Shown in pieces: positions 1 through 64,000 of a stretch of DNA of 64,000 nucleotides. Both the position numbers and the translations under genes were made by a program. A model generated the notes under the pieces. The model was not told the DNA's origin and searched no databases. It saw only the letters and a program-made list of their open reading frames with translations. The DNA is from Arthonia radiata (lineage: Eukaryota > Ascomycota > Arthoniomycetes > Arthoniales > Arthoniaceae), in NCBI GenBank assembly GCA_002989075.1, contig PSQN01000016.1, forward strand, positions 2,930,336-2,994,335, in the 5' to 3' direction. The stretch's first letter is position 1, and every line of letters starts with the position of its first letter.

Positions 1-88
1 AATTGCACTTCCATTCCTACAATCTCCCTCCCTCCTTCCACCCTTCCCTCATCTAATTCCGCGGCATATACGAGACACATACTCGAAA

Positions 89-1712
89 ATGCCCTCTGCT
101 CAGCCAGCTGCAGGCCATTTGGCTGTGAAGCCTGAGTACCTCTCTTCACAACCCTCCGCCGCTGCGAGCAAGTCGGAGCCAAACCGCAACAAGAATTATG
201 ACCCCAAGAAGCCTCACATCACCGATACGCCCATCACGAAGAAGAATTGGTACAAGCACGTCAACTGGCTCAACCTGACCTTGATTGTGTTCATCCCCAT
301 CATTGGACTGGTCAGTGCCATTTGGACGCCTCTCCGACTCCCGACCCTCATCTGGGCGACGCTCTACTACTTCTGCACGGGCTTGGGCATCACAGCGGGA
401 TATCACCGTCTCTGGGCTCATACCTCATACCGCGCCACTCCAGCTCTCCGCTTCATTCTCGCTTGCTGGGGTGCCGGCAGCGTCGAGGGCTCGGTCCGAT
501 GGTGGGCCCGCGACCACCGAGCACACCACCGCTACACCGACACTCAGAAGGACCCATACTCTGTTCGCAAAGGCCTACTCTACTCGCACTTTGGCTGGAT
601 GGTCATGAAACAGAACCCCAAGCGTATCGGTCGTACAGACATCTCCGACCTCAACGAAGATTCAATCGTCCGCATGCAGCACAAGCACTACCTGGCGTTC
701 GTCTTTGCCTTCGGCCTGGCTCTGCCATGGCTTGTTGCTGGACTCGGCTGGGGTGACTGGAAGGGCGGCATCGTCTATGCTGGCATCCTCCGCATCTTCT
801 TTGTCCAGCAGGCTACATTCTGTGTCAACAGCTTGGCACATTGGCTGGGAGATCAGCCCTTCGACGATGTAAGTTATCCCAATTGCATTGGTTGCGATGT
901 CTTGTACTGACCTTCATCAACAGACCAACAGCCCCCGTGATCACATCTTCACTGCTTTGATGACTCTGGGAGAGGGTTACCACAACTGTTAGTATTCAGC
1001 CCAAGCGGCATGTTTCTGGTAGCGAAGTAGACATACTGACGTTGACCGCTAGTCCATCACGAATTCCCGTCAGATTACCGCAATGCTATCGAGTGGCACC
1101 AGTACGACCCCACCAAGTGGTTCATCTGGACCTGCAAGAAGCTTGGATTGGCATCCGACCTGAAGCAGTTCCGCTCCAACGAGATTGAGAAGGGCCGTCT
1201 GCAGCAGCAACAGAAGAAGCTAGACCAAAAGCGCTCCCGTCTCGACTGGGGTGTACCGCTCGAGAGCTTGCCAGTAATGGAGTGGGACGATATGGTCGAT
1301 CAGGTCTCCAATGGGCGGTCTCTCATTTCGATCTCTGGCATCGTTCACGACGTCTCCAACTTCATCAAGGACCAGTACGTGTTCAACACTTCGCGAATAT
1401 TCTCTGTGATCGTTCCATGCTGATATGAAACTTAGTCCCGGCGGTAAAGCTATGATCAGCAGCGGCATTGGCAAAGACGCCACTGCTATGTTCAACGGTG
1501 GCGTTTACAAGCACAGCAACGCCGCGCACAACCTGCTCAGCACCATGCGCGTAGGCGTCATTCGAGGTGGTATGCCAGTCGATATCTGGCGCCGTGTCCA
1601 GGAGGAGAACAAGGACGGGGTCTTCAAGACTGCTTCTGGCGAGCGGATCCTTCGTGCTGGCGACCAGCCGACGAAGATCACAGAGCCCATGGCGATCGCC
1701 AACGCGGCGTGA
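89..1712 (+). CDS. ole1: acyl-CoA delta-9 desaturase with C-terminal cytochrome b5 domain
   Basis: Membrane di-iron enzyme of the ER that inserts the first double bond into palmitoyl- and stearoyl-CoA. Inferred exons 89-868, 924-987, 1053-1374 and 1436-1712 join in frame into about 480 residues, the usual length for fungal Ole1. The three histidine boxes are visible: HRLWAH, HRAHH and, across the second intron, HHEFP. Hydrophobic segments flank them. The last two exons encode a cytochrome b5 domain, and the final intron splits the histidine codon of its heme-binding HPGG motif. The start is the first ATG, preceded by a CT-rich leader as in strongly expressed fungal genes. No neighbour is related in function. 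Identification is secure; only the exon borders are inferred. Confidence 0.95.
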
Positions 1713-2255
1713 GTTACATTTGAGCGTTCCTCATGATTCATGGCATGGCGTTGGTGGGCATCTTCAATTTGATTCGATACGATCGCTGTCATGAGGGATT
1801 GGAGAGGATGAAGTTGATCAATTCACTGTCCATAGCGTATGAGATACGATAGGTCTAATGATGAGAGTCGATGACTGCTCGATCGGTCATTGCATTCCCT
1901 CACTTCTTTTAATCTCTATCCGGAGCCCGTCAAAAGATGAACATGTTACAAGAGCGGCCCTCAGCAGCGCGCCAGTCTTTAATTCACTCAGAGTTCTCAT
2001 ATCTGCTTTTCATCCTGTTCTTTCACGCACTTTGTATGTCATGAATTATCCGCCAAAGAAATTAACGTCTTGTAAACCGATCTTGAATATTCAGCGTCAA
2101 TTCTTTTCGTGCTTCATGTCTGCCTTTTACTGGCTTTTGAAACCCTAAAAGTCCTGAAAATGGCGAAGAGCTCCAAGGCCCTGGCGTGACGGGTTGCATA
2201 AAGGGAGGGAAAGAAGGACGTTATAACAACAAAGTAAAAATGGATAGTATGTATG
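1713..2255. other. intergenic, downstream of ole1
   Basis: No convincing reading frame. It presumably holds the ole1 3' UTR and terminator; nothing else seen. Confidence 0.6.
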
Positions 2256-2582
2256 CGGGCTCAGGACACTACCATTCCCTACTACCACTTCGAAATGGTA
2301 GTGTCCTCAACATCACGCCTGCCGTAAACGATCTATGCAAGATCTTCTCCCAGAGGATAAACATAATTTTTAAAACGTTGGTGGAGCGCAAACCTGAAAT
2401 GGGCTGGCGAAGGAAAGGGTCGCCTCGTAAGAGGACCCAGGTGACCGTGAGGGCCAGGCGCTAAGGAATGCTGCGCTTAGGGGTTACAGCGCAAGAAAAT
2501 GGGGGCAGTAACCCCTAAAGTATGATCCTCAGGGACACTACCATTTCGAAAAGGTAGTAGGAAGTGCCCTGAGCCAGCCCGA
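2256..2582. repeat. MITE-like element with terminal inverted repeats
   Basis: The two ends, about 2256-2310 and 2531-2582, are imperfect inverted copies of each other: the left end reads CTCAGGACACTACC and the right end, reverse complemented, reads CTCAGGGCACTTCC; both continue to a shared TTCGAAATGGTAGTGTCC. Each arm also folds on itself (GGACACTACCATT against AATGGTAGTGTCC in the left arm). TATGTATG occurs at 2248-2255 and again at 2583-2590, as expected for an 8-bp target duplication, a length typical of hAT-type insertions. An inner hairpin pairs TTAGGGGTTAC with GTAACCCCTAA at about 2476-2518. There is no transposase, so it would be non-autonomous. Superfamily is a guess. Confidence 0.7.
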
Positions 2583-2922
2583 TATGTATGCTGTGTATGT
2601 GAAGAACTGATGACGGCATGATCCAATTACTGGCCGAATGGAATGCTAAAAGAGCTTTAGTATACTGCTCGATAGTGCTGACAAAATGAACAATACGTAA
2701 GACAGCATTGAAGATATCCCAGACAGTATTTACCATTCAAGTACTATACAGTCAATTCGCAGTCAGTGGATGTGAACAACGAACGCATCCTCCATCTCGC
2801 ATATTGACGATGCATGTACCTGCTCGAACGCTTCGCTAACCATACCGATCCGAGTATCACCGAGTATCACAAGTATCGACCCACCTCTCAATCAACCACC
2901 ACACCACCACCACCAGAAGCAA
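2583..2922. other. intergenic, 3' of the following minus-strand gene
   Basis: Right-hand target-site copy of the inverted-repeat element, then non-coding sequence; nothing further recognised. Confidence 0.5.
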
Positions 2923-4623
2923 CTACCTATCGAACCGCAGTGGCAACCACTCCTTTGGCTCCTTGTCGTCGCCAGCCTCGGGTGAGTTCACACCAGACTC
3001 CGGCAGCGGGACACGACTCGGCGTCGGCGTCGCACAATCCTCACCGTACCGAACCTCTCCCTCTTCCTGCTCGCGTGGTGTACCACTAGATCGCGGTGGT
3101 GTCACGACACCAGTCGAAGCCATACCCTCACCCCTCGAGGTCGTGCTCTCACCCCGTGACCGGCTCACATCACCACCCAACGAGCGACTCACATCCTCAA
3201 CCGACGGTATCTGAGTCCATCCATACGTCCCCTCCTGCACCTCCACATCCCCTTCACCCGCAGTCGGCGCCAGTTCCGCTGAATTCGGCGGCGCACTAGT
3301 CCCGTGCCGAGGCGGCAGAATCGTGCCGGACGTCATATCCTCACCGTACGTGCTATCCTCCCCATACACACTATCCTTGTCAAGGGCAGTGCTGCTGTTT
3401 CCACCCCAGATGCTGCTGTCAAGGCTGTCTTCGCCGTGAGCGCCATCATCATCATGGGCTATCTCCTTGTCAACGGGGCCTCTATAGTCGAGGATAAGTC
3501 CCTCACCTCTAATAGCGTCGTCATCATACACACTACTGGGTCCAAAGCCGCTCTCCTCACGGCTGGCGGGTGGGGTGTCACGACCCTCCGGCAGCGTTTC
3601 GGACTCGTCCTGCAACTTCTCGCGCTCGCTGAGTGTTGAGCCTTCGTTAGCGATTTGGGAAGCATGGGCGACATCTTTGTATTGATAGATGCTGCTCGCG
3701 ACGCTACCTTGTCCACGTATGGCGTCGTCGTCGTATACGCTACTAGGCCCGAAGCCGCTCTCCTCGCGACTGGCCGGCGGGGTGTCACGGCCTTCCGGTA
3801 GTGTCTCGGACTCGTCGAGCAGGTTTGCGCGCTCGCTGAGGGTCGAGCCTTCCGTCGCGATTATCGACGCTGACTTCGTGCGTCGAAGCTGGAAGCCATG
3901 CGCTTCAGGGGCGGCGGAAGTCAAGGAGTCGGCTGACTTTGTAGATGGCGTTGGCGAGTGCGAAGAGCCGTGCGTAGCGGCTACGGAGGAGGCTTTTGGT
4001 GTTGACGGTTCGGGGTCGTGGGTTGAGGGTGTGGATTCGGCTGGGTTCGAGGGGCTGGGGAAGGTGGGTGAGGGGGTGGGACGAGGGGGAATTGGGGTGG
4101 TGGCGTATTTTGATGCGTCCAGCTGGGTGGTTGGGTCGACGCTTGGAGTGTCCTCGGAGGTGAGTGCGCGGGCTGTGTCGGATACGGTGGGTGTGCGGAC
4201 AGGTTTAGGGGAAGGTGCCGTTTGTGCTGTAGCGGACTCGAGGGGTTCGTCGTTAGGACTATTTATATAGTCGCCGTGGTTGTGGCTGATGTCGGACATC
4301 GTAACAAGCGAAATGACGAACGCGAGGACAAGGAAGTTTATGGTTGGTGAGGTATCCGTCAGAAGGACAGCAAAGAGATTGATGAGGAGAAAGTAGACGA
4401 GTGGCGACGAGTTCCGAGCGAGGAAGAGTGTGCCGAGATGTGCGATGACGAGAAGGGGTGTAAACAGCTGCACTGTTCGTTCGGAGTGTTGGTGGTGACG
4501 ATTGTGGTTGTTTTTATGGTGGTACTCGAGTTGCTTGGTGTGACGATTGTTTGGGAGGTCGTTTGTTGATGATGAAGGTTGTTTGAAGACTTGAGAGTTC
4601 CTTTGTTGGCAAGGAAAGGTCAT
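2923..4623 (-). CDS. membrane protein with long repetitive Ser/Thr/Pro-rich tail
   Basis: Not a family I can name. A single open frame of 566 residues from the ATG at 4623; the frame is open further upstream but without ATG. Residues about 50-108 form two or three closely spaced hydrophobic helices that resemble the short membrane genes just upstream (4955-7166). The rest is polar and rich in Ser, Thr, Pro, Glu and Asp, so probably disordered. It contains a direct repeat with 69-residue spacing: the block DESETLPEGRDTPP through YDDDAIRG occurs twice with identical amino acids but many synonymous differences. A third degenerate run has GEDS and YGED motifs. A shorter product starting at MSDISHNHGD (4302) would lack the helices and cannot be excluded. 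Role unknown. Confidence 0.7.
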   Translation of the reverse strand: MTFPCQQRNSQVFKQPSSSTNDLPNNRHTKQLEYHHKNNHNRHHQHSERTVQLFTPLLVIAHLGTLFLARNSSPLVYFLLINLFAVLLTDTSPTINFLVLAFVISLVTMSDISHNHGDYINSPNDEPLESATAQTAPSPKPVRTPTVSDTARALTSEDTPSVDPTTQLDASKYATTPIPPRPTPSPTFPSPSNPAESTPSTHDPEPSTPKASSVAATHGSSHSPTPSTKSADSLTSAAPEAHGFQLRRTKSASIIATEGSTLSERANLLDESETLPEGRDTPPASREESGFGPSSVYDDDAIRGQGSVASSIYQYKDVAHASQIANEGSTLSEREKLQDESETLPEGRDTPPASREESGFGPSSVYDDDAIRGEGLILDYRGPVDKEIAHDDDGAHGEDSLDSSIWGGNSSTALDKDSVYGEDSTYGEDMTSGTILPPRHGTSAPPNSAELAPTAGEGDVEVQEGTYGWTQIPSVEDVSRSLGGDVSRSRGESTTSRGEGMASTGVVTPPRSSGTPREQEEGEVRYGEDCATPTPSRVPLPESGVNSPEAGDDKEPKEWLPLRFDR

Positions 4624-4954
4624 GAGAGGTTTTGTTTGTTGACAAACAGGTGGAGACGAGGCAATGAGGCGTGCACAGGGTAAAGAAATTTGTAGGAGGT
4701 AAACGAGAGGCAAAAGATGAGGTTGGAGGTGAGGCGCATGATGTGTTTGCTTGAGATTGTCTGGCTAAACCTGGAAGCGACAAATGCCTTTCTCCCTGCA
4801 TCGTAGTCCTAGAACATCTCTGGAACGCCCGTGACCGCAAAAAGTATGGACCATGTGCGACAGATACCGGCGCTCTAACCTCGCCGTCTGATTCTGCTCG
4901 CTATGCCCCCGCTGACTGGACTTTTGTTGGTTGCCGTGTTTGCATCTGCAATGC
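4624..4954. other. intergenic spacer in membrane-gene array
   Basis: Between two minus-strand array genes. Probably the promoter and leader of the downstream gene; no separate feature seen. Confidence 0.5.
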
Positions 4955-5365
4955 CTACGCAAGCGATGCTGCAAGACGCGCGGCAGTGGTATCAACGTTG
5001 TTGAAGGAGCGACCTCCACTTATCACAAGCGCGAAGACGCCGATGGCGGCCGTGAAGATCTTGATTGACAGTGGCGCGCCTTCAGCGCTGGGGTTTAGTA
5101 TAACCAACAGAAACCCGAGCATCCCAGTGGTATGTGGGTTGTCCAAACTCGTCATCTGGAAGACGGCCAAGATAATGGCCATCAGATTAGTAGTCGGATC
5201 GGCTGGCATTGTAAGGAGGTGGAACATGTTGGAGCTGAGAAGGATAATGACACGAAGGTCGCGGCGAAATTTTGCCACAGCAATGAAGTAGGTGAAGACT
5301 AGGAGCGCTTGTGTGAGATGCGTGGCTGGTGACTGCGCCGCGATTATTGCGATTAGTGATGCCAT
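4955..5365 (-). CDS. small polytopic membrane protein, array member B
   Basis: 136 residues, uninterrupted, start ATG at 5365. Three to four hydrophobic helices: around residues 16-33, 37-55, 58-75 and near 100-118. The second loop carries MPADPTTNLMA followed by FQMTSLDNPHTT; the gene at 5804-6136 has MPADASTNLMA and FQMTSRENPHVT at the same place, so the two are close paralogues. No catalytic motif or signal-peptidase site is obvious. The same strand and spacing as its neighbours suggest tandem duplication. Function unknown; it does not resemble a transporter family I know. Confidence 0.7.
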   Translation of the reverse strand: MASLIAIIAAQSPATHLTQALLVFTYFIAVAKFRRDLRVIILLSSNMFHLLTMPADPTTNLMAIILAVFQMTSLDNPHTTGMLGFLLVILNPSAEGAPLSIKIFTAAIGVFALVISGGRSFNNVDTTAARLAASLA

Positions 5366-5803
5366 GACTGGTGGTCAGAGGTTGTCTTTGACTGCTGGCG
5401 TTCTCAAGTAGTGGATGGCTTTTGGGATGTTATGTTTGGATCAGGAATTCGTACTTCCGTGACTGTGACGATTTGGGGAAGAGATTAGGTTTTATAAATC
5501 TGTGCGAGCCTTTCTGGGCTTTCAAGAGATAACGGGAGGCAGTGCTAGAGGTGACAGGTGAGGCAGCGTGAAGTTTTGTTTAGGTTTGTCTGATAGCTCT
5601 AGGAACATGAAGCGCCCTGGGACTCAATTCTATTGTGCTGATGTATCTCAGTGATGTCTTTGACGGTGTCCAGTCCCTGAGTGGCCAATACTAATGTTCT
5701 TCATACATTGATAGACCCCTCACTTCACAACAGCTAACGCAGACCTCCCCGCTGGCTGTGCGCTCGTGCCCGCGATTCTGAACGCCAGTGATATCGATAT
5801 CAT
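5366..5803. other. intergenic spacer in membrane-gene array
   Basis: The sequence just upstream of the gene at 5365 (CTCAAGTAGTG near 5403, then T/G-rich) resembles that upstream of the gene at 6136 (CTCAAGTAGTG near 6173). The duplication therefore included 5' flanking DNA. No extra gene seen. Confidence 0.55.
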
Positions 5804-6136
5804 TCATTCAGCGGCTGCCAACAGCTCCAAAATGGTAACGGCGGTGCTGAAGACTTTCAATTGCGGACCACGATTGGAGCTGAGCACGCTGAACAAAGAC
5901 GCAAGCTGCTCAGTAACGTGTGGATTCTCCCGACTCGTCATCTGGAAGACAACCAGGGCGACGGCCATAAGATTGGTGGATGCGTCGGCCGGCATTGTGA
6001 GGAGGTGTGACATGTGGAAAGCGAGAGGGAGGACGACGCGAGAATTGGCGCGAAACTTCGCCATCGTCGCCAGAGTTACCATGACCAGGAGCATCTGCGA
6101 AAGCAGCGTCGGTGAGATATCGGCGGTTGAGTCCAT
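5804..6136 (-). CDS. small polytopic membrane protein, array member C
   Basis: 110 residues from the ATG at 6136; an in-frame upstream start at 6178 is not ATG and lies outside the conserved region. Paralogue of 4955-5365 along its whole length: a first helix ending in AKFR, a second helix, MPADASTNLMA, a third helix with VFQMTSRENPH, then a divergent tail. Nucleotide identity with its neighbour is also easy to see, including CTCGTCATCTGGAAGAC, so this is the youngest duplication in the array. The C-terminus is shorter and lacks the last clear helix. Unknown function. Confidence 0.65.
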   Translation of the reverse strand: MDSTADISPTLLSQMLLVMVTLATMAKFRANSRVVLPLAFHMSHLLTMPADASTNLMAVALVVFQMTSRENPHVTEQLASLFSVLSSNRGPQLKVFSTAVTILELLAAAE

Positions 6137-6650
6137 TGCTGCCGTTTTGAGATGGCCTGTTACTGGTAATGCTCTCAAGTAGTGTCTTGTTTTTATGGTG
6201 TTGTTTGTGGATCACAATTTTTGTACTTTGATCGTGAGCATTAGGGTGGAAAGCAAGTAGAGGTCTCGATGAAGTAAACAGTGCGGTGAAACACTGTGCG
6301 ATTGTTGGCAGTCACTTAGTGGCTGGTAGAAGGCAGCGCGGGAGGTGACAACGAAGGCACCTTGTAAGCTTGCTTGGGATCGTGGAACCAAGGCGACGAG
6401 TGGTTCTTGACACCTAATTCGAAGAGAACAACAACCATACCAATATGGCACTCGTGTCAACTTGACGCAGTCTGCATCGCCATAGCTGAGATGTCCGCAC
6501 GGATTCAACGCTACCACGTTCATGTATCTGAGCTACGTCACTGGTACGCCAGTGAGAGACGACCATACCCGTGACTATCGTCTCTATGACCTCCCGTCGA
6601 CACACAAGTGTACCCAGTTGGATGTGGTCCGACGAACGCCAGATTGCGCT
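6137..6650. other. intergenic spacer in membrane-gene array
   Basis: Contains the duplicated 5' flank of the gene at 6136. Small frames here on both strands lack family support. Nothing else seen. Confidence 0.5.
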
Positions 6651-7166
6651 TCAGTGATTCCAGTTTCGGGTTCGGTCGGGGCTGTGGTTGCTATCGCGGA
6701 TTTGGTTGGCCTGAGGTGTTGGTGTACGTGCCGCCGGAAGACGCTCGATCGGAGGATCCAGAGCGTGACCTATGGTGTCTCTGAAGTATAGCAAAACAGG
6801 CATGACGACCGAGGTGGCGATCCAGACTGGTGTAGAGGTTTCGTTTCGATAGATCGTCGTCAGAAAGCTAAGGAGACAGCAGATTACGCCATCTTGCTTG
6901 TAGGGTGTGAAACGACCTGTGATATTTTGAACCAGAATCATTTGGAACACATAGTTGATGAAATAGCAATTGATGACGTTGAACTGCGGAGTGGTGTCCA
7001 TGATGGCGACGATCATCAGGTCGCAGAACAGAATCGCGATGATCCAGATTGACTGGCGGAACGTCGCTAGGGCGGTCACGTAAAATACCATCAGGATCAT
7101 TCTGGCGAAGTCGAACCCCAGCATCTGCGTTCCTTTCTCGTTGATGATCTGACCGATCGTAAGCAT
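6651..7166 (-). CDS. small polytopic membrane protein, array member D
   Basis: 171 residues, start ATG at 7166. Four hydrophobic segments near residues 22-37, 41-58, 63-80 and 112-127, then a polar Pro/Arg-rich tail. The core has the same plan as members B and C: a helix ending TFRQS, a second helix, a DTTPQFN loop where the others have PADPTTN, then a helix ending FQMIL-QN where the others have FQMTS. It is much more diverged, so an older copy. No motif points to an enzyme. Role unknown. Confidence 0.65.
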   Translation of the reverse strand: MLTIGQIINEKGTQMLGFDFARMILMVFYVTALATFRQSIWIIAILFCDLMIVAIMDTTPQFNVINCYFINYVFQMILVQNITGRFTPYKQDGVICCLLSFLTTIYRNETSTPVWIATSVVMPVLLYFRDTIGHALDPPIERLPAARTPTPQANQIRDSNHSPDRTRNWNH

Positions 7167-7511
7167 GTTTGGTGATTAGGTTATTAGCCGCTTGATGATC
7201 TATGGCGGTCGTGCTGGTTGCGTCTCTCTGATTAGTGACAGTTGCAAAGTGTGGTCACGTCAAGTGAAGGGAAAGAAAACAGAAGTCTTCTGCGGAATAT
7301 AAACAGTTCGAGACTCGGAGACAAGCCAATGCAAGAAGAGACTGGAGACGCGTCTTGGGATCTTGTTTGACCAAATGAAACTGAGCCCACCTTACATGGC
7401 AATAGCCCTTGCCCTTATGTGAGCGGTTGCTTCACCCATCTCGACGCTCATGTTGATCACACCGCTTCAAGAGATGGCATGGGGACTCCACAAAGCTCTC
7501 TTCGTTGTGCT
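7167..7511. other. intergenic
   Basis: Spacer between array member D and the helical-protein pair; no feature recognised. Confidence 0.5.
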
Positions 7512-7961
7512 TCAAAACCACACGTCCGCAACGGTCTGTTTCAGCTCCTTGGCGTTATGCTCTAGGTTGATCGTGTCATCCAACAGCCCGAGCCACGTGT
7601 CGTCCCAATCAGACTCCACTTCATCCACCTCGTACATTTCCTTCCGCGCCTCTTCAACCATCGCTTCAATCGTGGAGATGAAGCCGCGCAAAAAGCTCCT
7701 CTCGTCGTGACGCGTCATAGGATCGCGCATCGCGGTCCAGGCCTCATTCAGATACCAATTCGCTGTCTTTCCTTCATTATCCATCGTATCGTCACAAGGA
7801 TCATCGCAGGTGCGGTGGTAGCGGTTGAGAACCTTTTGCTCGGCGATGAGGGTCGCGTTGATGTAGTCAAGGACTTGTTGGAGGCAGCCGAAGGCTTCGG
7901 GCATGGCGTTGAAGTTGGGTTTGGTTGGCATTTTGACGACGCTGGCGTTGGCGATGCACAT
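7512..7961 (-). CDS. small alpha-helical protein, paralogue 1
   Basis: 149 residues from the ATG at 7961; the frame is open upstream but without ATG, so an upstream exon is possible. No signal peptide or membrane helix in this part. Composition and spacing suggest a helical bundle. The stretch around NWYLNEAWTAMRDP lines up with DWYRDHIFATMADP in the next gene (8242-8772), and both end in a long amphipathic helix, so I read them as diverged duplicates. No named domain recognised. It interrupts the membrane-protein array on the same strand. Confidence 0.5.
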   Translation of the reverse strand: MCIANASVVKMPTKPNFNAMPEAFGCLQQVLDYINATLIAEQKVLNRYHRTCDDPCDDTMDNEGKTANWYLNEAWTAMRDPMTRHDERSFLRGFISTIEAMVEEARKEMYEVDEVESDWDDTWLGLLDDTINLEHNAKELKQTVADVWF

Positions 7962-8241
7962 GTTGAAACACTGTTGGTAATGCTGACAGGAGACTGAGAC
8001 TGACCGTGACCGTGAAACAGGAGTTTGGGAGGTTGCAAGGAGGGACAAAGCTGGAAGATTGAGGTGCACGACCCAATTCTCTTGCAAAAGTGAGGTGCGG
8101 CAGGTGGAGCCACTTTCCTGGAAATTATTTCGTCGTCTGGGGTTACCGCTACACTTCCACACCTTCGCACTCACTTCAATTGGTATCCTCGCGCAAGCTA
8201 GTCTCCCTTCTACTGGCGCAATCTCAAAGCAGCCAATATGC

Positions 8242-8772
8242 TCACTCCTGCGATCCCTTGAACTGCTTCAAAATACTTTGAAGGACATCCCCCACCACAT
8301 TGACCTTGTGTGCCACCTCCATGAACAAGGGCCCGGCCTGCTCCTCTGCTGCTAGTTTGGCCGCTTCTGTGTAGAGCACATCCAGCATCTGGTCGATAAT
8401 CGTGACAAGCTTTCGAGCAGGAGCGATCTGCTGCTCCTTCACCTCAGGATCTGCCATGGTGGCGAAGATGTGATCGCGGTACCAGTCGCCTTCGCCATTG
8501 AGATTGTGAAGAGACGCCCACCAGCAGAAGTTGTTGTAGTCGAATATAGCACGATTCTGGGCTTGAACTGCTTGTAGTAATGCCTTCGACATTCGTTCGA
8601 GGTAGTCGAGAGCTTCATTGACGGCTTTCATTTTTCGAGCGCTGCTGGTCATCTGCATTACTCCGACGAATGTGATCTGGGTGTTCGTAGCTGTGAATGG
8701 TGGCTGTGGCTCCTCGGCTGGCTCATCTGCAGCAGCCTTTTTAGCGACCGCGTCACCTGAGGCTCTCAACAT
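8242..8772 (-). CDS. small alpha-helical protein, paralogue 2
   Basis: 176 residues from the ATG at 8772. A short Ala/Pro/Glu-rich N-terminus precedes a region of predicted long helices (residues about 45-175) rich in Ala, Glu, Gln and Leu. The motif DWYRDHIFATMADPE aligns with the neighbour at 7512-7961; overall similarity is low but the order of features is shared. The helices could form a four-helix bundle. No catalytic residues are evident and no family name can be assigned. Confidence 0.55.
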   Translation of the reverse strand: MLRASGDAVAKKAAADEPAEEPQPPFTATNTQITFVGVMQMTSSARKMKAVNEALDYLERMSKALLQAVQAQNRAIFDYNNFCWWASLHNLNGEGDWYRDHIFATMADPEVKEQQIAPARKLVTIIDQMLDVLYTEAAKLAAEEQAGPLFMEVAHKVNVVGDVLQSILKQFKGSQE

Positions 8773-8981
8773 CGTGATTGCTGCAACTGTTGTCTTCGAG
8801 AATTGTATGGGACTTGCGAGGAAGCTGACAGTCCTGCGAAGATGAAGCAAGCCCGCGAGAGTGAATCGACTGGACCGTTTGCGTCGGTTGCAGATGCCTT
8901 ATACGGAAGTGATCCAAGCCCGCGCGTTTGCTTTCTGACAGTCATGTTGATAGTTATATTGTGCAACCCCACTTGCATTCA

Positions 8982-9220
8982 TCAAGGCCCTGTTAGCTCA
9001 GTGGTAACGAGTTCGCGGCTCTCCGATAACAAAAGCCGTAATATGAGTCCCTCGTGTCTCATCAGCAGACTTCACGACTGTCAGCTGCAGGGGCGACACC
9101 CGTCCTGTAAAATGGTGAACCCCTGCCTACTCTTCGGAGGTGCGCGGGAAGACTAATTCGAAAGAGTTATCTGTAACTGGTTCTGGGTTCGAATACGGCC
9201 CTTGAGTGGTGAGTTTTTTT
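8982..9220 (+). ncRNA. putative RNA polymerase III transcript with tRNA-like ends
   Basis: The 5' end has a tRNA-type D-arm and box A (GTTAGCTCAGTGGTAACGAG, 8992-9011) and the 3' end a box-B-like GGGTTCGAATAC (9185-9196). Box spacing is about 190 nt, far longer than in a tRNA. The ends pair (8982-8990 with 9197-9205, one mismatch), like an acceptor stem. The interior is strongly structured: GCAGGGG/CCCCTGC enclosing CACC/GGTG, CTC-TTCG-GAG, AGTTA-TCTG-TAACT and CGGCT/AGCCG hairpins. A T7 run follows at 9214-9220 and an A/T-rich TAGTTATATT lies about 30 nt upstream. Options are a tRNA-derived SINE, a tRNA with a large insert, or a stand-alone structured RNA. The T-stem is imperfect, so a functional tRNA is unlikely. 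Confidence 0.55.
9214..9220 (+). terminator. T-run, probable Pol III terminator
   Basis: Seven T residues directly after the closing stem of the tRNA-like RNA. Confidence 0.5.
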
Positions 9221-9441
9221 GCCTTCTTTTTGTTCTTTGCGTGCTTTTTGAGACTGTGTTGTTCCCCGTCAACGTCTTCCCCTTCGAACTGTCTGGATCT
9301 CATTCCAGAATGGCTGTGGATGCAATGGTCTTGTCATTGATTTTTGAATTGGAATTGATGTTCTTTTCTAACTCCACATACTCCGATCTGCCCAAAATGT
9401 AAGAGCTGTCTCGCCCATGACAGATCCTTTCCCTCACAACA

Positions 9442-10059
9442 TCATGTGAAACGTTTGTAGGGCGTCTCCCTGAGCGACGGAGTGATCGATGTCGTCCCCA
9501 CGGACTCCGGCCACAGTTTCGGTGCTAGGGCTGGGGCTGGGGTACTTTTCGCTTCTGGCGTGGTGCCCAAGCTGGAGCACGTGTCACCCGTGGTTGATAA
9601 ATCACGACGCTCGCGAGGTGAGACTCTATCCGGTGTCTCCAAAGACTTGGTCCGATATAAGAGCTCGCCATCCATAGCTGCAGGCCCCTCCTTGCGAACA
9701 TTGAGTTCATGAACGTTGACGACTATCTTCTGTTGGCTTCGAATGAGCTTACTAGCCGTCATCCCTAGCAAGCCAAGAGTGATTGCCGACATCATGAGCT
9801 TCATCTCATGGATCGCTTTGGATACGGGATCCCCTGAATAGCATGACAGCATTAGGCATATCAGGATGCCAACGTTGAACAGCCAGGATTTGCGCAAGCA
9901 CGTCAGTAGGATGAGGTACATGCTCATGGAGAAACAGCGGAGGACGCCGGTGAGTGCTTCGATTCCCTCATCGGTCAGAGCTTGACAGTCGTGACTGAAT
10001 ACGTGAGAAGCGTCGTGCAGGTCGCAGCTCTGCAGGAAGTTGAAGTACTTGCGCATCAT
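9442..10059 (-). CDS. membrane protein, array member E
   Basis: 205 residues from the ATG at 10059 (two adjacent ATGs). Residues about 45-110 contain three hydrophobic helices: FSMSMYLILLTCLRKS, then NVGILICLMLSCYS, then MMSAITLGLLGMTASKL. The helix-Arg/Lys-helix-loop-helix order matches array members B-D. The remaining 90 residues are polar and end in a Ser/Thr/Pro-rich tail, a smaller version of the tail in 2923-4623. Family membership is inferred from topology and weak similarity only. Function unknown. Confidence 0.55.
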   Translation of the reverse strand: MMRKYFNFLQSCDLHDASHVFSHDCQALTDEGIEALTGVLRCFSMSMYLILLTCLRKSWLFNVGILICLMLSCYSGDPVSKAIHEMKLMMSAITLGLLGMTASKLIRSQQKIVVNVHELNVRKEGPAAMDGELLYRTKSLETPDRVSPRERRDLSTTGDTCSSLGTTPEAKSTPAPALAPKLWPESVGTTSITPSLRETPYKRFT

Positions 10060-10196
10060 GAGTGGCTGCAGCTCGTCAAGTAGTAGGAGAATCTGTCTGT
10101 CTGTGGATACCCTCAGGCGGAGTCTCTGTGTTGAGATGCATGAACTCGATTGATTGACGGACGAGTGTTATTACAACATTGTGAGAGGTATGGTTT

Positions 10197-10388
10197 TCAT
10201 AGGTAATAGGCAGCAAACACGAGGTACAACGCATAGTGAAAGGCGGTGCGAGCACCGAGCAGAAAGACTGACTTGAGAAAGAAATCTAGTGCACCGCAGA
10301 CAGCTAGGTTCAGTGCCACTGACTTCGGAATCATCACGAACAAGGACAAAAGCTCAGGGATATCAAGTCTTGCATTGTCCAACGCCAT
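10197..10388 (-). CDS. very short membrane protein or remnant, array member F
   Basis: 63 residues from the ATG at 10388, with two hydrophobic segments (about residues 14-34 and 37-60) separated by LDFFLKS. It lies 137 bp upstream of member E on the same strand. It may be a truncated array copy or an upstream exon of member E; no clean splice pair joining them was found. Low confidence as a separate gene. Confidence 0.35.
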   Translation of the reverse strand: MALDNARLDIPELLSLFVMIPKSVALNLAVCGALDFFLKSVFLLGARTAFHYALYLVFAAYYL

Positions 10389-10528
10389 CTGTGACAATAC
10401 CTTTCAAAAGTGGGACGTTTTGATAGGCGGCTTTTATTTTCGAAAATGGCTATTACGTCTTTGATGCAGCATGCACCATATCATCTTACTACTACTCGCA
10501 AGAAAGATTAGTCTGAGACGGGCCCGAA

Positions 10529-11214
10529 CTAGTACTCCGGCAAAAGCCTGTCATAGTAGTAAGGCTGGTAGCCTTCATCGTCTTCGTCGTCCTCTTCAGA
10601 AACCGAATCGTAGTCTGAACCCTCCGTGGAACTAGGAGAGGTCGCTCCTGAGCTGAGACTCGAGTAGGAATCGTCCGCTGAGTCCGCAGAGCTGACCTCG
10701 GAGCTTGCACAATCCTTGGCGTGCACGATTGCCCAGGATCCAGAGCTGTCAGTGGAGTCATCAGTAGAGTCGCCAGTAGAGTCGCCAGTAGAGTCGCCAG
10801 TAGAGTCGTCAGTGGAGTCGTCAGTTGAATGCTCAGCAGAATCATCAGTAGAGTCATGTGAGTTTGCTGAGGAGCTTGCATCAGGGTTCGAGTAATAGAT
10901 TGAGTCTATGAAGCTCGCGCTTGTAGTCTCGTCGGACTCTGCAGAGTTCGAGGAGGAGTCTGGCTCAACAGAACCCTCGTAAGTCGTAGAATCATTTGCA
11001 GCTCCGGTCTCGGGATTGGCACCGAAACAGACCGCCAAGTTTGCAAGTTGGTTAACGCTACAATAAAGTACCACAAAACCCACTCCAGGTGGGACATAGT
11101 AGTGACAAAAGCCGGGGTCGATTCCATACGCCCGGTGGTGGTACCGTTGATGTGGCGATTGCTGCCGGAGCTACCACGGTCTACAACGGGCGCCTTGGAG
11201 ACGTAGTTCGCCAT
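10529..11214 (-). CDS. Ser/Asp-rich low-complexity protein
   Basis: The frame ending at 10529 encodes about 180 residues, mostly Ser, Asp, Thr and Glu, with a run of D-S-T-D and D-S-T-G tetrapeptides and an acidic then Tyr-rich C-terminus (EEDDEDDEGYQPYYYDR). It has no ATG of its own, so the N-terminus must come from upstream. A frame starting at ATG 11214 overlaps and contains a hydrophobic stretch (EWVLWYFIVAL); an intron near 11040-11150 could join them, but no consensus donor/acceptor pair that keeps frame was found. A hydrophobic N-terminus followed by a Ser/Asp/Thr repeat would suit a cell-surface or secreted protein, but this is inference. Confidence 0.5.
10749..10856 (-). repeat. 12-bp coding tandem repeat
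   Basis: About nine imperfect copies of a 12-bp unit (GAGTCGCCAGTA and variants), in frame with the Ser/Asp-rich gene and encoding DSTG/DSTD tetrapeptides. Length variation between strains is likely. Confidence 0.8.
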
Positions 11215-12299
11215 GGTGATCGAGTCTTTCGATGTGTCCCAGAATCAATCCTTGTAATGGCTGGCTGTGATTGCAGGTTGAAACGGACTTAAATACCGAC
11301 TTTGGATGTCTGACGGACCTTGATAAACGGAACTTGTTTGCGACGTCTTTACGATCGTCCATAACGCTGAAGTTGTAGGCTAGACCCTGTGTTCAGTAAT
11401 GAGCGCACAGTGTCTCGCCCTAGTGTCATGACAATGCATCGTTTGACGCCTGCGAGTTTTTGCGCGTAGTGCCGGGCGTTTGCATCGTGACGCGAAACTT
11501 GTTTCAGCTATACTTGAGGATATGTAACATTGCAGATGCGGTCCGTAACAGAAGCAAACTTGCGCCATTGGTGAGACCCAAATGATTTAGATGCTGGACG
11601 TCCATTAGCGACGATAATCCAAGTTGTACGCCTTCTGCGGTTCCAGCTGTGTCGCGGCGGGAAGTGAGCCGCACATGGCACCTGCAGTATTGCTGACTAT
11701 ACTATTCGCCTGCATGGTGTTCCAGGTGACTGATGTTGTGGAGGCTTGTAGTCGTGAGGACCTGGGACGTCAGGGGTGGACGCTATCTCGCCAAGACAAC
11801 CCTCACCTCGACCGGACTAGCGCCACATTGCTTTCGCAAAGAGCGCTAAGCTCGACATGCGGCTAGCGCCGTGTGTAGTTGAAATCGACAGATCGCTTGC
11901 CATTCGTTTCACGACAACGCCACATTGATGCATCTTGAATTTTTGGATTCAGCGAGAAAACTCGACCTTGGCGATGTTCCCTGGTAGATTCAGCAAAATT
12001 GGTGCACGTTTCGCGAAGTTGTGTGTAGAGATTTGGGGGAAGGGCGCTTGCCTGGATTGGTCTTTAGCGTTGTGGTTCGTCCGTTGCCGCGTTTAGTCTC
12101 AACATCTGCAACGGCTGCATGGACAAGATATCGAGATAAAAGCTTCAGGAGATTGACGAAGCTGCGGATACCGACACAATAGGGCAATCCGCTTTCGACT
12201 ATTTGCGCCCGTGTGGGCGCGTAGAGCGCCAGGTCGTCCGATAATGTGGTTGACTGATTGAGACGACCTTCCCATCTGTTACAATCACTGGTCGAAAAG
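11215..12299. other. intergenic
   Basis: About 1.1 kb without a supported gene. Short frames at 11624-11866 (+) and 11990-12319 (-) have no recognisable features. The right end serves as promoter for the zinc transporter. Confidence 0.5.
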
Positions 12300-13452
12300 A
12301 TGTGGGACAACTTCTTCACGCTGCTGTCATTCAGCTTTGTGATGGGTATAGCGTGAGGCGCTCATATCGTGTAATTCTGGATCTCCACTGACCCAGACCT
12401 CAGATCCTTCCTGGCTGGCTATCTCCCTCTATCGTTTGGCCTGTCTCAGAACCATTCTCGGATAATACAAGCCATTGGTACGGGACTCCTCGTCGGAACA
12501 TGTCTGATCATCATCATACCTGAAGGCATCGACACCCTGTACGAAGCTGCAGCGTCTCGCGGAGCAGACACAAACATTCCCGGCGCCCAGCTGGAAGATG
12601 GCATCGCCAAGCGGGAGGAGCACATTCATGATCCCGCATGGGAGCCACATGCGTTCGTTGGCATTTCGCTAGTCGCAGGCTTCATTATGATGTACCTGAT
12701 CGATCAACTCCCGAAACATGCATCTTCCTCCGATGTGCAACGGCCGCTGCACATCTCACTTGCCAACTTGTCCCAGGGACCACACAGGGCATCGTCTCCT
12801 AGCAGATTTGAAGAAGGCAACGAGGAGGATCTCCACGAAAGCCATGCAGCGCCACAAAGTATGGCCACAACCATTGGACTCGTGATACATGCCGCAGCAG
12901 ATGGCGTAGCATTGGCAGCATCGTCCTTCATATCACAAGCGAGCACTGGATTCATCATTTTCCTAGCGCTCATGGTGCACAAAGCTCCTGCAGCTTTTGG
13001 ACTCACTTCGGTTCTGCTCAAGCAAGGATTCACGAAACGACAGGCACGGGCACATCTAGTAATCTTCAGTCTGGCGGCGCCGGTGGGCGCATTTGCGACT
13101 TGGACGCTGGTAAACGTAATGGCTGGTGGAAGAATAGAGGGAGGTGAAAGAACGGAGTTTTGGACTGGGCTTCTCTTGTTGTTTTCTGGTGGAACATTTC
13201 TGTGAGTATATCACGGGCCTGCGCTCGGCTCGATTACTAACAGCTTGCAGGTACGTCGCAATGCACACCATGCAGGAGGACGGCGACGAGGGTCACAGCC
13301 ACTCGATGAATGGGTATTCCGGTGGCACACCTGCATACAGTGGAGGGCCAAGTTCAGGCCCAGCCCCAAAACAACCCACGATGAGGGACACACTACTGTC
13401 TGTCGTCGGCATGTTATTACCGCTACTGGCGCAACTTGGGCATGCACATTGA
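12300..13452 (+). CDS. ZIP-family zinc transporter, SLC39A9-like
   Basis: Predicted Zn2+ transporter of Golgi or other endomembranes. Inferred exons 12300-12345, 12397-13201 and 13251-13452 give 350 residues in frame. The N-terminus matches the ZIP9 pattern: a helix, FLAGYLPLSF, then GTGLLVGTCLIIIIPEG. The metal-binding core is visible in IGLVIHAAADGVALAAS (His and Asp of TM4) and LMVHKAPAAFGL (His-Lys of TM5). The variable loop is His-poor, but HSH near the C-terminus and HEHIH-like sites in the first loop could bind metal. Both introns have good branch sites (CACTGAC and TACTAAC). The tiny first exon rests on splice logic and hydrophobic continuity. Confidence 0.88.
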
Positions 13453-13965
13453 TTGGCATGGTTTCGGTGACGAAATAATACCCTGTATCATGTAAAAGAC
13501 ATGTATGATCATACCTACAGTAATGCTAGAGGCTGTTCAGATGATGTAAATTTGCAGATGGAATCGACTTGCATATTGCAAGTCGACGGTCGTGATTCTC
13601 AGCGATATGAAGGAGGTTGTGGGTGCGTGGCGTGCGTGGGAAGGAATCCCTGGGCCAGCTGTCTCATATATCGAAAGCGGCTGCCGCCCTTTGCCAAGAC
13701 CGGCGTCAGCGGCTTTGGAATCTGCGATCCAACTCCCTCCGCCAGGCTCGTCTGGGTATGCGACTAAACGGAAGTTCGAGCAACATTTGAGCCATTATTA
13801 AGGCTCGTCTAGGGACGTCTCTACTGTGGCTAGGTTCACGTCGGAGATCGCGTCTCACAGCCGCTGACCACCCCACTGTAACATCATCCACCTCTCTCGG
13901 CCCATTCTAGCGACTTTCACCTCTCACTTTGTATACAGGGACAGATTATTGACCAATGCTTGACA
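13453..13965. other. intergenic, between zinc transporter and CDC4-like gene
   Basis: Two same-strand genes flank it. Probably 3' UTR and the promoter of the CDC4-like gene; no other feature. Confidence 0.5.
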
Positions 13966-16184
13966 ATGGAAGAAGACGAAGTCATGGCAGATGACAGCCC
14001 AACACGCACACCTACTCGAAGAAATCGCTCTTCCTTGCTCGATTCTTCTGACGAGGACGCTCCATCCAGCAGCCACTACACATCTCCCACAAGAAGATCA
14101 CAGCAGCGAAGAGGTATGCTCTCTCGACCCACTAAACCGCGAAAGATCACTACGTCCTCGAGTCCCCTCAACACCACTCTACCGAACAACACCTTGCCCT
14201 CGGCTCCTGCTTCTCCGCCCACGCCAGCACCCTCTCCGAGTCCACACCACCGGCTACCGGATTGGAGCACCGCTAGCGAGAATGATGAAGAAGGCTCAAG
14301 AATGCTGCGATACATATTCACAGAGGCATCAGAAAGTCAAAAGCGGAGGCTCCTGACTGAGATGCTGAATCTATGCAACAACCGACATCTTACATTTGTA
14401 CATGATATTGTCTGTCCACGCTTAAAGAAGGATCCATTCACTACATTGCCGGATGAGATATGTCTACGAGTGAGTATCATCTATCTCCAGCGCCGACACG
14501 TCCGCTAACATGATCGCAACACAGATACTGTCCTTCGTAGACGAGGCTCGAACGCTCGGTCGAGCTGCGCAAGTATCGCACCGGTGGCATGAGTTGGTGA
14601 GCGACGACATCACATGGAAGCTGATGGGCGAAAAATATGCGTACCGTCGCATGTCAAACGATTCTGATGCAGAGGTGGACAACACGTTTCGGTCAGCATC
14701 ACCAACCCCGACAGACGTGCCGCGCCATCCTTTCGCAAGCCGCACGAATTCTCGGCGTCACTTGCCTCGAGCGCAAGCATCTGCTCTTCCTAGCGCGTCT
14801 ACTAGTGCTCCTGATTTGACGACTGCGTCGTGGGATGGCGCTGCGAGCATGTCGAAGCAGTCCGCGAAGAATCGTGCTGCAAAATACTCCAGCTATAGGA
14901 ATCACTTCAAGCGAAGATACATGGTCGAGACCGCATGGCGCACGGGTGGACACATGCGAGCGCGGCATATCACGCCAGACCAGGGCGTTGTGACCAGCTT
15001 GCATTTGACGCACAAATACATTGTGGTTGCGCTGGACAATGCCAAAATCCACGTGTTTGACTCTGAAGGGCAACATCAGAAGACACTGCACGGTCATGTG
15101 ATGGGTGTTTGGGCAATGGTGCCGTGGGGCGATATCCTTGTGTCGGGCGGGTGTGATCGAGATGTTCGTGTCTGGAATATGGCCACTGGGCAGAATTTGC
15201 ATGTTTTACGCGGTCACACAAGCACTGTACGATGTTTGAAGATGAGTTCGCCGACAATAGCCATCACTGGGTCTCGAGATACAAGCCTGCGTGTGTGGGA
15301 TATTGTAAAGGGCAAACCCGTGCACAATCTGGTCGGCCACCAAGCGAGCGTCCGCTGCATTGAGGTGCATGGCGATCTCGTCGCGAGTGGTTCGTACGAC
15401 ACCACTGCAAGAATATGGAGCATATCAGAGGGGCGCTGCTTGCGCGTTTTGCAAGGTCACTTCAGCCAGATCTATGCCATTGCGTTCGATGGCAAGCGTG
15501 TGGCGACTGGTAGCCTGGATACTAGTGTTCGCATCTGGGACGCGCAGGAGGGTAAGTGTCTAGCCATATTGCAAGGCCACACAAGCCTAGTGGGACAGCT
15601 TCAGATGCGCGACAACACGCTTGTCACTGGCGGTAGTGATGGCAGTGTACGGGTGTGGACGTTGGACCGCATGGTGCCCATTCACAGGCTAGCCGCGCAC
15701 GACAACAGCGTTACCTCGCTGCAGTTCAACGAGGCCCGCATAGTAAGCGGCGGCTCTGACGGCAGAGTGAAGGTGTGGGATTTGAGGACGGGACAGCTTG
15801 TGCGAGAGCTTAGTCAGCCAGCAGAGGCGGTATGGCGGGTAGTGTTCGAAGAAGAGAAGGCTGTGATCATGGCTAACCGGAATGGCCGAACGATAATGGA
15901 GGTATGTTGTGAAGTCCCCTCACTCACGTGTGGGGCAGTTTGTCTAACATCATTAGGTGTGGTCATTCGCTCCGACCGCCGAGATTCTCGCTGAGCGCTC
16001 TCGCTCGTCATCCAGTAGCTCGCTCGCCGGACGAGTCGAGCACGGCGCCAGACATAGTATTGATGCCGTCGAGTCCAACGATGTAGTCATGTCAGATGGC
16101 GGCGGTGAGCGAGCTGCGTCCCCGCGTGGCTCCTCCATGCGAAAGGCATTAGAGCACAAGCCCTCATCTTCGAGCGGCCAGTAG
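13966..16184 (+). CDS. cdc4: F-box/WD40 protein, Cdc4/FBXW7-like SCF substrate receptor
   Basis: Substrate-binding subunit of an SCF ubiquitin ligase, expected to recognise phosphodegrons of cell-cycle regulators. Exons 13966-14469, 14525-15901 and 15957-16184 give about 702 residues. Order: disordered Ser/Pro-rich N-terminus; a helical region (about 105-150); an F-box spanning the first intron (LPDEICLRILSFVDEA); linker; then WD40 repeats from about residue 330. At least six blades end in typical WD pairs (VRVWN, LRVWD, ARIWS, VRIWD, VRVWT, VKVWD), each preceded by a GH or AH. A divergent first blade (IHVFD) and closing VWSF would make seven or eight. The C-terminus is Ser-rich. Other Cdc4-like WD proteins exist in moulds, so strict orthology is likely but unproven. 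Confidence 0.88.
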
Positions 16185-16503
16185 AGTCGCAACTTCGAGA
16201 GAGCGAGCAAAAAGATTCCACGAATCAATCTCAATGATGATACGACCGTGCATCAGACGGATGAAGGAGGCTTAACACATCATGGCAGTGAGGCAATCGG
16301 CACGAGCATGTATGCAAGGCGTTGGGGCGAGATCATCTGGCAAAAACCTGAGATAGGCAGGCATTTGGGTCTATTGAGGTAGGGGGCATTGCTAATACAA
16401 ACACACGCTGTCGGACTATTCGTACATTCATCGTCAAACCTCAAGCGTCCGAACCAATCAGAAGAACATGGCTGACGTACTTGTCAACACATCCGTAGCA
16501 CCC
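16185..16503. other. intergenic, convergent 3' ends
   Basis: Lies between two convergent genes; presumably both 3' UTRs. Nothing else seen. Confidence 0.5.
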
Positions 16504-17359
16504 TCACGGATTGCACACGACCAAAGTGCTCGACCTCTTGGGATTGCAAAACTCTAACTCCCCAACTTCCACACGTCTCCTCAGCAGAACGCCAAGATCC
16601 TCGTCTCGCTCCTCGCCCACATCCTCTTCCCCTCCCCACCCTTCATCTCCACCCACCAACTCCCTCTCCGCAAGCTTCCGCTCCTCGACAAACTCCCCAT
16701 CCCTCCCCACATTCCTCCCCACCTCCCCCGCCACGCCCCACATCCTCACAACCATCCTTCCCGTCTTCAGCGGTCCGCCAAGCACATTCCTCATCATCCC
16801 CTCATCATCCCCCCGCTCACCAAGATGCTTCACATCATATAACCGCGTCAACCGCTTCCACAGCTCCTCCACGAACAAATGGCGCTTCACCGCCTCGTCC
16901 GCTGACAATGACAGCTCCTTGCAGCGATCGCAGTCGCGGAATTGCGCATCTGCGATATCTTGCCCTGAGCGTACGCGGTGGAGCCTGATTTTTCAATTTT
17001 GATGCGCTCGGGAGGCTGATTGTGGGGCGCGATGGCAGGCGCGGCACATTCACCATAAAAAATACAGGAAAAGAAGGGACAAGATCTTACCAAAGACAAT
17101 TATCCTCCACACCCAAATACACCTGCCGGAAGAAACCCGTCGACACGCCTACGAGCCGCAGTATCGCCGCAGCGAATACGCGCAGCCACTTCCGCTCGTG
17201 GAGTTCACAATGTAGTGCAGACGCGACGGCGTCGGTCAGGATGCGGTTGATGAGCTCGGTGGGGAGGTCTGGCAGCGGCTTGAAGGGCCCTGGGGGTGCG
17301 GAACTGCGGCGGCGGGTGATGAAGGTTGTAATGCGGCTCTTGAGCGTGGTGCGGTCCAT
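16504..17359 (-). CDS. F-box-like protein, cluster paralogue 1
   Basis: Two exons, 17091-17359 and 16504-16984, joined by a 106-nt intron (GTAAGA donor), restoring the frame to 249 residues. The N-terminus has an F-box-like core, PLPDLPTELINRILTDAV, matching PPLPTEILEQIITHTL in the gene at 20363-21019 and LPAEIIEQIIKHRL at 23267. After the intron comes a two-cysteine motif (CDRC), then charged, Gly/Glu-rich sequence. Unlike its three relatives it has no C-terminal hydrophobic segment. If the F-box is real it would recruit Skp1 and an SCF ligase; the target is unknown. Confidence 0.65.
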
Positions 17360-17813
17360 TTTTGGAAGGCGCGATGGTGATGGTGGTGGTGGTGGTGGTG
17401 GTTGTGGAAGGTGCGATGGAGTTGGAATTCAAGGTGGGCAGGAGCGACTCCACTCGAATGGAAGGAGCGATGCAGTCGGCATCAGCTGGGAGTCGAGGTA
17501 GGTGTAGGGTGAGGCATTGATGGAAGCTATAGGCGCTGAGTCAGCTAGCGTGGCGAAGTACTGCGTAGGGCTGAATGAGTTGTATGTGGCCGAATGCGGT
17601 AGGTACATGCGGGTGGGTGTTGCTGTGGGTGATGTGCGAGAAGCGTGCGGTGCAGCAATTGTCATTGCGTGCCCCTTGACTGACGAGGTATTAGATTGGA
17701 CGACGTCGGGCACTTCGCACTTACCCTCTGCGTTACAAGACAGTTTCGATACCTAGCCTAGGCTGGCTGCATGGGGGTTTGCATACATCATCACTGCGCT
17801 TTGCCACTTCTCA
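17360..17813. other. intergenic with GGT microsatellite
   Basis: Holds a (GGT)n-like microsatellite at about 17372-17405 just upstream of the F-box-like gene. No gene supported. Confidence 0.6.
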
Positions 17814-18966
17814 TTACTCCAGTGAAGCACTCGTGTGAGCTCCACGCTCAACAGCCTTCATCACGCCACGCAGCGCCTCCGCACGTTTCACCCTCGCCCT
17901 TGCGGCCCCTAATTGCTCCGCGATCTCAGCATAAACCCAACAATCCTCGAATGCATCACAGCCGCGATACCGCCCACTCTCCAACACCACCACTATATCC
18001 TTACTATCCTCACCCCCCTTACCATCCTCACCATCCCGATGGCCTCTCAACTCCCCCTCCAACTTCCTTGCCAGCAGCGTCTGACCAGCGGCTTCGTCCT
18101 CAAGATACTGACGCATCATCCGCCAGTCCTTCCCTGATTCGTTCTCCGGGTCGTCGGTGGAGTGCTGGTGGAATGCGCGGATGAGGTCTGTGTCCGGCTC
18201 CTCGCCATAGAGGATCGTTGTGAAAGTGTGTGCTTTGTAGTCAGCGGTGGAAGGGGTATGACCGCTTTGAAGCTGGTTGGTGGGAGTTGAGGTGGAAGCG
18301 ATTTGGGTAAGTGATGACGGGCTGGGCGGTCCGTGTGGTGTGCAGGTCTTTGGTTCACAAGGAGAGAAGCCAGTGGCGCTGTGTTGATGCGTCCCCGAGG
18401 GGTTAAGAGAGGCGAGAGAGGCGAGATGAGGGTGGGTTGTGGCTGGAGGAGGGGTTCGTCCTGTGTCCGAACAGACAGCGAGGAACTTGACAGTGACTCA
18501 AAGGCCGGTGAACGTCTGCGAAGTCCGACTCATCACCGGAGTCAAGATGGGACCGCGTGAGCTGCGACGATGATTTCGATTCGGCTCTGTTGACGCCTTT
18601 ATGGTCGTGAATACCGCGGCGATGGCGAGGATGGTATGTTGTATCTTGCGAGCTCGATGGTGAAGACGCGTGCACCGCACTCCCAGACTTTACCGGAGCC
18701 TCGTTCTTTATTGAGGAAGAGCAGCCTGTTTGATCAGGTGTGACGCGTGGTCTGCTACGTCTTTTTCGGTTCACTAACTGCCACTCATTTGAGATAGATG
18801 CTGTCTCATTTCTAAGCTTCTTGGGAGACTTGGTAGGGGAGTTAGAAGCCTGCTCCGCGGTTGGTAGCACAGCTTGCTGCTGCTGCTCTGGTGATAGGGA
18901 CGTTATGGTGCCATCAGGCATAGCGGGGAGCAAAGGCCTATCAGGCGAGAGAGATTGATGAGGCAT
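17814..18966 (-). CDS. unrecognised spliced protein, low-complexity N-terminus
   Basis: The frame starting at ATG 18966 (187 codons, Ser/Pro/Gln-rich, with KRRSRPR basic motif) runs into a second minus-strand frame that is open from about 18490 down to 17814 but has no ATG for its first 370 bases. The second frame must therefore be an exon, and joining it to the first through an intron near 18420-18550 is the simplest model. The exact borders could not be fixed. The second exon contains TADYKAHTFTTILYGEEPD, a DWRMMRQYLEDEAAGQ helix and a C-terminal Ala/Arg-rich helix. No known domain. It sits inside the F-box-like cluster. Confidence 0.5.
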
Positions 18967-19354
18967 GGGGAGTGCTCAAATGTCTCGGTTGATGAATCTG
19001 GTAGGTAATGTTGTTGCAAGATTGAACCGGCGGGATGAAGTGAGCAGAATGTAAAGAAGCTAAAGGACGTTTGTATGCTTTTTGTGGCACAAGGTGGTGA
19101 TGAAGTCGTAATTTGACGCCACTGGTCGAGCGGTGGTGTTTGCGATAGGCTCTACATCTTACAGTGCTCGATTGTCGAGGCAAGGTGAAGTAAAAGGTGC
19201 TGATAGTCGAGACTGTTCATCACCTTTTCCGGTCAGCCGATGTTAAATAGTGGCAAACAGAGTCAAGGCACTCCAACACCCACTCTGCCTTCGCTCATCC
19301 ACTGCAACAACCACAATCCACGAAACCCAAGTCAACCCCAGAAAAAGACCACAG
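18967..19354. other. divergent intergenic region
   Basis: Shared upstream region of two divergent genes (18966 and 19355). No specific binding site identified. Confidence 0.5.
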
Positions 19355-20068
19355 ATGGCCTCGGACCCCAATAAAGTACCGCCACCTCTCCCGAACGCGA
19401 TCCTCGATCATATTATCGCGTACACACTTAGCATCGAGCTCACCACAGCCATATACCCCCATCCGGACGATTGTCACTATTTCCACCCTCGCCGGACCTT
19501 CCTCTCCGCCGCGTTCCGATTCGCGCTCGTCTCGCACGCCTTCCTCAGCTTCACCCGCAAGCACATCCAAACTCTGCTCCAATGGAGCTTCGAAGCGGAC
19601 GAATCGCTGGGTAAGCAGTATGCATGGCACTTGCGATCTTTTGGTCCCAACCGTTGCCGTGAGACGGGAGCACAAATTTCCGTCCTTGAGGATGATAGAT
19701 GCATGTACTGTATCGAGCATACGGAAACGTGCGAAATGGGCATGCAGGAGGTGTGTCGGCTCGATTACGCGCTAGCTGCGCTGGAGTACGTTAGGATTGC
19801 ACGATGCGGATACGAGAGGAAGCGGGATGCAGAGTTGCAACGAATCTGGATGAAGTCGCGACGGGATTATCGGTGGAGGCGGAGGGGTGCGCTGGCCAGG
19901 TGGTATTTCTCCTTGACGATGTCAGTAATCGTAGTAATGGCACTCGTGGACCTCTCCGTGGACCTTGTCGTGAATGGCGTTCCGGGGGCGCACTTACTGA
20001 TGGTGGTGCCGCTGGGGGCAGTAGTATCGATGGTTTGGTGGTTAGGACTAGAATTTTTGCGTTTCTAG
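19355..20068 (+). CDS. F-box-like protein with C-terminal membrane segments, paralogue 2
   Basis: 237 residues from the ATG at 19355 (upstream in-frame codons have no ATG). The N-terminus reads PPPLPNAILDHIIAYTLS, an F-box-like LP..IL..II core. Then FRFALVSHAFLSFTRKHIQTLL, shared with FRLACVSHAFLGLVRRCTRQLL at 20363-21019. The middle has Cys residues (MYCIEHTETC) and CRLDYALAALEYVRIARCG, again shared. Two hydrophobic stretches at the C-terminus (about residues 188-205 and 212-233) would anchor it in a membrane. The combination suggests a membrane-tethered Skp1-binding adaptor, but this rests on the F-box-like core alone. Confidence 0.7.
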   Translation: MASDPNKVPPPLPNAILDHIIAYTLSIELTTAIYPHPDDCHYFHPRRTFLSAAFRFALVSHAFLSFTRKHIQTLLQWSFEADESLGKQYAWHLRSFGPNRCRETGAQISVLEDDRCMYCIEHTETCEMGMQEVCRLDYALAALEYVRIARCGYERKRDAELQRIWMKSRRDYRWRRRGALARWYFSLTMSVIVVMALVDLSVDLVVNGVPGAHLLMVVPLGAVVSMVWWLGLEFLRF

Positions 20069-20362
20069 AAGCTCGGCGACGCTTCATTTGACGGCATCGG
20101 TCTACCGGCCGCTTTTTGGGAGCGTTGAGCGGATTTACGTACCTGGTGTCTCGCTGACAAGAAGGGCAAGGCGTAGATGTTGAAGAGACTCGCTCCTCCG
20201 GATTCCAGAGTAGGGGAGACTAGTAGAGAATTGGAAAGGCTGCTCCAGTCCTTTGAGGTGAACATTCATCTTCACTTTCACCTCCCCTTCAAACCCCAAG
20301 TCCGTCATAAGTTCCGCTTCCTCAACCTCAGCCTAACTCATCATCATTTCACATCAACAATA

Positions 20363-21019
20363 ATGGCCACCGCCATTCTCCCCAAATCTACACCACCGCC
20401 CCTGCCCACGGAAATCCTCGAACAAATCATCACCCACACCCTCACCTCCGCCCTCCACAATAGCACCTTCTTCCCCTGCTCACTCTGGGGCGGCAAAGAA
20501 TGCCCAAATCCCTCTCTTACCCGCTACTACACTGCGACAGCCTTCAGGCTCGCATGCGTCTCCCATGCCTTTCTCGGCCTCGTGCGCAGATGCACGCGCC
20601 AGCTTCTGCGAAACGAGACCGTGGCGAATCCACCGCTGAGTGCCCTGTACTATCACCGCCTGCACAAGTATGGGACGAAGCACGCGGCGGCCAGGGTGAC
20701 GACGGGGGAGTTCTACCCTCGGTCTCCTGCGGGGTGGGTGATGATGGGTGGAATCAACTTCAGGGTCCGATTTCAGGCGCAGAGCATTTGTCGGTTGGAT
20801 CTTGCGGTGGCTGCGTTGGGGTTTGTCAAAGTCGGAGCGTGGAGAGGTAGGGAAGACAAGAATGCCGCGCATGATCGGGTCTGGGGAAAGGCGCGGGATG
20901 TGTATTGGGCGAGGAGGAGGCGGATGGCGCTGACTTGGTGGTTTTGGAGAACGGGTTATGTTGCGTTGGTGACTTTTGCGGTGGTTCTGCTGGGCATGTG
21001 CCTGATTCATTGCTGGTAA
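20363..21019 (+). CDS. F-box-like protein with C-terminal membrane segment, paralogue 3
   Basis: 218 residues from the ATG at 20363; the frame extends upstream to 20177 but that part looks like leader. N-terminus PPPLPTEILEQIITHTLTSALH is the clearest F-box-like core of the cluster. It shares FRLACVSHAFLG, CRLDLAVAALGFVKVGAWR and a WGKARDVYWARRRR basic stretch with its neighbours, and ends with one hydrophobic helix (about residues 190-213) close to the C-terminus, as in tail-anchored proteins. It is 294 bp downstream of paralogue 2 on the same strand, consistent with tandem duplication. Confidence 0.72.
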   Translation: MATAILPKSTPPPLPTEILEQIITHTLTSALHNSTFFPCSLWGGKECPNPSLTRYYTATAFRLACVSHAFLGLVRRCTRQLLRNETVANPPLSALYYHRLHKYGTKHAAARVTTGEFYPRSPAGWVMMGGINFRVRFQAQSICRLDLAVAALGFVKVGAWRGREDKNAAHDRVWGKARDVYWARRRRMALTWWFWRTGYVALVTFAVVLLGMCLIHCW

Positions 21020-21229
21020 AGAAGAAAGTCTGTGCTTGTGGGTAAGTTAGCAGCAGATGCTGTTGCGAAGATAAGACGTTTTCAAGTCTTGTGTGCAACC
21101 TGCTAGCGGGCAAAGAAGAAAAGGAACTGGTTAGAAATTTCTTGATGCTATACATGAAGCTAGATCGACACACTTGAAATGCGGGGATTATGGCTCGTCA
21201 GGCACGGGCCCGAGAAGACTTAGTTTCCA

Positions 21230-22270
21230 TCAATCCATCACAGGAGATACGAGGCGAAGTTTCCGCAGGCGGTCATCGAGCGTCTTAGCTGCCTTAGACC
21301 GCTCTGTCAACTCTTGAAGTCGCTCAAAGCTCTTACGCATGAATTCAGGTGGCTCTAGATTCCACTCGTCGACTTGCGTCAGCGCCCGCCACGCGATTTT
21401 GTTTAGGGAGTTCTCCAAGTCTACAATGTCCTTCCAAAACTTCGACAATCTGTTGAAGAATTCGCGATCGGCATGAAAGAGTTCGACTAGGTCCTGATCA
21501 TTCAATTCGGACGACGACCATACATCGTTCGGCCACATGTAGGAAGACATGGGGGCGAGGTCTGCCACAATGTAGGATCTGAGGGCTTCGTAACTGGGAC
21601 GAGGCCAGCTACGCGTTGACGCTGGGTGTGATGGATGATCAGGGGTAGACGAAGGTAGAGCCCTAGATGAGGCGCGGTTCAAGCCACCCCTCGAGGAAGT
21701 GCCGCGAGCACGTGCACGGTTGTTGAACTGCGAGGCTTGACTCAGACGGTTGAGAGTTGGGAAAGCTGGAGAGACATGAGAAGGCTTAGCTGTGGCTCCG
21801 GCTTCAGAGTTTTCGCTCTTAGTGGGCATGTAGCGAGGCGTCGAGCGGCCCAAGCCATCGGGGTTGCCTACATCGGATCCAGCTTCAGAGTCAGTACGAC
21901 TCGGTTGTACATATTGGGACGTTGAGGGCCCCGGGGCACTCCCATTTTCGCTACCAACGTCAGCAGCCTTTGGGTGCGTAGGAACCATCGTCCATGGTAA
22001 GAATTCGTCGTCGGTCAATGGCTTGGGGTTGTGTTGAGAGCCATCAGCCTCCTTTGAGATCTGTGTACTCGGAGTATCGGTCTGCTTGGTGCCGGTTGTA
22101 GAGTCAGTCTTGGTATCGGGCTGCTCTACATTGTCGTAGACGCGGCCAGAAGCTCGCTGCGCAAGCATGCGGCGCAAGACTTTTTGCACGTCCTTGGGTA
22201 GCTCGTCGAAGTCGTCGGCGCCTATGATGCCCATCACGTGCTCATCGAGCGATAACTGAGAAGAAGGCAT
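21230..22270 (-). CDS. unrecognised protein with disordered middle
   Basis: 346 residues, single exon, ATG at 22270. A short acidic N-terminal helix (DFDELPKDVQKVLRRMLAQR) is followed by about 180 polar, Ser/Thr/Pro-rich residues, then an ordered C-terminal part from about residue 228 (WPRPSYEALRSYIVADLAP onward) with long helices: LVELFHADREFFNRLSKFWK and FMRKSFERLQELTERSKAAK. No membrane segment or signal peptide. No family recognised. It has no similarity to the F-box-like genes around it. Confidence 0.65.
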   Translation of the reverse strand: MPSSQLSLDEHVMGIIGADDFDELPKDVQKVLRRMLAQRASGRVYDNVEQPDTKTDSTTGTKQTDTPSTQISKEADGSQHNPKPLTDDEFLPWTMVPTHPKAADVGSENGSAPGPSTSQYVQPSRTDSEAGSDVGNPDGLGRSTPRYMPTKSENSEAGATAKPSHVSPAFPTLNRLSQASQFNNRARARGTSSRGGLNRASSRALPSSTPDHPSHPASTRSWPRPSYEALRSYIVADLAPMSSYMWPNDVWSSSELNDQDLVELFHADREFFNRLSKFWKDIVDLENSLNKIAWRALTQVDEWNLEPPEFMRKSFERLQELTERSKAAKTLDDRLRKLRLVSPVMD

Positions 22271-22550
22271 GATGAAACGCTTGGTGATAAATCAATTGGG
22301 ATGATGATTGATTTTGTTCTTTGGGGAGAAATCTGCGATGCTCGGAAAGCAAGGTCAATGTCGAAGTATTCGAGGACTTTGTAGACTGGCCGTGGCGAAA
22401 AGCTGCGTTTGCGACCAACGAAAGCGTTTGCGACTCGAGTGCCACGCGTAGTCACGATGCGTTCTCGGCTTGGTCCGCTTGAGTGGCATTGGAGACGGTT
22501 TGCTACTACGATGCTCAGATATCAAAGGTAGATAGCGTCCTGAAAGCCCA

Positions 22551-23267
22551 CTACACAAACAGCAGCGTCACGCCTGTGGTAGCCATCACGCCGGCCAGCA
22601 CCAGCATACATCGCCGCTGATTCGAGAGCTCTTTCACTGTAGGTGAATCCTGTGCTGTAGATTCCTCAGAAACCAGCGCCCGCTTGGACTGCCATAAGCG
22701 ACGTTTCTCACCCCACGACCGCTGCGTCCCCACATCCTTCCTGGTCTGATATTCCCACTTGGCCACCTCAACGTATTCGAGCGCACCCAGAGCACGCGCT
22801 GCCCGGCCGAACTTGAATAGAACGACGTCGTATCGAGCTTTGTACTCGCGCTGCCGCTCTCGGTGCTGGGCACATGTAACGAACCCCTTGCAGCGTCGCT
22901 CACTGGTACACGTGTCTGCGCGTCGTAGATGCTCCTCGTCTTCGATGTCGAAGGCCGTCCAGAGGAGGTCATGGAGATGCTGAGAGTAGCGACGAACGTG
23001 GTAAAGGAAGGCCTTGCAGGTGAGTGCCAGCCTGAATGCGGCGGCGACGTAGTATAGGTCGGGTGATGGACCTGGTGGATGGTCCAAATCACAATTCACT
23101 GACGGTATGATGACACACGTATTCAGGCTGTGATGTCAAAACGTCAGTACATTGTCTTCTGGACTGCAAGGCGGCTTCAGAACAGAATGTGTGGACGACA
23201 GAACTTACTCATCTGCGAGACGGTGTTTGATGATCTGTTCGATGATCTCTGCAGGGAGTTTAGGCAT
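22551..23267 (-). CDS. F-box-like protein with C-terminal membrane segment, paralogue 4
   Basis: Two exons, 23209-23267 and 22551-23127, with an 81-nt intron (GTAAGT...CAG), giving 211 residues. The small first exon encodes MPKLPAEIIEQIIKHRLAD, the F-box-like core; the second contains FRLALTCKAFLYHVRRYSQHL and ALGALEYVEVAKWEYQTRKD, both matching paralogues 2 and 3, then WGEKRRLWQSKR, and ends in one hydrophobic helix of about 18 residues (CMLVLAGVMATTGVTLLFV) at the extreme C-terminus. This is a textbook tail-anchor arrangement. The middle also has a four-cysteine stretch (C-x5-C-x5-C). Confidence 0.72.
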
Positions 23268-23686
23268 GGTGACCTTATTATGAAAGGCCATTTGGTGCAT
23301 TTGGTGCGTCATGTTGTAAAGTTTCTCGACGATCAAGGAGCACAAAGCCTATATTGCTCACAGTGTGCAAGGTGAACGCGGAGGTAAGAGCGACTCCATC
23401 TCGAGACATTACCTTGGGACCTCACCTCGAGGCACAATAGCCGGGTACGCCAGGACCTACTCATACCGGACCGGGCGCCTATTGTTATTCGTATTGTTGG
23501 TATTGATGCAGCTGAGCTCCGGTGGACCCAGCGTCCTAAAACGTCAAAGCTTGTCATTCATGACTCTCGTCTATGTCTATTCACATGTTCCTGAATAGCG
23601 ACCCTTTCAATAGTACCTATCGTTCCTGCCTCGTGCACCATTGCGATGGATCCTCAACAGCTGATCTAGTGATAATCAATGTTCTG
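23268..23686. other. intergenic
   Basis: Upstream of F-box-like paralogue 4 and downstream of the phosphate carrier; no feature recognised. Confidence 0.5.
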
Positions 23687-24705
23687 CTAATGGCCACCCG
23701 TCGTGGGCAGTCCCAGGTTGACTTTCCACGTGTCGTAAATGAGCCACTGGAACGCGGTCAGTGTGCCAATCATCACTATTCTGACAGATAACCCATTCCA
23801 AAGCCCCATGAACCCAATGTTGCGGTAGATCCTGCTCATTGCCTGCGCAGCTGACTCTCCAGCCTTGCGGTCGCTGTTCAACTTCGATACCATGACATCA
23901 GCGGGGTGTGAAACGGCAGCGCACCCAATACCTGCAATATAACCACCCAAGAAGCTGACACCAGTCTGTTGCAACGTCGAGTACGTCTCCTTCGGCTTCC
24001 CGAGGGTCTTGTAGATGTACGCCACAGTCGACTCGAAAGTCGCAAACTTCACCATCGTGTATGGGATCTGACGGGCCCACAGGGGTCCAATGCCCTTGTA
24101 CAAGCCGGCCACACCTTCTTTCGACACGACCTTGCTGAAGCCCTCTCTCATATTTTGCGCGTAGGGTGGTAGGGTCGTCTGCATGCGGACCTTGACCGCC
24201 TCAAATGGACAAAGCGCAATATCAGCGAGGAACTCGGCTGATGCTGACGCCAAGAGAAAGTTCGCGGTAACGGGCATGTTCGGGAAGAACTTCTCGCCAT
24301 AGAGGTATTTGAAGATCTCGTAGAAGCCGTACTTGCCCGCACCTTGGAACGAATAGCCGACAAAGGTAGGAGCCCAACCGAAGAAGATGCCTCTCAACCC
24401 TATACAGTGATCAGCAAGTCATGCTTCTTGTGCGGAGCAATGCAACTGCTCTGCTGCGCGAGGGCGCAAATGCGGGGACACATACCTTCCTTCGCACCAA
24501 TCTGCCGCCAAGCTTGCATATTGGAAGAGTAGATCTTAGGATCCACCTGTCTGCGACATTTCACAAGGTCCAGAGGCGTGACAGCTGTGTGAGTAGGACC
24601 GCAAGCGACTATGCCGCCGACTAAGCATGCACCAAAGTATGTGTTCGAGTACATCTCAATCTTTTGCGATGGGCGGGGCATCGGCCCAGACTTCGAGGTT
24701 GCCAT
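23687..24705 (-). CDS. mir1: mitochondrial phosphate carrier (SLC25A3/Mir1-like)
   Basis: Inner-membrane carrier importing inorganic phosphate with a proton for ATP synthesis. Exons 24486-24705 and 23687-24399 (intron 86 nt, GTATGT donor) give 310 residues, the normal length. The three carrier repeats each show their signature: [22 protein letters not shown] and [12 protein letters not shown]. The sequences [20 protein letters not shown] and [16 protein letters not shown] are typical of phosphate carriers rather than other family members. ATG at 24705 gives a short N-terminus; an in-frame region upstream is less likely. It lies beside the mitochondrial PDA1 gene, but the two are separately transcribed. 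Confidence 0.93.
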
Positions 24706-25304
24706 GCTTGAGCGCGGGCTGTTCTGATGGTCACAGTATGTCAAGAACGTATTCAACCGCCTTCAGATGCTATGTCTGTCTCTTTGATAGCTGTTTCGCG
24801 CGTGTACCAAGCTCCAGCAAGCTCTGTGCCGCGCGTGTCTGTTAGCTTCGGACTATGCAGGCGCTGGTGTTAGCGACAGGCACAGCAGGCTTTCCTTGCA
24901 GCGTGCAAAAGGATTGCCGGGGGTTGAAGGAAAGGAGGCTTTATGAGGCAGAGACAGCAGATGGAAGGTTGGCAAGAAGCTGGGAACGGCAGCTTTATCT
25001 CAATGGATGAAACGGAAGAGACGGAAGGGTGACGTCGGCTAGTCGGACATGCCAATGACTCGGCCGCTCGGCCTTAATGCGAAGGTCCCGCGAGTGTTGG
25101 GATCGCATGGTGAAATGTACAAAGCGCAGAGGTTGAGACCACGTCAATGTTTAGCATGCTTCCTTTCACGTTGAGAAATTACACCATGAAGGACTAGAAG
25201 CCTTGCGTCGGTTTCGTCCTTCAACGCCGGCGCTTCTACCCGCGCGCGACAGCTTTGTACGCCGTTCCATGACCTGTACCCAAGCAACGCCGTGGTCATG
25301 CAAC
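24706..25304. other. intergenic between two mitochondrial-protein genes
   Basis: About 600 bp with the phosphate-carrier promoter and the PDA1 3' end. No gene or repeat recognised. Confidence 0.55.
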
Positions 25305-26862
25305 TTATTCAAATTTCTCCGCTGAGTTCTTGCCTGTACCCGTCGTAGCAGGACTCTGCGGGACCTGCAACGGCTTGTTCTGATCGTAGTAGTATGTCTC
25401 CTCCGTCGTCCGCCCTCTCAAGAAGTTCGGCTCGCTTCCTCGCACGTAGATATCCTCGTAAAGGACATCCTGCGTTGCATCCGGCACAGCCATGTTCTCT
25501 GCAATCTTCACCTCCTCGTCGACCATGTCGCGTGCGCTCTTGTCGATTGCCTTCAGCTCTTCCTCGGATGTTACGCCCCAGTCGATGATCTTCTGCTTGA
25601 GACCGGCGATTGGATCTTGCGTTGAGCGCATGCGTTGAATCTCCTCACGTGTGCGGTATGTCGTGCCAGGATCGGACATTGAGTGGCCACCGTATCGGTA
25701 GGTCACATACTCGAAGACGAGTGGGCCCTTGCCAGACCGCGTCCACTCTCGGCCGTACTGAACGGCAGCCTTGACTGCAAGGACGTCCATGCCGTTAATC
25801 TTAAGACCTGGGATGTATTGCCCGCGCTTATAGTATTCTGTCAATGCTGCAGCTCGCCCTGCAGCTGTTCCCATGCCGTATTTGTTGTCTGCCGAAGATT
25901 ATTAGCTTCGCTTGATAATGATGAGATCATGCCGCAACAGCTGGACGTACTCTCGCAGCCAAATAGCACTGGCAAGTTCCACAACTTCGCCATGTTGAAA
26001 GCCTCGAAGACCTGCCCTTGGTTGCTTGCGCCATCACCGTATAAGCAAATCGTGGTGTTGTCCTTCTCCAGATACTGATTTGCAAAGCCAATGCCAGCAC
26101 CGACGGGTACTTGAGCACCAACAATACCGTTGCCTCCGTAGAAGCCAGTCGAGAACATGTGCATCGAGCCACCCTTGCCATAAGCGATGCCGTCTCGGCG
26201 TCCGAGCAACTCGCCGATGATGGAGCGCACAGACCCGCCGCGCATAAGCGCAAAGCCGTGACATCGGTAGGCGGTGATCAGGTGGTCAAGCTTAGTGAGA
26301 GCGTGTTCAATCCCAACTGCAACAGCTTCTTGACCGGTGGACAAATGACAGAAACCCCGGATCTTCTTTTCTTTGTATAGTCTGTCTGCGGCCATTTCCA
26401 TGCGCCTGGAAGAAGCATATGTCAGCTCAAATAAACTTGCTTCGTAGCATTGCACGAGTCTGTATGTGCCAGAAGTAGATCAAGTAGACCGCATACCGTA
26501 TTGACACCATGTCGTAGTACATCTGCTTCAGCTCCTGCTTTGTGGTATCCAGATAGTATGGCGGCGGGTCGAGCTCGTAGGTCTCAAAACTATGTCACCT
26601 TAGCAACTCTTTGCGCGACAGCCCCAGAGACGGCTTTGACGGACCTCTCATCGCTAAGAACAACCTCGAATGGTTTGTCATCCTCTTGAGGCACCTTCTC
26701 GCGCTCTGCATGCGACGAAGCGGCATCTGTGGTTACTGTCCGTGCAGCTTGTACTTGATTCGGTCTTATTGCGGGCGTTCGAGAAGCAGTTGTGACAAAA
26801 GGTTGACGGGCGTATGATCGTGACGCGGAGGCAACGCCTCTGCGAAGAGTACGCGAGAGCAT
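25305..26862 (-). CDS. pda1: pyruvate dehydrogenase E1 component alpha subunit
   Basis: Matrix enzyme that decarboxylates pyruvate with thiamine diphosphate. Exons 26645-26862, 26497-26589, 25951-26405 and 25305-25888 give about 449 residues. The N-terminus is an Arg/Ser/Ala-rich mitochondrial presequence. Then [45 protein letters not shown], the TPP motif [20 protein letters not shown] ending in ENN (the ENN restored by splicing), and the regulatory loop [20 protein letters not shown] with the kinase-target serines. The first intron appears to use a weak GTCCGT donor. All family landmarks are present. Confidence 0.94.
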
Positions 26863-27290
26863 TTTGAGGGGTTGTGAGGAGGGAGGAAGGGAAAGATTCG
26901 GTGCGTGGTTAGCTCGTTGAGAGACCTGTTGAGTCGCAGCTTTCTCCGATCCGAAGTTTCGAGGATTCCGTGCACGGCCGACGATAAAGCTTTCACGGCA
27001 GGGTCATGTTGATATGGTCAGTTTCGAACGATTTGAAGGTTTCCACGCCTCCGTGAAGACAAATTAACCGCGGGGAATGAAGCACACAGAATGATTTACG
27101 ATTACATTTGTGAGAACATGATGTATACAAGAGGTTGCTAGACCGAGGTCTGCTGGGTATCATTGGTATCAATATAGGTAAATATGTGGAGTGTAGGGAC
27201 TGCAGAAAGCCAACCTAAACACCTCGCTAATCGCTCGGAGAACAGACTCAATAAGTTACAGTGATCGTAAAGTCGTAAGCATGCACTGAG
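26863..27290. other. intergenic
   Basis: PDA1 promoter and the 3' side of the next minus-strand gene. Nothing specific seen. Confidence 0.5.
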
Positions 27291-29719
27291 TCATGAGATT
27301 GACAAAGAGCGATACTTGTCAACCACCTCGTCGTCAAGTGTGCCATCATGCTGAATGACCGCCGCTCGGTCAACGTAGTCGCTCTCCGAAGACGCATCAG
27401 AGTCAACGCCATTCTTCGGTTTCGCAAACAAATCCGTGAAGCCAGTGACAACGTAGGGGCACGGCTCCTCTGCCTCGACCGCCTTTTCTTGTCTTTGGCG
27501 CTCGATCTGGGCTTGCTTGGCAGACGCGTCAGAGTCCGCTCGCTTGCAACTGTCTGCGTACTGAATCGCACTGCTCCGATCCCAGGAGTAGATGCTGTCA
27601 ACAGTCTCACGAGATCCATCGGTGCCGTGGCTGTAAGTTAAACTAGGAATGCTTGATCTATCGTCGAAATTGCCGTGGGAGTATGATACTGCGTGCGCTG
27701 GAAGAGAGTCTTGAAAATTGTCGAATGTGGAGTTAGTAGCGGTAGATGTAGGACTAGCGATTGACTCGTCGCTACTCATCGAATGGCGCTCCTCCTTCGG
27801 CTGATCAAACCCAAAATCGAAATCGAAACCGGCCACAACGGGGCTGTCATTAGCAAAACCTGAGTCGCCGCCGTAGCCAAGCTCGGCGAGCGTGCGACCG
27901 GAAACAAGCTCTGACTGAGTTGAGATTTGCGGCCTAGCTGGCATACTCCTGCGCTTGATGGACGGTTTGCGCAGTCTTGTACTGGCACGCTTTAATGAGC
28001 CTTTCGGCGGGGCAGTATGACTATCCGGCGCGATCGTTTTGTTAGATGAGTGGTCGTAGTAGTTGTCGGTTTCGCAGTCGGGGTGAATGGAGAACGTCGG
28101 AGTAGGCGTCGCCGCTTGACGGCCATCATCTGAATTTGCGGAGGATGGCGGCTCCGACTCTTCAATTGCGCGCGCTTGCAAGCTTGGATGTTCTTTCACT
28201 GACTCTGCGTCATCCCAAGGAGGCAGGCCGTCGGTCAGGATGCATAGCGGATACGTGGCGGTAGTGGTGTCTCGAACTTCTGGAGGGGCCTGGATCGCAG
28301 ACACCAAGGTTTGCAGTATCCCATAGATTAATATCCATCGTACCTTTCGTGCGTCTGCAGGGGAAACTTTTTGCTCCGTCCTTAACGCATTTTCGTCTTC
28401 CCAAGCAAGATACGAATGGACAAGGCCAGGCTGGTTGACTGCGTCGCGGTGGCTGTTCGTTGCGGCGCGCAGTGACCTTCTCACTTGGTCTGTCTTCTTT
28501 GAAGGTGTATTACCGCCGTCTTTGCCAAATCTAAGCGCGCGTAGGTTGATTTGTGATTTACTCTTTTCGTCTGCGAGAAGTTGAGGTATCAGTGGTATGG
28601 GGTATGGCAGTGGATTGAACTTGTGGCGTGAGTTGAATGCTTCGACATTTTGCTCTACGCATATACCACCATTGGCTGACTTCAGACCAACCTGCGTATT
28701 GCTTAAACCTTTGTCTGCGAGCAGGTGATACAGGGAACTGAAGTCGTCGTACATGTCGTAGTAGAGATCTTTCGGGAAGTTTGTTGGATGGTAGGGAGGC
28801 CAGTAGCCAAACCTGCCCACGTAGAAGGAGTGTAGAAAGGTCCTGAAGTAATCGAGATGATGACGGGCTCCATCTGAAAGACCCAGATATGAAGCGGAGA
28901 GCTCATGCTCTAGGAAGCCGACCAGAGTTCCTGAAGTACGATCCAGATGTAGATCCATCTCGAGGAAAGCTCTGGTGATCAAGGCTTTGGTGACGCGACT
29001 GATAGGCTCGAATTCGCTGCTGTTCGTTATCTCGGAGCTCATGCCAGTGCAATGAGCAAATGAGTCTACCCAGACGTGGCGTATTCGAGCCTTTTCTGAG
29101 AAGGCCAGCATGGCCAGAGCGTTATCAGGACGATGCTCGACCACGCTGTAGCCCATTCGATCCGCGAAGATGAGGATGTCTTCAACATTGTCAACGTCTG
29201 CACCACGCCAAAGGCGCATGCTATCAAGTAGGTCCGCCAGTGCCGTTCCAAGGAAATGTCCAACCAAGGGGCGCTGGCAGAGCCATGCGAAGAAATTTCG
29301 AGTCGCAATGTGGCACTTCAACGCGTCTTCGCGCAGCAGCCCAGTGGGAGCCGGAAGATACAGCTCGAGGCGTTCTGTCTGGCAGTCTTTCCCAGAGATC
29401 GTCCGATGTGCCAACTCCAAAAGTGGCTCGCATTGTGCTTCGATGAGCTTTTGCGCTGGCAATCTGAATGCAGGCCCGCGCTGGGATTGGCCCTTGGCGT
29501 AGAGAAATATTGAGCAGTTTGCATCGTCTTCGAATAGGTCGACGTCCTGAGTACATGTGGTCAGCTTTAATGAGGTTGAGAGAGAGAGCGGCTTACCCTT
29601 CGAACGCCATCCCACGTAGAGACATCACGCTTGCCGCGATACCAGCGCTTAAGATTAAAGATTTGACGAGCTGGCCTTGAGAACCTCAATGGCGCAGTTG
29701 TGAAAGCGTATGGATCCAT
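27291..29719 (-). CDS. large conserved fungal protein (possibly DUF8004 family)
   Basis: Exons 29597-29719 and 27291-29546 (50-nt intron) give about 792 residues from the ATG at 29719; the frame is open further upstream without ATG, so the 5' end is uncertain. Residues about 20-330 look globular: KRWYRGKRDVSTWDGVRRDV, then LFEDDANCSIFLYAKGQSQRG, and later YFRTFLHSFYVGRFGYWPP and LYYDMYDDFSSLYHLLADKG. This resembles a widespread filamentous-fungal family I believe is catalogued as DUF8004, recalled from memory. The remainder is Ser/Asp/Pro-rich and probably disordered. No enzyme motif, signal or membrane helix. Function unknown. Confidence 0.75.
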
Positions 29720-30906
29720 GTCGAGAAGCTTGGTATCGAAGTACCGCGCTACTGGGAGCTTGACCAGGAGCTTCGGCCACAGTCCGACCCTTGCAACAAA
29801 GTGGCGTGCAGCATCTAAGATGGTGAGCGTCGAAGAGCGATGTTCAAGAAGAAAGTGAGAGACAGCTAGATGGGATGAACAAGGCAAGGCAGAGATGGGC
29901 GGTCAGCAAGCAGTGTTGGCAGCGTTGTGAATGACGTTGGAGATGAAGAAAACCTTGGATAGCTCTCTCAGAGTTGAGGCCATCCCGACCGAGCGGCTTG
30001 CCCACTTCCTGCCATCGATCTGGGCGTCCAGCCTTATGCTGTCAGCTCCAAAGAGCTTAGCGCAGCTGTCTCAAGGAGTTAGCGCCAGAAATCATTCCGT
30101 TTTTGGTTCAGCTTGGAGACGTTTAGGCCCAATCGAGTACTGGTGCTCTGTAGAACACCGCCACACCGCCACAGCGTCTACGTCAGCCTTGCATATCATG
30201 ATTCATGTGACAGATTCCGTTCGGTGCGTTCATCAGTCTTTCGAACTAAGAGCGACCGGAGCTACAATTCCCGATCTTGTGAGCAATCGTATAACACAAG
30301 CTGTCTCAAATTCTCTTGGTGCATTTGCATGCGTTCTCTAGATTCTCACAGAAGGTAACATATACCAGTGTGCGTGCCAAAATCTGTTGCCGAACCGTCT
30401 CATCCATCACATCTTCGACTAGACAATTCGAGCATTCGCGCGTCATTAACTGTCACGATGGTAGTCCTAAAGCTAGCAAGCTAAGGATGGGAGAAAAACG
30501 AGCGCCCATCTGCTCGATGCACCGGTGCTGCTAACAGTGGTCTCAATGCTCGGCCGACAGTATACTGATATACTCCGAACGGTTTGTAGAACCTGGACAT
30601 GCGCGGTCAAAAGCGCGATATGCGGTATCGTATGAATTATTCAAAAGAACGCGGAGCAGTCTATGTTTCAGCAAAAATGGTGAGCCCTGCGTTGGGGCCA
30701 CCTGGTTGTCTAATCTCAGCCGTGTTAAGGTGATGATTGGTCTGCGCGCTTGGTCATCCTCAGCCGTAATATGCATGGGTTTACTTCATTATATAGAAAG
30801 CCCTCCGCAAATCGTAGTCAATATTCCCAAAGCAACAATCTCACACGCGACAAGATATCGAGGCTTCCTATACTTTTGCAATATCTTTCTGTAGCCACTG
30901 CGAAGC
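29720..30906. other. divergent intergenic region
   Basis: About 1.2 kb between two divergent genes. May hold the unplaced 5' exon of the large conserved protein. No other feature supported. Confidence 0.5.
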
Positions 30907-31776
30907 ATGTCGGCAAAACCAACCGCAGCCCCTTGGGCCGACGCGCCCTTCCAACTTATCACCACACCATCAAAGTACATGGACGTCAACTCGCACTCTG
31001 CTGTCTGGTGTGCCTCTGAGATGTCCCACGCCCACAACATGCTCATTCGAGGTCTCAATGCAATCGTCCAACAGGGACCTTACGTCTTACCTTCTTCAGA
31101 GGCCGATGTCAAAGACTTCCTCTTCTACGTCTTGTCATGGCTCAAGTCTGTCGATCATCACCACAGCGTAGAGGAGTTGACTATGTTCCCTGCAATTGAG
31201 AAATTGGCTGGCGAGAATGGCATCATGGATGGTGCTTGTCATCAGCACGAACAGTTTCATGATGGACTTATGCGCTTAAAGGAATATACTGAGAATACCA
31301 AGCTCGAGGATTACAGATGGGAGGCTATGAAAGCGATCATCGACTCATTCAGTGAGAGCTTGGTCCAACATTTGTACAGTGAGATCGGGGACATAAAGGC
31401 GTTGGAGCGATTCGACAGCGACGGCTTGAGGAAGGTGTGGGCAGAAGCTGAGAAAGTGGCGAAAGCTGAGGGCAACATACAGATGTTGGTAAGTCGTCTC
31501 ATCCTTCGTCAGAATGTCGTCAGCACATCCATCAAGTCTTTGTTGCAACGCATCTCATCTTCGCTAACCTTGTACTAGTACGACGTCTTCCCACTCGTGC
31601 TTGGCTGCTGCGACAAGACCTATGAGAGTGGAAACGACTTTCCTCCACTGCCAAGCTTGATGGTCTATGCGATTCGCTTCTGGTTTGGAGCGTCTCACAG
31701 CGGCTCCTGGAGATTCAATCCTTGTGACGTCTGGGGTCAGCCGAAGCCGCTTGCGATGATACCATCTGCTACCTGA
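30907..31776 (+). CDS. hemerythrin-like (HHE) domain protein
   Basis: Exons 30907-31488 and 31579-31776 (90-nt intron) give 259 residues. The N-terminal 170 residues form a hemerythrin/HHE-type four-helix bundle, with candidate di-iron ligands in EMSHAHNMLIRG, DHHHSVEELTMFP, HQHEQFHDGL and LVQHLYSEI. The second exon encodes a conserved C-terminal extension, FPLVLGCCDKTYESG followed by WFGASHSGSWRFNPCD, which I associate with fungal members of this group. No signal peptide, so probably cytosolic. Fungal HHE proteins are thought to bind iron or oxygen species, but the reaction is not established. Confidence 0.85.
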
Positions 31777-32190
31777 ATTACCTGAATTGGCGAGGAGGAT
31801 GTGACTTGATGAACAAACTTCGCGGGCTCGCTACCACCATTCTTTCCTAGCGTTACACTCCTACGTATACAGTGTTAGTCCATGCGCGCACGAGCAAGTG
31901 CACAATTTGTGATCTTTGTCAACAACACGTTACACGTTACGCCACCCCTTTCATTGGAGGGCAAGTACAAGTTCTAGAGCGAGGCTGAGTTAAACCCAGG
32001 ACGGGCCGCGAGAGAAGCGTTATTTGGGGTCAGTGAAAATGCGGAAGAATCTGGGGACGAGTGAAGGCCAGTGGTTAGGGGATCACGGCGGTGCCAGAGG
32101 GCAGGCAACGGTGGGAGGAAGAGGTTGTGGCAGAAAGAAGTCGAATGGCTTCTCGAACGGATCTGAGGCTTCTGAAACAATTTACTGCCA
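31777..32190. other. intergenic, convergent 3' ends
   Basis: Convergent ends of two genes; no feature recognised. Confidence 0.5.
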
Positions 32191-33364
32191 TCAGTCTGCT
32201 TTGCTTCCAGCCGTCTGATTCCCCAGCTCAATATCAGCACTTTCTGATGTTTGTGACTGGGGTGGTTTACGCCATGGCCGTCCTTTGCGGCGGTGCCGCT
32301 GTGGTCGCGAACTCTTCTGCTTGTCACGCTGCTCTCGTTCACGTAACTCGCGAACCAGCTCTTTTCGCACTGCTTCAGCGATCTTCTGATACTTGATTTC
32401 TTTTGCGCGCGTTTCTTGCCGCTCTTCTTCCACTCGCGCTTCTCCGTTACGGTCTTCCTCAAGAGCTGTCCTACGCATGGCCTGTCGTGCTTGATCTGAT
32501 CTCCTTGCACTGACTCTCCGCTCGGCTTCTTGTGCCAGACGCCAAGTCTCTCTTTCCTGTCCCAGTCTGCGCTGATACTGCCAATCGGTCATCTCGTACC
32601 ATCTTTTGTGTCTGTCGGGCTCTCGAGCGTGCAATGCGCGTCGAGGCGGTTCTCGTATACGGCCGAACAATCGATGAAAAAGATTTTCTTCCTGTAGTAG
32701 CTCATGAAACGCGTCCTCAGATTGCCTGATCTCATCCCTCCGTAATGTCGCGTCGTCTTCTCCGATGATGCCCTTGTCTAATGCATATTGGACGATATTA
32801 TTTGTGCTTGCGGCACTGCACTGAAATGTTGTAGGGAAGCTCGCTCGCAGTATAGCCCCCGAGCTGCTTCTCATAATACCTTTCCTGGGCGTCTCTTACT
32901 CTTTCTCGCTGATTCTCTGCAATCTCATTATCGATGATGGGTGGCTGACGCCCCACAGCGAACTGTATAATGGTCTTTGCGCGATCAAAACGTCGGGAGT
33001 GGCATTGGTGTCTGACGTAGCGTGGTAATATTCGTGAATCCTCACGGAGGATCTTCTCTGCGTTCTGACGTTGCGTATACGTATCCTCTTGCATTGCGAC
33101 GTGGTCAATGTCCGTACGACTGTACCACCACCTAACAGCGCCGAGAACGGCGGCGATGAACGTCAAGTTGACTATGAAACCTTCAATGACGCTAACGTGG
33201 TTGGTATTCTGCCAATTTTGAGCTAGCAGGCGATCAGTCAACGCCGTCGTGATCACGGGAACTGTTCAATGTCTCCGCGATCAAGCCGTTCGAGACGAAA
33301 GCTGGAACTTACTCTGTGGAGCAGTTGACTCGCCAATGGCTCCCACTCCGACCAGGCGCCCCAT
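32191..33364 (-). CDS. single-pass membrane protein with long charged coiled coil
   Basis: Three exons, 33313-33364, 32900-33261 and 32191-32820, joined by introns of 51 and 79 nt (both GTAAG donors), restore one frame of 347 residues. An N-terminal membrane segment lies at about residues 39-57 (GFIVNLTFIAAVLGAV), followed by WWYSR. From about residue 65 to the end the chain is extremely rich in Arg, Glu and Gln with heptad-like spacing (EERQETRAKEIKYQKIAEAV), so a long helical rod, ending in a basic stretch. No catalytic domain. It may be an organelle-membrane protein with an exposed coiled coil, but localisation is unknown. Confidence 0.65.
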
Positions 33365-34312
33365 TGCGGCAGCAGAACGGACGACTACTGGGTTGGGAAG
33401 CTTCTGAGGTTGAAGTAGTGGAATGCCTTATTTGTTTTCATGAAATCTGGAAGGAGCCTTCTGAGAGCGATTGTCGAGCCGTGTGTATTGCGAATCTCGT
33501 GCAGGATATGTCTAAAAAGGAGATTCTAGTTGGCGCATTGCTAACATCTTATACTCTCTTCAAATACTTAAACAGTCACTTAACTGTGAGGTTTGCAATG
33601 ACGCAAAACGCAAAGGCCGCAGTCAATGAGCGAGGAATATATTGTACGTTTCACGACCTGACCAAGGAAAGAATTGAACGGCACAACCGTGAGCACAGCC
33701 AGACTTTGGCGCGTCCGGAGCGAGTGCATCTGGAATTGGTGCATCCGGTGCATGTGAGAGGGAGCTTGCAGTGAAATCATTGTCTAGCGATAGATGTCAT
33801 CAGGCGAGGACGATTATAGGGGTGATACACCTGATTACTATCTTATCGCATCAACTGCAATAGGCTTGATCTCATGCGGTGTGCGCGAGACGTCCTGCTG
33901 GCCGAGAAAAGACAATCTTTTTGGTCGCGTCACATGGAATATCCACCTATTTCGAGGTCTTACTTTTGGAGTTGCTGACGTGTGCCACCTGTTGTGCTTC
34001 GCGACCGAACTGATGAAGTTGAAGATTGCAACCAAGAGCTTTTCTGGATGCCTGAAATATCGGGCAACCGAAAGTCGCGCCTTGGACGCGTTCAACGCGC
34101 CTGCTTGGGACAAGATCGTGTGTATGTCCGTTGTTCTGATCCCTTGACTGAACTCGCCACATCGCCCAGCTAGAAAAGTCCAATTTTGCCTTGACGATAT
34201 GTGCAGCCTTGACCGCGCTTACCGTCGGCGCTTGTAGAGACCCTCTAACCTCACCCCTAACTGTAGCCCCGATCTTGGATAACACCTTTCCCACAAATGC
34301 GACATCATTCCA
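33365..34312. other. divergent intergenic region
   Basis: About 950 bp between divergent genes. Plus-strand frames at 33316-33774 and 33794-34147 are unsupported. The right end is the pds5 promoter. Confidence 0.5.
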
Positions 34313-37300
34313 ATGGCGGCTCAGCAACGTGGACTGCACAGACTACGCTTCAATCAATCGGTGACTTGGAAAGCCGGTCGGCCAATCGCTGTCAGCGAGC
34401 TTCTCAAACGGCTGTCTTCCCTCGGTCAAGAGCTTCGAGATGTTGAGCAGGAGGAGTTCGCGACGGAATCGCTGAAAGCTACTGCGAAAGAGCTAGCCTC
34501 CTCGCAACTGCTGTCGCACAAGGATCGAGGCGTGAAAGCATGGACGGCGCATTGTCTCGTAGATGTGCTGAGGCTATATGCGCCTGATGCCCCATACACA
34601 CCGGCAGAGCTCAAAGTATGTACGACAGTACTTCGCCATGTGTGAGGCTGACCATTGCGCAGGAAATCTACTCTCTCTTCATCAACACCGTCATTCACTC
34701 CTTGTCTGATCCGAGCCATCCATACAATAGTCAACACCTCTACGTAATAAACTCGTTAGCGGAAGTTAAGAGTATTATCCTGCTGGCAGATGTCGCCGGC
34801 GCCAGCTCGCTCGTTGTGCGACTCTTCAGTGAATGCTTCGATGTACTCTCTCTGAGCAGCAATGATGTCGGCCGACATGTGGAATACAATTTGAATGCCA
34901 TCATGAATTGCATGGTAGAAGAGAGCGAAGCTTTACCACCGGAAGCTGTAGAGATGATCCTCGCCCAATTCCTGCACGCTGATCCCAGCGTGCGGAGCGG
35001 TACGTCGAAAATTAAGAAAGGCGATGCATCTGTGAAACCAGAGGAAGGACAACATAAGATTTTGAAGCAGCTACCGCCTTCTTATAACGTCGCCAAGAAC
35101 ATATGCAACTCATGCGTTGCACAGATGGCGCGCTATATCAGCCAATATTTCGGCAGCGTTATCATTGACGCGTCGACATTCTCGACTAGCGGCGACGAAG
35201 AGGGTCAAGCTGACATCTCTGACGAGGACATGAAACAGCTTGAGCGAGCGCACAGACTTTTGAGGGAGCTCTGGCGGGTATGCCCAGGCGTGTTACAAAA
35301 CGTGGTACCTCAGATTGAGGCTGAACTATCAGCGGAAAACATGTCCATTCGGTCATTGTCTACAAAAGCTGTCGGCGACCTGGTAGCAGGTATAGGAGCT
35401 GGTGGGGAGATTGCACCACTGACTGTGAATCCTTGCGCGTATCCTTTACTTCCGGCAACTAAACACCAAGAGAACGATAGGCTTAGCAGCGTTCCTCAGT
35501 CTTTCTCTCAGTCGCATCCTACCACATTCCAGCTTTTCCTGGGTCGACGAAACGACAAGTCACACCATATACGCAGCGTCTGGACGAACAGCATTGGCCG
35601 CATACTGGCAACATCAGCAGGGGGAACTGGCTTGGAGCATCACGTTGAGAGAGATCTGATTTCTAGCCTTTCTCAAATGATGAATGACAGCGAAGAAAAA
35701 GTGCGGGTGTCTGCTATCCAATCTGTAGAGCTGCTGAGTGTTCGACAAATCGTGCAAACTTTGGGAGCACAAGGTGGCATGGATGACGAGAGCTGCATTC
35801 TGCATAATCTCGCCGAACGGACTCGTGACCGGAAACTTTCTGTTCGATCTGAGGCAATACAGCTACTCGCGAAAGCCTGGGCCTCGGCGTTGGGGGAGAT
35901 TGCCTCCGGTAAGGAGAAGGTCACAGAACTCCTAGGCAAGGCGCCTTCGAAGATTTTGAACGCCTACTATCTCAACGACACACAGACGAACTGCGTCATT
36001 GATGAGGTGCTTTTTGAGTACTTGTTTCCCATCGGATATCCAGCAATCAAACACAGAGAGAAAGGACTCACAAACGGCGCGACACAAGACGAAGCATCTC
36101 TTGACGCGGACGCGATCAGAACCGAGCGCATGCTATTTTTAATGGACAGTTTAGACGCTAAGGCAAAGGTCGTGTTCTTTGCGTTCATTTCGCGACCAAA
36201 GAGGCTGCATCCATATATGAAAGCTCTCCTTCAAAGATGCGAGGACTATAACGGGGGCGTGATGGAAAAGAAGGATAAAGAGGGAATCACACAGCATCTG
36301 CAAAAGCTTGTTAAGCACCATGCATCGAAGTTAGCAAACCCAGAACGAGCCGAGCAAGACATTTGGAAGTTCGCTAAAGATCACGATCGACGCAGCTACG
36401 CCTTGATCAGGTTTTGCATGGCCCATGATAGTGACTACAGGAAGATACAGAAGTCGTTCAAAGAACTCGAACGCAAGATGAACGGATATCCACCTCAAAA
36501 TGCCACCACATACGAAACTATCAAGCAGCTGGTGCTCAACGTATCGAATCTGTTCTCAAATAAAAGCCACATCCGACCCATCATTGCTTACGCTCAAAGC
36601 AATGAGCATGGCCTTGGAGCGGTGGCGCATGAGATCTTGAAGCATATTTCCACGGAGACGCCTGACATCTTTCAGTCCCACTCAGTCGAACTCTGCAAGT
36701 CGCTCATCGAATCTGCCCCATCGGAAACCGACTTCGACCGGACAAACTCACTGGATTCCCTGAAAGCCTGCGCCTCTTTCGCGCGCAAGTTCCCCGGCGA
36801 GATACCAAAAGACCGCAAGTTCTTTCAAGCCATGACCCAATACGCTCTCTACGGCTCGCCTCCTGCTGCCGCCAAACACGCCGTCACGATCGTCATGTCC
36901 TCTACCGACTCAAAGCAAATGTATGCCAAGGACCTCGTCAAGAGTTGCATTGACGACTTCCAATACGGCGGTTCTAATTTCCTTACTCGCCTTGCCTGCC
37001 TCTCTCAATTGATGCTTCTCGCTGCAGAAGATCTCGAGGACGAAACCGAAACCATCACCGATATCGCCATTAACCGCATCTTGAAACCTGTGCGCACGTC
37101 TCCCCTCGCCTCCGACACTGACTGGACCCACGAGCCCGATGAAGAACTCAGCGCGAAATTGTGGGCCCTCAAAATCCTTGTCAACCGCCTCCGCCATTAC
37201 TCTGACCCAGAGTCCATCAAACCCATCTCCACAGACCTCTACAAAACCCTGAACCTCCTCATCACCGCGCGAGGGGAACTCTCGAAATCCACCACCTCCG

Positions 37301-38922
37301 GCGGCACACCGCTCCACCACCGCTCACGCCTCCACCTGCAAGCCGCTTTATCCCTCCTCAAGCTCTCCTCCAAACGCTCGTTCGACACTCTCCTCTCGCC
37401 ACAAGACTTCCACAACCTATGCCTCACAGCCCAAGAACCCACACCGCAAGTCCGCGCCCATTTCGTAACAAAGGTCCAAAAACTCCTTGGACAAGACCGC
37501 ATACCCTCCCGCTTCCACCTCCCCGTCTTCCTCCTCGCTTTCGAGCCCTCGACATCCGTGCGCGAAGACTCCATGAAATGGCTCCGCGCGCGCGCGACCG
37601 CCCAGCGCCTTGCTCAGGAACACGCTAAAGCCTCTGCGTCCTCCAACGGCTCATCTACACGCCGTGCCAGTCCGGTCCTCGAATCCTGCCTCTCCCGCTT
37701 CATCTCCCTGCTGGCCCACCATCCCGACTTCTCCACCGACCCCGCCGACCTCTCCGACTTCGGGAAATATTTCACCTTCTACCTCTCCTGCGTCGCGCAC
37801 AATTCTAACCTCGGGTACATCCACGGCGTCGCGCAGCGCGTCAAGGGCGTCGCCGACAATCTCAGCGATACATGGGAGGGCGACCTGGACCCCTCGGAAC
37901 GTCTGTACGTCCTGTCTGACCTGGCTCAAGCAGTGATTCGCCAATGGCAGGAAGCGAAAGGCTGGACGCTAGAGATCCCGAAGGAGAAGCCATCGGTGCC
38001 TGCGGGCATTTTTCGTTCGTTGGAAAGTCCAGATGTGGCGAAGCGGATTGCGACGAAGAATTATTTACCGGAGGAGGTCGCGGAGACTGTGGATGTGATG
38101 GTGAAGACGGCGTTGAGAAAGGAGACGAGCAAGAAGCGGAAGTCCGAGGCGGGTGATGAGAGGCCGAGGAAGCGCGCTACGGCGTCGAAACCGGCGAAGG
38201 TGGCGAAGGTGGCGAAGGAGAAGAAACGCGTGGGGACGCCGCTGTCGGGGGATGAAGAGGGGGATGTGGGGAGTGGAAGTGAGGAGGACTGGGGTTCTAC
38301 GAAGAAGCGACGGCCGCACAAGGAGAAGATCGATGAGATTCCTAGTTCTGAGCGGCGGAAGAGTTCGCGCGCTGCGCGCGGGGATCGGAAGAGCTACGCG
38401 GACACGAGGGAGAGTGAAGATGAAGAGGATTTGCATGCGTGGCAGGCGGAGGTGCCGAGGCGGTCGGCTGCTGCGGGGCTGGAGAGTGCGAAGGGGAAGG
38501 GGAAGCAGGGGGTGAAGGGGAAGGAGAAGGCGGTGATGGTTGATGGTGCTGATGATGAGGATGAGGAGTTGAGTGATGTGCCTGATGATCTGTCGAGTCA
38601 CTCTGAAGACGACGGCGGGGAGCGAGAGGGAGATAAAGAAGCAGCAGACGAGGCCGAAGAGCGTGAGCAGGACGAGCAAGCAGCAGGGGACGTCGAGATG
38701 GCTGAGGCTGGGAGCCGCGCTAATGCTTCGCCTGAGAAAGACGACTTTGATATCCCGGATGATGAGGACGGGAGTGGGAGTAGTAAGGAGAATGCGGGTG
38801 CGAAGAAGACTGCTGCAAAGAGTAAAACTGGGCCGAAGAAAAAGACTGCTGCGGAGAAGACGACCGCAAAGAAGCCAGAGCCGAGGGCTGGGACGAGGAG
38901 TTCGAGGCGCGTGAGGAGTTGA
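34313..38922 (+). CDS. pds5: sister chromatid cohesion factor Pds5/BimD
   Basis: Cohesin-associated HEAT-repeat protein that maintains sister-chromatid cohesion and regulates cohesin release. Exons 34313-34615 and 34663-38922 (47-nt intron) give about 1520 residues, a usual size. N-terminal landmarks are WKAGRPIAVSELLKRL, KDRGVKAWTAHCLVDVLRLY APDAPYTPAELK and, after splicing, EIYSLFINTVIHSLSDPSHP. Helical repeats run to about residue 1130. From about 1180 the chain becomes a charged, disordered tail with basic clusters and acidic runs, ending in Lys/Ala repeats and RSSRRVRS, which fits chromatin binding. The family is also called Spo76/BimD in moulds. Codon usage shifts to more C/G in the 3' half; no disruption seen. 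Confidence 0.93.
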
Positions 38923-39451
38923 TGACGGTGTCTGAGGTGATGATGGACGTGACCCGGGTGGGGAGTCAGATGTCGATGTGTTTACTTGAATATGAAAGCG
39001 CTCAGTATATTCACGGCAAATGCATCGATCAGTGTATATAGCGCTGGCGTGGGGAGGGCGTTGGTGAATAATATGGGTAATGCATGATCATGATATGTAT
39101 CGTCTTGCTGTTTCAGTGACGTATAGAAGAGCCGCGTTCTCAGCTGCAGGATCCAATGATCATTATTGGCGGTACCCAACCTCAGGCTGGTCGTTAATGC
39201 TCTCTTCCATCAGTATTTGATCCAACGCCTGGGCCGCAAGACTGCAGACCCTATTTTAAACGCGTCCGTTTATGCCCTACCGCGCTGCTCGAACGCCTCG
39301 CTCGTTATCAATCCTCCCATTATGAGAACCAGTGCACATTGAGTACCCCCTGCCAATCGCAGCGTCTCAGAACTCCATTGCCCTTCGCACCTCAAGTCCC
39401 ATACAGAAAGCTCGAAGCCTGTTAATCATCCATCGCCGCCTCCGAAGAGCT
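38923..39451. other. intergenic, convergent 3' ends
   Basis: 3' regions of pds5 and hat1; no other feature. Confidence 0.55.
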
Positions 39452-41157
39452 CTACTCCTCATCATCACTCACCACCCGCGCCCTCTTCCTCGGCGTGCCA
39501 TTCCGAATCGGTATCTCATCCTCCTCATCCACCACCTTCCGCTTGCCCTTGCGCACCGCGCCATTCACAGCCTCACCGTCACCACCACCCGCACCACCAC
39601 CCACACCCACCACGACCGCCTCACGCCGCTCACACCGCTCCAACACCTTATCATACCCCACCAACACCGTCTCCAACGTCTCCTCCAGCTTCTCCACGCG
39701 CTCCTCGATCTCCAGCTGCTGCAGCGTGTCCGCGTTATGCTTCGTCAATCGCAGCTTGACGAGCATGCGCCACCAGTAATACGCTTTGTCGTTTGCGTCC
39801 GAGGACTTGTCTTTGCGGGTGATGCGCTTCGTGTTACGGTGCGCGGGGGGTATGTTGGCCAGCGTCTGCATTTCTATGAGTCGGCCTAGTTGGCGCTCGC
39901 AGAGCCTTGAGGCGGTTTTGATGGCGCTGATGGTGGATTGGTTGAGGAGTTGTGTTTTTGGGAGAGGGGCATGGGCGCGCGCGGTTCCACCACCAGGGAT
40001 CTCGACGCCTGTGTTGATTTTCAGATCGCGGAACTGCGGGATTGTTGCGCGTAGACGCAACATGTCGTTGACATCCCTCAGGTCGTCGAATTTTTCGTTC
40101 GGATCTTCGACGGTGAGTTCAGCGACGGTGGCGTCGGCGGTGGCGCGCGCGAGCATGGTTGTGTAGAGGTGGGAGCCGTGGGAGGATTTCTGGTAGGGCG
40201 GGAGGACGATGAATTGGGAGATGCGCTGGCGGGCGGGGAGCTGGGATTGGAGTTTCGCGAGGGGTGCGGGGATTTGGGCGGCGTCGGGGGGTGTGGAGGA
40301 GGGTTGGGAGGAGGGCGGGGTGAGGAGGAAGGAGGGCTGGCTCAGGTCGAGGTGGAAGAGGCGGTAGGCTGTTGAGTAGCCGGCTAGGGAGTAGATTTTT
40401 TGGGAGGTGGTCGTGGGGTGCGGGTCGATTGCGTAGCTGAGGAGGTGTTAGCGTAGTCGCGACCAGATGAGGGGTTTGGGGGGAGAGAGGCGTACAGAAA
40501 GTAGATGGTCCATCGCTCTATCGTCCACTCTGGGTCGTCGAGCTCGATGAATGTGCCGCCTTCGATGAAGAAGTGGACGAAGATCTGTATGTGTCGCAGG
40601 ATATGTTTCGCGCGCGCATCTGTGAGGCTGACTTCCCAGATGCCGAATTTGCGGCCGTTCACGTCGTAGGTGTGGACTTGCTCCCCTGGTGGGATGAATG
40701 GATCCGGGTGCTCGACGGGTGCTGGCTTCTCGCCGTCGCTGTCGCCGAAGGGTATTGCTTCGCGTGTGATCAGTTTGGCGCCCTAAATCACGAGGGCGCC
40801 TGCACATCACTTACTGGGTAGAAAGTCTTTTATTTTGTCCTCAATCACGTCGGCCTCCACATCGCCGACGCGCTGAATCTTGTCTCCATGCTCAATGCTG
40901 AGGCCTGCTTGCAATGTGTCCGCCGCGAAGTTGAGGTTGACCCGTAGATGTCGATACCCGAATATGATCTCCTCGTTACCGAATATTGAATATGTGAATT
41001 CAGGGTGGAATGAAATGTCTCTGGAGCTATCGGCGGGTTGCTTTAGAGTGACGTGGACCGCGTCGTTGGAGTTGGCGATGACTAGGATAGGGTCAATGTC
41101 GGTCTGTGAGTACCATTCGCAAAGCGCATGCTTACATTCTTTCGCTTGATCTGCCAT
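39452..41157 (-). CDS. hat1: histone acetyltransferase type B catalytic subunit
   Basis: Acetylates newly made histone H4 (Lys5 and Lys12 in yeast) before deposition. Exons 40815-41157, 40496-40757 and 39452-40436 give 529 residues. N-terminal Hat1 domain: FHPEFTYSIFGNEEIIFGYR and LNFAADTLQAGLSIEHGDK. Middle: HILRHIQIFVHFFIEGG and, across the second intron, WTIYFLYAIDP. GNAT core: SQFIVLPPYQKSSHGSHLYT, with Gln-x-x-x-x-Gly as the acetyl-CoA loop, followed by ELTVEDPNEKFDDLRD. The C-terminus is a coiled coil and a basic, probably nuclear-localising tail (KGKRKVV, PRKRARVV). Start at ATG 41157. Confidence 0.94.
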
Positions 41158-41908
41158 GACGGCGTTTCCAGGGAATGTCAATCGGGTCGTGAAGGTAGAG
41201 AGCAATTGAGGATGTGCGAGGCCCCGAGAGTGACGCGCTTTCGCGACGCGCTCGTGCGCTTGATTGCAGCTAATAGATTGTCCTAATTAGGCATATACAA
41301 GTGGGTGCGGGATAACGCTAGCAGCCCTGTGGAGAGCCGAAGGAGGGACGCAGCGTTCCGTCTGGTGTAAGTGTCTCCAAAGTACCTCTGTAACGGCGAG
41401 GCAAGCTTTGCGGGTCAACGAGTGATCGAGATGCAACGGCTGGAGCGTTGCTGTCACTTCAATGCACGTGGAGCATCAACGAAGCGGTTCAAGAGAATCC
41501 AATCAAGACAACCAGGGGAATCATGCAGGTGAAGCTGTGAGCGCTTCACCTTGTGAAAGATTATTGCGAAACTTGAGATGAGACCGCTTTCAAAGAGCAG
41601 AGCAGGAACCTTTGCAGCGTGCGTATGAATGCTTTCTGATATGAATAAATTGATTAGGGTATAATGCGTCTACTTCCACCAGAGCGAGTGTCGTAACGAA
41701 CAATAGCTGCTCCAGAAACCTTTTCATGATACCTCACATCAATCATAGAGCCTTGCGGCCATTAGTTCCTCCAATGTATTGCCATCCAGAACACCGCGCT
41801 TAGTGAACGAATGTAGCGAACAGAATGGTCTATCGTGGTATCTTCCCAAACGCCTTGCTCAAGTAATCCCTAGTCATCATCAAACTCCACACATGTCAAT
41901 CCGAGGTC
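41158..41908. other. intergenic between hat1 and flbD
   Basis: Upstream of hat1 and downstream of flbD. No gene or repeat seen. Confidence 0.5.
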
Positions 41909-42979
41909 TCAATTGGTGATCTTGCTCAACGCCATGCGGTTATCTCGAGCCGACTGCGACAAGTCCGAGTTGCGAACGTCAGAGGCAGTGACAGAGTTGA
42001 AAGATGGCAACTGGTACTGCTGGTAGGTGTTGCCAGCGTAGCCGTTGCCTGGCGAAGCCATGGCTGGCTGTCGCTGATCGTAGCCGGCGTAGGTGTAGTA
42101 CTGGTTAGCAGCGGCTTGCTGAGCAGCGAAGTCACGGCTTTGATAGAATTCTTGCGGTGTCGGCGGCCATGTTTGGACGCTAGGATTGTAGGAGTACTGC
42201 TGGCTTTGCGGGTAGTAAGACAACTTGTCGTCAGGTACGGCGGCAAGGGGAGGAAGCTCAACAGGTAGGTGAGGCGCGGAAGGTGAGTGATTTGTGGAGT
42301 AGTTCCTCGTCGAGCCGCTGACTAACGAAGGTGGGTTGTCGTCGGAGTCGTGTGAGCCATGCGACACTGCTGATGGCGATGGTACAGAAGGGTCGTAGAT
42401 GTGGCGTTGAGATGCCAGCTGCGCTTGACCGGTGAAGACTGGATGCGGCGGTGGCTGCATGCGAGAGAGCTGAGAGAATTGATCAATGGGGTAGGCTGGC
42501 CGTTGAGCGTACTCAGCGAATGACTGAGTAAAAGCCATCTGCTGTTGCTGTTGCTGCTGAACATTGGGCTGTGGCTGCTCCATGGGCGCTGCACGGTGGA
42601 TGGGTATCCTCCTCGCAGCCTCGGCGCGACGACCCTCGAGACGCTTCCTTCGATTCATACCACCGTTCCACCAGTTCTTCACCGCGTTGTCGCTTCGGCC
42701 ATGCAGACGACGAGCAATCTCGGCCCATCGCTTACCCATTTCGTTGACCATGCGCTCGATCATCTGGCCTTCCTCGGGTGTGATGGGGCTGAGGTTGAGT
42801 GTCGGCTTCAGATTCTGGTGGAAGCGCTCTCGACATTGTTTCGGCGAGCGAAATTGAATGAGTTCGGAAATGCGCACCCAGTTGTGAGCGCCGTGGGTTT
42901 GGACGAGTTGGAGAAGGTACTGGTCCTCTGCCTGAGACCACGGCCCTCGCCGATGCTTTTTGCTGGCCGCGGAAGACAT
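41909..42979 (-). CDS. flbD: R2R3 Myb transcription factor FlbD
   Basis: 356 residues, single exon. The N-terminal 110 residues contain two Myb repeats: RRGPWSQAEDQYLLQLVQ through NWVRISELI with RSPKQCRERFHQNLKP, then ITPEEGQMIERMVNEMGKRW with GRSDNAVKNWWNGGMNRRKR. This is the diagnostic FlbD sequence; in Aspergillus FlbD activates brlA and conidiation. The rest is Gln/Pro/Tyr-rich (a run of Gln near residue 142), as in activation domains. A gene-free region of over 5 kb lies upstream, which is common for developmental regulators. Name by family resemblance; the role in this species is inferred. Confidence 0.92.
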   Translation of the reverse strand: MSSAASKKHRRGPWSQAEDQYLLQLVQTHGAHNWVRISELIQFRSPKQCRERFHQNLKPTLNLSPITPEEGQMIERMVNEMGKRWAEIARRLHGRSDNAVKNWWNGGMNRRKRLEGRRAEAARRIPIHRAAPMEQPQPNVQQQQQQQMAFTQSFAEYAQRPAYPIDQFSQLSRMQPPPHPVFTGQAQLASQRHIYDPSVPSPSAVSHGSHDSDDNPPSLVSGSTRNYSTNHSPSAPHLPVELPPLAAVPDDKLSYYPQSQQYSYNPSVQTWPPTPQEFYQSRDFAAQQAAANQYYTYAGYDQRQPAMASPGNGYAGNTYQQYQLPSFNSVTASDVRNSDLSQSARDNRMALSKITN

Positions 42980-45900
42980 TTTGTGGATGGTAGGGTGATA
43001 GTGATGGGCTGAGGTGGGACTAGTTGACGATGGGTCGCTGCGGTTGTTGAGGCAACCTCGTCGTGAGGGCGACGACAGCTAATCAGATCCTGACACACGC
43101 ACCACTGGATGAGATTTATATCAGACGCATGCAATGGTGACGTTGGTCGATCATCCGGAGGTGGGAGAGTCGTCCGTTGAAGAGGGAACGCTTGAAAGGT
43201 GAGATGACAAGGCTGATAGTGGTGGGCGGCTGGAACAGTTTAAAGAGCACAGATGGCCAGCACTAGGGCGGGGAGTGATTCCTTTAATGACTAGCGGGAG
43301 GAAACAAGCTTAATTCTTAGACCGCAAGCCACCAAACGTGCGCAAGTTCCCAAAGAGAATGGACCCGGTCAGCGGAGCGAAGCGAGATGCAAAGCGAGTC
43401 GAGGGCGCGAGAAAAGGACGAGGGTACAAAAAGCGAGGGGGGGAAGGATAGTATTGTTAAATCAGCGGACGAAGGGTACGAGGAGATGGCTAGAGGTTGG
43501 GGGTAGTCATAATGCCAGAGCAGCGCAGAGGCACCGGACAGGGCCAACAGAGCGAGCAGGGGCAGATGGACCAGGTAGATCCATCGCGAGCAAGTGGAGG
43601 AGATGGGATGGATGGGATGGCGAGGGAGTGATTTGAGTTGTTGTGCAGGGCTAGTGTGCCGGTGGTGCTTTCGTACCAAGGACTGGACTGGCGCAAAGAC
43701 GCGCACCGGCGGCCCCGTTACTTGGAGTGTGGAACCGATCGCGGGAACCGATCGAATGGATCCGCCGCGAGTCTGCCAAGCTTTTTCCCAACGCCAGTCC
43801 GCGTCAACGCTCCTTTTCCTGGAGAGATGGCCTGACCGCTCGCAGGGATTGGCTGTGTCGGCGATCGTGGGCGCCAATCACACGCGACAACGCTCGCCCG
43901 TCTGAGATCTCTCGTTCGCTTAACGTGCTATCTCATTCCTCGCTCACTCCCGACTTTTCCGTACCCCTTCACGCCATCATACCCCCCCGGTCGGCCACAC
44001 TTGCACAAAGACTACCCGAATGATGCGTACATTCCTCGCTTGTAGAGGTGGGCGGTGTAGCTGTGGATGAAAGACTGGCAACCTCCGAGATGGGACGAAA
44101 GGCTACGGACTGCCACCCCTTGCATCCCTTCTGCCGGGGTTTCGGGAAGCGTTGGAGCTTATCATAAAGTACAAAAACCCAAATCCTGAGTCTAAATGTA
44201 TTTTGCGCCGACCGCTCGGAATCTGACGACTGGAGCTCAAGAAAGCCCAGGCTGCCGGCGCGCGCCGACCATGGAATTGGGGGCGCTAGGTAGCTCCGTC
44301 GACTATCGAGTGGTGGTATGCTTATGGTGAGCTCCGTCGCTTGCTCTCAAATTGGCCACTACATGTGTGCGCTGCGAAGGTCACTTGTACAAGGATGCGA
44401 GCCGAACGAGCAGCCATTGAGTGATGGAGCGCACAACGAAGATCGTGATGCAGTTGAATTAAAGACGAGCGTTGTCCAACCGCATCGCATCCGCGGGCAG
44501 CCGTTTGAGACCACGAGAGCTGAGTGCATGTCGTGCGTCGGGTAGCACAAGGATCATGACATCGTCGACCGCATTAGAGTTGACCACTAGTCAAGAGCCG
44601 CATTGATCTCAACCAATCACTGACTCTCAGCCTTGTGCATTTGAGAGCAGAATGACAAATCGCTCGAGAGGGTTAGTCGGGTCGAATGCGTTTCCCCGAA
44701 AGGGCTACAAGGCTGCCTTTGCTCAGCGTCTCGACGTTGGGAGAACGTGGCCGTCGCCGGAGCCTCCCCGCTGACAATAACGTTGCCCCCCGATCTGACA
44801 GTAAACGAGATTACGTTGTTGTCCTCTCCAGCTCTCCACGCGTGATGCGCTCCAAGTGATTTGGCAATGTCGGCGCTCTTCCGGCATGTGCGCAGGTCCG
44901 CTAACAAAGTCGACGAAAACACTCCGTCGAGGCGCGGCAGCACAATCATGCATCCGCATTGAGAAGTCGACAAGGGCAGAAGTCTACTCGCTTGTGTGCC
45001 CCGGTTGCAGCCTCTCGGACAGGTGTGCTCTCGATACCTTCTCCACAACCCGAGACGTGCGGCAAACCCTTACTCGCCGATGCGTGCCTGGGGAATCGTC
45101 ATCGCCGTTGCACCCATTGATACGGTCACAGATCTATCAGCCTTCCAAATAGCCTTATTAGCTTCAACGGCGATTCTCGATCTGCAGATGCCGGGCTCAC
45201 GAGCTGGAGCTTATTCCGACGTGTACATCTTGCGTGTGGGAAGAGTCCATCTTGGAGTATGCTGGTCATGTCGCAGTGTCAAGTTTATCGACACTCTGCA
45301 TCCTGGTTGATTGTACTGCTTCCAACAATGAGCCAACAGCACTTCTTGTTTCAGACCCTTGACATTATTGAGCTTTGGATCGACACTTCCTTGACACTCG
45401 GATCCCTCGTGCCGGTTGATCATGCCAGAGTCTTGTGTGGAGTGCTGAGCACGGGTAGAAGGAGCGCTGGAGATCCGTGTTTCGCTGATGACAAAACATG
45501 CGATGCCGAAGCAGCTACCGCGCTCAGGAGGTCCTCCTTGGCACTGAGCTTCATTCACGACAAGCTTCAACTCAACTCGAACTTCTCATGCACAACAAAT
45601 GGAGCACCACCGTAAGTCCGAAGTCGTCAGCCACGACCGTTTAGCTTGTCTACTTGCAGTCGCGACATATCTCCTGATGCGGAGAGCTCATGAATCACGA
45701 GTTTCGCGACATATGTGCTCTTCTTGTCGCGATAAGTCGGGGTACAACGAAACGCCTCTTCACGCTCTTGACAGCCGTTGAGACGTTCAAGAGCGTGGCC
45801 GCAATGCTCTTCAGCAGCCACGCGCTGCGGTCATCCGACGCATCTCACAATATATCTCAGACTCGATCGTTGGCCGGAAACCGGACTGTCGGGTCTGTAT

Positions 45901-48164
45901 GAACGTTGCACAATCTGTCACAATGCAACGGTGCGTATCACCACACACTCTAGTACCACAACGCAATGTGTCTTGATGAGTCTACTGCGGTTGCCCACGC
46001 CAGTAAATCATGTTGTAAAACGCACAAAGCAAAAGGTCTTCCTCCATCCCGCATGCCGGATGAAATTGTGAGAAGACATCGTTCGCGAGAGTGTTTCCGC
46101 GATGGGGGTCGACCTCCGCATCGCCAAGCGGTTACACAAAGGCAGGACCCGGTCAATGGCGCGAGGGGCGTATCTCAAATTTCGTGCATTGCATCTCACA
46201 AGATCACCTGTGTGCCGTCCGACTTTGCGGGGTGCATCGTTGGCATGCTGCATGTCAAACCCTGAGCCCAGGCATTCGGACCTACTCATGCGACGAGAAT
46301 GATCTGTCGATTCTCGCAGCTGTCATGCAATGCGGATCTCTACCAGCAACTGAAGTCCATCGTCATGCAGACCGGGTTTGACTTTCGAGGCCTCGGCTCA
46401 ATGGCAGTACGAGATGTTGTAAGTGGTCGACTGGTGCATCCTTGAACGTATCGTACGCGGAGACACAATCATCGCAACAGGCCTTTTCGATACTCAAGAT
46501 AGGGTATCAACCTATTCGAGTAAGTAAATTACCTTACCCATGCTCGCGATCTTCCCCAACACCAGGTCGAGCGCGCACGCACAAACCCAAGTAGATCACA
46601 GAGCTGCGAATTTCAATACACAAGTCATTCTCCATATGGCGATTCCGGGCGAGTGTACAGTATCGAGCCAAGAGTACCAGCATGCTCTGTCCAGACCACC
46701 ACTCACGGCACAAATATCCACTCCTGCCACCACCCCATGTAAGCCTCAATACTCAGCCTAGGACACAAGCATGCATACTCTAGCATTCGTCAAGTACATT
46801 GCATAGGTCACCCACCCCACGCGTCTCGAGAACCTCTCTTACCACACAATGGCTTCACACAATCTCACCGTTACCGACGCGATCGCATCGAACGGCACAC
46901 CGTGCGATCTCGTCGACCGGGTTCATGGACCATGACAAGCGGCCACCTACAGGTCGCGCCCTCTCGGTACCCACTAACACGTCGCCATTGCGTCCCACCC
47001 ACCACCACTCCACGATCGCGTCCATGCATTCTTGACAGGTTGTGACGGATCGCCCGTGACCATGCCTCGAAAGGTAAATGACACCTGCAGGTACGTGGGG
47101 TGCCATCGACATGCACACAAGGCGCTGAGTGTCCATCACGCCACGCAAGGGGTCGCGATGCGCCCACCTCCCCACCTCCCCGGCACATTGCGTGCCATAC
47201 AAAAGCCTGCTCTCCGTTTGTCCAGCACATTGCGCACCGCACAAGAGCCTGCTATCCACCCCCACGGCACATCGCGCGCCACACAACATCCTGCTGTCCA
47301 CCTCCCCGGCACACAACACGCCATGCATGAGTGATAGATCCTCGCGCACCCGACACACACTTCCTTGACTGACAGGCCCATGCATAACACTGCGTGACAA
47401 CCTCGTACAGAAGACTACCCACGTACGCGATAGATCGATGCATAACGCTGCGTGACAGACCGCCGGATGTCAATGCGTGACGACCTCGCACAGGAGACAC
47501 CGCAACAGATCTAGCCATACCGTCACGTAACAACTCCATGGAGCAATGCAAGATTCGTACGACGTGGCGCGTTTCCGCGGCCTTTGTCGGGAGTCCTTGT
47601 GACATAAGACTTGCGAGCTGCGAGCGGGTATGTTTAGTGCGCCGCCGCTGCAGCAGGTGAAGCTGGCGCAAAGGCTCGGACCGAAGCGCCAACGGATGAA
47701 GCCGGCATGCTGTGTGACGTCCATCTTTGTATGTGTCAGCCGTGTGAGACTGCGAGTGAGAGGCCGAGGTAGATGGCTCTTGGTATGCGATCCTCGGAGT
47801 CTCGTGGAGAGCTGGTTATGCTGCGAGAAGCGGTGTATAGGACGAGTTATATGCACAATTACTTGTCTCATGAACGAGTTTATCCGCTTCGTCACCTTGT
47901 AGCAGTAAGGCCAATGTTGAACGCAGTCTCAATTATCAATCGCGACTATTATTCCACAATTACATGCTGTCATTTGCGAGAGATGCTCCAACTCTCGCTC
48001 ACATCGTACAAACTCATGATTTTTCCACATTAGCGAATGCGTAATTACTGCTATTCGAAGGATGCCAAACGCCAATTCCATGCATGCCATGACACACGCT
48101 ATGCTGACGTTCAAACCGATCAAATAGAATGCTTGCCTCGCCATTACGCCATAGTCTTCACCAA
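42980..48164. other. long gene-poor region upstream of flbD
   Basis: About 5.2 kb without a supported protein gene on either strand. The first kilobase presumably includes the flbD leader and promoter, with purine-rich GAGCGAAGCGAG-type sequence near 43370-43450. The centre has only short frames. A 42-bp minisatellite lies at 47183-47330 and degenerate GCATAAC-CTGCGTGAC repeats at about 47381-47500. No transposase or reverse transcriptase seen; could also hold a non-coding transcript. Confidence 0.6.
47183..47330. repeat. 42-bp minisatellite, about 3.5 copies
   Basis: GCACATTGCG-like unit starts recur at 47183, 47225, 47267 and 47309, exactly 42 bp apart; the copies share a CCTGCT core 24-25 bp after each start. 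Because 42 is divisible by three, an artificial open frame on the minus strand (14-residue repeat with LLCGAQCAG) spans it, but it has no proper start and is probably not a gene. Confidence 0.75.
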
Positions 48165-48257
48165 GAGATCGCTCGTCATCAGTGAAATCGCTCGTCGTTA
48201 GTTGAAATCGCTGGTCGTCAGTTGAAATCGCTGATCGTCAGTGAAACCGCTCGTCGT
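48165..48257. repeat. 19-20-bp tandem repeat, five copies
   Basis: Five copies of a unit near GAAATCGCTCGTCGTCAGTT, with small differences, lie directly against the stop codon of the secreted-protein gene (48257). They would be transcribed as its 3' UTR. Confidence 0.8.
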
Positions 48258-49255
48258 CACTTCAAATCTCCATCCCCAGGGAACCCCCCACCGATCATAC
48301 TGCTCTCAGTGAAGATGCGCTCCTGCACCACGTCCGCATACACACGGTCATCAACACAGTACGCGCCCCCACTCTTGCCAATATGCGCACAATGCACCTC
48401 CGGCCGCGCGGCCACCATCCCCTGGTGCACCATCCGGCACAACAGGGTATCCATCCCCAACTCGTACGCCTGCCCGAAGCGGATCTCCTTCGTCAGGAAA
48501 TCCATGCACTCGTCGTGGTCCGCGTACTGCTGGTTCGCGCCGGTGCAGCTCGTCTGCGCGATGCTGCAGATACTCGTCGCCAGTTTCTGCGCGATCAAGC
48601 CTTGAAAATCAAGCGGGTTCGAGACCTTGAGGGCTGCCATCCCGGTCTTGGTCATGGTGTCGAAGGACCACTGCAGCCAGCGGAAGGTGGAGTCGTATTG
48701 CGTGATCTGGCGGGCGTCGTCGAAGGTGAGCCAAACGTCGACTTCGAAGGGGATGGTGGTACCGGGCAGTGCGGCGGCGTCGAGGTAGACGACATTGCTC
48801 AGGGCGACGACGTTGCCGACGCCGCTCCAGTGCGTGAGCTTGTAGGACGTGGGCGTGCCGAGGATGGTGAAGAAATCGGGGTTGGGGTTGTTTTTGATGG
48901 TGCTGAAGAGGCCGAAGAGGTACTCTGTGTTGAGCTCGCGGCCGAGGAAGTTACGGGTGGCGTCGACGCGGCCGGTGACGTTCTCGGAGAAGAGGGTGCT
49001 GTTGATGGCGCGGGCTTGCTCGAGGTTTGCTGGGTAGATGAAGGCGTCGAGGAAGGAGACTGTGAGGGAGTAAAGCTCTTCGGTGGTGTAGTTGGGCGTG
49101 CAGTGGCTGTTTGAGAGGTCAGTGGTGAAGGTGCGGGTGGAGTCAAGTGCGCGTGGCTGTAGGCTGTTGGATGGGGTTGGTGTTGCGGTAGTGATGAGTG
49201 GCGTGAGGGCGAGTGCAGTGGTAAGGACTGCCCTAAGCATTGTCGTCATCTTCAT
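48257..49255 (-). CDS. secreted Cys-rich protein with fungal C-terminal CR-x2-H motif
   Basis: 332 residues, single exon, ATG at 49255. An N-terminal signal peptide (LTTALALTPLITTATP) is followed by a likely propeptide with an SLQPR site. Residues about 50-215 form a folded region with N-glycosylation sequons (NYTT, NSTL, NVTG). The C-terminal 85 residues carry a Cys/His pattern: C-x6-C, DECMDFL, then TLLCRMVHQGM, EVHCAHIG and GGAYCVDD. I have seen this CR..H / HC.H / GG..C pattern in many secreted ascomycete proteins but know no assigned function. The N-terminal fold might be SnoaL-like; unproven. Start and secretion are well supported. Confidence 0.78.
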   Translation of the reverse strand: MKMTTMLRAVLTTALALTPLITTATPTPSNSLQPRALDSTRTFTTDLSNSHCTPNYTTEELYSLTVSFLDAFIYPANLEQARAINSTLFSENVTGRVDATRNFLGRELNTEYLFGLFSTIKNNPNPDFFTILGTPTSYKLTHWSGVGNVVALSNVVYLDAAALPGTTIPFEVDVWLTFDDARQITQYDSTFRWLQWSFDTMTKTGMAALKVSNPLDFQGLIAQKLATSICSIAQTSCTGANQQYADHDECMDFLTKEIRFGQAYELGMDTLLCRMVHQGMVAARPEVHCAHIGKSGGAYCVDDRVYADVVQERIFTESSMIGGGFPGDGDLK

Positions 49256-51072
49256 CGTGGGATACTACTGGTCGAGTGTCTTGAAAGGAGATGTTGGCTT
49301 GAGATACTTGGTTGAGTAAGGTAGTAAGTTGCGATTATTTTTGATGCTCTCGTACAGATGTTATATTGTTGAGGACGCCAACAGATTTCTGCAACTTTGC
49401 AGTTTTACAATTTTGCAGAAGCTCTTGTGAAGCTGTTACAGCTGTTGTGAAGATATGACAGCTGTTGAGCAGGATAAATTGATTGAATGTTGAGCTCGAT
49501 TGCTGGAGTGGGAAGGCACAAGCGAAGATCCAAAAGATAACGTAATCTGCTGGTGGTATGTGACGCGACGCGGCGATTTCGTGAAGATAACGCAACGCGT
49601 GTGCCCAATTTAGAAATGAAAGGTGAAGTGAAGTGACGCAATGCGGTGGAGTCGTAAAATGGAGGTGGCGCGCGTGCAAAGTGTGGAGGTGACAAGCGCG
49701 GAGATTCGTGATGTGTTCGAAGAAGGGCGTCGACACTTGGACGTTCGATTTCGAACAATGTGCTGACAGAACTTTCTTCGAGTTCAAACGAGACACGAGA
49801 TCTACCAACACTCCGGCTGAGGCGGGATCCACCGCGCCGTCAGCACTGCGGGCTGGGGCGAGGTCTGCGGGATGAAGCGCTTGGCCAGTGAAGATATGGA
49901 GTATCCTGCGAAGCTGGATGCTGACTCGGCACAGAAGATCGGTGGAAGTAAGTGATGGAGGATGCTTGCGGCCGCAGATCGACGGAAGGTGCGCCGGAAT
50001 TTCAATGACAGAGGATGCCCAGTGGCGACAAACGCACCGCTCTGTTGGAAGTTCCTCTTTCGCTGAGCGGAGGTATCGAGATTATAATGTTGGATTAGTG
50101 TGAGATTGATGACTGTACAAAGACAAACCACGATTTGCGAACGGGCGTCAAAGGTGGCAAGAGCATTGATGGTGCCTGAGGAGTAGGTTCGTCTGCGGCA
50201 TGATCCAAGTCTGGCAATTACGCAAGATGCTGTGCATTTGAGCCAGAAGGGCTTTTTGGCGTTTTCATCACCTCACCGGCGCACATGCCTGACGCAATTC
50301 TGCAGTGCTATACTTCGTTTGTGTTCGCTGCGCAACTGCATTGGACGCATTAAGGCTCAGCCCGTAATAACTGAGGTCAGGCACAGGCACGACAGAGACG
50401 TCAAGATTCTTTTTTGAGAACTCGAGAGACGGGAGAGGAACAACGGACGGAATCTAACAGACGATGAGCCGCGTTTCATGATGATCCTTACGGCTCACAT
50501 AACGGCCGGTGCGGCAGAAGACGAGGCCACATTGCGCTCATCTTCAAACCTTAAAGGTTGTGGCGCAATCGACAAGTGTTACGGCGGTCCGCTTGTGACC
50601 ACAGTGATTGATGCAGATGGGCCTGGAGTTGATGAAGAGGGATGAGACTGTTAAGATGCCCCCAGCGAAGAAGCGAGGTGATCAAGGGGTCGTTGTTAAA
50701 CTACGTGACACCTGTTGCCGTGGTTTGTTGCTGTCAACTGTATTGTATTCCTAGATGCGGCTCGCGCTAGTCTTCCAAATGCGGCACTCAGCGAACATTG
50801 ACGCCTGGCGCTCAACCATCTCATCATCTTCAATCGAGTCTTCCATGCTTCGGAACTCCATCCTCGTCATAGTGATGGAAGCCTGACCTTGATGCTTTGC
50901 GACTTCGCATTCTTTTGTGTCGCTGAGCTTCTGTTAGAGGCTCCGATTCCGAGTGGCCATGCGTCGCACGAGCTGGCAACGACCTGGGATCATGCGATCC
51001 TTCCTCAATTCTGACTTCACCTAGCACCTTGAGGCAGCCGCGACTGGTGTTCTGCTTGCGCGTTGCAAGGTA
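49256..51072. other. intergenic
   Basis: About 1.8 kb between divergent genes. Minus-strand frames at 49335-49832 and 49802-50131 begin without ATG or lack family support. No repeat or RNA gene recognised. Confidence 0.5.
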
Positions 51073-53013
51073 ATGAAAGCGTTCAAAGGCCTTCGCCGGA
51101 GGCTAGGCGTCTCAAGGGAGCCTATCCTAGAGTCGATATCGGAAAGCACCAGCTTGCGGACGATAGAAGATGAGGATCGTTTGGCGTCAGAAGAAGAACG
51201 CCAGGCTCTAGATGAGATGAACAAGGACTTGCAGACCCTGGTTGAGATATTTCCGGATGTACCTGCAAACTCCATTCACCGACTGATAACGGACTTCTCA
51301 ACAGAAAGCCGCCTTCACCTCATCACTGAAGCTTTACTAACTCGCAGATCGCAATTTATAACGCAAAAGGACATTGACATGGCCGAAGAAAAAAGAGTTG
51401 CCGTCCAACCCCGTCGTCGGTCTCAAGCCGGCGATCATGGCTGGGAGACGGTTCGCAGTAGGCACTACAAAGCAGCTGTCAAGAAAGCTCTGTATCAGGA
51501 ATTCCCGGTTGCTGAGCGCTATAGAATCAACCGCCTTCTATCAGACACAAATTGGTCCTACACCAACACTCGCACCGTACTCACCAATGAAGTGCAGAAT
51601 GCCTCCGGTATCATGGCGATGGTGTCACGTTTCAGGCTGCGACGATCGACAGGTCATCCGACATTGATTACCTGGCCTGCCAATGAGACAAACGGAGTTT
51701 TGCCCACAGTGAAGCCCGGTGTCCAAAAAGAACTTGCCAGGGAGCTGGAAGCTACAGTAATCGAACCTCTGAAAGCCGAACGAGACCGACAGCGCCTGCT
51801 GAGAGAGCGGCAAATTGCCCGGGAACAGCAACCACAGCAGAGCTCTAATGAAGACGAAGAAAACGATGATCCTACGTACGAGTGCCAGTGCTGCTTCATG
51901 CCTACTCCCTTTGAGCAATCCACTGTATGCAGTACACAGGACCACTTCATCTGTCACCGCTGTGTGAAGTTCACCCTGTCGGAGGCTTTATACGGTCAGA
52001 GCTGGGAGCGCAGTGTGGACTTGGGTCGAGGCACACTGCAGTGCGTTGCTTTGTCTACAGGAGACTCCTGCAAAGGATGGATACCTCGCGAACAAGTTCA
52101 AGTCGCGTTGAGTGCCGAGGACACCAGCAAACAGCTCATGCAACGCTTCGGCGATGAGCTCACAAAGAGATCACTGATGAATGCTGGCGCGGACCTCCTG
52201 CAGTGTCCGTCATGCCCTTACACTGAGTTCTCGCTACCCGCCAAGCCTAGTGGCGCGCGTTCAGAGGACTTGTCGGTGGGTGAATCTGTCATAGTCATAG
52301 CCGCAGGCTTCGTGGGCTGCGCCTGTTGGCTCACGTCCTTCTTTTTTCTTCGCACCGCGTCTGTTTCGATTCATATCATGTTTTTACTGTTCTTGGCAAT
52401 GATGGTTTACAGACGGCATTATTGGTGGCCGGGATGGCTCAGGCGGCACATCAGATCACCAACTATAACAACCAAGGGGCGAAAGTTCGTCTGCCGCTCG
52501 CCAGCCTGCTCGGAAACCTCCTGCCTCAATTGTCTGGCAACCTGGAAAGACCCGCACAGCTGCTTCTCAGACGTCTCGCAGTCTCTCCGAACATACGTCG
52601 AGGCCGCTGTGAGCGCCGCCGTCAAGCGGACTTGTCCTCAGTGTCGCCTGGCCTTCGTCAAAGCCTCGGGGTGCAACAAGATGATGTGTCGCTGCGGATA
52701 CAGCATGTGCTATCTGTGCAAAGCCAACTTAACCAAGGACAAGTACGCTCACTTCTGCAACCACTTTCGACCTCTGGGCGGCGCATGCTCGGAGTGTCAG
52801 AAGTGCGAGCTGTACAAGGATATCGATGAGCAGAAGGTTATAGATGAGGCGAGAAAGGTGGCAGAGAGAGAATGGTGGGCTCAGCAGCAGGAGAAGGGTC
52901 TCTTGAATGGCGGCGCCAAAGACGTGGCTTTGCTTGATAGAATGCGCGCGACTGTGGGCAATGACGGCGGCCTCTTCCAACAAACACGCCCTAGGGATGT
53001 CGGTCTCGGGTGA
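51073..53013 (+). CDS. RBR E3 ubiquitin ligase (RNF216/TRIAD3-like) with membrane hairpin
   Basis: 646 residues, single exon. A CUE-like motif is at about residues 55-95 (LVEIFPDVPANSIHRLI) and a second similar one at about 135-175. RING1 begins near residue 270 (YECQCC through CHRCVKF). The IBR starts with LQCPSCPYTEF near residue 378, but before its second Cys set (FVCRSPACSETSCLNC, about 471) two hydrophobic helices intervene (about 404-428 and 431-452). RING2 starts at TCPQC (about 521), with the predicted catalytic Cys in ASGCNKMMC (about 534). The RBR architecture is otherwise complete. The helices would fix the enzyme to a membrane, with RING1 and RING2 on the same face. Related fungal proteins may share this; I cannot check. 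Confidence 0.88.
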   Translation: MKAFKGLRRRLGVSREPILESISESTSLRTIEDEDRLASEEERQALDEMNKDLQTLVEIFPDVPANSIHRLITDFSTESRLHLITEALLTRRSQFITQKDIDMAEEKRVAVQPRRRSQAGDHGWETVRSRHYKAAVKKALYQEFPVAERYRINRLLSDTNWSYTNTRTVLTNEVQNASGIMAMVSRFRLRRSTGHPTLITWPANETNGVLPTVKPGVQKELARELEATVIEPLKAERDRQRLLRERQIAREQQPQQSSNEDEENDDPTYECQCCFMPTPFEQSTVCSTQDHFICHRCVKFTLSEALYGQSWERSVDLGRGTLQCVALSTGDSCKGWIPREQVQVALSAEDTSKQLMQRFGDELTKRSLMNAGADLLQCPSCPYTEFSLPAKPSGARSEDLSVGESVIVIAAGFVGCACWLTSFFFLRTASVSIHIMFLLFLAMMVYRRHYWWPGWLRRHIRSPTITTKGRKFVCRSPACSETSCLNCLATWKDPHSCFSDVSQSLRTYVEAAVSAAVKRTCPQCRLAFVKASGCNKMMCRCGYSMCYLCKANLTKDKYAHFCNHFRPLGGACSECQKCELYKDIDEQKVIDEARKVAEREWWAQQQEKGLLNGGAKDVALLDRMRATVGNDGGLFQQTRPRDVGLG

Positions 53014-53367
53014 GAGGTTTATTTGCCACCTCAGGCAGCAAGTATGCTTAGCAGAAACATCACCAACCGGTCGTTTTCCTGGCTGGCATTGAATGACACA
53101 CACTTATAGTGCGCCGTCACCATGCACGTCCACGCAAAAAGAAGAACGGTAAAAGAAGAGATCAACCATGCGAAATTGTGTCACGCGGCCAAAAGACTTG
53201 TGCTTCAAACGACGGTCACGACAGACAATATGCACGGTTGGGACCAAACTAGCCAACCTTCAAGAATGCATTGATATAGCTCTCATCCACCAATACCCCA
53301 GCTCGAAGCATATTCCAAGATGGATCATTGATCGGGTTTCTCCTAACCTTCATCCTCCATTCTACCG
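53014..53367. other. intergenic, convergent 3' ends
   Basis: 3' regions of the RBR ligase and carboxylesterase genes; nothing else seen. Confidence 0.55.
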
Positions 53368-55384
53368 TTACCGCTGATAAGCCACCGCATTATCCGTAAT
53401 AATTCGCATCTGCGGCCTCCACGTATCCGCCTCAACATAGCTCGTCACATTCGCATCCCACACCACATCCCTCGGCGCGTCCACGGTATACACCGGCCAG
53501 GGTTCTGGTACCTAAGAGTCAACGTCAGCACAACACCCCGAAAACCACCGCCCTGACCCAAGGAAACTCACCGTCCCACCCGCCCCAACCGGCACCGCTA
53601 CATTACTTCTCCAAGCATTCGGATCCAAGGTAGCGAAAAAGCTCGCCCAACTCCTGCTCATCGTCTCCGCCAGATCCCTGTACTCCTGCCCCTTCCCCTG
53701 AAACGGGTTTCCTGCTTGCTCGTACCCCAACCCATCTGTATTATCGAACACAAACGCCACCTCCTGGAAATGCGTGACGCTGCTCTGGTTGAAGGGGATC
53801 GCACTAAACCGGTAACAATACGCCGGCACCCCGTTCGCAGCCCAGACTTCGCATGTGCGCCGCCGTTCCGCGATGAAGACGACGTCGCCTTGGTAGGTGA
53901 CTGCGCGTTTGTATTGCGCGCCGGACGGTGGGCCGGGGACGCTGCAGTCGCCTTGGCCGGTTGCGTTGGTGTTGTTTGGTCCGTCTTGGGGGAGGTCGGT
54001 GCAGGGACTATCTGGATAGGCGTTTACGATCTCATCGACGAGCGGATCCGGCAGCGTGATGCCCGGCTGGCTGCGGAATGACTGCGAGCCTGGCTTCTCA
54101 TGAGTCCGGTGTGCAACAATGGTGGGAAGGGATACTTACTCCTAACCAACCGCTCAAAATCAGCGCTCGTATTGACGCCCTGAGGTGCAAACGCAGTGCC
54201 CTCATCCGTATTCGCGCCGCTGATGATAGGCACTTTCACGAAGTTCCCCGCCGTGAGCTGGCGAGAGGGGTACTCGCGGATGAAGTCGCCGTCGATGACG
54301 GGGTACCAGGACGTCGCGAATGTGGTGTTGATCGCCGCGTTGAGACTCGTGAAGTCCACAGAGCGCAGGCAGTCGAGCGAGTCGGTCGCGTCGGCGCAGC
54401 TGCTGAGGCCTTGTTGGGGGAAATCCGGACCGGGTGACACGGAGGCGGTGATGTTGTCGTAGGCGGGTTGGTAGTAGGACGTGCCGTTGAGGGATTTGTA
54501 GGGGACGGGGTTGCCGGACTCCATGGCGGCGGCGCTGTGTGGTTATGTGTTAGTCGACACCGCTCTGACCTAATCATGCTACTGCATCACTTTCACTATA
54601 CGACCCTACCACCTCCCGCCACACCCCTGGAGCTCGCGAGAACAACAACTCACCGAAACAACCCCTCCCCCCGTCCTCCATACGCCAACAACTGAAACCC
54701 CACACTACTCGCCCCCGCGCTCTCGCCCCAAATACTCACCTTCCCCCTATCGCCTCCAAACGCCCCGATATTCTCCTGCACCCACCGCAACGCCAGTCGC
54801 TGGTCCCTCAACGCTAGATTCGTGCTACCATCTCCAGCAACTTCCTGACTGTAAAGGTTCCCCCAAGCGGAGAGCCGGTACTGCACCGACACCCCGATGA
54901 GCGGCTGGCCCTGGGACATGGAGTTGGACACGAGGAAGGAGAGGTTGTAGCGCCGGTCCGCGGAGCCGCCTTGGTAGTAGCCGCCGCCGTGGAGCCAGAC
55001 TGCTACGGGTAGTCCTTCGTCGCCCTCGCCGTTGACTGCGCCCGCAGGCGCCACAACCCCCACCGTCAAACAATCCTCACTCGTCTCGTACCCCCACTGA
55101 TCACTCCCATACCCCACACACTCAGGCCCGTATGCCGTCGCCTGGCGGATCTCACTGAACGAGCTATTCAGAGACTGCGCGGCCCGGAAACGGAGGGCGC
55201 CGAGCGGCGGCTGCGCGTAGGGGATGCTGAGGAAGGCGGTGGTGTTGGTGGTGGGGTTGTGGAGGCCGGCGTAGGTGCCGTTGAGGGTTGTTGCGAGGGG
55301 TTGGGCTTGGGAAGTGGTGGTAGGTTGGGCGAGGGTGAGGGGGAGGGTGAGGGTCAGGAGGGAAAGGGCGGCGGGTGTGGGCAT
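53368..55384 (-). CDS. secreted type-B carboxylesterase/lipase
   Basis: Alpha/beta-hydrolase for ester substrates. Four exons, 54654-55384, 54140-54534, 53572-54089 and 53368-53511, join to 595 residues with consistent phases. Signal peptide at the N-terminus (LSLLTLTLPLTLAQP). Family marks: SIPYAQPPLGALRFRAA, SEDCLTVGV, oxyanion-hole WLHGGGYYQGGS, YRLSAWG, nucleophile GESAGASS, the acidic residue in SGANTDEGTAF and a probable catalytic His in SVTHFQEVAFVF. Many Asn glycosylation sequons. The third exon's acceptor was chosen because GCCAG keeps frame with the GTAAGT donor. The substrate (lipid, sterol ester or xenobiotic) cannot be told from sequence. Confidence 0.92.
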
Positions 55385-56513
55385 CGTGGTAGTGGTCGTT
55401 CGGTTGGGTATGAGGATGGTGTGGTAGGTTACGAGGATGCCAGATCAGAGCAACGGATGCTGGAGCATGAAGAGAAAAGCAAGAAATTCGATACTGAAAC
55501 GGGACAATGGCTCGTGCGTCTCGGTGTCCGTCGCGCTCTGATAGAACCGTGAGGGTCTGCCTTCGCACTTATACCACACCAACGCAGTGTGATCGGACGG
55601 AGATGAAGACGTACACAACGTATAGCCAGTAGAGGTCTGAAAGTCTAGGCGAAATGACATCGTCACAGCACTATAAGCAAGCTCCCTGTTCCAGCACTCG
55701 TCCAAGCAGGAAAGGCTCGTCCGTAGTCTACGCAAAAGTGACGTGACTCGGGCGGTGTAGTGCCGATTAGTGTGTGGGGTTACAGGGAGGTCGATGGAGG
55801 TCTTGAGCATGTATCGTAGCTAGTACATCGAGGTCAATTCTTGTGCAATCCAAGATGCAGTGCCTTCATTGGCTGTGTTTCAAGCATGTGGATGGTATGA
55901 ACTAGGGTAGTACGACGGGCAGGAATCAAGATCGAAAACACTGGTGAAAGAGGTATGTAGGGCTGGCAATCAGCACGACCACGAAGTCGCAGGAGTTCTT
56001 GAAGGTCTATCGTCTACATCGCAACGATGGTAAGGAATAACAGGAGGATGGTCGCAGACAGGCGCTGCTGCAGTCGTTGACACCTAGTCGCGCTCGGCTT
56101 CGGACAGCGCTGCTAGACGCTTCTCACACGGCTGAGGAATGGAGACATTTCAGAATGGACCATGCTGGCGAATTTTGACGCGAGTCCGGTATCGCGGCTC
56201 TGACGCGCAGTGCTCTGGTTCGCTTCTGAGCTGGACGTTTAGTCGAGCCTGCAAGCACTGACTTGGTGTTTGCAATCCTGGCGCGGCTCGTCCGTCCAGT
56301 CTGGTTGGCACAAGCAAGACCCTTCTTCCCGGTGGTCTCTGTTCATTAATGCTCTCTTTCTGGGGTGTATGAAATACAGCCAGCAAGACGATCATACTAG
56401 ACGTCCGGTCCAAAGAGTTCGCGCAGCGTCGATGCCCACGCTTCGTTGCAGGCTCGTGATCTGCACCGTGATTTTACAATATGCTGCGGATCTTGAGCTC
56501 GTGCGTTCGACTG
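55385..56513. other. intergenic
   Basis: About 1.1 kb upstream of the carboxylesterase and downstream of bur6. Small frames only; none supported. Confidence 0.5.
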
Positions 56514-57416
56514 CTAGTCCGAGTCACTCTCGCTCTTCTTTCTCGCCCGCGCTTTTCTCCTCCTCTTGAGCGCTGCTTCTTCGCCATCGCTAACCGGCTC
56601 TTCACTCGCGCTCTCCCGCTTCTTGCTCGCAGCGGCGCCGGTGCCTCCGCTTGAGTCGGGTATCTTGGCCACCATCTCGCGCAGGAAGTCGAATTGCTCG
56701 TCTTTGCCCACGACTTGTTTCAGACACGCTCCGGTCACCTTCTTGCTTCCACGCTCCCTTGCGATCTGTGCCGATCCTAAGGCCAGACTTATCATGAACA
56801 GCTCCAGCGCCTTCGAGACGGCAACAGGGGTCGATTGCGCAACTTTGCCTACATCTTCATCGGCTTGGACGATGCGCTTTATGCGGGCGACGGGGAACTT
56901 GGTCTTGACTTGGATATTTTCGGCTTGGCCCGGCGGCGCCTTGGGTGGTGGCTCTGAATGTGAGGGTGTGAGTTGTTGTGAAGGGTGTTTGGGAGCGAAG
57001 CTATTGCTGGAGGCCGGAGGGTAGTTGTAGGGATCATGTTGAGGGTCGTAGGCGGCGTCAGGATCAGGGTGTTTCCGTGTTCGAGCCATTGAGTAGGGTT
57101 GGTAATGATCTTGGACTGGTTGTGGGGTGTAGTGTTGTTGATGTTGAGGATGTGACCAAGCTGGCGCGTTCGAGGGCGGGAGGTGAAAGTTGGAGAGGTG
57201 TTGTTGCGGTTGGTAGGAGTCTGAGGGTTGTTTATATAGTGGCGGCGTGGGCACACTATTGTATTGGTATGCGCTTGGATTTGATTGTGAGGGATATTGT
57301 TGCTGTGTCTGAGGGTAGGGATGTGAGGAGGGTGGATGTGGGTGGGAATTGGAGTTTGTAGATGACGCGTGGAGAGCTGAGAGGTCTGGCGATCTGGGGA
57401 CATAAGGTTCTGTCAT
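56514..57416 (-). CDS. bur6: NC2 alpha (DRAP1/Bur6) histone-fold transcription regulator
   Basis: 300 residues, single exon, ATG at 57416. The N-terminal 165 residues are Pro/Gln/Tyr/His-rich and unstructured. The histone fold at about residues 168-250 reads [39 protein letters not shown] and [20 protein letters not shown], closely following NC2 alpha of yeast and man, which pairs with NC2 beta to bind TBP and repress or activate Pol II promoters. The C-terminus is acidic then basic ([12 protein letters not shown]). CBF/NF-YC subunits share the fold, but QFDFLREMV and spacing favour NC2 alpha. The long N-terminal extension is a filamentous-fungal feature as far as I recall. Confidence 0.87.
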
Positions 57417-58706
57417 GTGGGGCTAGTGTGTGCGGCGAAGACAGGATGGTTGAGTCGTGGGGGGAGTGGTTTGGTAAACAGGTCAAGCTCCCATGTCCAA
57501 GCTCAGATGAGGCTCGCAAGATGCACGCGTGAGCACGTGTTGGTGGATAAGATCGGAGCCCGATTGTAGAGGTTTGAGTGGGCGCTTGCGGCAAAAGCTC
57601 GGGACAACTGATGACAGTCGGTACCTCTCACGACTCAGCAGCAAGAGCAGGCGAGAGCTCCACTGATAAAATAACAGAGATGTTGCCTGATGACGCGGTC
57701 GTGACTGCTGCAGAGAGTGGGGCAGTGAGGGGCAGTCGATGCGGTATTTGCCGGAAGAGGAGATTCTCGAGGCGAAGGGCGGAAAAACACAGCTCTGGAA
57801 AGCGCAGGCTCGGAGCCGGGCTTTATGCGTTGCGACTCCCCCAAAAGATCGGCCAGGGGCAACTTCCTTAGCGTCGCATGCCCTGTCCTTGCCCCACCAA
57901 TCAATTCTCATCGCCGGCTTTACCGCTTCATTCCGCTAACTGGCCTCACCAGATCTGGCCCGTGTCATGATTCGCACTCAACCACGTCAACTTTTCGCGA
58001 AACTCTTCCTTGCTTCTTTCATCCCCAAGTCGATCTCAGTGTTCCTCGAAACACTTGATCGCATTCGGATGATGATAAGAGAAGCTGCAGAGACGCTTGA
58101 GTCGACAGAGGCCATCTGGCTGGCGTGTGCGATAGAACCCAGCCCCTGGGTGCTTGCGGTTCTGCGCGCCCGTCCTCATGCGAGGACAACCGCTGCTGGT
58201 GATGCCTGACCCAAGCGTCCGTGATGGTAGTAACTTGATCTAATCTGACGAATCAATATCGCATCGATGAAATGTCTCGGCTTTACGTGGGCAACGTCCA
58301 AAATCCATCAAACGATTGAATAAAGTGGATGCGCGGGCAGAGGCGTTGTGAGTGGTCTGAAAGGCCCACGTGGGTCGTCTGAGTTCGCAATATCGTGCGC
58401 ATAGACTCAGCAGATCGCAGCGTAACACCGTGCCACTCGAGCAACCATGAATCCTCCTTTACGGTGGCCAAGCAAGCCATTCCAAGATCTACGCAGAGCA
58501 CTCCTTTCAATTCACATGACAATAAATGATATCATCATATTCTTCCATATGATACTGCCATTGAAAAAGCAGGTCATACCTTACACCCTCTACATGACGA
58601 AATCACGGAACTCAACTCACTACAATGGACGTCGTTCAAAAATCCAAGTTCTCAGAGAAGTGCCGTCCAGCGACCATGAAGATTGACTTCCTCACACTCA
58701 AGACAG
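57417..58706. other. intergenic
   Basis: About 1.3 kb, bur6 promoter side and a 3' flank. Overlapping small frames on both strands at 57480-57910 have no features. No repeat recognised. Confidence 0.5.
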
Positions 58707-59162
58707 CTAATGCCGCTCAAGTGAGAGGTATGTGCTCCCGTCAATGGGATTATCTTTGTCGATGAAGATCTTACACTTCACCATGCGAATCTGGGCTCCC
58801 TTCCGAGCTTTGGCCCCGTACATTGCGCGAATGTGTTTTTCTAGCTCCTCCTCCTCCTCTTGGGTCTGAATGTCGACCAAAGAACCTTCCACTTTATCCT
58901 TGCCATCACTTATGAGCACAGTATGACTCTCTAGCTTCTCCTTCCTGTACCCTTGGACGTGCGCTTCTTCAAGTTCGAGTTCTCGCCCGGTACGCATCGC
59001 TTTAGCTAGGTTCTCCTTGTCGTTGAGCAGGTCATAAACGAAGAACGCTTTCTTGCTGAAACCCTCTTCCTTGTTGAAGATGCTGAGATGTTTCCCAAAC
59101 AGTTTCGGCGGCGCAGAGGCAACATTGACGGCAAAGCCCTTTGCTTCGTTGGCGGAGGCCAT
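58707..59162 (-). CDS. AIG2/gamma-glutamylcyclotransferase-like protein
   Basis: 151 residues from the ATG at 59162; the frame is open slightly upstream without ATG. The pattern FFVYDLLNDKENLAKAM, then AHVQGYRKEKLESHTVLISD, then KVEGSLVDIQTQEEEEELEK and a final strand (QIRMVKCKIFID) follows the AIG2/GGCT fold: start strand with Y-D-L-L, an A-x-x-x-GY turn, V-x-G and a helix where the family has LD-x-YEG. The usual catalytic Glu of that YEG motif is not obvious here (EKHIRAMY instead), so it may be a non-catalytic relative. A first exon upstream is possible. Confidence 0.6.
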   Translation of the reverse strand: MASANEAKGFAVNVASAPPKLFGKHLSIFNKEEGFSKKAFFVYDLLNDKENLAKAMRTGRELELEEAHVQGYRKEKLESHTVLISDGKDKVEGSLVDIQTQEEEEELEKHIRAMYGAKARKGAQIRMVKCKIFIDKDNPIDGSTYLSLERH

Positions 59163-59736
59163 GTAGGTCGCAAAAGACGACAATGTATGGGTGGAGAACT
59201 GGCAAGCGATCCTGTTAGCGCGTGAAGAAACGCCGTCGCGAAAGGGTGAAGTCTGCGTGTACTGACAGATGGGCTAATCACCAGCAGAAGTGGGAAGTCT
59301 TTGATGGTCTTTTCCTCTGGAAGATGACAACTCAACTCGGGAGGCGCACACCAAGCATCCTTTCCATTCACGGGACCTCAAGAAATGCAACCTGTTCAGT
59401 GTCACACACCGATGGCTTTAGGCATGTGGCATGGCATGAAACGCGGACCGAGTCCTTATGACGCATAATCGAAGCTTAAGGCACCGCGATCGGTATAGGG
59501 GCGGCGAAAGCTTGGCATACTTGCCCGAACGGAAGTGGCATCCTCGAGAGGTCAGCCACCCAGCGCCCTGCAATTGATACGGCTGTACGGAGACAGGGTG
59601 AGCCGGTCAAACTCTTCCTTGGTTCCAGTGGCTGAGCGGCTCTGCGGCCCGCCGACGGCACTTCGATCTTTGGTTCTGAATACCTGTCGCGTTTGCATCG
59701 GACGACAATTTGCGAGTTCCAGACTCCATACCCTCT
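59163..59736. other. divergent intergenic region
   Basis: Upstream sequence shared by the AIG2-like and amidoligase-like genes; no separate feature. Confidence 0.5.
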
Positions 59737-61295
59737 ATGCAAATTTGGGTGCATGATCTGTACAGCTTATCGTCAGCAATCGATGTCGGTGGATTGCGAG
59801 TAAAACGTGTGGAAGAGATAGCATTACCACACCGTCGCGCTGCGTCAGTGACGCTCGATTTCGATTTCGGTGTCGCAAACGAGATATACGCGGAGCCGCG
59901 CGAGCTGATAGAAGCCACTGAGGAAGCGGTTGAGTCCCCCAATCCTGAGAAGAAGAAAAGGGTGCGCCAAATCCTCAGCAAATTTTTTGCATCTCCGCCA
60001 CCATGATAGCGGGACAGGAGCAGCATCGGCTGCAAGTAAGCCGGTCGAGAGCGAGTCAAGCGGGGGTAAAACTCTCCCTACCCATGAACTGCACAAAAAC
60101 GATACAAACCTGGCAGAGTTTGCTAAGCACTTCGCCGAGAACTACAACGCCCATGCGATAACAGCAGATCACGCTACCAGGAAGATGAAGTGTCTGGTTC
60201 CCCCACCCACTACCGCGGCATCAGATATGTACGACTTCTGGTCCATCGTGGAGGATCAAACCGTGGCTAAGAGGAAGGGCACTGCGTGTAAGTAAACCTT
60301 GCTCAACAACCGGAATTTGCTCCGGACCGCCCCTTCCCATTCGACTGACATGCACAGTGGGCTTTGAACTCGTCTCGCCTGCCATGGCCTCGACCAGCTG
60401 GCAGATCACGCTCGACACCCTGTGGGAGTGGCTCGAACAGGAGTACGTCCTCCACTATTACGAACTCTGCGCGACGCACGTCCACCTGTCCAAGCACAAG
60501 CGATCCCCGTATTCGCTGTGCGAGCTGTTGCTCGTGGCGCAGGCGGCCATCTGGTTCCTCCCCGCGTGGCAGCCCTTGCTGCCCACCGAGCGGCGCGGCA
60601 ACAAATGGTGTCGGAGCATCTAAGTGGACAACCCGAATTTCGCGGCCAAGGGCGTCAGTCGCGCGGCGGCGATGGACATGCTCGAGGAGTTCTCCGACAT
60701 GAAGGACCTCGGCAGGTTTTTGGAGCTGGTGCATCCGCATCGGCGGGAGGTGTTCGAGGTGTGGGACTGGAACTTCTGGAACATCCAGAGGAGTGCGAAT
60801 CAGGACCTGGAGTATCGGAAGGCGCCCATGTGTAGGTGCTTTCCGCCCTTCCCTGTTCTCTGTGTAGTGTCGGGAGCAAGCATCAGCGGTCTTGATATTG
60901 ACATATGGAGTGCAGGCGAGACGCGTGAAGACGTGCACATCTGGCTGATTTGCGCCATCTCGTTCGCTTTCGCGGCGATCAACGCGGGAGGTGTGCACGC
61001 CATCAAGAGGTATGCGCCCACCGTCGCCGGGCTCGAAAGGCTCATACGCAGCCCTATGGTCGATCGCGCGGTGTACCTCAACACCAGAGATGTAGGATTC
61101 GAGCCGAAGTACATTGACATGATGTTCGAACACAAGCGAGACTGGGAGACGGAGGCGCCTATCGTCTGTCCTGAAACGAAGGGCCTACTAAAAAAGGTGT
61201 TGGACAGTGATCATGAGGTAAACGAGGCTATGAAAAACATCGAAAGAATGAATAAAGAGGATGTTGGGCGCAAGGGAGAAGAGAAGCATTGTTGA
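59737..61295 (+). pseudogene. amidoligase-like gene, probably disrupted
   Basis: Fungal amidoligase_2-type features are spread over several pieces: FGVANEIYAEPRELIEA near 59870, LGFELVSPAMASTSWQITL near 60360 and CATHVHLSKHKRSP near 60470. Exons ...-60287, 60358-60831 and 60916-61295 join in frame with good splice sites. Two defects: the first piece (59737-60006) is in another frame from the second (open from about 59951) with no intron that clearly bridges them, and a TAA at 60621-60623 interrupts an otherwise continuous frame in a conserved stretch (WCRSI, stop, VDNPNF). A 51-nt GT-AG intron (60609-60659) could remove the stop but would also delete that stretch. The downstream part keeps long open frames, so inactivation would be recent, or the stop is a base-calling error. 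Confidence 0.6.
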
Positions 61296-61713
61296 CGATC
61301 AAGTGCGTCTGGTCGAACGTAGTGAAGAAACCCAGAGCAGGTACCCGTTATCTAGCACTGCTCGATGGTTTTGGGCCGCGTATGGACAACGGCGGCTCGT
61401 AGAGCAATTCAGGTTGTGCTGAGCCAGACGTTCTGAGCAATAAGACGAGCTTACAAAGCCGCCTGGAGGCAAGGAAGAGGAGGTAGAAGGCAGACTTGCA
61501 ACGCACGGTGTCGGGGCCAGCCACAAAGTACCACAAGCGACTCAGCCAACACATACGAAGAGTCTTATGCTAGGACCGATGTGGAGCGAGTCCTGAGTTT
61601 GAGCAGTCTGGGTGCTCTTCCAAGATTCAGTACTCAAAGCCCCAGGCGCGTGTGTATCAGAACACGACGATTATCCAGCAAGCGTTGTTGTTCCCACAGA
61701 TGTGTCATGGCTC
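61296..61713. other. intergenic, convergent 3' ends
   Basis: 3' side of the amidoligase-like gene and the F-box gene; nothing recognised. Confidence 0.5.
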
Positions 61714-62661
61714 TCAATGCCGCTCAAATCGATCACGCACAGACTCAGCAGCTTGCGGAACACGTACTCCCCGAGGCCAAGTCACACGGCCCTTTCGAAT
61801 CGCTGCTTGCCATTTCTCAGAGAACAGGCCAACGCCATCACCAACATCGGACCAGCGTTTGAGGTGTAGTGAGTGCCCACCTGCATGGTCCCGGTAGATC
61901 GTAAAGTCGTACTCTGTCCAACAGACGTCGCAACTGTCATTGAACGTGTATTGATCAGGGTATTGGGAGAGGCCCCGAGCACTACGGTAGAGGTGCACAA
62001 TCTGGTCCAGATAATGGTCGCATATCCCCAAGTTCCAACGTAGTTCCTTGCTGTTCTTGCGGTCCACCTCACCTTCAAAATACTTTAGAGTGTCAAGCCG
62101 GAAGAGGAGTGATCCATCGCGGGCAGCTGTTCGCAAACCGTATCTGTACCCGGCGGTCGCCATAAATCGCTCGGATATGATGTCCAGCACAGGCACAGGT
62201 TCCCCGTATGCACTTCCTAAGCGCACCGCTCGCGTCGCCAGCTGTACCTCGGAGAAATGCGAGTATGCTAAGCTATTGCTGAACGTAACCGACCCGCTGT
62301 TCCGATCCCGTGTTTCACATCGGAGGGGTGCGGATCGAAGATGCCAAGTACGACAAGTGAAGCATAGGATATTGTCAGGGAGCTGAACGTCCAGCATTTG
62401 GAGGAACTTAAAGTGTTCATCGGAATCTTCTCGCAACGCCTGATAAGCTGATGTCCCGAGCATGACGGCGAAAAACCGGCAGGAAAGCGCCAGGGAGGCC
62501 TGCGATGATAGCGGTAATGACTCTGCGATTGATAGCCATAGCTCTGGTGGTAGTAGTGATAGATTTCCCGGTCTCAACGTAGGGGTTACCAATCGTCTCG
62601 GCCCAAGGAAGCCGGATAGCCAAGGCAAGCAGCCGTGCCATAATTTCCTGGGCTTCAACAT
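61714..62661 (-). CDS. F-box protein
   Basis: 315 residues, single exon, start ATG at 62661; upstream in-frame codons lack ATG. The F-box is at about residues 33-70: LSLLPPELWLSIAESLPLSS followed by ASLALSCRFFAVMLG. After it come CFTCRTWHLR and C-x-TRD, a Cys pattern common in fungal F-box proteins, and a helical C-terminal part with YRYGLRTAARDGSLLFRLDT and a second Cys pair (DSCDVC). Probably the substrate receptor of an SCF ligase. It is not closely similar to the F-box-like cluster at 16.5-23.3 kb and has no membrane segment. Target unknown. Confidence 0.8.
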   Translation of the reverse strand: MLKPRKLWHGCLPWLSGFLGPRRLVTPTLRPGNLSLLPPELWLSIAESLPLSSQASLALSCRFFAVMLGTSAYQALREDSDEHFKFLQMLDVQLPDNILCFTCRTWHLRSAPLRCETRDRNSGSVTFSNSLAYSHFSEVQLATRAVRLGSAYGEPVPVLDIISERFMATAGYRYGLRTAARDGSLLFRLDTLKYFEGEVDRKNSKELRWNLGICDHYLDQIVHLYRSARGLSQYPDQYTFNDSCDVCWTEYDFTIYRDHAGGHSLHLKRWSDVGDGVGLFSEKWQAAIRKGRVTWPRGVRVPQAAESVRDRFERH

Positions 62662-63717
62662 ATGGGAGACCGATGTTCTCGGCCTGAGAGAGCCGAAGAC
62701 CAAGGAAGGCGACCGTTTGCAGAAGCTGTTTGTGACGGCGCGCTGTAAGAGAGAGAGAGCTTAAGGGTCGAATGCTCGTGGATGGGAGGTAAAGAGGTTA
62801 CGGGTTTTCATATGGACAAAAGACGACAGGACAATAGTATTTAGGATTCGTACGCCGAGTATGTCTAGCTTACCACTCTACATCTTAGCAGGCCATTTCT
62901 GACGTCTGTATGATGTCAAGGCCCGCACTCCCTTCTGGCGCTCTTTCTCTTCCGTGAACTTCGCGTCTGTTTCCTTGCACATTTTCGTTTCAGTGTATTC
63001 GTCCTCCGTTGATCTCTGCGCTCGTTTTATAACAAGTTTCCGCTCTCGTGGACTCAATGTATACGTCCTCCGCTATGGGCTCAATTTCTTCGTCCTCCGT
63101 TGAACCTTGCATTCGGTTTCCTCCATATTTCTGCTCTCGCAAACTCATTAGAAAAAGGAAGATGCGGGATAAGTTTGCAAGGAGGGTGGAGAGTGAGAAG
63201 AGGGTGAAGATGAGCGCTGAAGGGTATGTCGAGTGGATGCGCAGGGGGGCGGTAAAGAAGCGGGTAGACAGGCAGGTGATGGATGCGATGACTCGATGAG
63301 AGTTACTGAGCGCTTGAATGAGTGGAGGCTCGGCAGATGGCTACGAGCCCTCAGCCATTACTTCGCTCTTAGTTTTCACAGTACCAGCTAGTGACATGTC
63401 GATCACATGTTTTCTTTTTCCATCGGGCAAAGTTAATGATCGTGAGGGAGTTGCTAATGTCAGAGCTCGCAATTGTACAACAGCCGACCAAAGACTCGAC
63501 GTCCTGGGACTGAGCTGAGCTTCACACTCAGGGACATCCCGTTTGGCGCATATTTCATGCTTCTTACACCTCGAAACCGGCAGTAAGAATGGGACAGCTC
63601 CTCTTCGGGCCTACAAGCGCCAAAGTCAGTATCAACATGTACCACCATATCCAGTGCAACTCACACCACGCCATGTCCAGGTTTCAACCATGCCCGTCAG
63701 TTCCTTCCTGTTCCTCC
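62662..63717. other. intergenic with imperfect direct repeat
   Basis: Two imperfect copies of about 60 bp beginning CGTCCTCCGTTGA lie near 63000-63060 and 63091-63150. They overlap the start of the doubtful small frame at 63057-63299. Confidence 0.5.
63057..63299 (+). CDS. doubtful small basic protein
   Basis: 80 residues from the ATG at 63057. Ser-rich N-terminus, then a highly basic helical part (KLIRKRKMRDKFARRVESEK and VEWMRRGAVKKRVDRQ). A charged open frame without a start overlaps on the minus strand (about 62888-63080). No family recognised; could be chance. Confidence 0.25.
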   Translation: MYTSSAMGSISSSSVEPCIRFPPYFCSRKLIRKRKMRDKFARRVESEKRVKMSAEGYVEWMRRGAVKKRVDRQVMDAMTR

Positions 63718-64000
63718 TCATCCGTCAAAATGCCCATTGAGAGGAAACGCGGACTTGCACGACCGCGCTGCTTCAGGAGACCCCGTATCTTCAACGGCGC
63801 ACTTCCCGTGAGTAGAGTAGTCGCCGTCGCCGTACGCAAAGGTGAAACTCGGGTCACCAGTATCGTAGTCCACGCTCTTAACGGTCAGCACCCACGGAAG
63901 GAAGCTGTCTTTAATAACGTAGGGAATGCCGCAGTCGCTGCTCGAGATATCCTGATTACACGTTAACGCCCGTGCTTTCGCAGCATGTGATGAATGATAG
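63718..64000 (-). CDS. 3' part of a probable secreted protein, cut by window edge
   Basis: A minus-strand frame is open from the window edge to a TGA at 63718-63720, 93 codons without a start. It contains four to five cysteines: TCNQDISSSDCGIPYVIKD, then SFTFAYGDGDYSTHGKCAVE and AARSCKS, with aromatic and Gly/Asp-rich spacing typical of small secreted fungal proteins. The start and any signal peptide lie beyond the window. No family recognised. Part of it may extend across an unseen intron. The overlapping plus-strand frame is less protein-like. Confidence 0.5.
   Translation of the reverse strand, partial: YHSSHAAKARALTCNQDISSSDCGIPYVIKDSFLPWVLTVKSVDYDTGDPSFTFAYGDGDYSTHGKCAVEDTGSPEAARSCKSAFPLNGHFDG

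Follow-up and report, generated by a model that had tools for sequence, protein, structure and literature searches.

Four strongly diverged tandem copies of a small membrane-protein gene in Arthonia radiata

Do the hydrophobic ORFs clustered at one locus of the fungus Arthonia radiata descend from a single gene, and what might its products do? Six minus-strand ORFs (A to F) lie in a 64,000 nt stretch of contig PSQN01000016.1, the whole of which is here called the window. Orphan membrane genes usually offer no functional handle, and here there are four alignable copies of one: by sequence comparison, A–D descend by old tandem duplication from a single gene for a small membrane protein and have diverged strongly.

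Membership of the array

A sequence-only reading had described A–F as diverging members of one local array that encodes small polytopic membrane proteins with a common sequence plan. All six ORFs are present in the ORF listing as ATG-started translations (Table 1). At least three hydrophobic 15-mers occur in each of A–E, and F falls below that criterion. On both strands of 244 kb, with A–E counted in, there are 19 ATG ORFs of at least 60 aa that carry three or more such 15-mers; as their overall rate is just 0.29 per 7.5 kb per strand, the clustering of A–E is not a chance event. In-frame codon scores of A–F (0.107–0.149 bits) are above those of 26 of 27 spurious ORFs but not that of the remaining one, and an antisense frame outscores the coding frame in B, C, F and the membrane part of A. 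The island that holds the array is bounded by a desaturase gene and a ZIP gene; after the desaturase ORF comes a weak cytochrome-b5 ORF, separate from it. Some 1.8 kb past D, the island also contains a Pol III-like repeat.

Table 1. Features of the array and its flanking similarities (window coordinates).
Feature	Position	Strand	Description
Gene A	2923-4623	-	ORF; B+C+D profile E = 0.0004; three hydrophobic segments (residues 53-109) and tail
Gene B	4955-5365	-	ORF, 136 aa; five main hydrophobic helices
Gene C	5804-6136	-	110 aa; the paralog closest to B
Gene D	6651-7166	-	171 aa; five hydrophobic helices and a polar tail of ~40 residues
ORF E	9442-10059	-	outside the A-D profile set
ORF F	10197-10388	-	outside the A-D profile set
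Membrane part of A used in alignments	4249-4488	-	trimmed by hand
A tail repeat, copy 1	3712-3858	-	49 aa; shares 45/49 aa with copy 2
A tail repeat, copy 2	3505-3651	-	49 aa
A upstream block	4702-4763	-	similar to B 5531-5592; SW 23, z 7.9, 0/100 dinucleotide shuffles
B upstream block	5531-5592	-	pairs with A 4702-4763
B 5′ flank	5378-5477	-	similar to C 5′ flank; SW 31, z 14, 0/100 shuffles
C 5′ flank	6149-6246	-	pairs with B 5378-5477

Profile searches among 3,470 ORFs show the common ancestry of B and C (E = 1.8e-22) and, near the detection limit, that of A and D with them. The B+C profile, which the sequence-only reading had put forward as a check, places D third of the 3,470 ORFs, directly after B and C (E = 0.0022), and reaches A at E = 1 only; once D is added, A is recovered at E = 0.0004, and the ORF ranked below it scores E = 4. 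Conversely, an A+B+C profile finds D at E = 6.5e-5. When each of the four triples was used in turn, the omitted member always ranked straight after the trained three (E = 4e-4 or better), and the best non-member among the 3,470 ORFs scored E = 0.18 or worse. The segment of A in these models is hand-trimmed, and with an A+C model an opposite-strand ORF (7423-7707, +; E = 0.0029) outranks D (E = 0.0069). Shuffles that preserve the pattern matched the real alignment score in none of 1000 trials for B–C, in one for B–D, two for A–B, and five each for A–C and A–D; the C–D alignment was reached by 58 of 1000 and is not significant.

The plan holds for A–D and not for all six: the BC, BCD and ABCD profiles, for which about 2,500 ORFs were reported, put E and F at ranks 298 to 783. 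It is very improbable that all six form one family, and the inclusion of E and F fails the profile check set by the sequence-only reading. E does show a basic turn and a GDP loop along with its three hydrophobic segments, and its alignment with D was reached by 66 of 1000 shuffles. Against this stand the profile ranks, the shuffle counts for every other pair involving E or F (323–980 of 1000), and upstream DNA unlike that of A–D. An apparent upstream match between E and F (score 71) was rejected as an artefact, because the two 400 nt stretches compared overlap by 71 nt.

Upstream similarity and coding constraint

The DNA upstream of A–D suggests that these genes were at least partly copied together with it. 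Clear similarity is confined to two of the six pairs, A–B and B–C (Table 1). It is weak for B–D (2 of 100 shuffles) and absent for A–D and C–D (57 and 13 of 100, respectively); for A–C, the score of 14 (5 of 100) equals that of A against S1, an unrelated sequence (14, 5 of 100). The upstream stretch of A (4470-4870) was picked by hand, unlike those of the other members. A 14 nt exact match occurs inside the C flank and at 4508-4521 in A, and the N-terminal ~45 residues of A may represent a former 5′ leader.

At 47% aa identity, B and C are plainly paralogous. In this one pairwise comparison, dN/dS is 0.24–0.40 depending on the method (dN 0.46, dS 1.14 by NG86), giving no sign of positive selection between them, and differences are biased by codon position (p = 0.009). 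Identity at first and second codon positions is highest from helix 2 to helix 3 (0.725–0.825). The hairpin of helix 2, loop 2 and helix 3 is the best conserved part of the two proteins and hence likely to be their working core.

Gene A carries an acidic tail of 456 residues past helix 3, rich in S, T and P. Translation is taken to start at 4623; the methionine downstream of helix 3 may be an alternative start, from which the product would have no helices. The two repeats inside the tail are strongly constrained, since 27 of their 32 nucleotide differences fall at codon position 3 (p = 1.6e-11). Coding constraint is shown for B/C and for the A tail. A tRNA-His called by ARAGORN at 3764-3861 (+) was rejected; it lies inside the coding repeat of A and has no Rfam match at the gathering score.

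These data bear on the proposal that A–D are independent orphans, born de novo as membrane-spanning ORFs in one intergenic island and similar by chance. The ORFs are hydrophobic, no homologs were found, and the profile scores of A and D are weak, all of which speaks for such an origin. It is nonetheless decidedly unlikely, given that the homology of B and C is certain, that reversed-ORF decoys reach only E = 0.51 (BC), 2.4 (BCD) and 2.1 (ABCD), that 5′ flanks are common to A/B and to B/C, and that the tail of A is under constraint.

Topology and proposed role

The reading of A–D as duplicates of one gene allows a common topology to be proposed. Loop 1 has a net charge of +1 to +3 and loop 2 a charge of −1 in all four proteins, with segment limits set by hand, and in B, C and D helix 1 begins after 10–19 residues. 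Structure models of B (mean pLDDT 59.6) and of D (mean pLDDT 49.3; folded alone, without an alignment), both of low confidence, place helices on five hydrophobic segments and also show extra helices beyond these. The ancestral protein probably had five helices, a luminal N-terminus and a cytosolic C-terminus, with a basic, cytosolic loop 1 and a luminal, acidic loop 2 containing the D/P-T-x-N motif. As the sequence-only reading had noted, this loop precedes an FQM-containing helix in three copies (B, C and D); A has a DTSPTIN loop and no FQM. Its mention of two copies with long polar tails fits A; the tail of D is modest, and the one on E belongs to an ORF that the A–D profiles do not retrieve.

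We consider it rather probable that A–D are four tandem duplicates of a five-helix ancestor with an adaptor-like role, which diverged at the cytosolic end. The search collections yielded no relative of these small integral membrane proteins, which would most probably serve as small accessory subunits or adaptors, binding cargo or a partner in the membrane; an endomembrane location would be a guess. The copies may have diverged through alteration of the cytosolic end, as in A, where helices 4 and 5 are gone and the constrained, acidic double-repeat tail would recruit a cytosolic partner. Because A–D can be aligned, three features become open to testing (the conserved hairpin, the topology and the constrained tail module), and the locus presents far-drifted paralogs that are still traceable in protein profiles and, for some, in the 5′ flank.

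Relatives and known systems

The absence of a named family, as first proposed, was borne out: A–D reach no Pfam or NCBIfam cut-off. Among nine array and neighbouring proteins searched against Pfam-A at E ≤ 10, none scored above the gathering cut-off; the weak matches were PLDc_N on D (E = 0.54) and Lin1244_N (0.095) and IgD3_Trs65 (0.096) on E. With NCBIfam, none of seven proteins (A–E, S1 and S2; F was left out) passed a curated cut-off, a weak match on E scoring 14.6 bits (E = 0.014) against a cut-off of 277. A B/C/D profile had no match at E ≤ 10 among PDB sequences, and the 54 matches that Foldseek returned at E ≤ 10 for the low-confidence B model, none of them at E ≤ 0.001, were dismissed as noise (E = 2.8 or worse). 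In the 33.5 Mb genome itself, no copy of A–D was found beyond the array, by a search that is insensitive, as the B query also failed to recover D. A distant match of S1 lies at C2:762771 (E = 8.7e-4) and contains three stops; phmmer against the 48 ORFs there gave a 7.5-bit fragment (E = 0.0089), and an intron-containing gene is possible. Bacterial and archaeal genomes and viral contigs gave 42 and 94 pattern matches, respectively, none confirmed, which says little about absence, as these collections are not aimed at fungi. No description of such a family came up in the portions of the literature searched, and passages of PMC2822764, which treats tandemly arrayed genes of yeasts, had nothing further bearing on A–D.

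A birth-and-death history with a self/non-self function, as the sequence-only reading had suggested, is possible by analogy, with DUP240/KTD1 of Saccharomyces cerevisiae as the precedent; it is not supported by the B–C dN/dS of 0.24–0.40 or by this one genome, in which the insensitive search found no further copy. According to PMC9974470, the DUP240/KTD1 genes form arrays, and their products are small membrane proteins that evolve fast and belong to the endolysosomal system; they are related to COS/DUP380 and have two transmembrane helices, a short inter-helix linker, three conserved domains, and positively selected sites around the linker. That A–D would be a conflict family of this type, giving strain-specific toxin protection or controlling cargo sorting, is unlikely. 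An array of small membrane proteins, a genome search that turned up no copy elsewhere, and the Pol III-like repeat nearby are consistent with it; a B–C comparison that gives no hint of positive selection, the failure to find near-identical copies, and five predicted helices in B and D versus two in DUP240 argue against it. If the array varies among strains, it would become a candidate KTD1-like defence locus outside yeasts. In a highly unlikely extension, the whole desaturase–ZIP island would be a conflict locus, in which A–D and a neighbouring soluble family (7512-7961, 8242-8772) are co-evolved partners, one A–D member displays its repeat-bearing, constrained tail to the cytosol, and the structured Pol III-like repeat aids turnover.

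The wtf killer meiotic drivers of Schizosaccharomyces, which make a toxin and an antidote from one gene, are also multi-transmembrane proteins; as described in PMC10721834, PY motifs in the N-terminal cytosolic tail of the antidote mediate its binding to ubiquitin ligases. Strong divergence in tandem recalls these drivers, yet a wtf-like role is extremely improbable, as no PY motif ([LP]PxY) was found in A–F and helix 1 of B–D lies so close to the N-terminus.

As far as the portions of these sources describe them, A–D share with the wtf drivers the multi-helix architecture and differ in the missing PY motifs and the short stretch before helix 1. Like the emerging ORFs of yeast that arise de novo and TM-first (PMC7005711; review PMC12684174), they are short orphan membrane proteins; they differ in being duplicated and constrained, with partly common flanks. 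With DUP240/KTD1 they have in common arrayed small membrane-protein genes, away from telomeres and partly near tRNA or transposon sequence; the five predicted helices (three in A) set them apart by description, not by sequence comparison. A–D are an orphan tandem family, and families of such a kind are already known.

A family of membrane proteins in the array

ORF calls and translations confirmed the presence of all six minus-strand ORFs (A-F) proposed by the sequence-only reading, which lie in an island of the window (C2:2930336-2994335 in a 33.5-Mb genome of 16 contigs, probably that of a filamentous ascomycete). Multi-helix ORFs (ATG ORFs of ≥60 aa with ≥3 hydrophobic 15-mers) are unusually dense in the array, which holds five of the 19 counted in a total of 244 kb, all five on the same strand. 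Nine proteins of the array and its neighbourhood all stayed below the Pfam cut-offs, as did the seven scanned against NCBIfam below theirs, and no solved structure matched the B/C/D profile in sequence at E ≤ 10.

Relationships were examined by profile search of 244 kb, made up of the window and 18 control stretches, whose six-frame translation gave 3,470 ORFs of ≥40 aa. In models containing it, A was represented by its hand-trimmed membrane part. With the B+C profile, D scored E = 0.0022, A reached E = 1 and the next ORF 1.3; with the B+C+D profile, A scored E = 0.0004 and the next ORF 4. When each member was left out in turn, it was found at E = 4e-4 (A; best non-member 4), 2.3e-15 (B; 1.7), 6.3e-15 (C; 0.19) and 6.5e-5 (D; 0.18). 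Five of six pair models ranked both left-out members ahead of all other ORFs, the exception being A+C, where ORF 7423-7707 (+) at E = 0.0029 beat D at 0.0069. Reversed-ORF decoys gave best E-values of 0.51 (BC), 2.4 (BCD) and 2.1 (ABCD). Among 1000 shuffles per pair preserving the hydrophobic/polar pattern, the real score was reached by 2 (A-B), 5 (A-C), 5 (A-D), 0 (B-C), 1 (B-D) and 58 (C-D).

ORFs E and F, previously grouped with these four, were not recovered as family members, ranking 298th to 783rd across the BC, BCD and ABCD profiles; the D-E score was reached by 66 of 1000 shuffles, and between 323 and 980 did so for each of the remaining eight pairs that include E or F. ORF E combines three hydrophobic segments with a polar tail, shows no sequence relationship to A-D, and could be an orphan membrane gene in its own right. 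A-D are most safely described as an old four-member tandem orphan family of membrane proteins.

In the organism's own genome (E ≤ 10), B and C retrieved each other, while A, its membrane part and D retrieved only themselves. The same search misses D from B, so distant copies elsewhere in the genome are possible. Scans of bacterial and archaeal genomes and viral contigs confirmed no relative.

Features of the window
Feature	Position	Strand	Remark
Desaturase ORF	89-910		left border of island
ORF with cytochrome-b5 match below cut-off	1148-1423		left border, after desaturase ORF
A	2923-4623	-
Repeat copies, A tail	3712-3858, 3505-3651	-	49 residues; 45/49 protein identity
B	4955-5365	-
C	5804-6136	-
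D	6651-7166	-
Upstream block, A with B	A 4702-4763, B 5531-5592
Upstream block, B with C	B 5378-5477, C 6149-6246
S1	7512-7961	-	between D and E
S2	8242-8772	-	between D and E
Pol III-like element	8989-9232	+	~240 nt
E	9442-10059	-
F	10197-10388	-
Ser/Asp-rich ORF	10529-11083	-
Minisatellite	10730-10867		12-nt unit, within Ser/Asp-rich ORF
ZIP transporter ORF	12687-13205		right border of island
WD40 gene	14510-15994
Second cluster, three paralogous ORFs	19250-20068, 20177-21019, 22551-23099	+, +, -

Upstream flanks and predicted topology

For eight ORFs, the roughly 400 nt preceding each were compared (28 pairs, 100 dinucleotide shuffles each), the stretch of A (4470-4870) being hand-picked. 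No shuffle reached the B-C (z 14) or A-B (z 7.9) score, while B-D similarity was weak (z 3.1, 2/100). A-C and A with ORF S1 alike scored 14 (5/100), and C-D and A-D showed no similarity (13/100 and 57/100). An E-F match (0/100) was discounted because the two stretches overlap. An exact 14-mer is common to A (4508-4521) and C (6187-6200); in C it lies about 50 nt 5′ of the ATG, and equal spacing in A reaches the membrane-coding part. From this spacing, the first 45 residues after the putative start of A may be a translated former 5′ leader.

At the threshold used, hydrophobic segments number three in A, five in B (with a further, weak segment at residues 1-15), four in C (a fifth was set by hand) and five in D. 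Loop 1 has a net charge of +3 in B and C and +1 in A and D; loop 2 is -1 in each. Basic loops face the cytosol (positive-inside rule), so loop 1 is predicted to be cytosolic, which would make loop 2 luminal and give A and D cytosolic tails. AlphaFold models, whose low confidence restricts their use to counting helices, gave B (family alignment; mean pLDDT 59.6) helices on the five segments plus 2-9 and 124-135, and D (single sequence; 49.3) five main helices and one short tail helix.

Coding evidence and neighbouring features

Over 110 codons, B-C dN and dS were 0.46 and 1.14 (NG86), 0.50 and 1.26 (YN00) and 0.50 and 2.09 (LWL85); other pairs were saturated or not estimable. B and C differ at 78/220 first and second versus 56/110 third positions (p = 0.009; counts from rounded percentages). 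The tail of A (456 residues after helix 3; 80 D+E, 36 K+R, 158 S+T+P) contains two copies of a 49-aa repeat, a constrained module. The copies differ at 32 bases, with 2, 3 and 27 of these at codon positions 1, 2 and 3 (p = 1.6e-11), a bias that shows the tail frame to be translated and under constraint. The whole A protein had no Pfam match. A tRNA-His called by ARAGORN at 3764-3861 (+) is probably false, lying inside this coding repeat with Rfam silent at gathering score. Codon usage is weaker coding evidence than the substitution pattern: with 0.107-0.149 bits per codon, A-F exceed 26 of 27 spurious ORFs, but an antisense frame outscores the sense frame in B, C, F and the membrane part of A.

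S1 and S2 are without hydrophobic segments and are each other's best other match (phmmer E 0.039 and 0.097; alignment z 7.0, 0/1000 shuffles); these orphan ORFs are diverged paralogs and form a second family adjoining the membrane array. S1 has a distant match elsewhere in the genome (E 8.7e-4), so this pair may have relatives outside the island. The Pol III-like element combines an A box of tRNA type, a B-box-like GGTTCGAAT and a T-run terminator. Three more genome copies (91, 89 and 83% identity) share a near-invariant core with diverged ends, the consensus fold shows two-sided change in 7 of 66 pairs, and Rfam gave no match at gathering score (a single chance-level match, E 2.3); the element may be a SINE or belong to a Pol III RNA family not yet described. 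The minisatellite codes DDST-like repeats. ORFs of the second cluster are related (pairwise z 12-36, 0/300 shuffles each), with no Pfam match at E ≤ 0.01.

Comparison with yeast DUP240 proteins

The sequence-only reading also suggested a birth-and-death family of a type found in self/non-self, surface or stress functions. The B-C constraint neither proves nor excludes this. Yeast KTD1 is a good precedent: it is a member of DUP240, a family with positive-selection sites within and beside the linker important for protection (PMC9974470).
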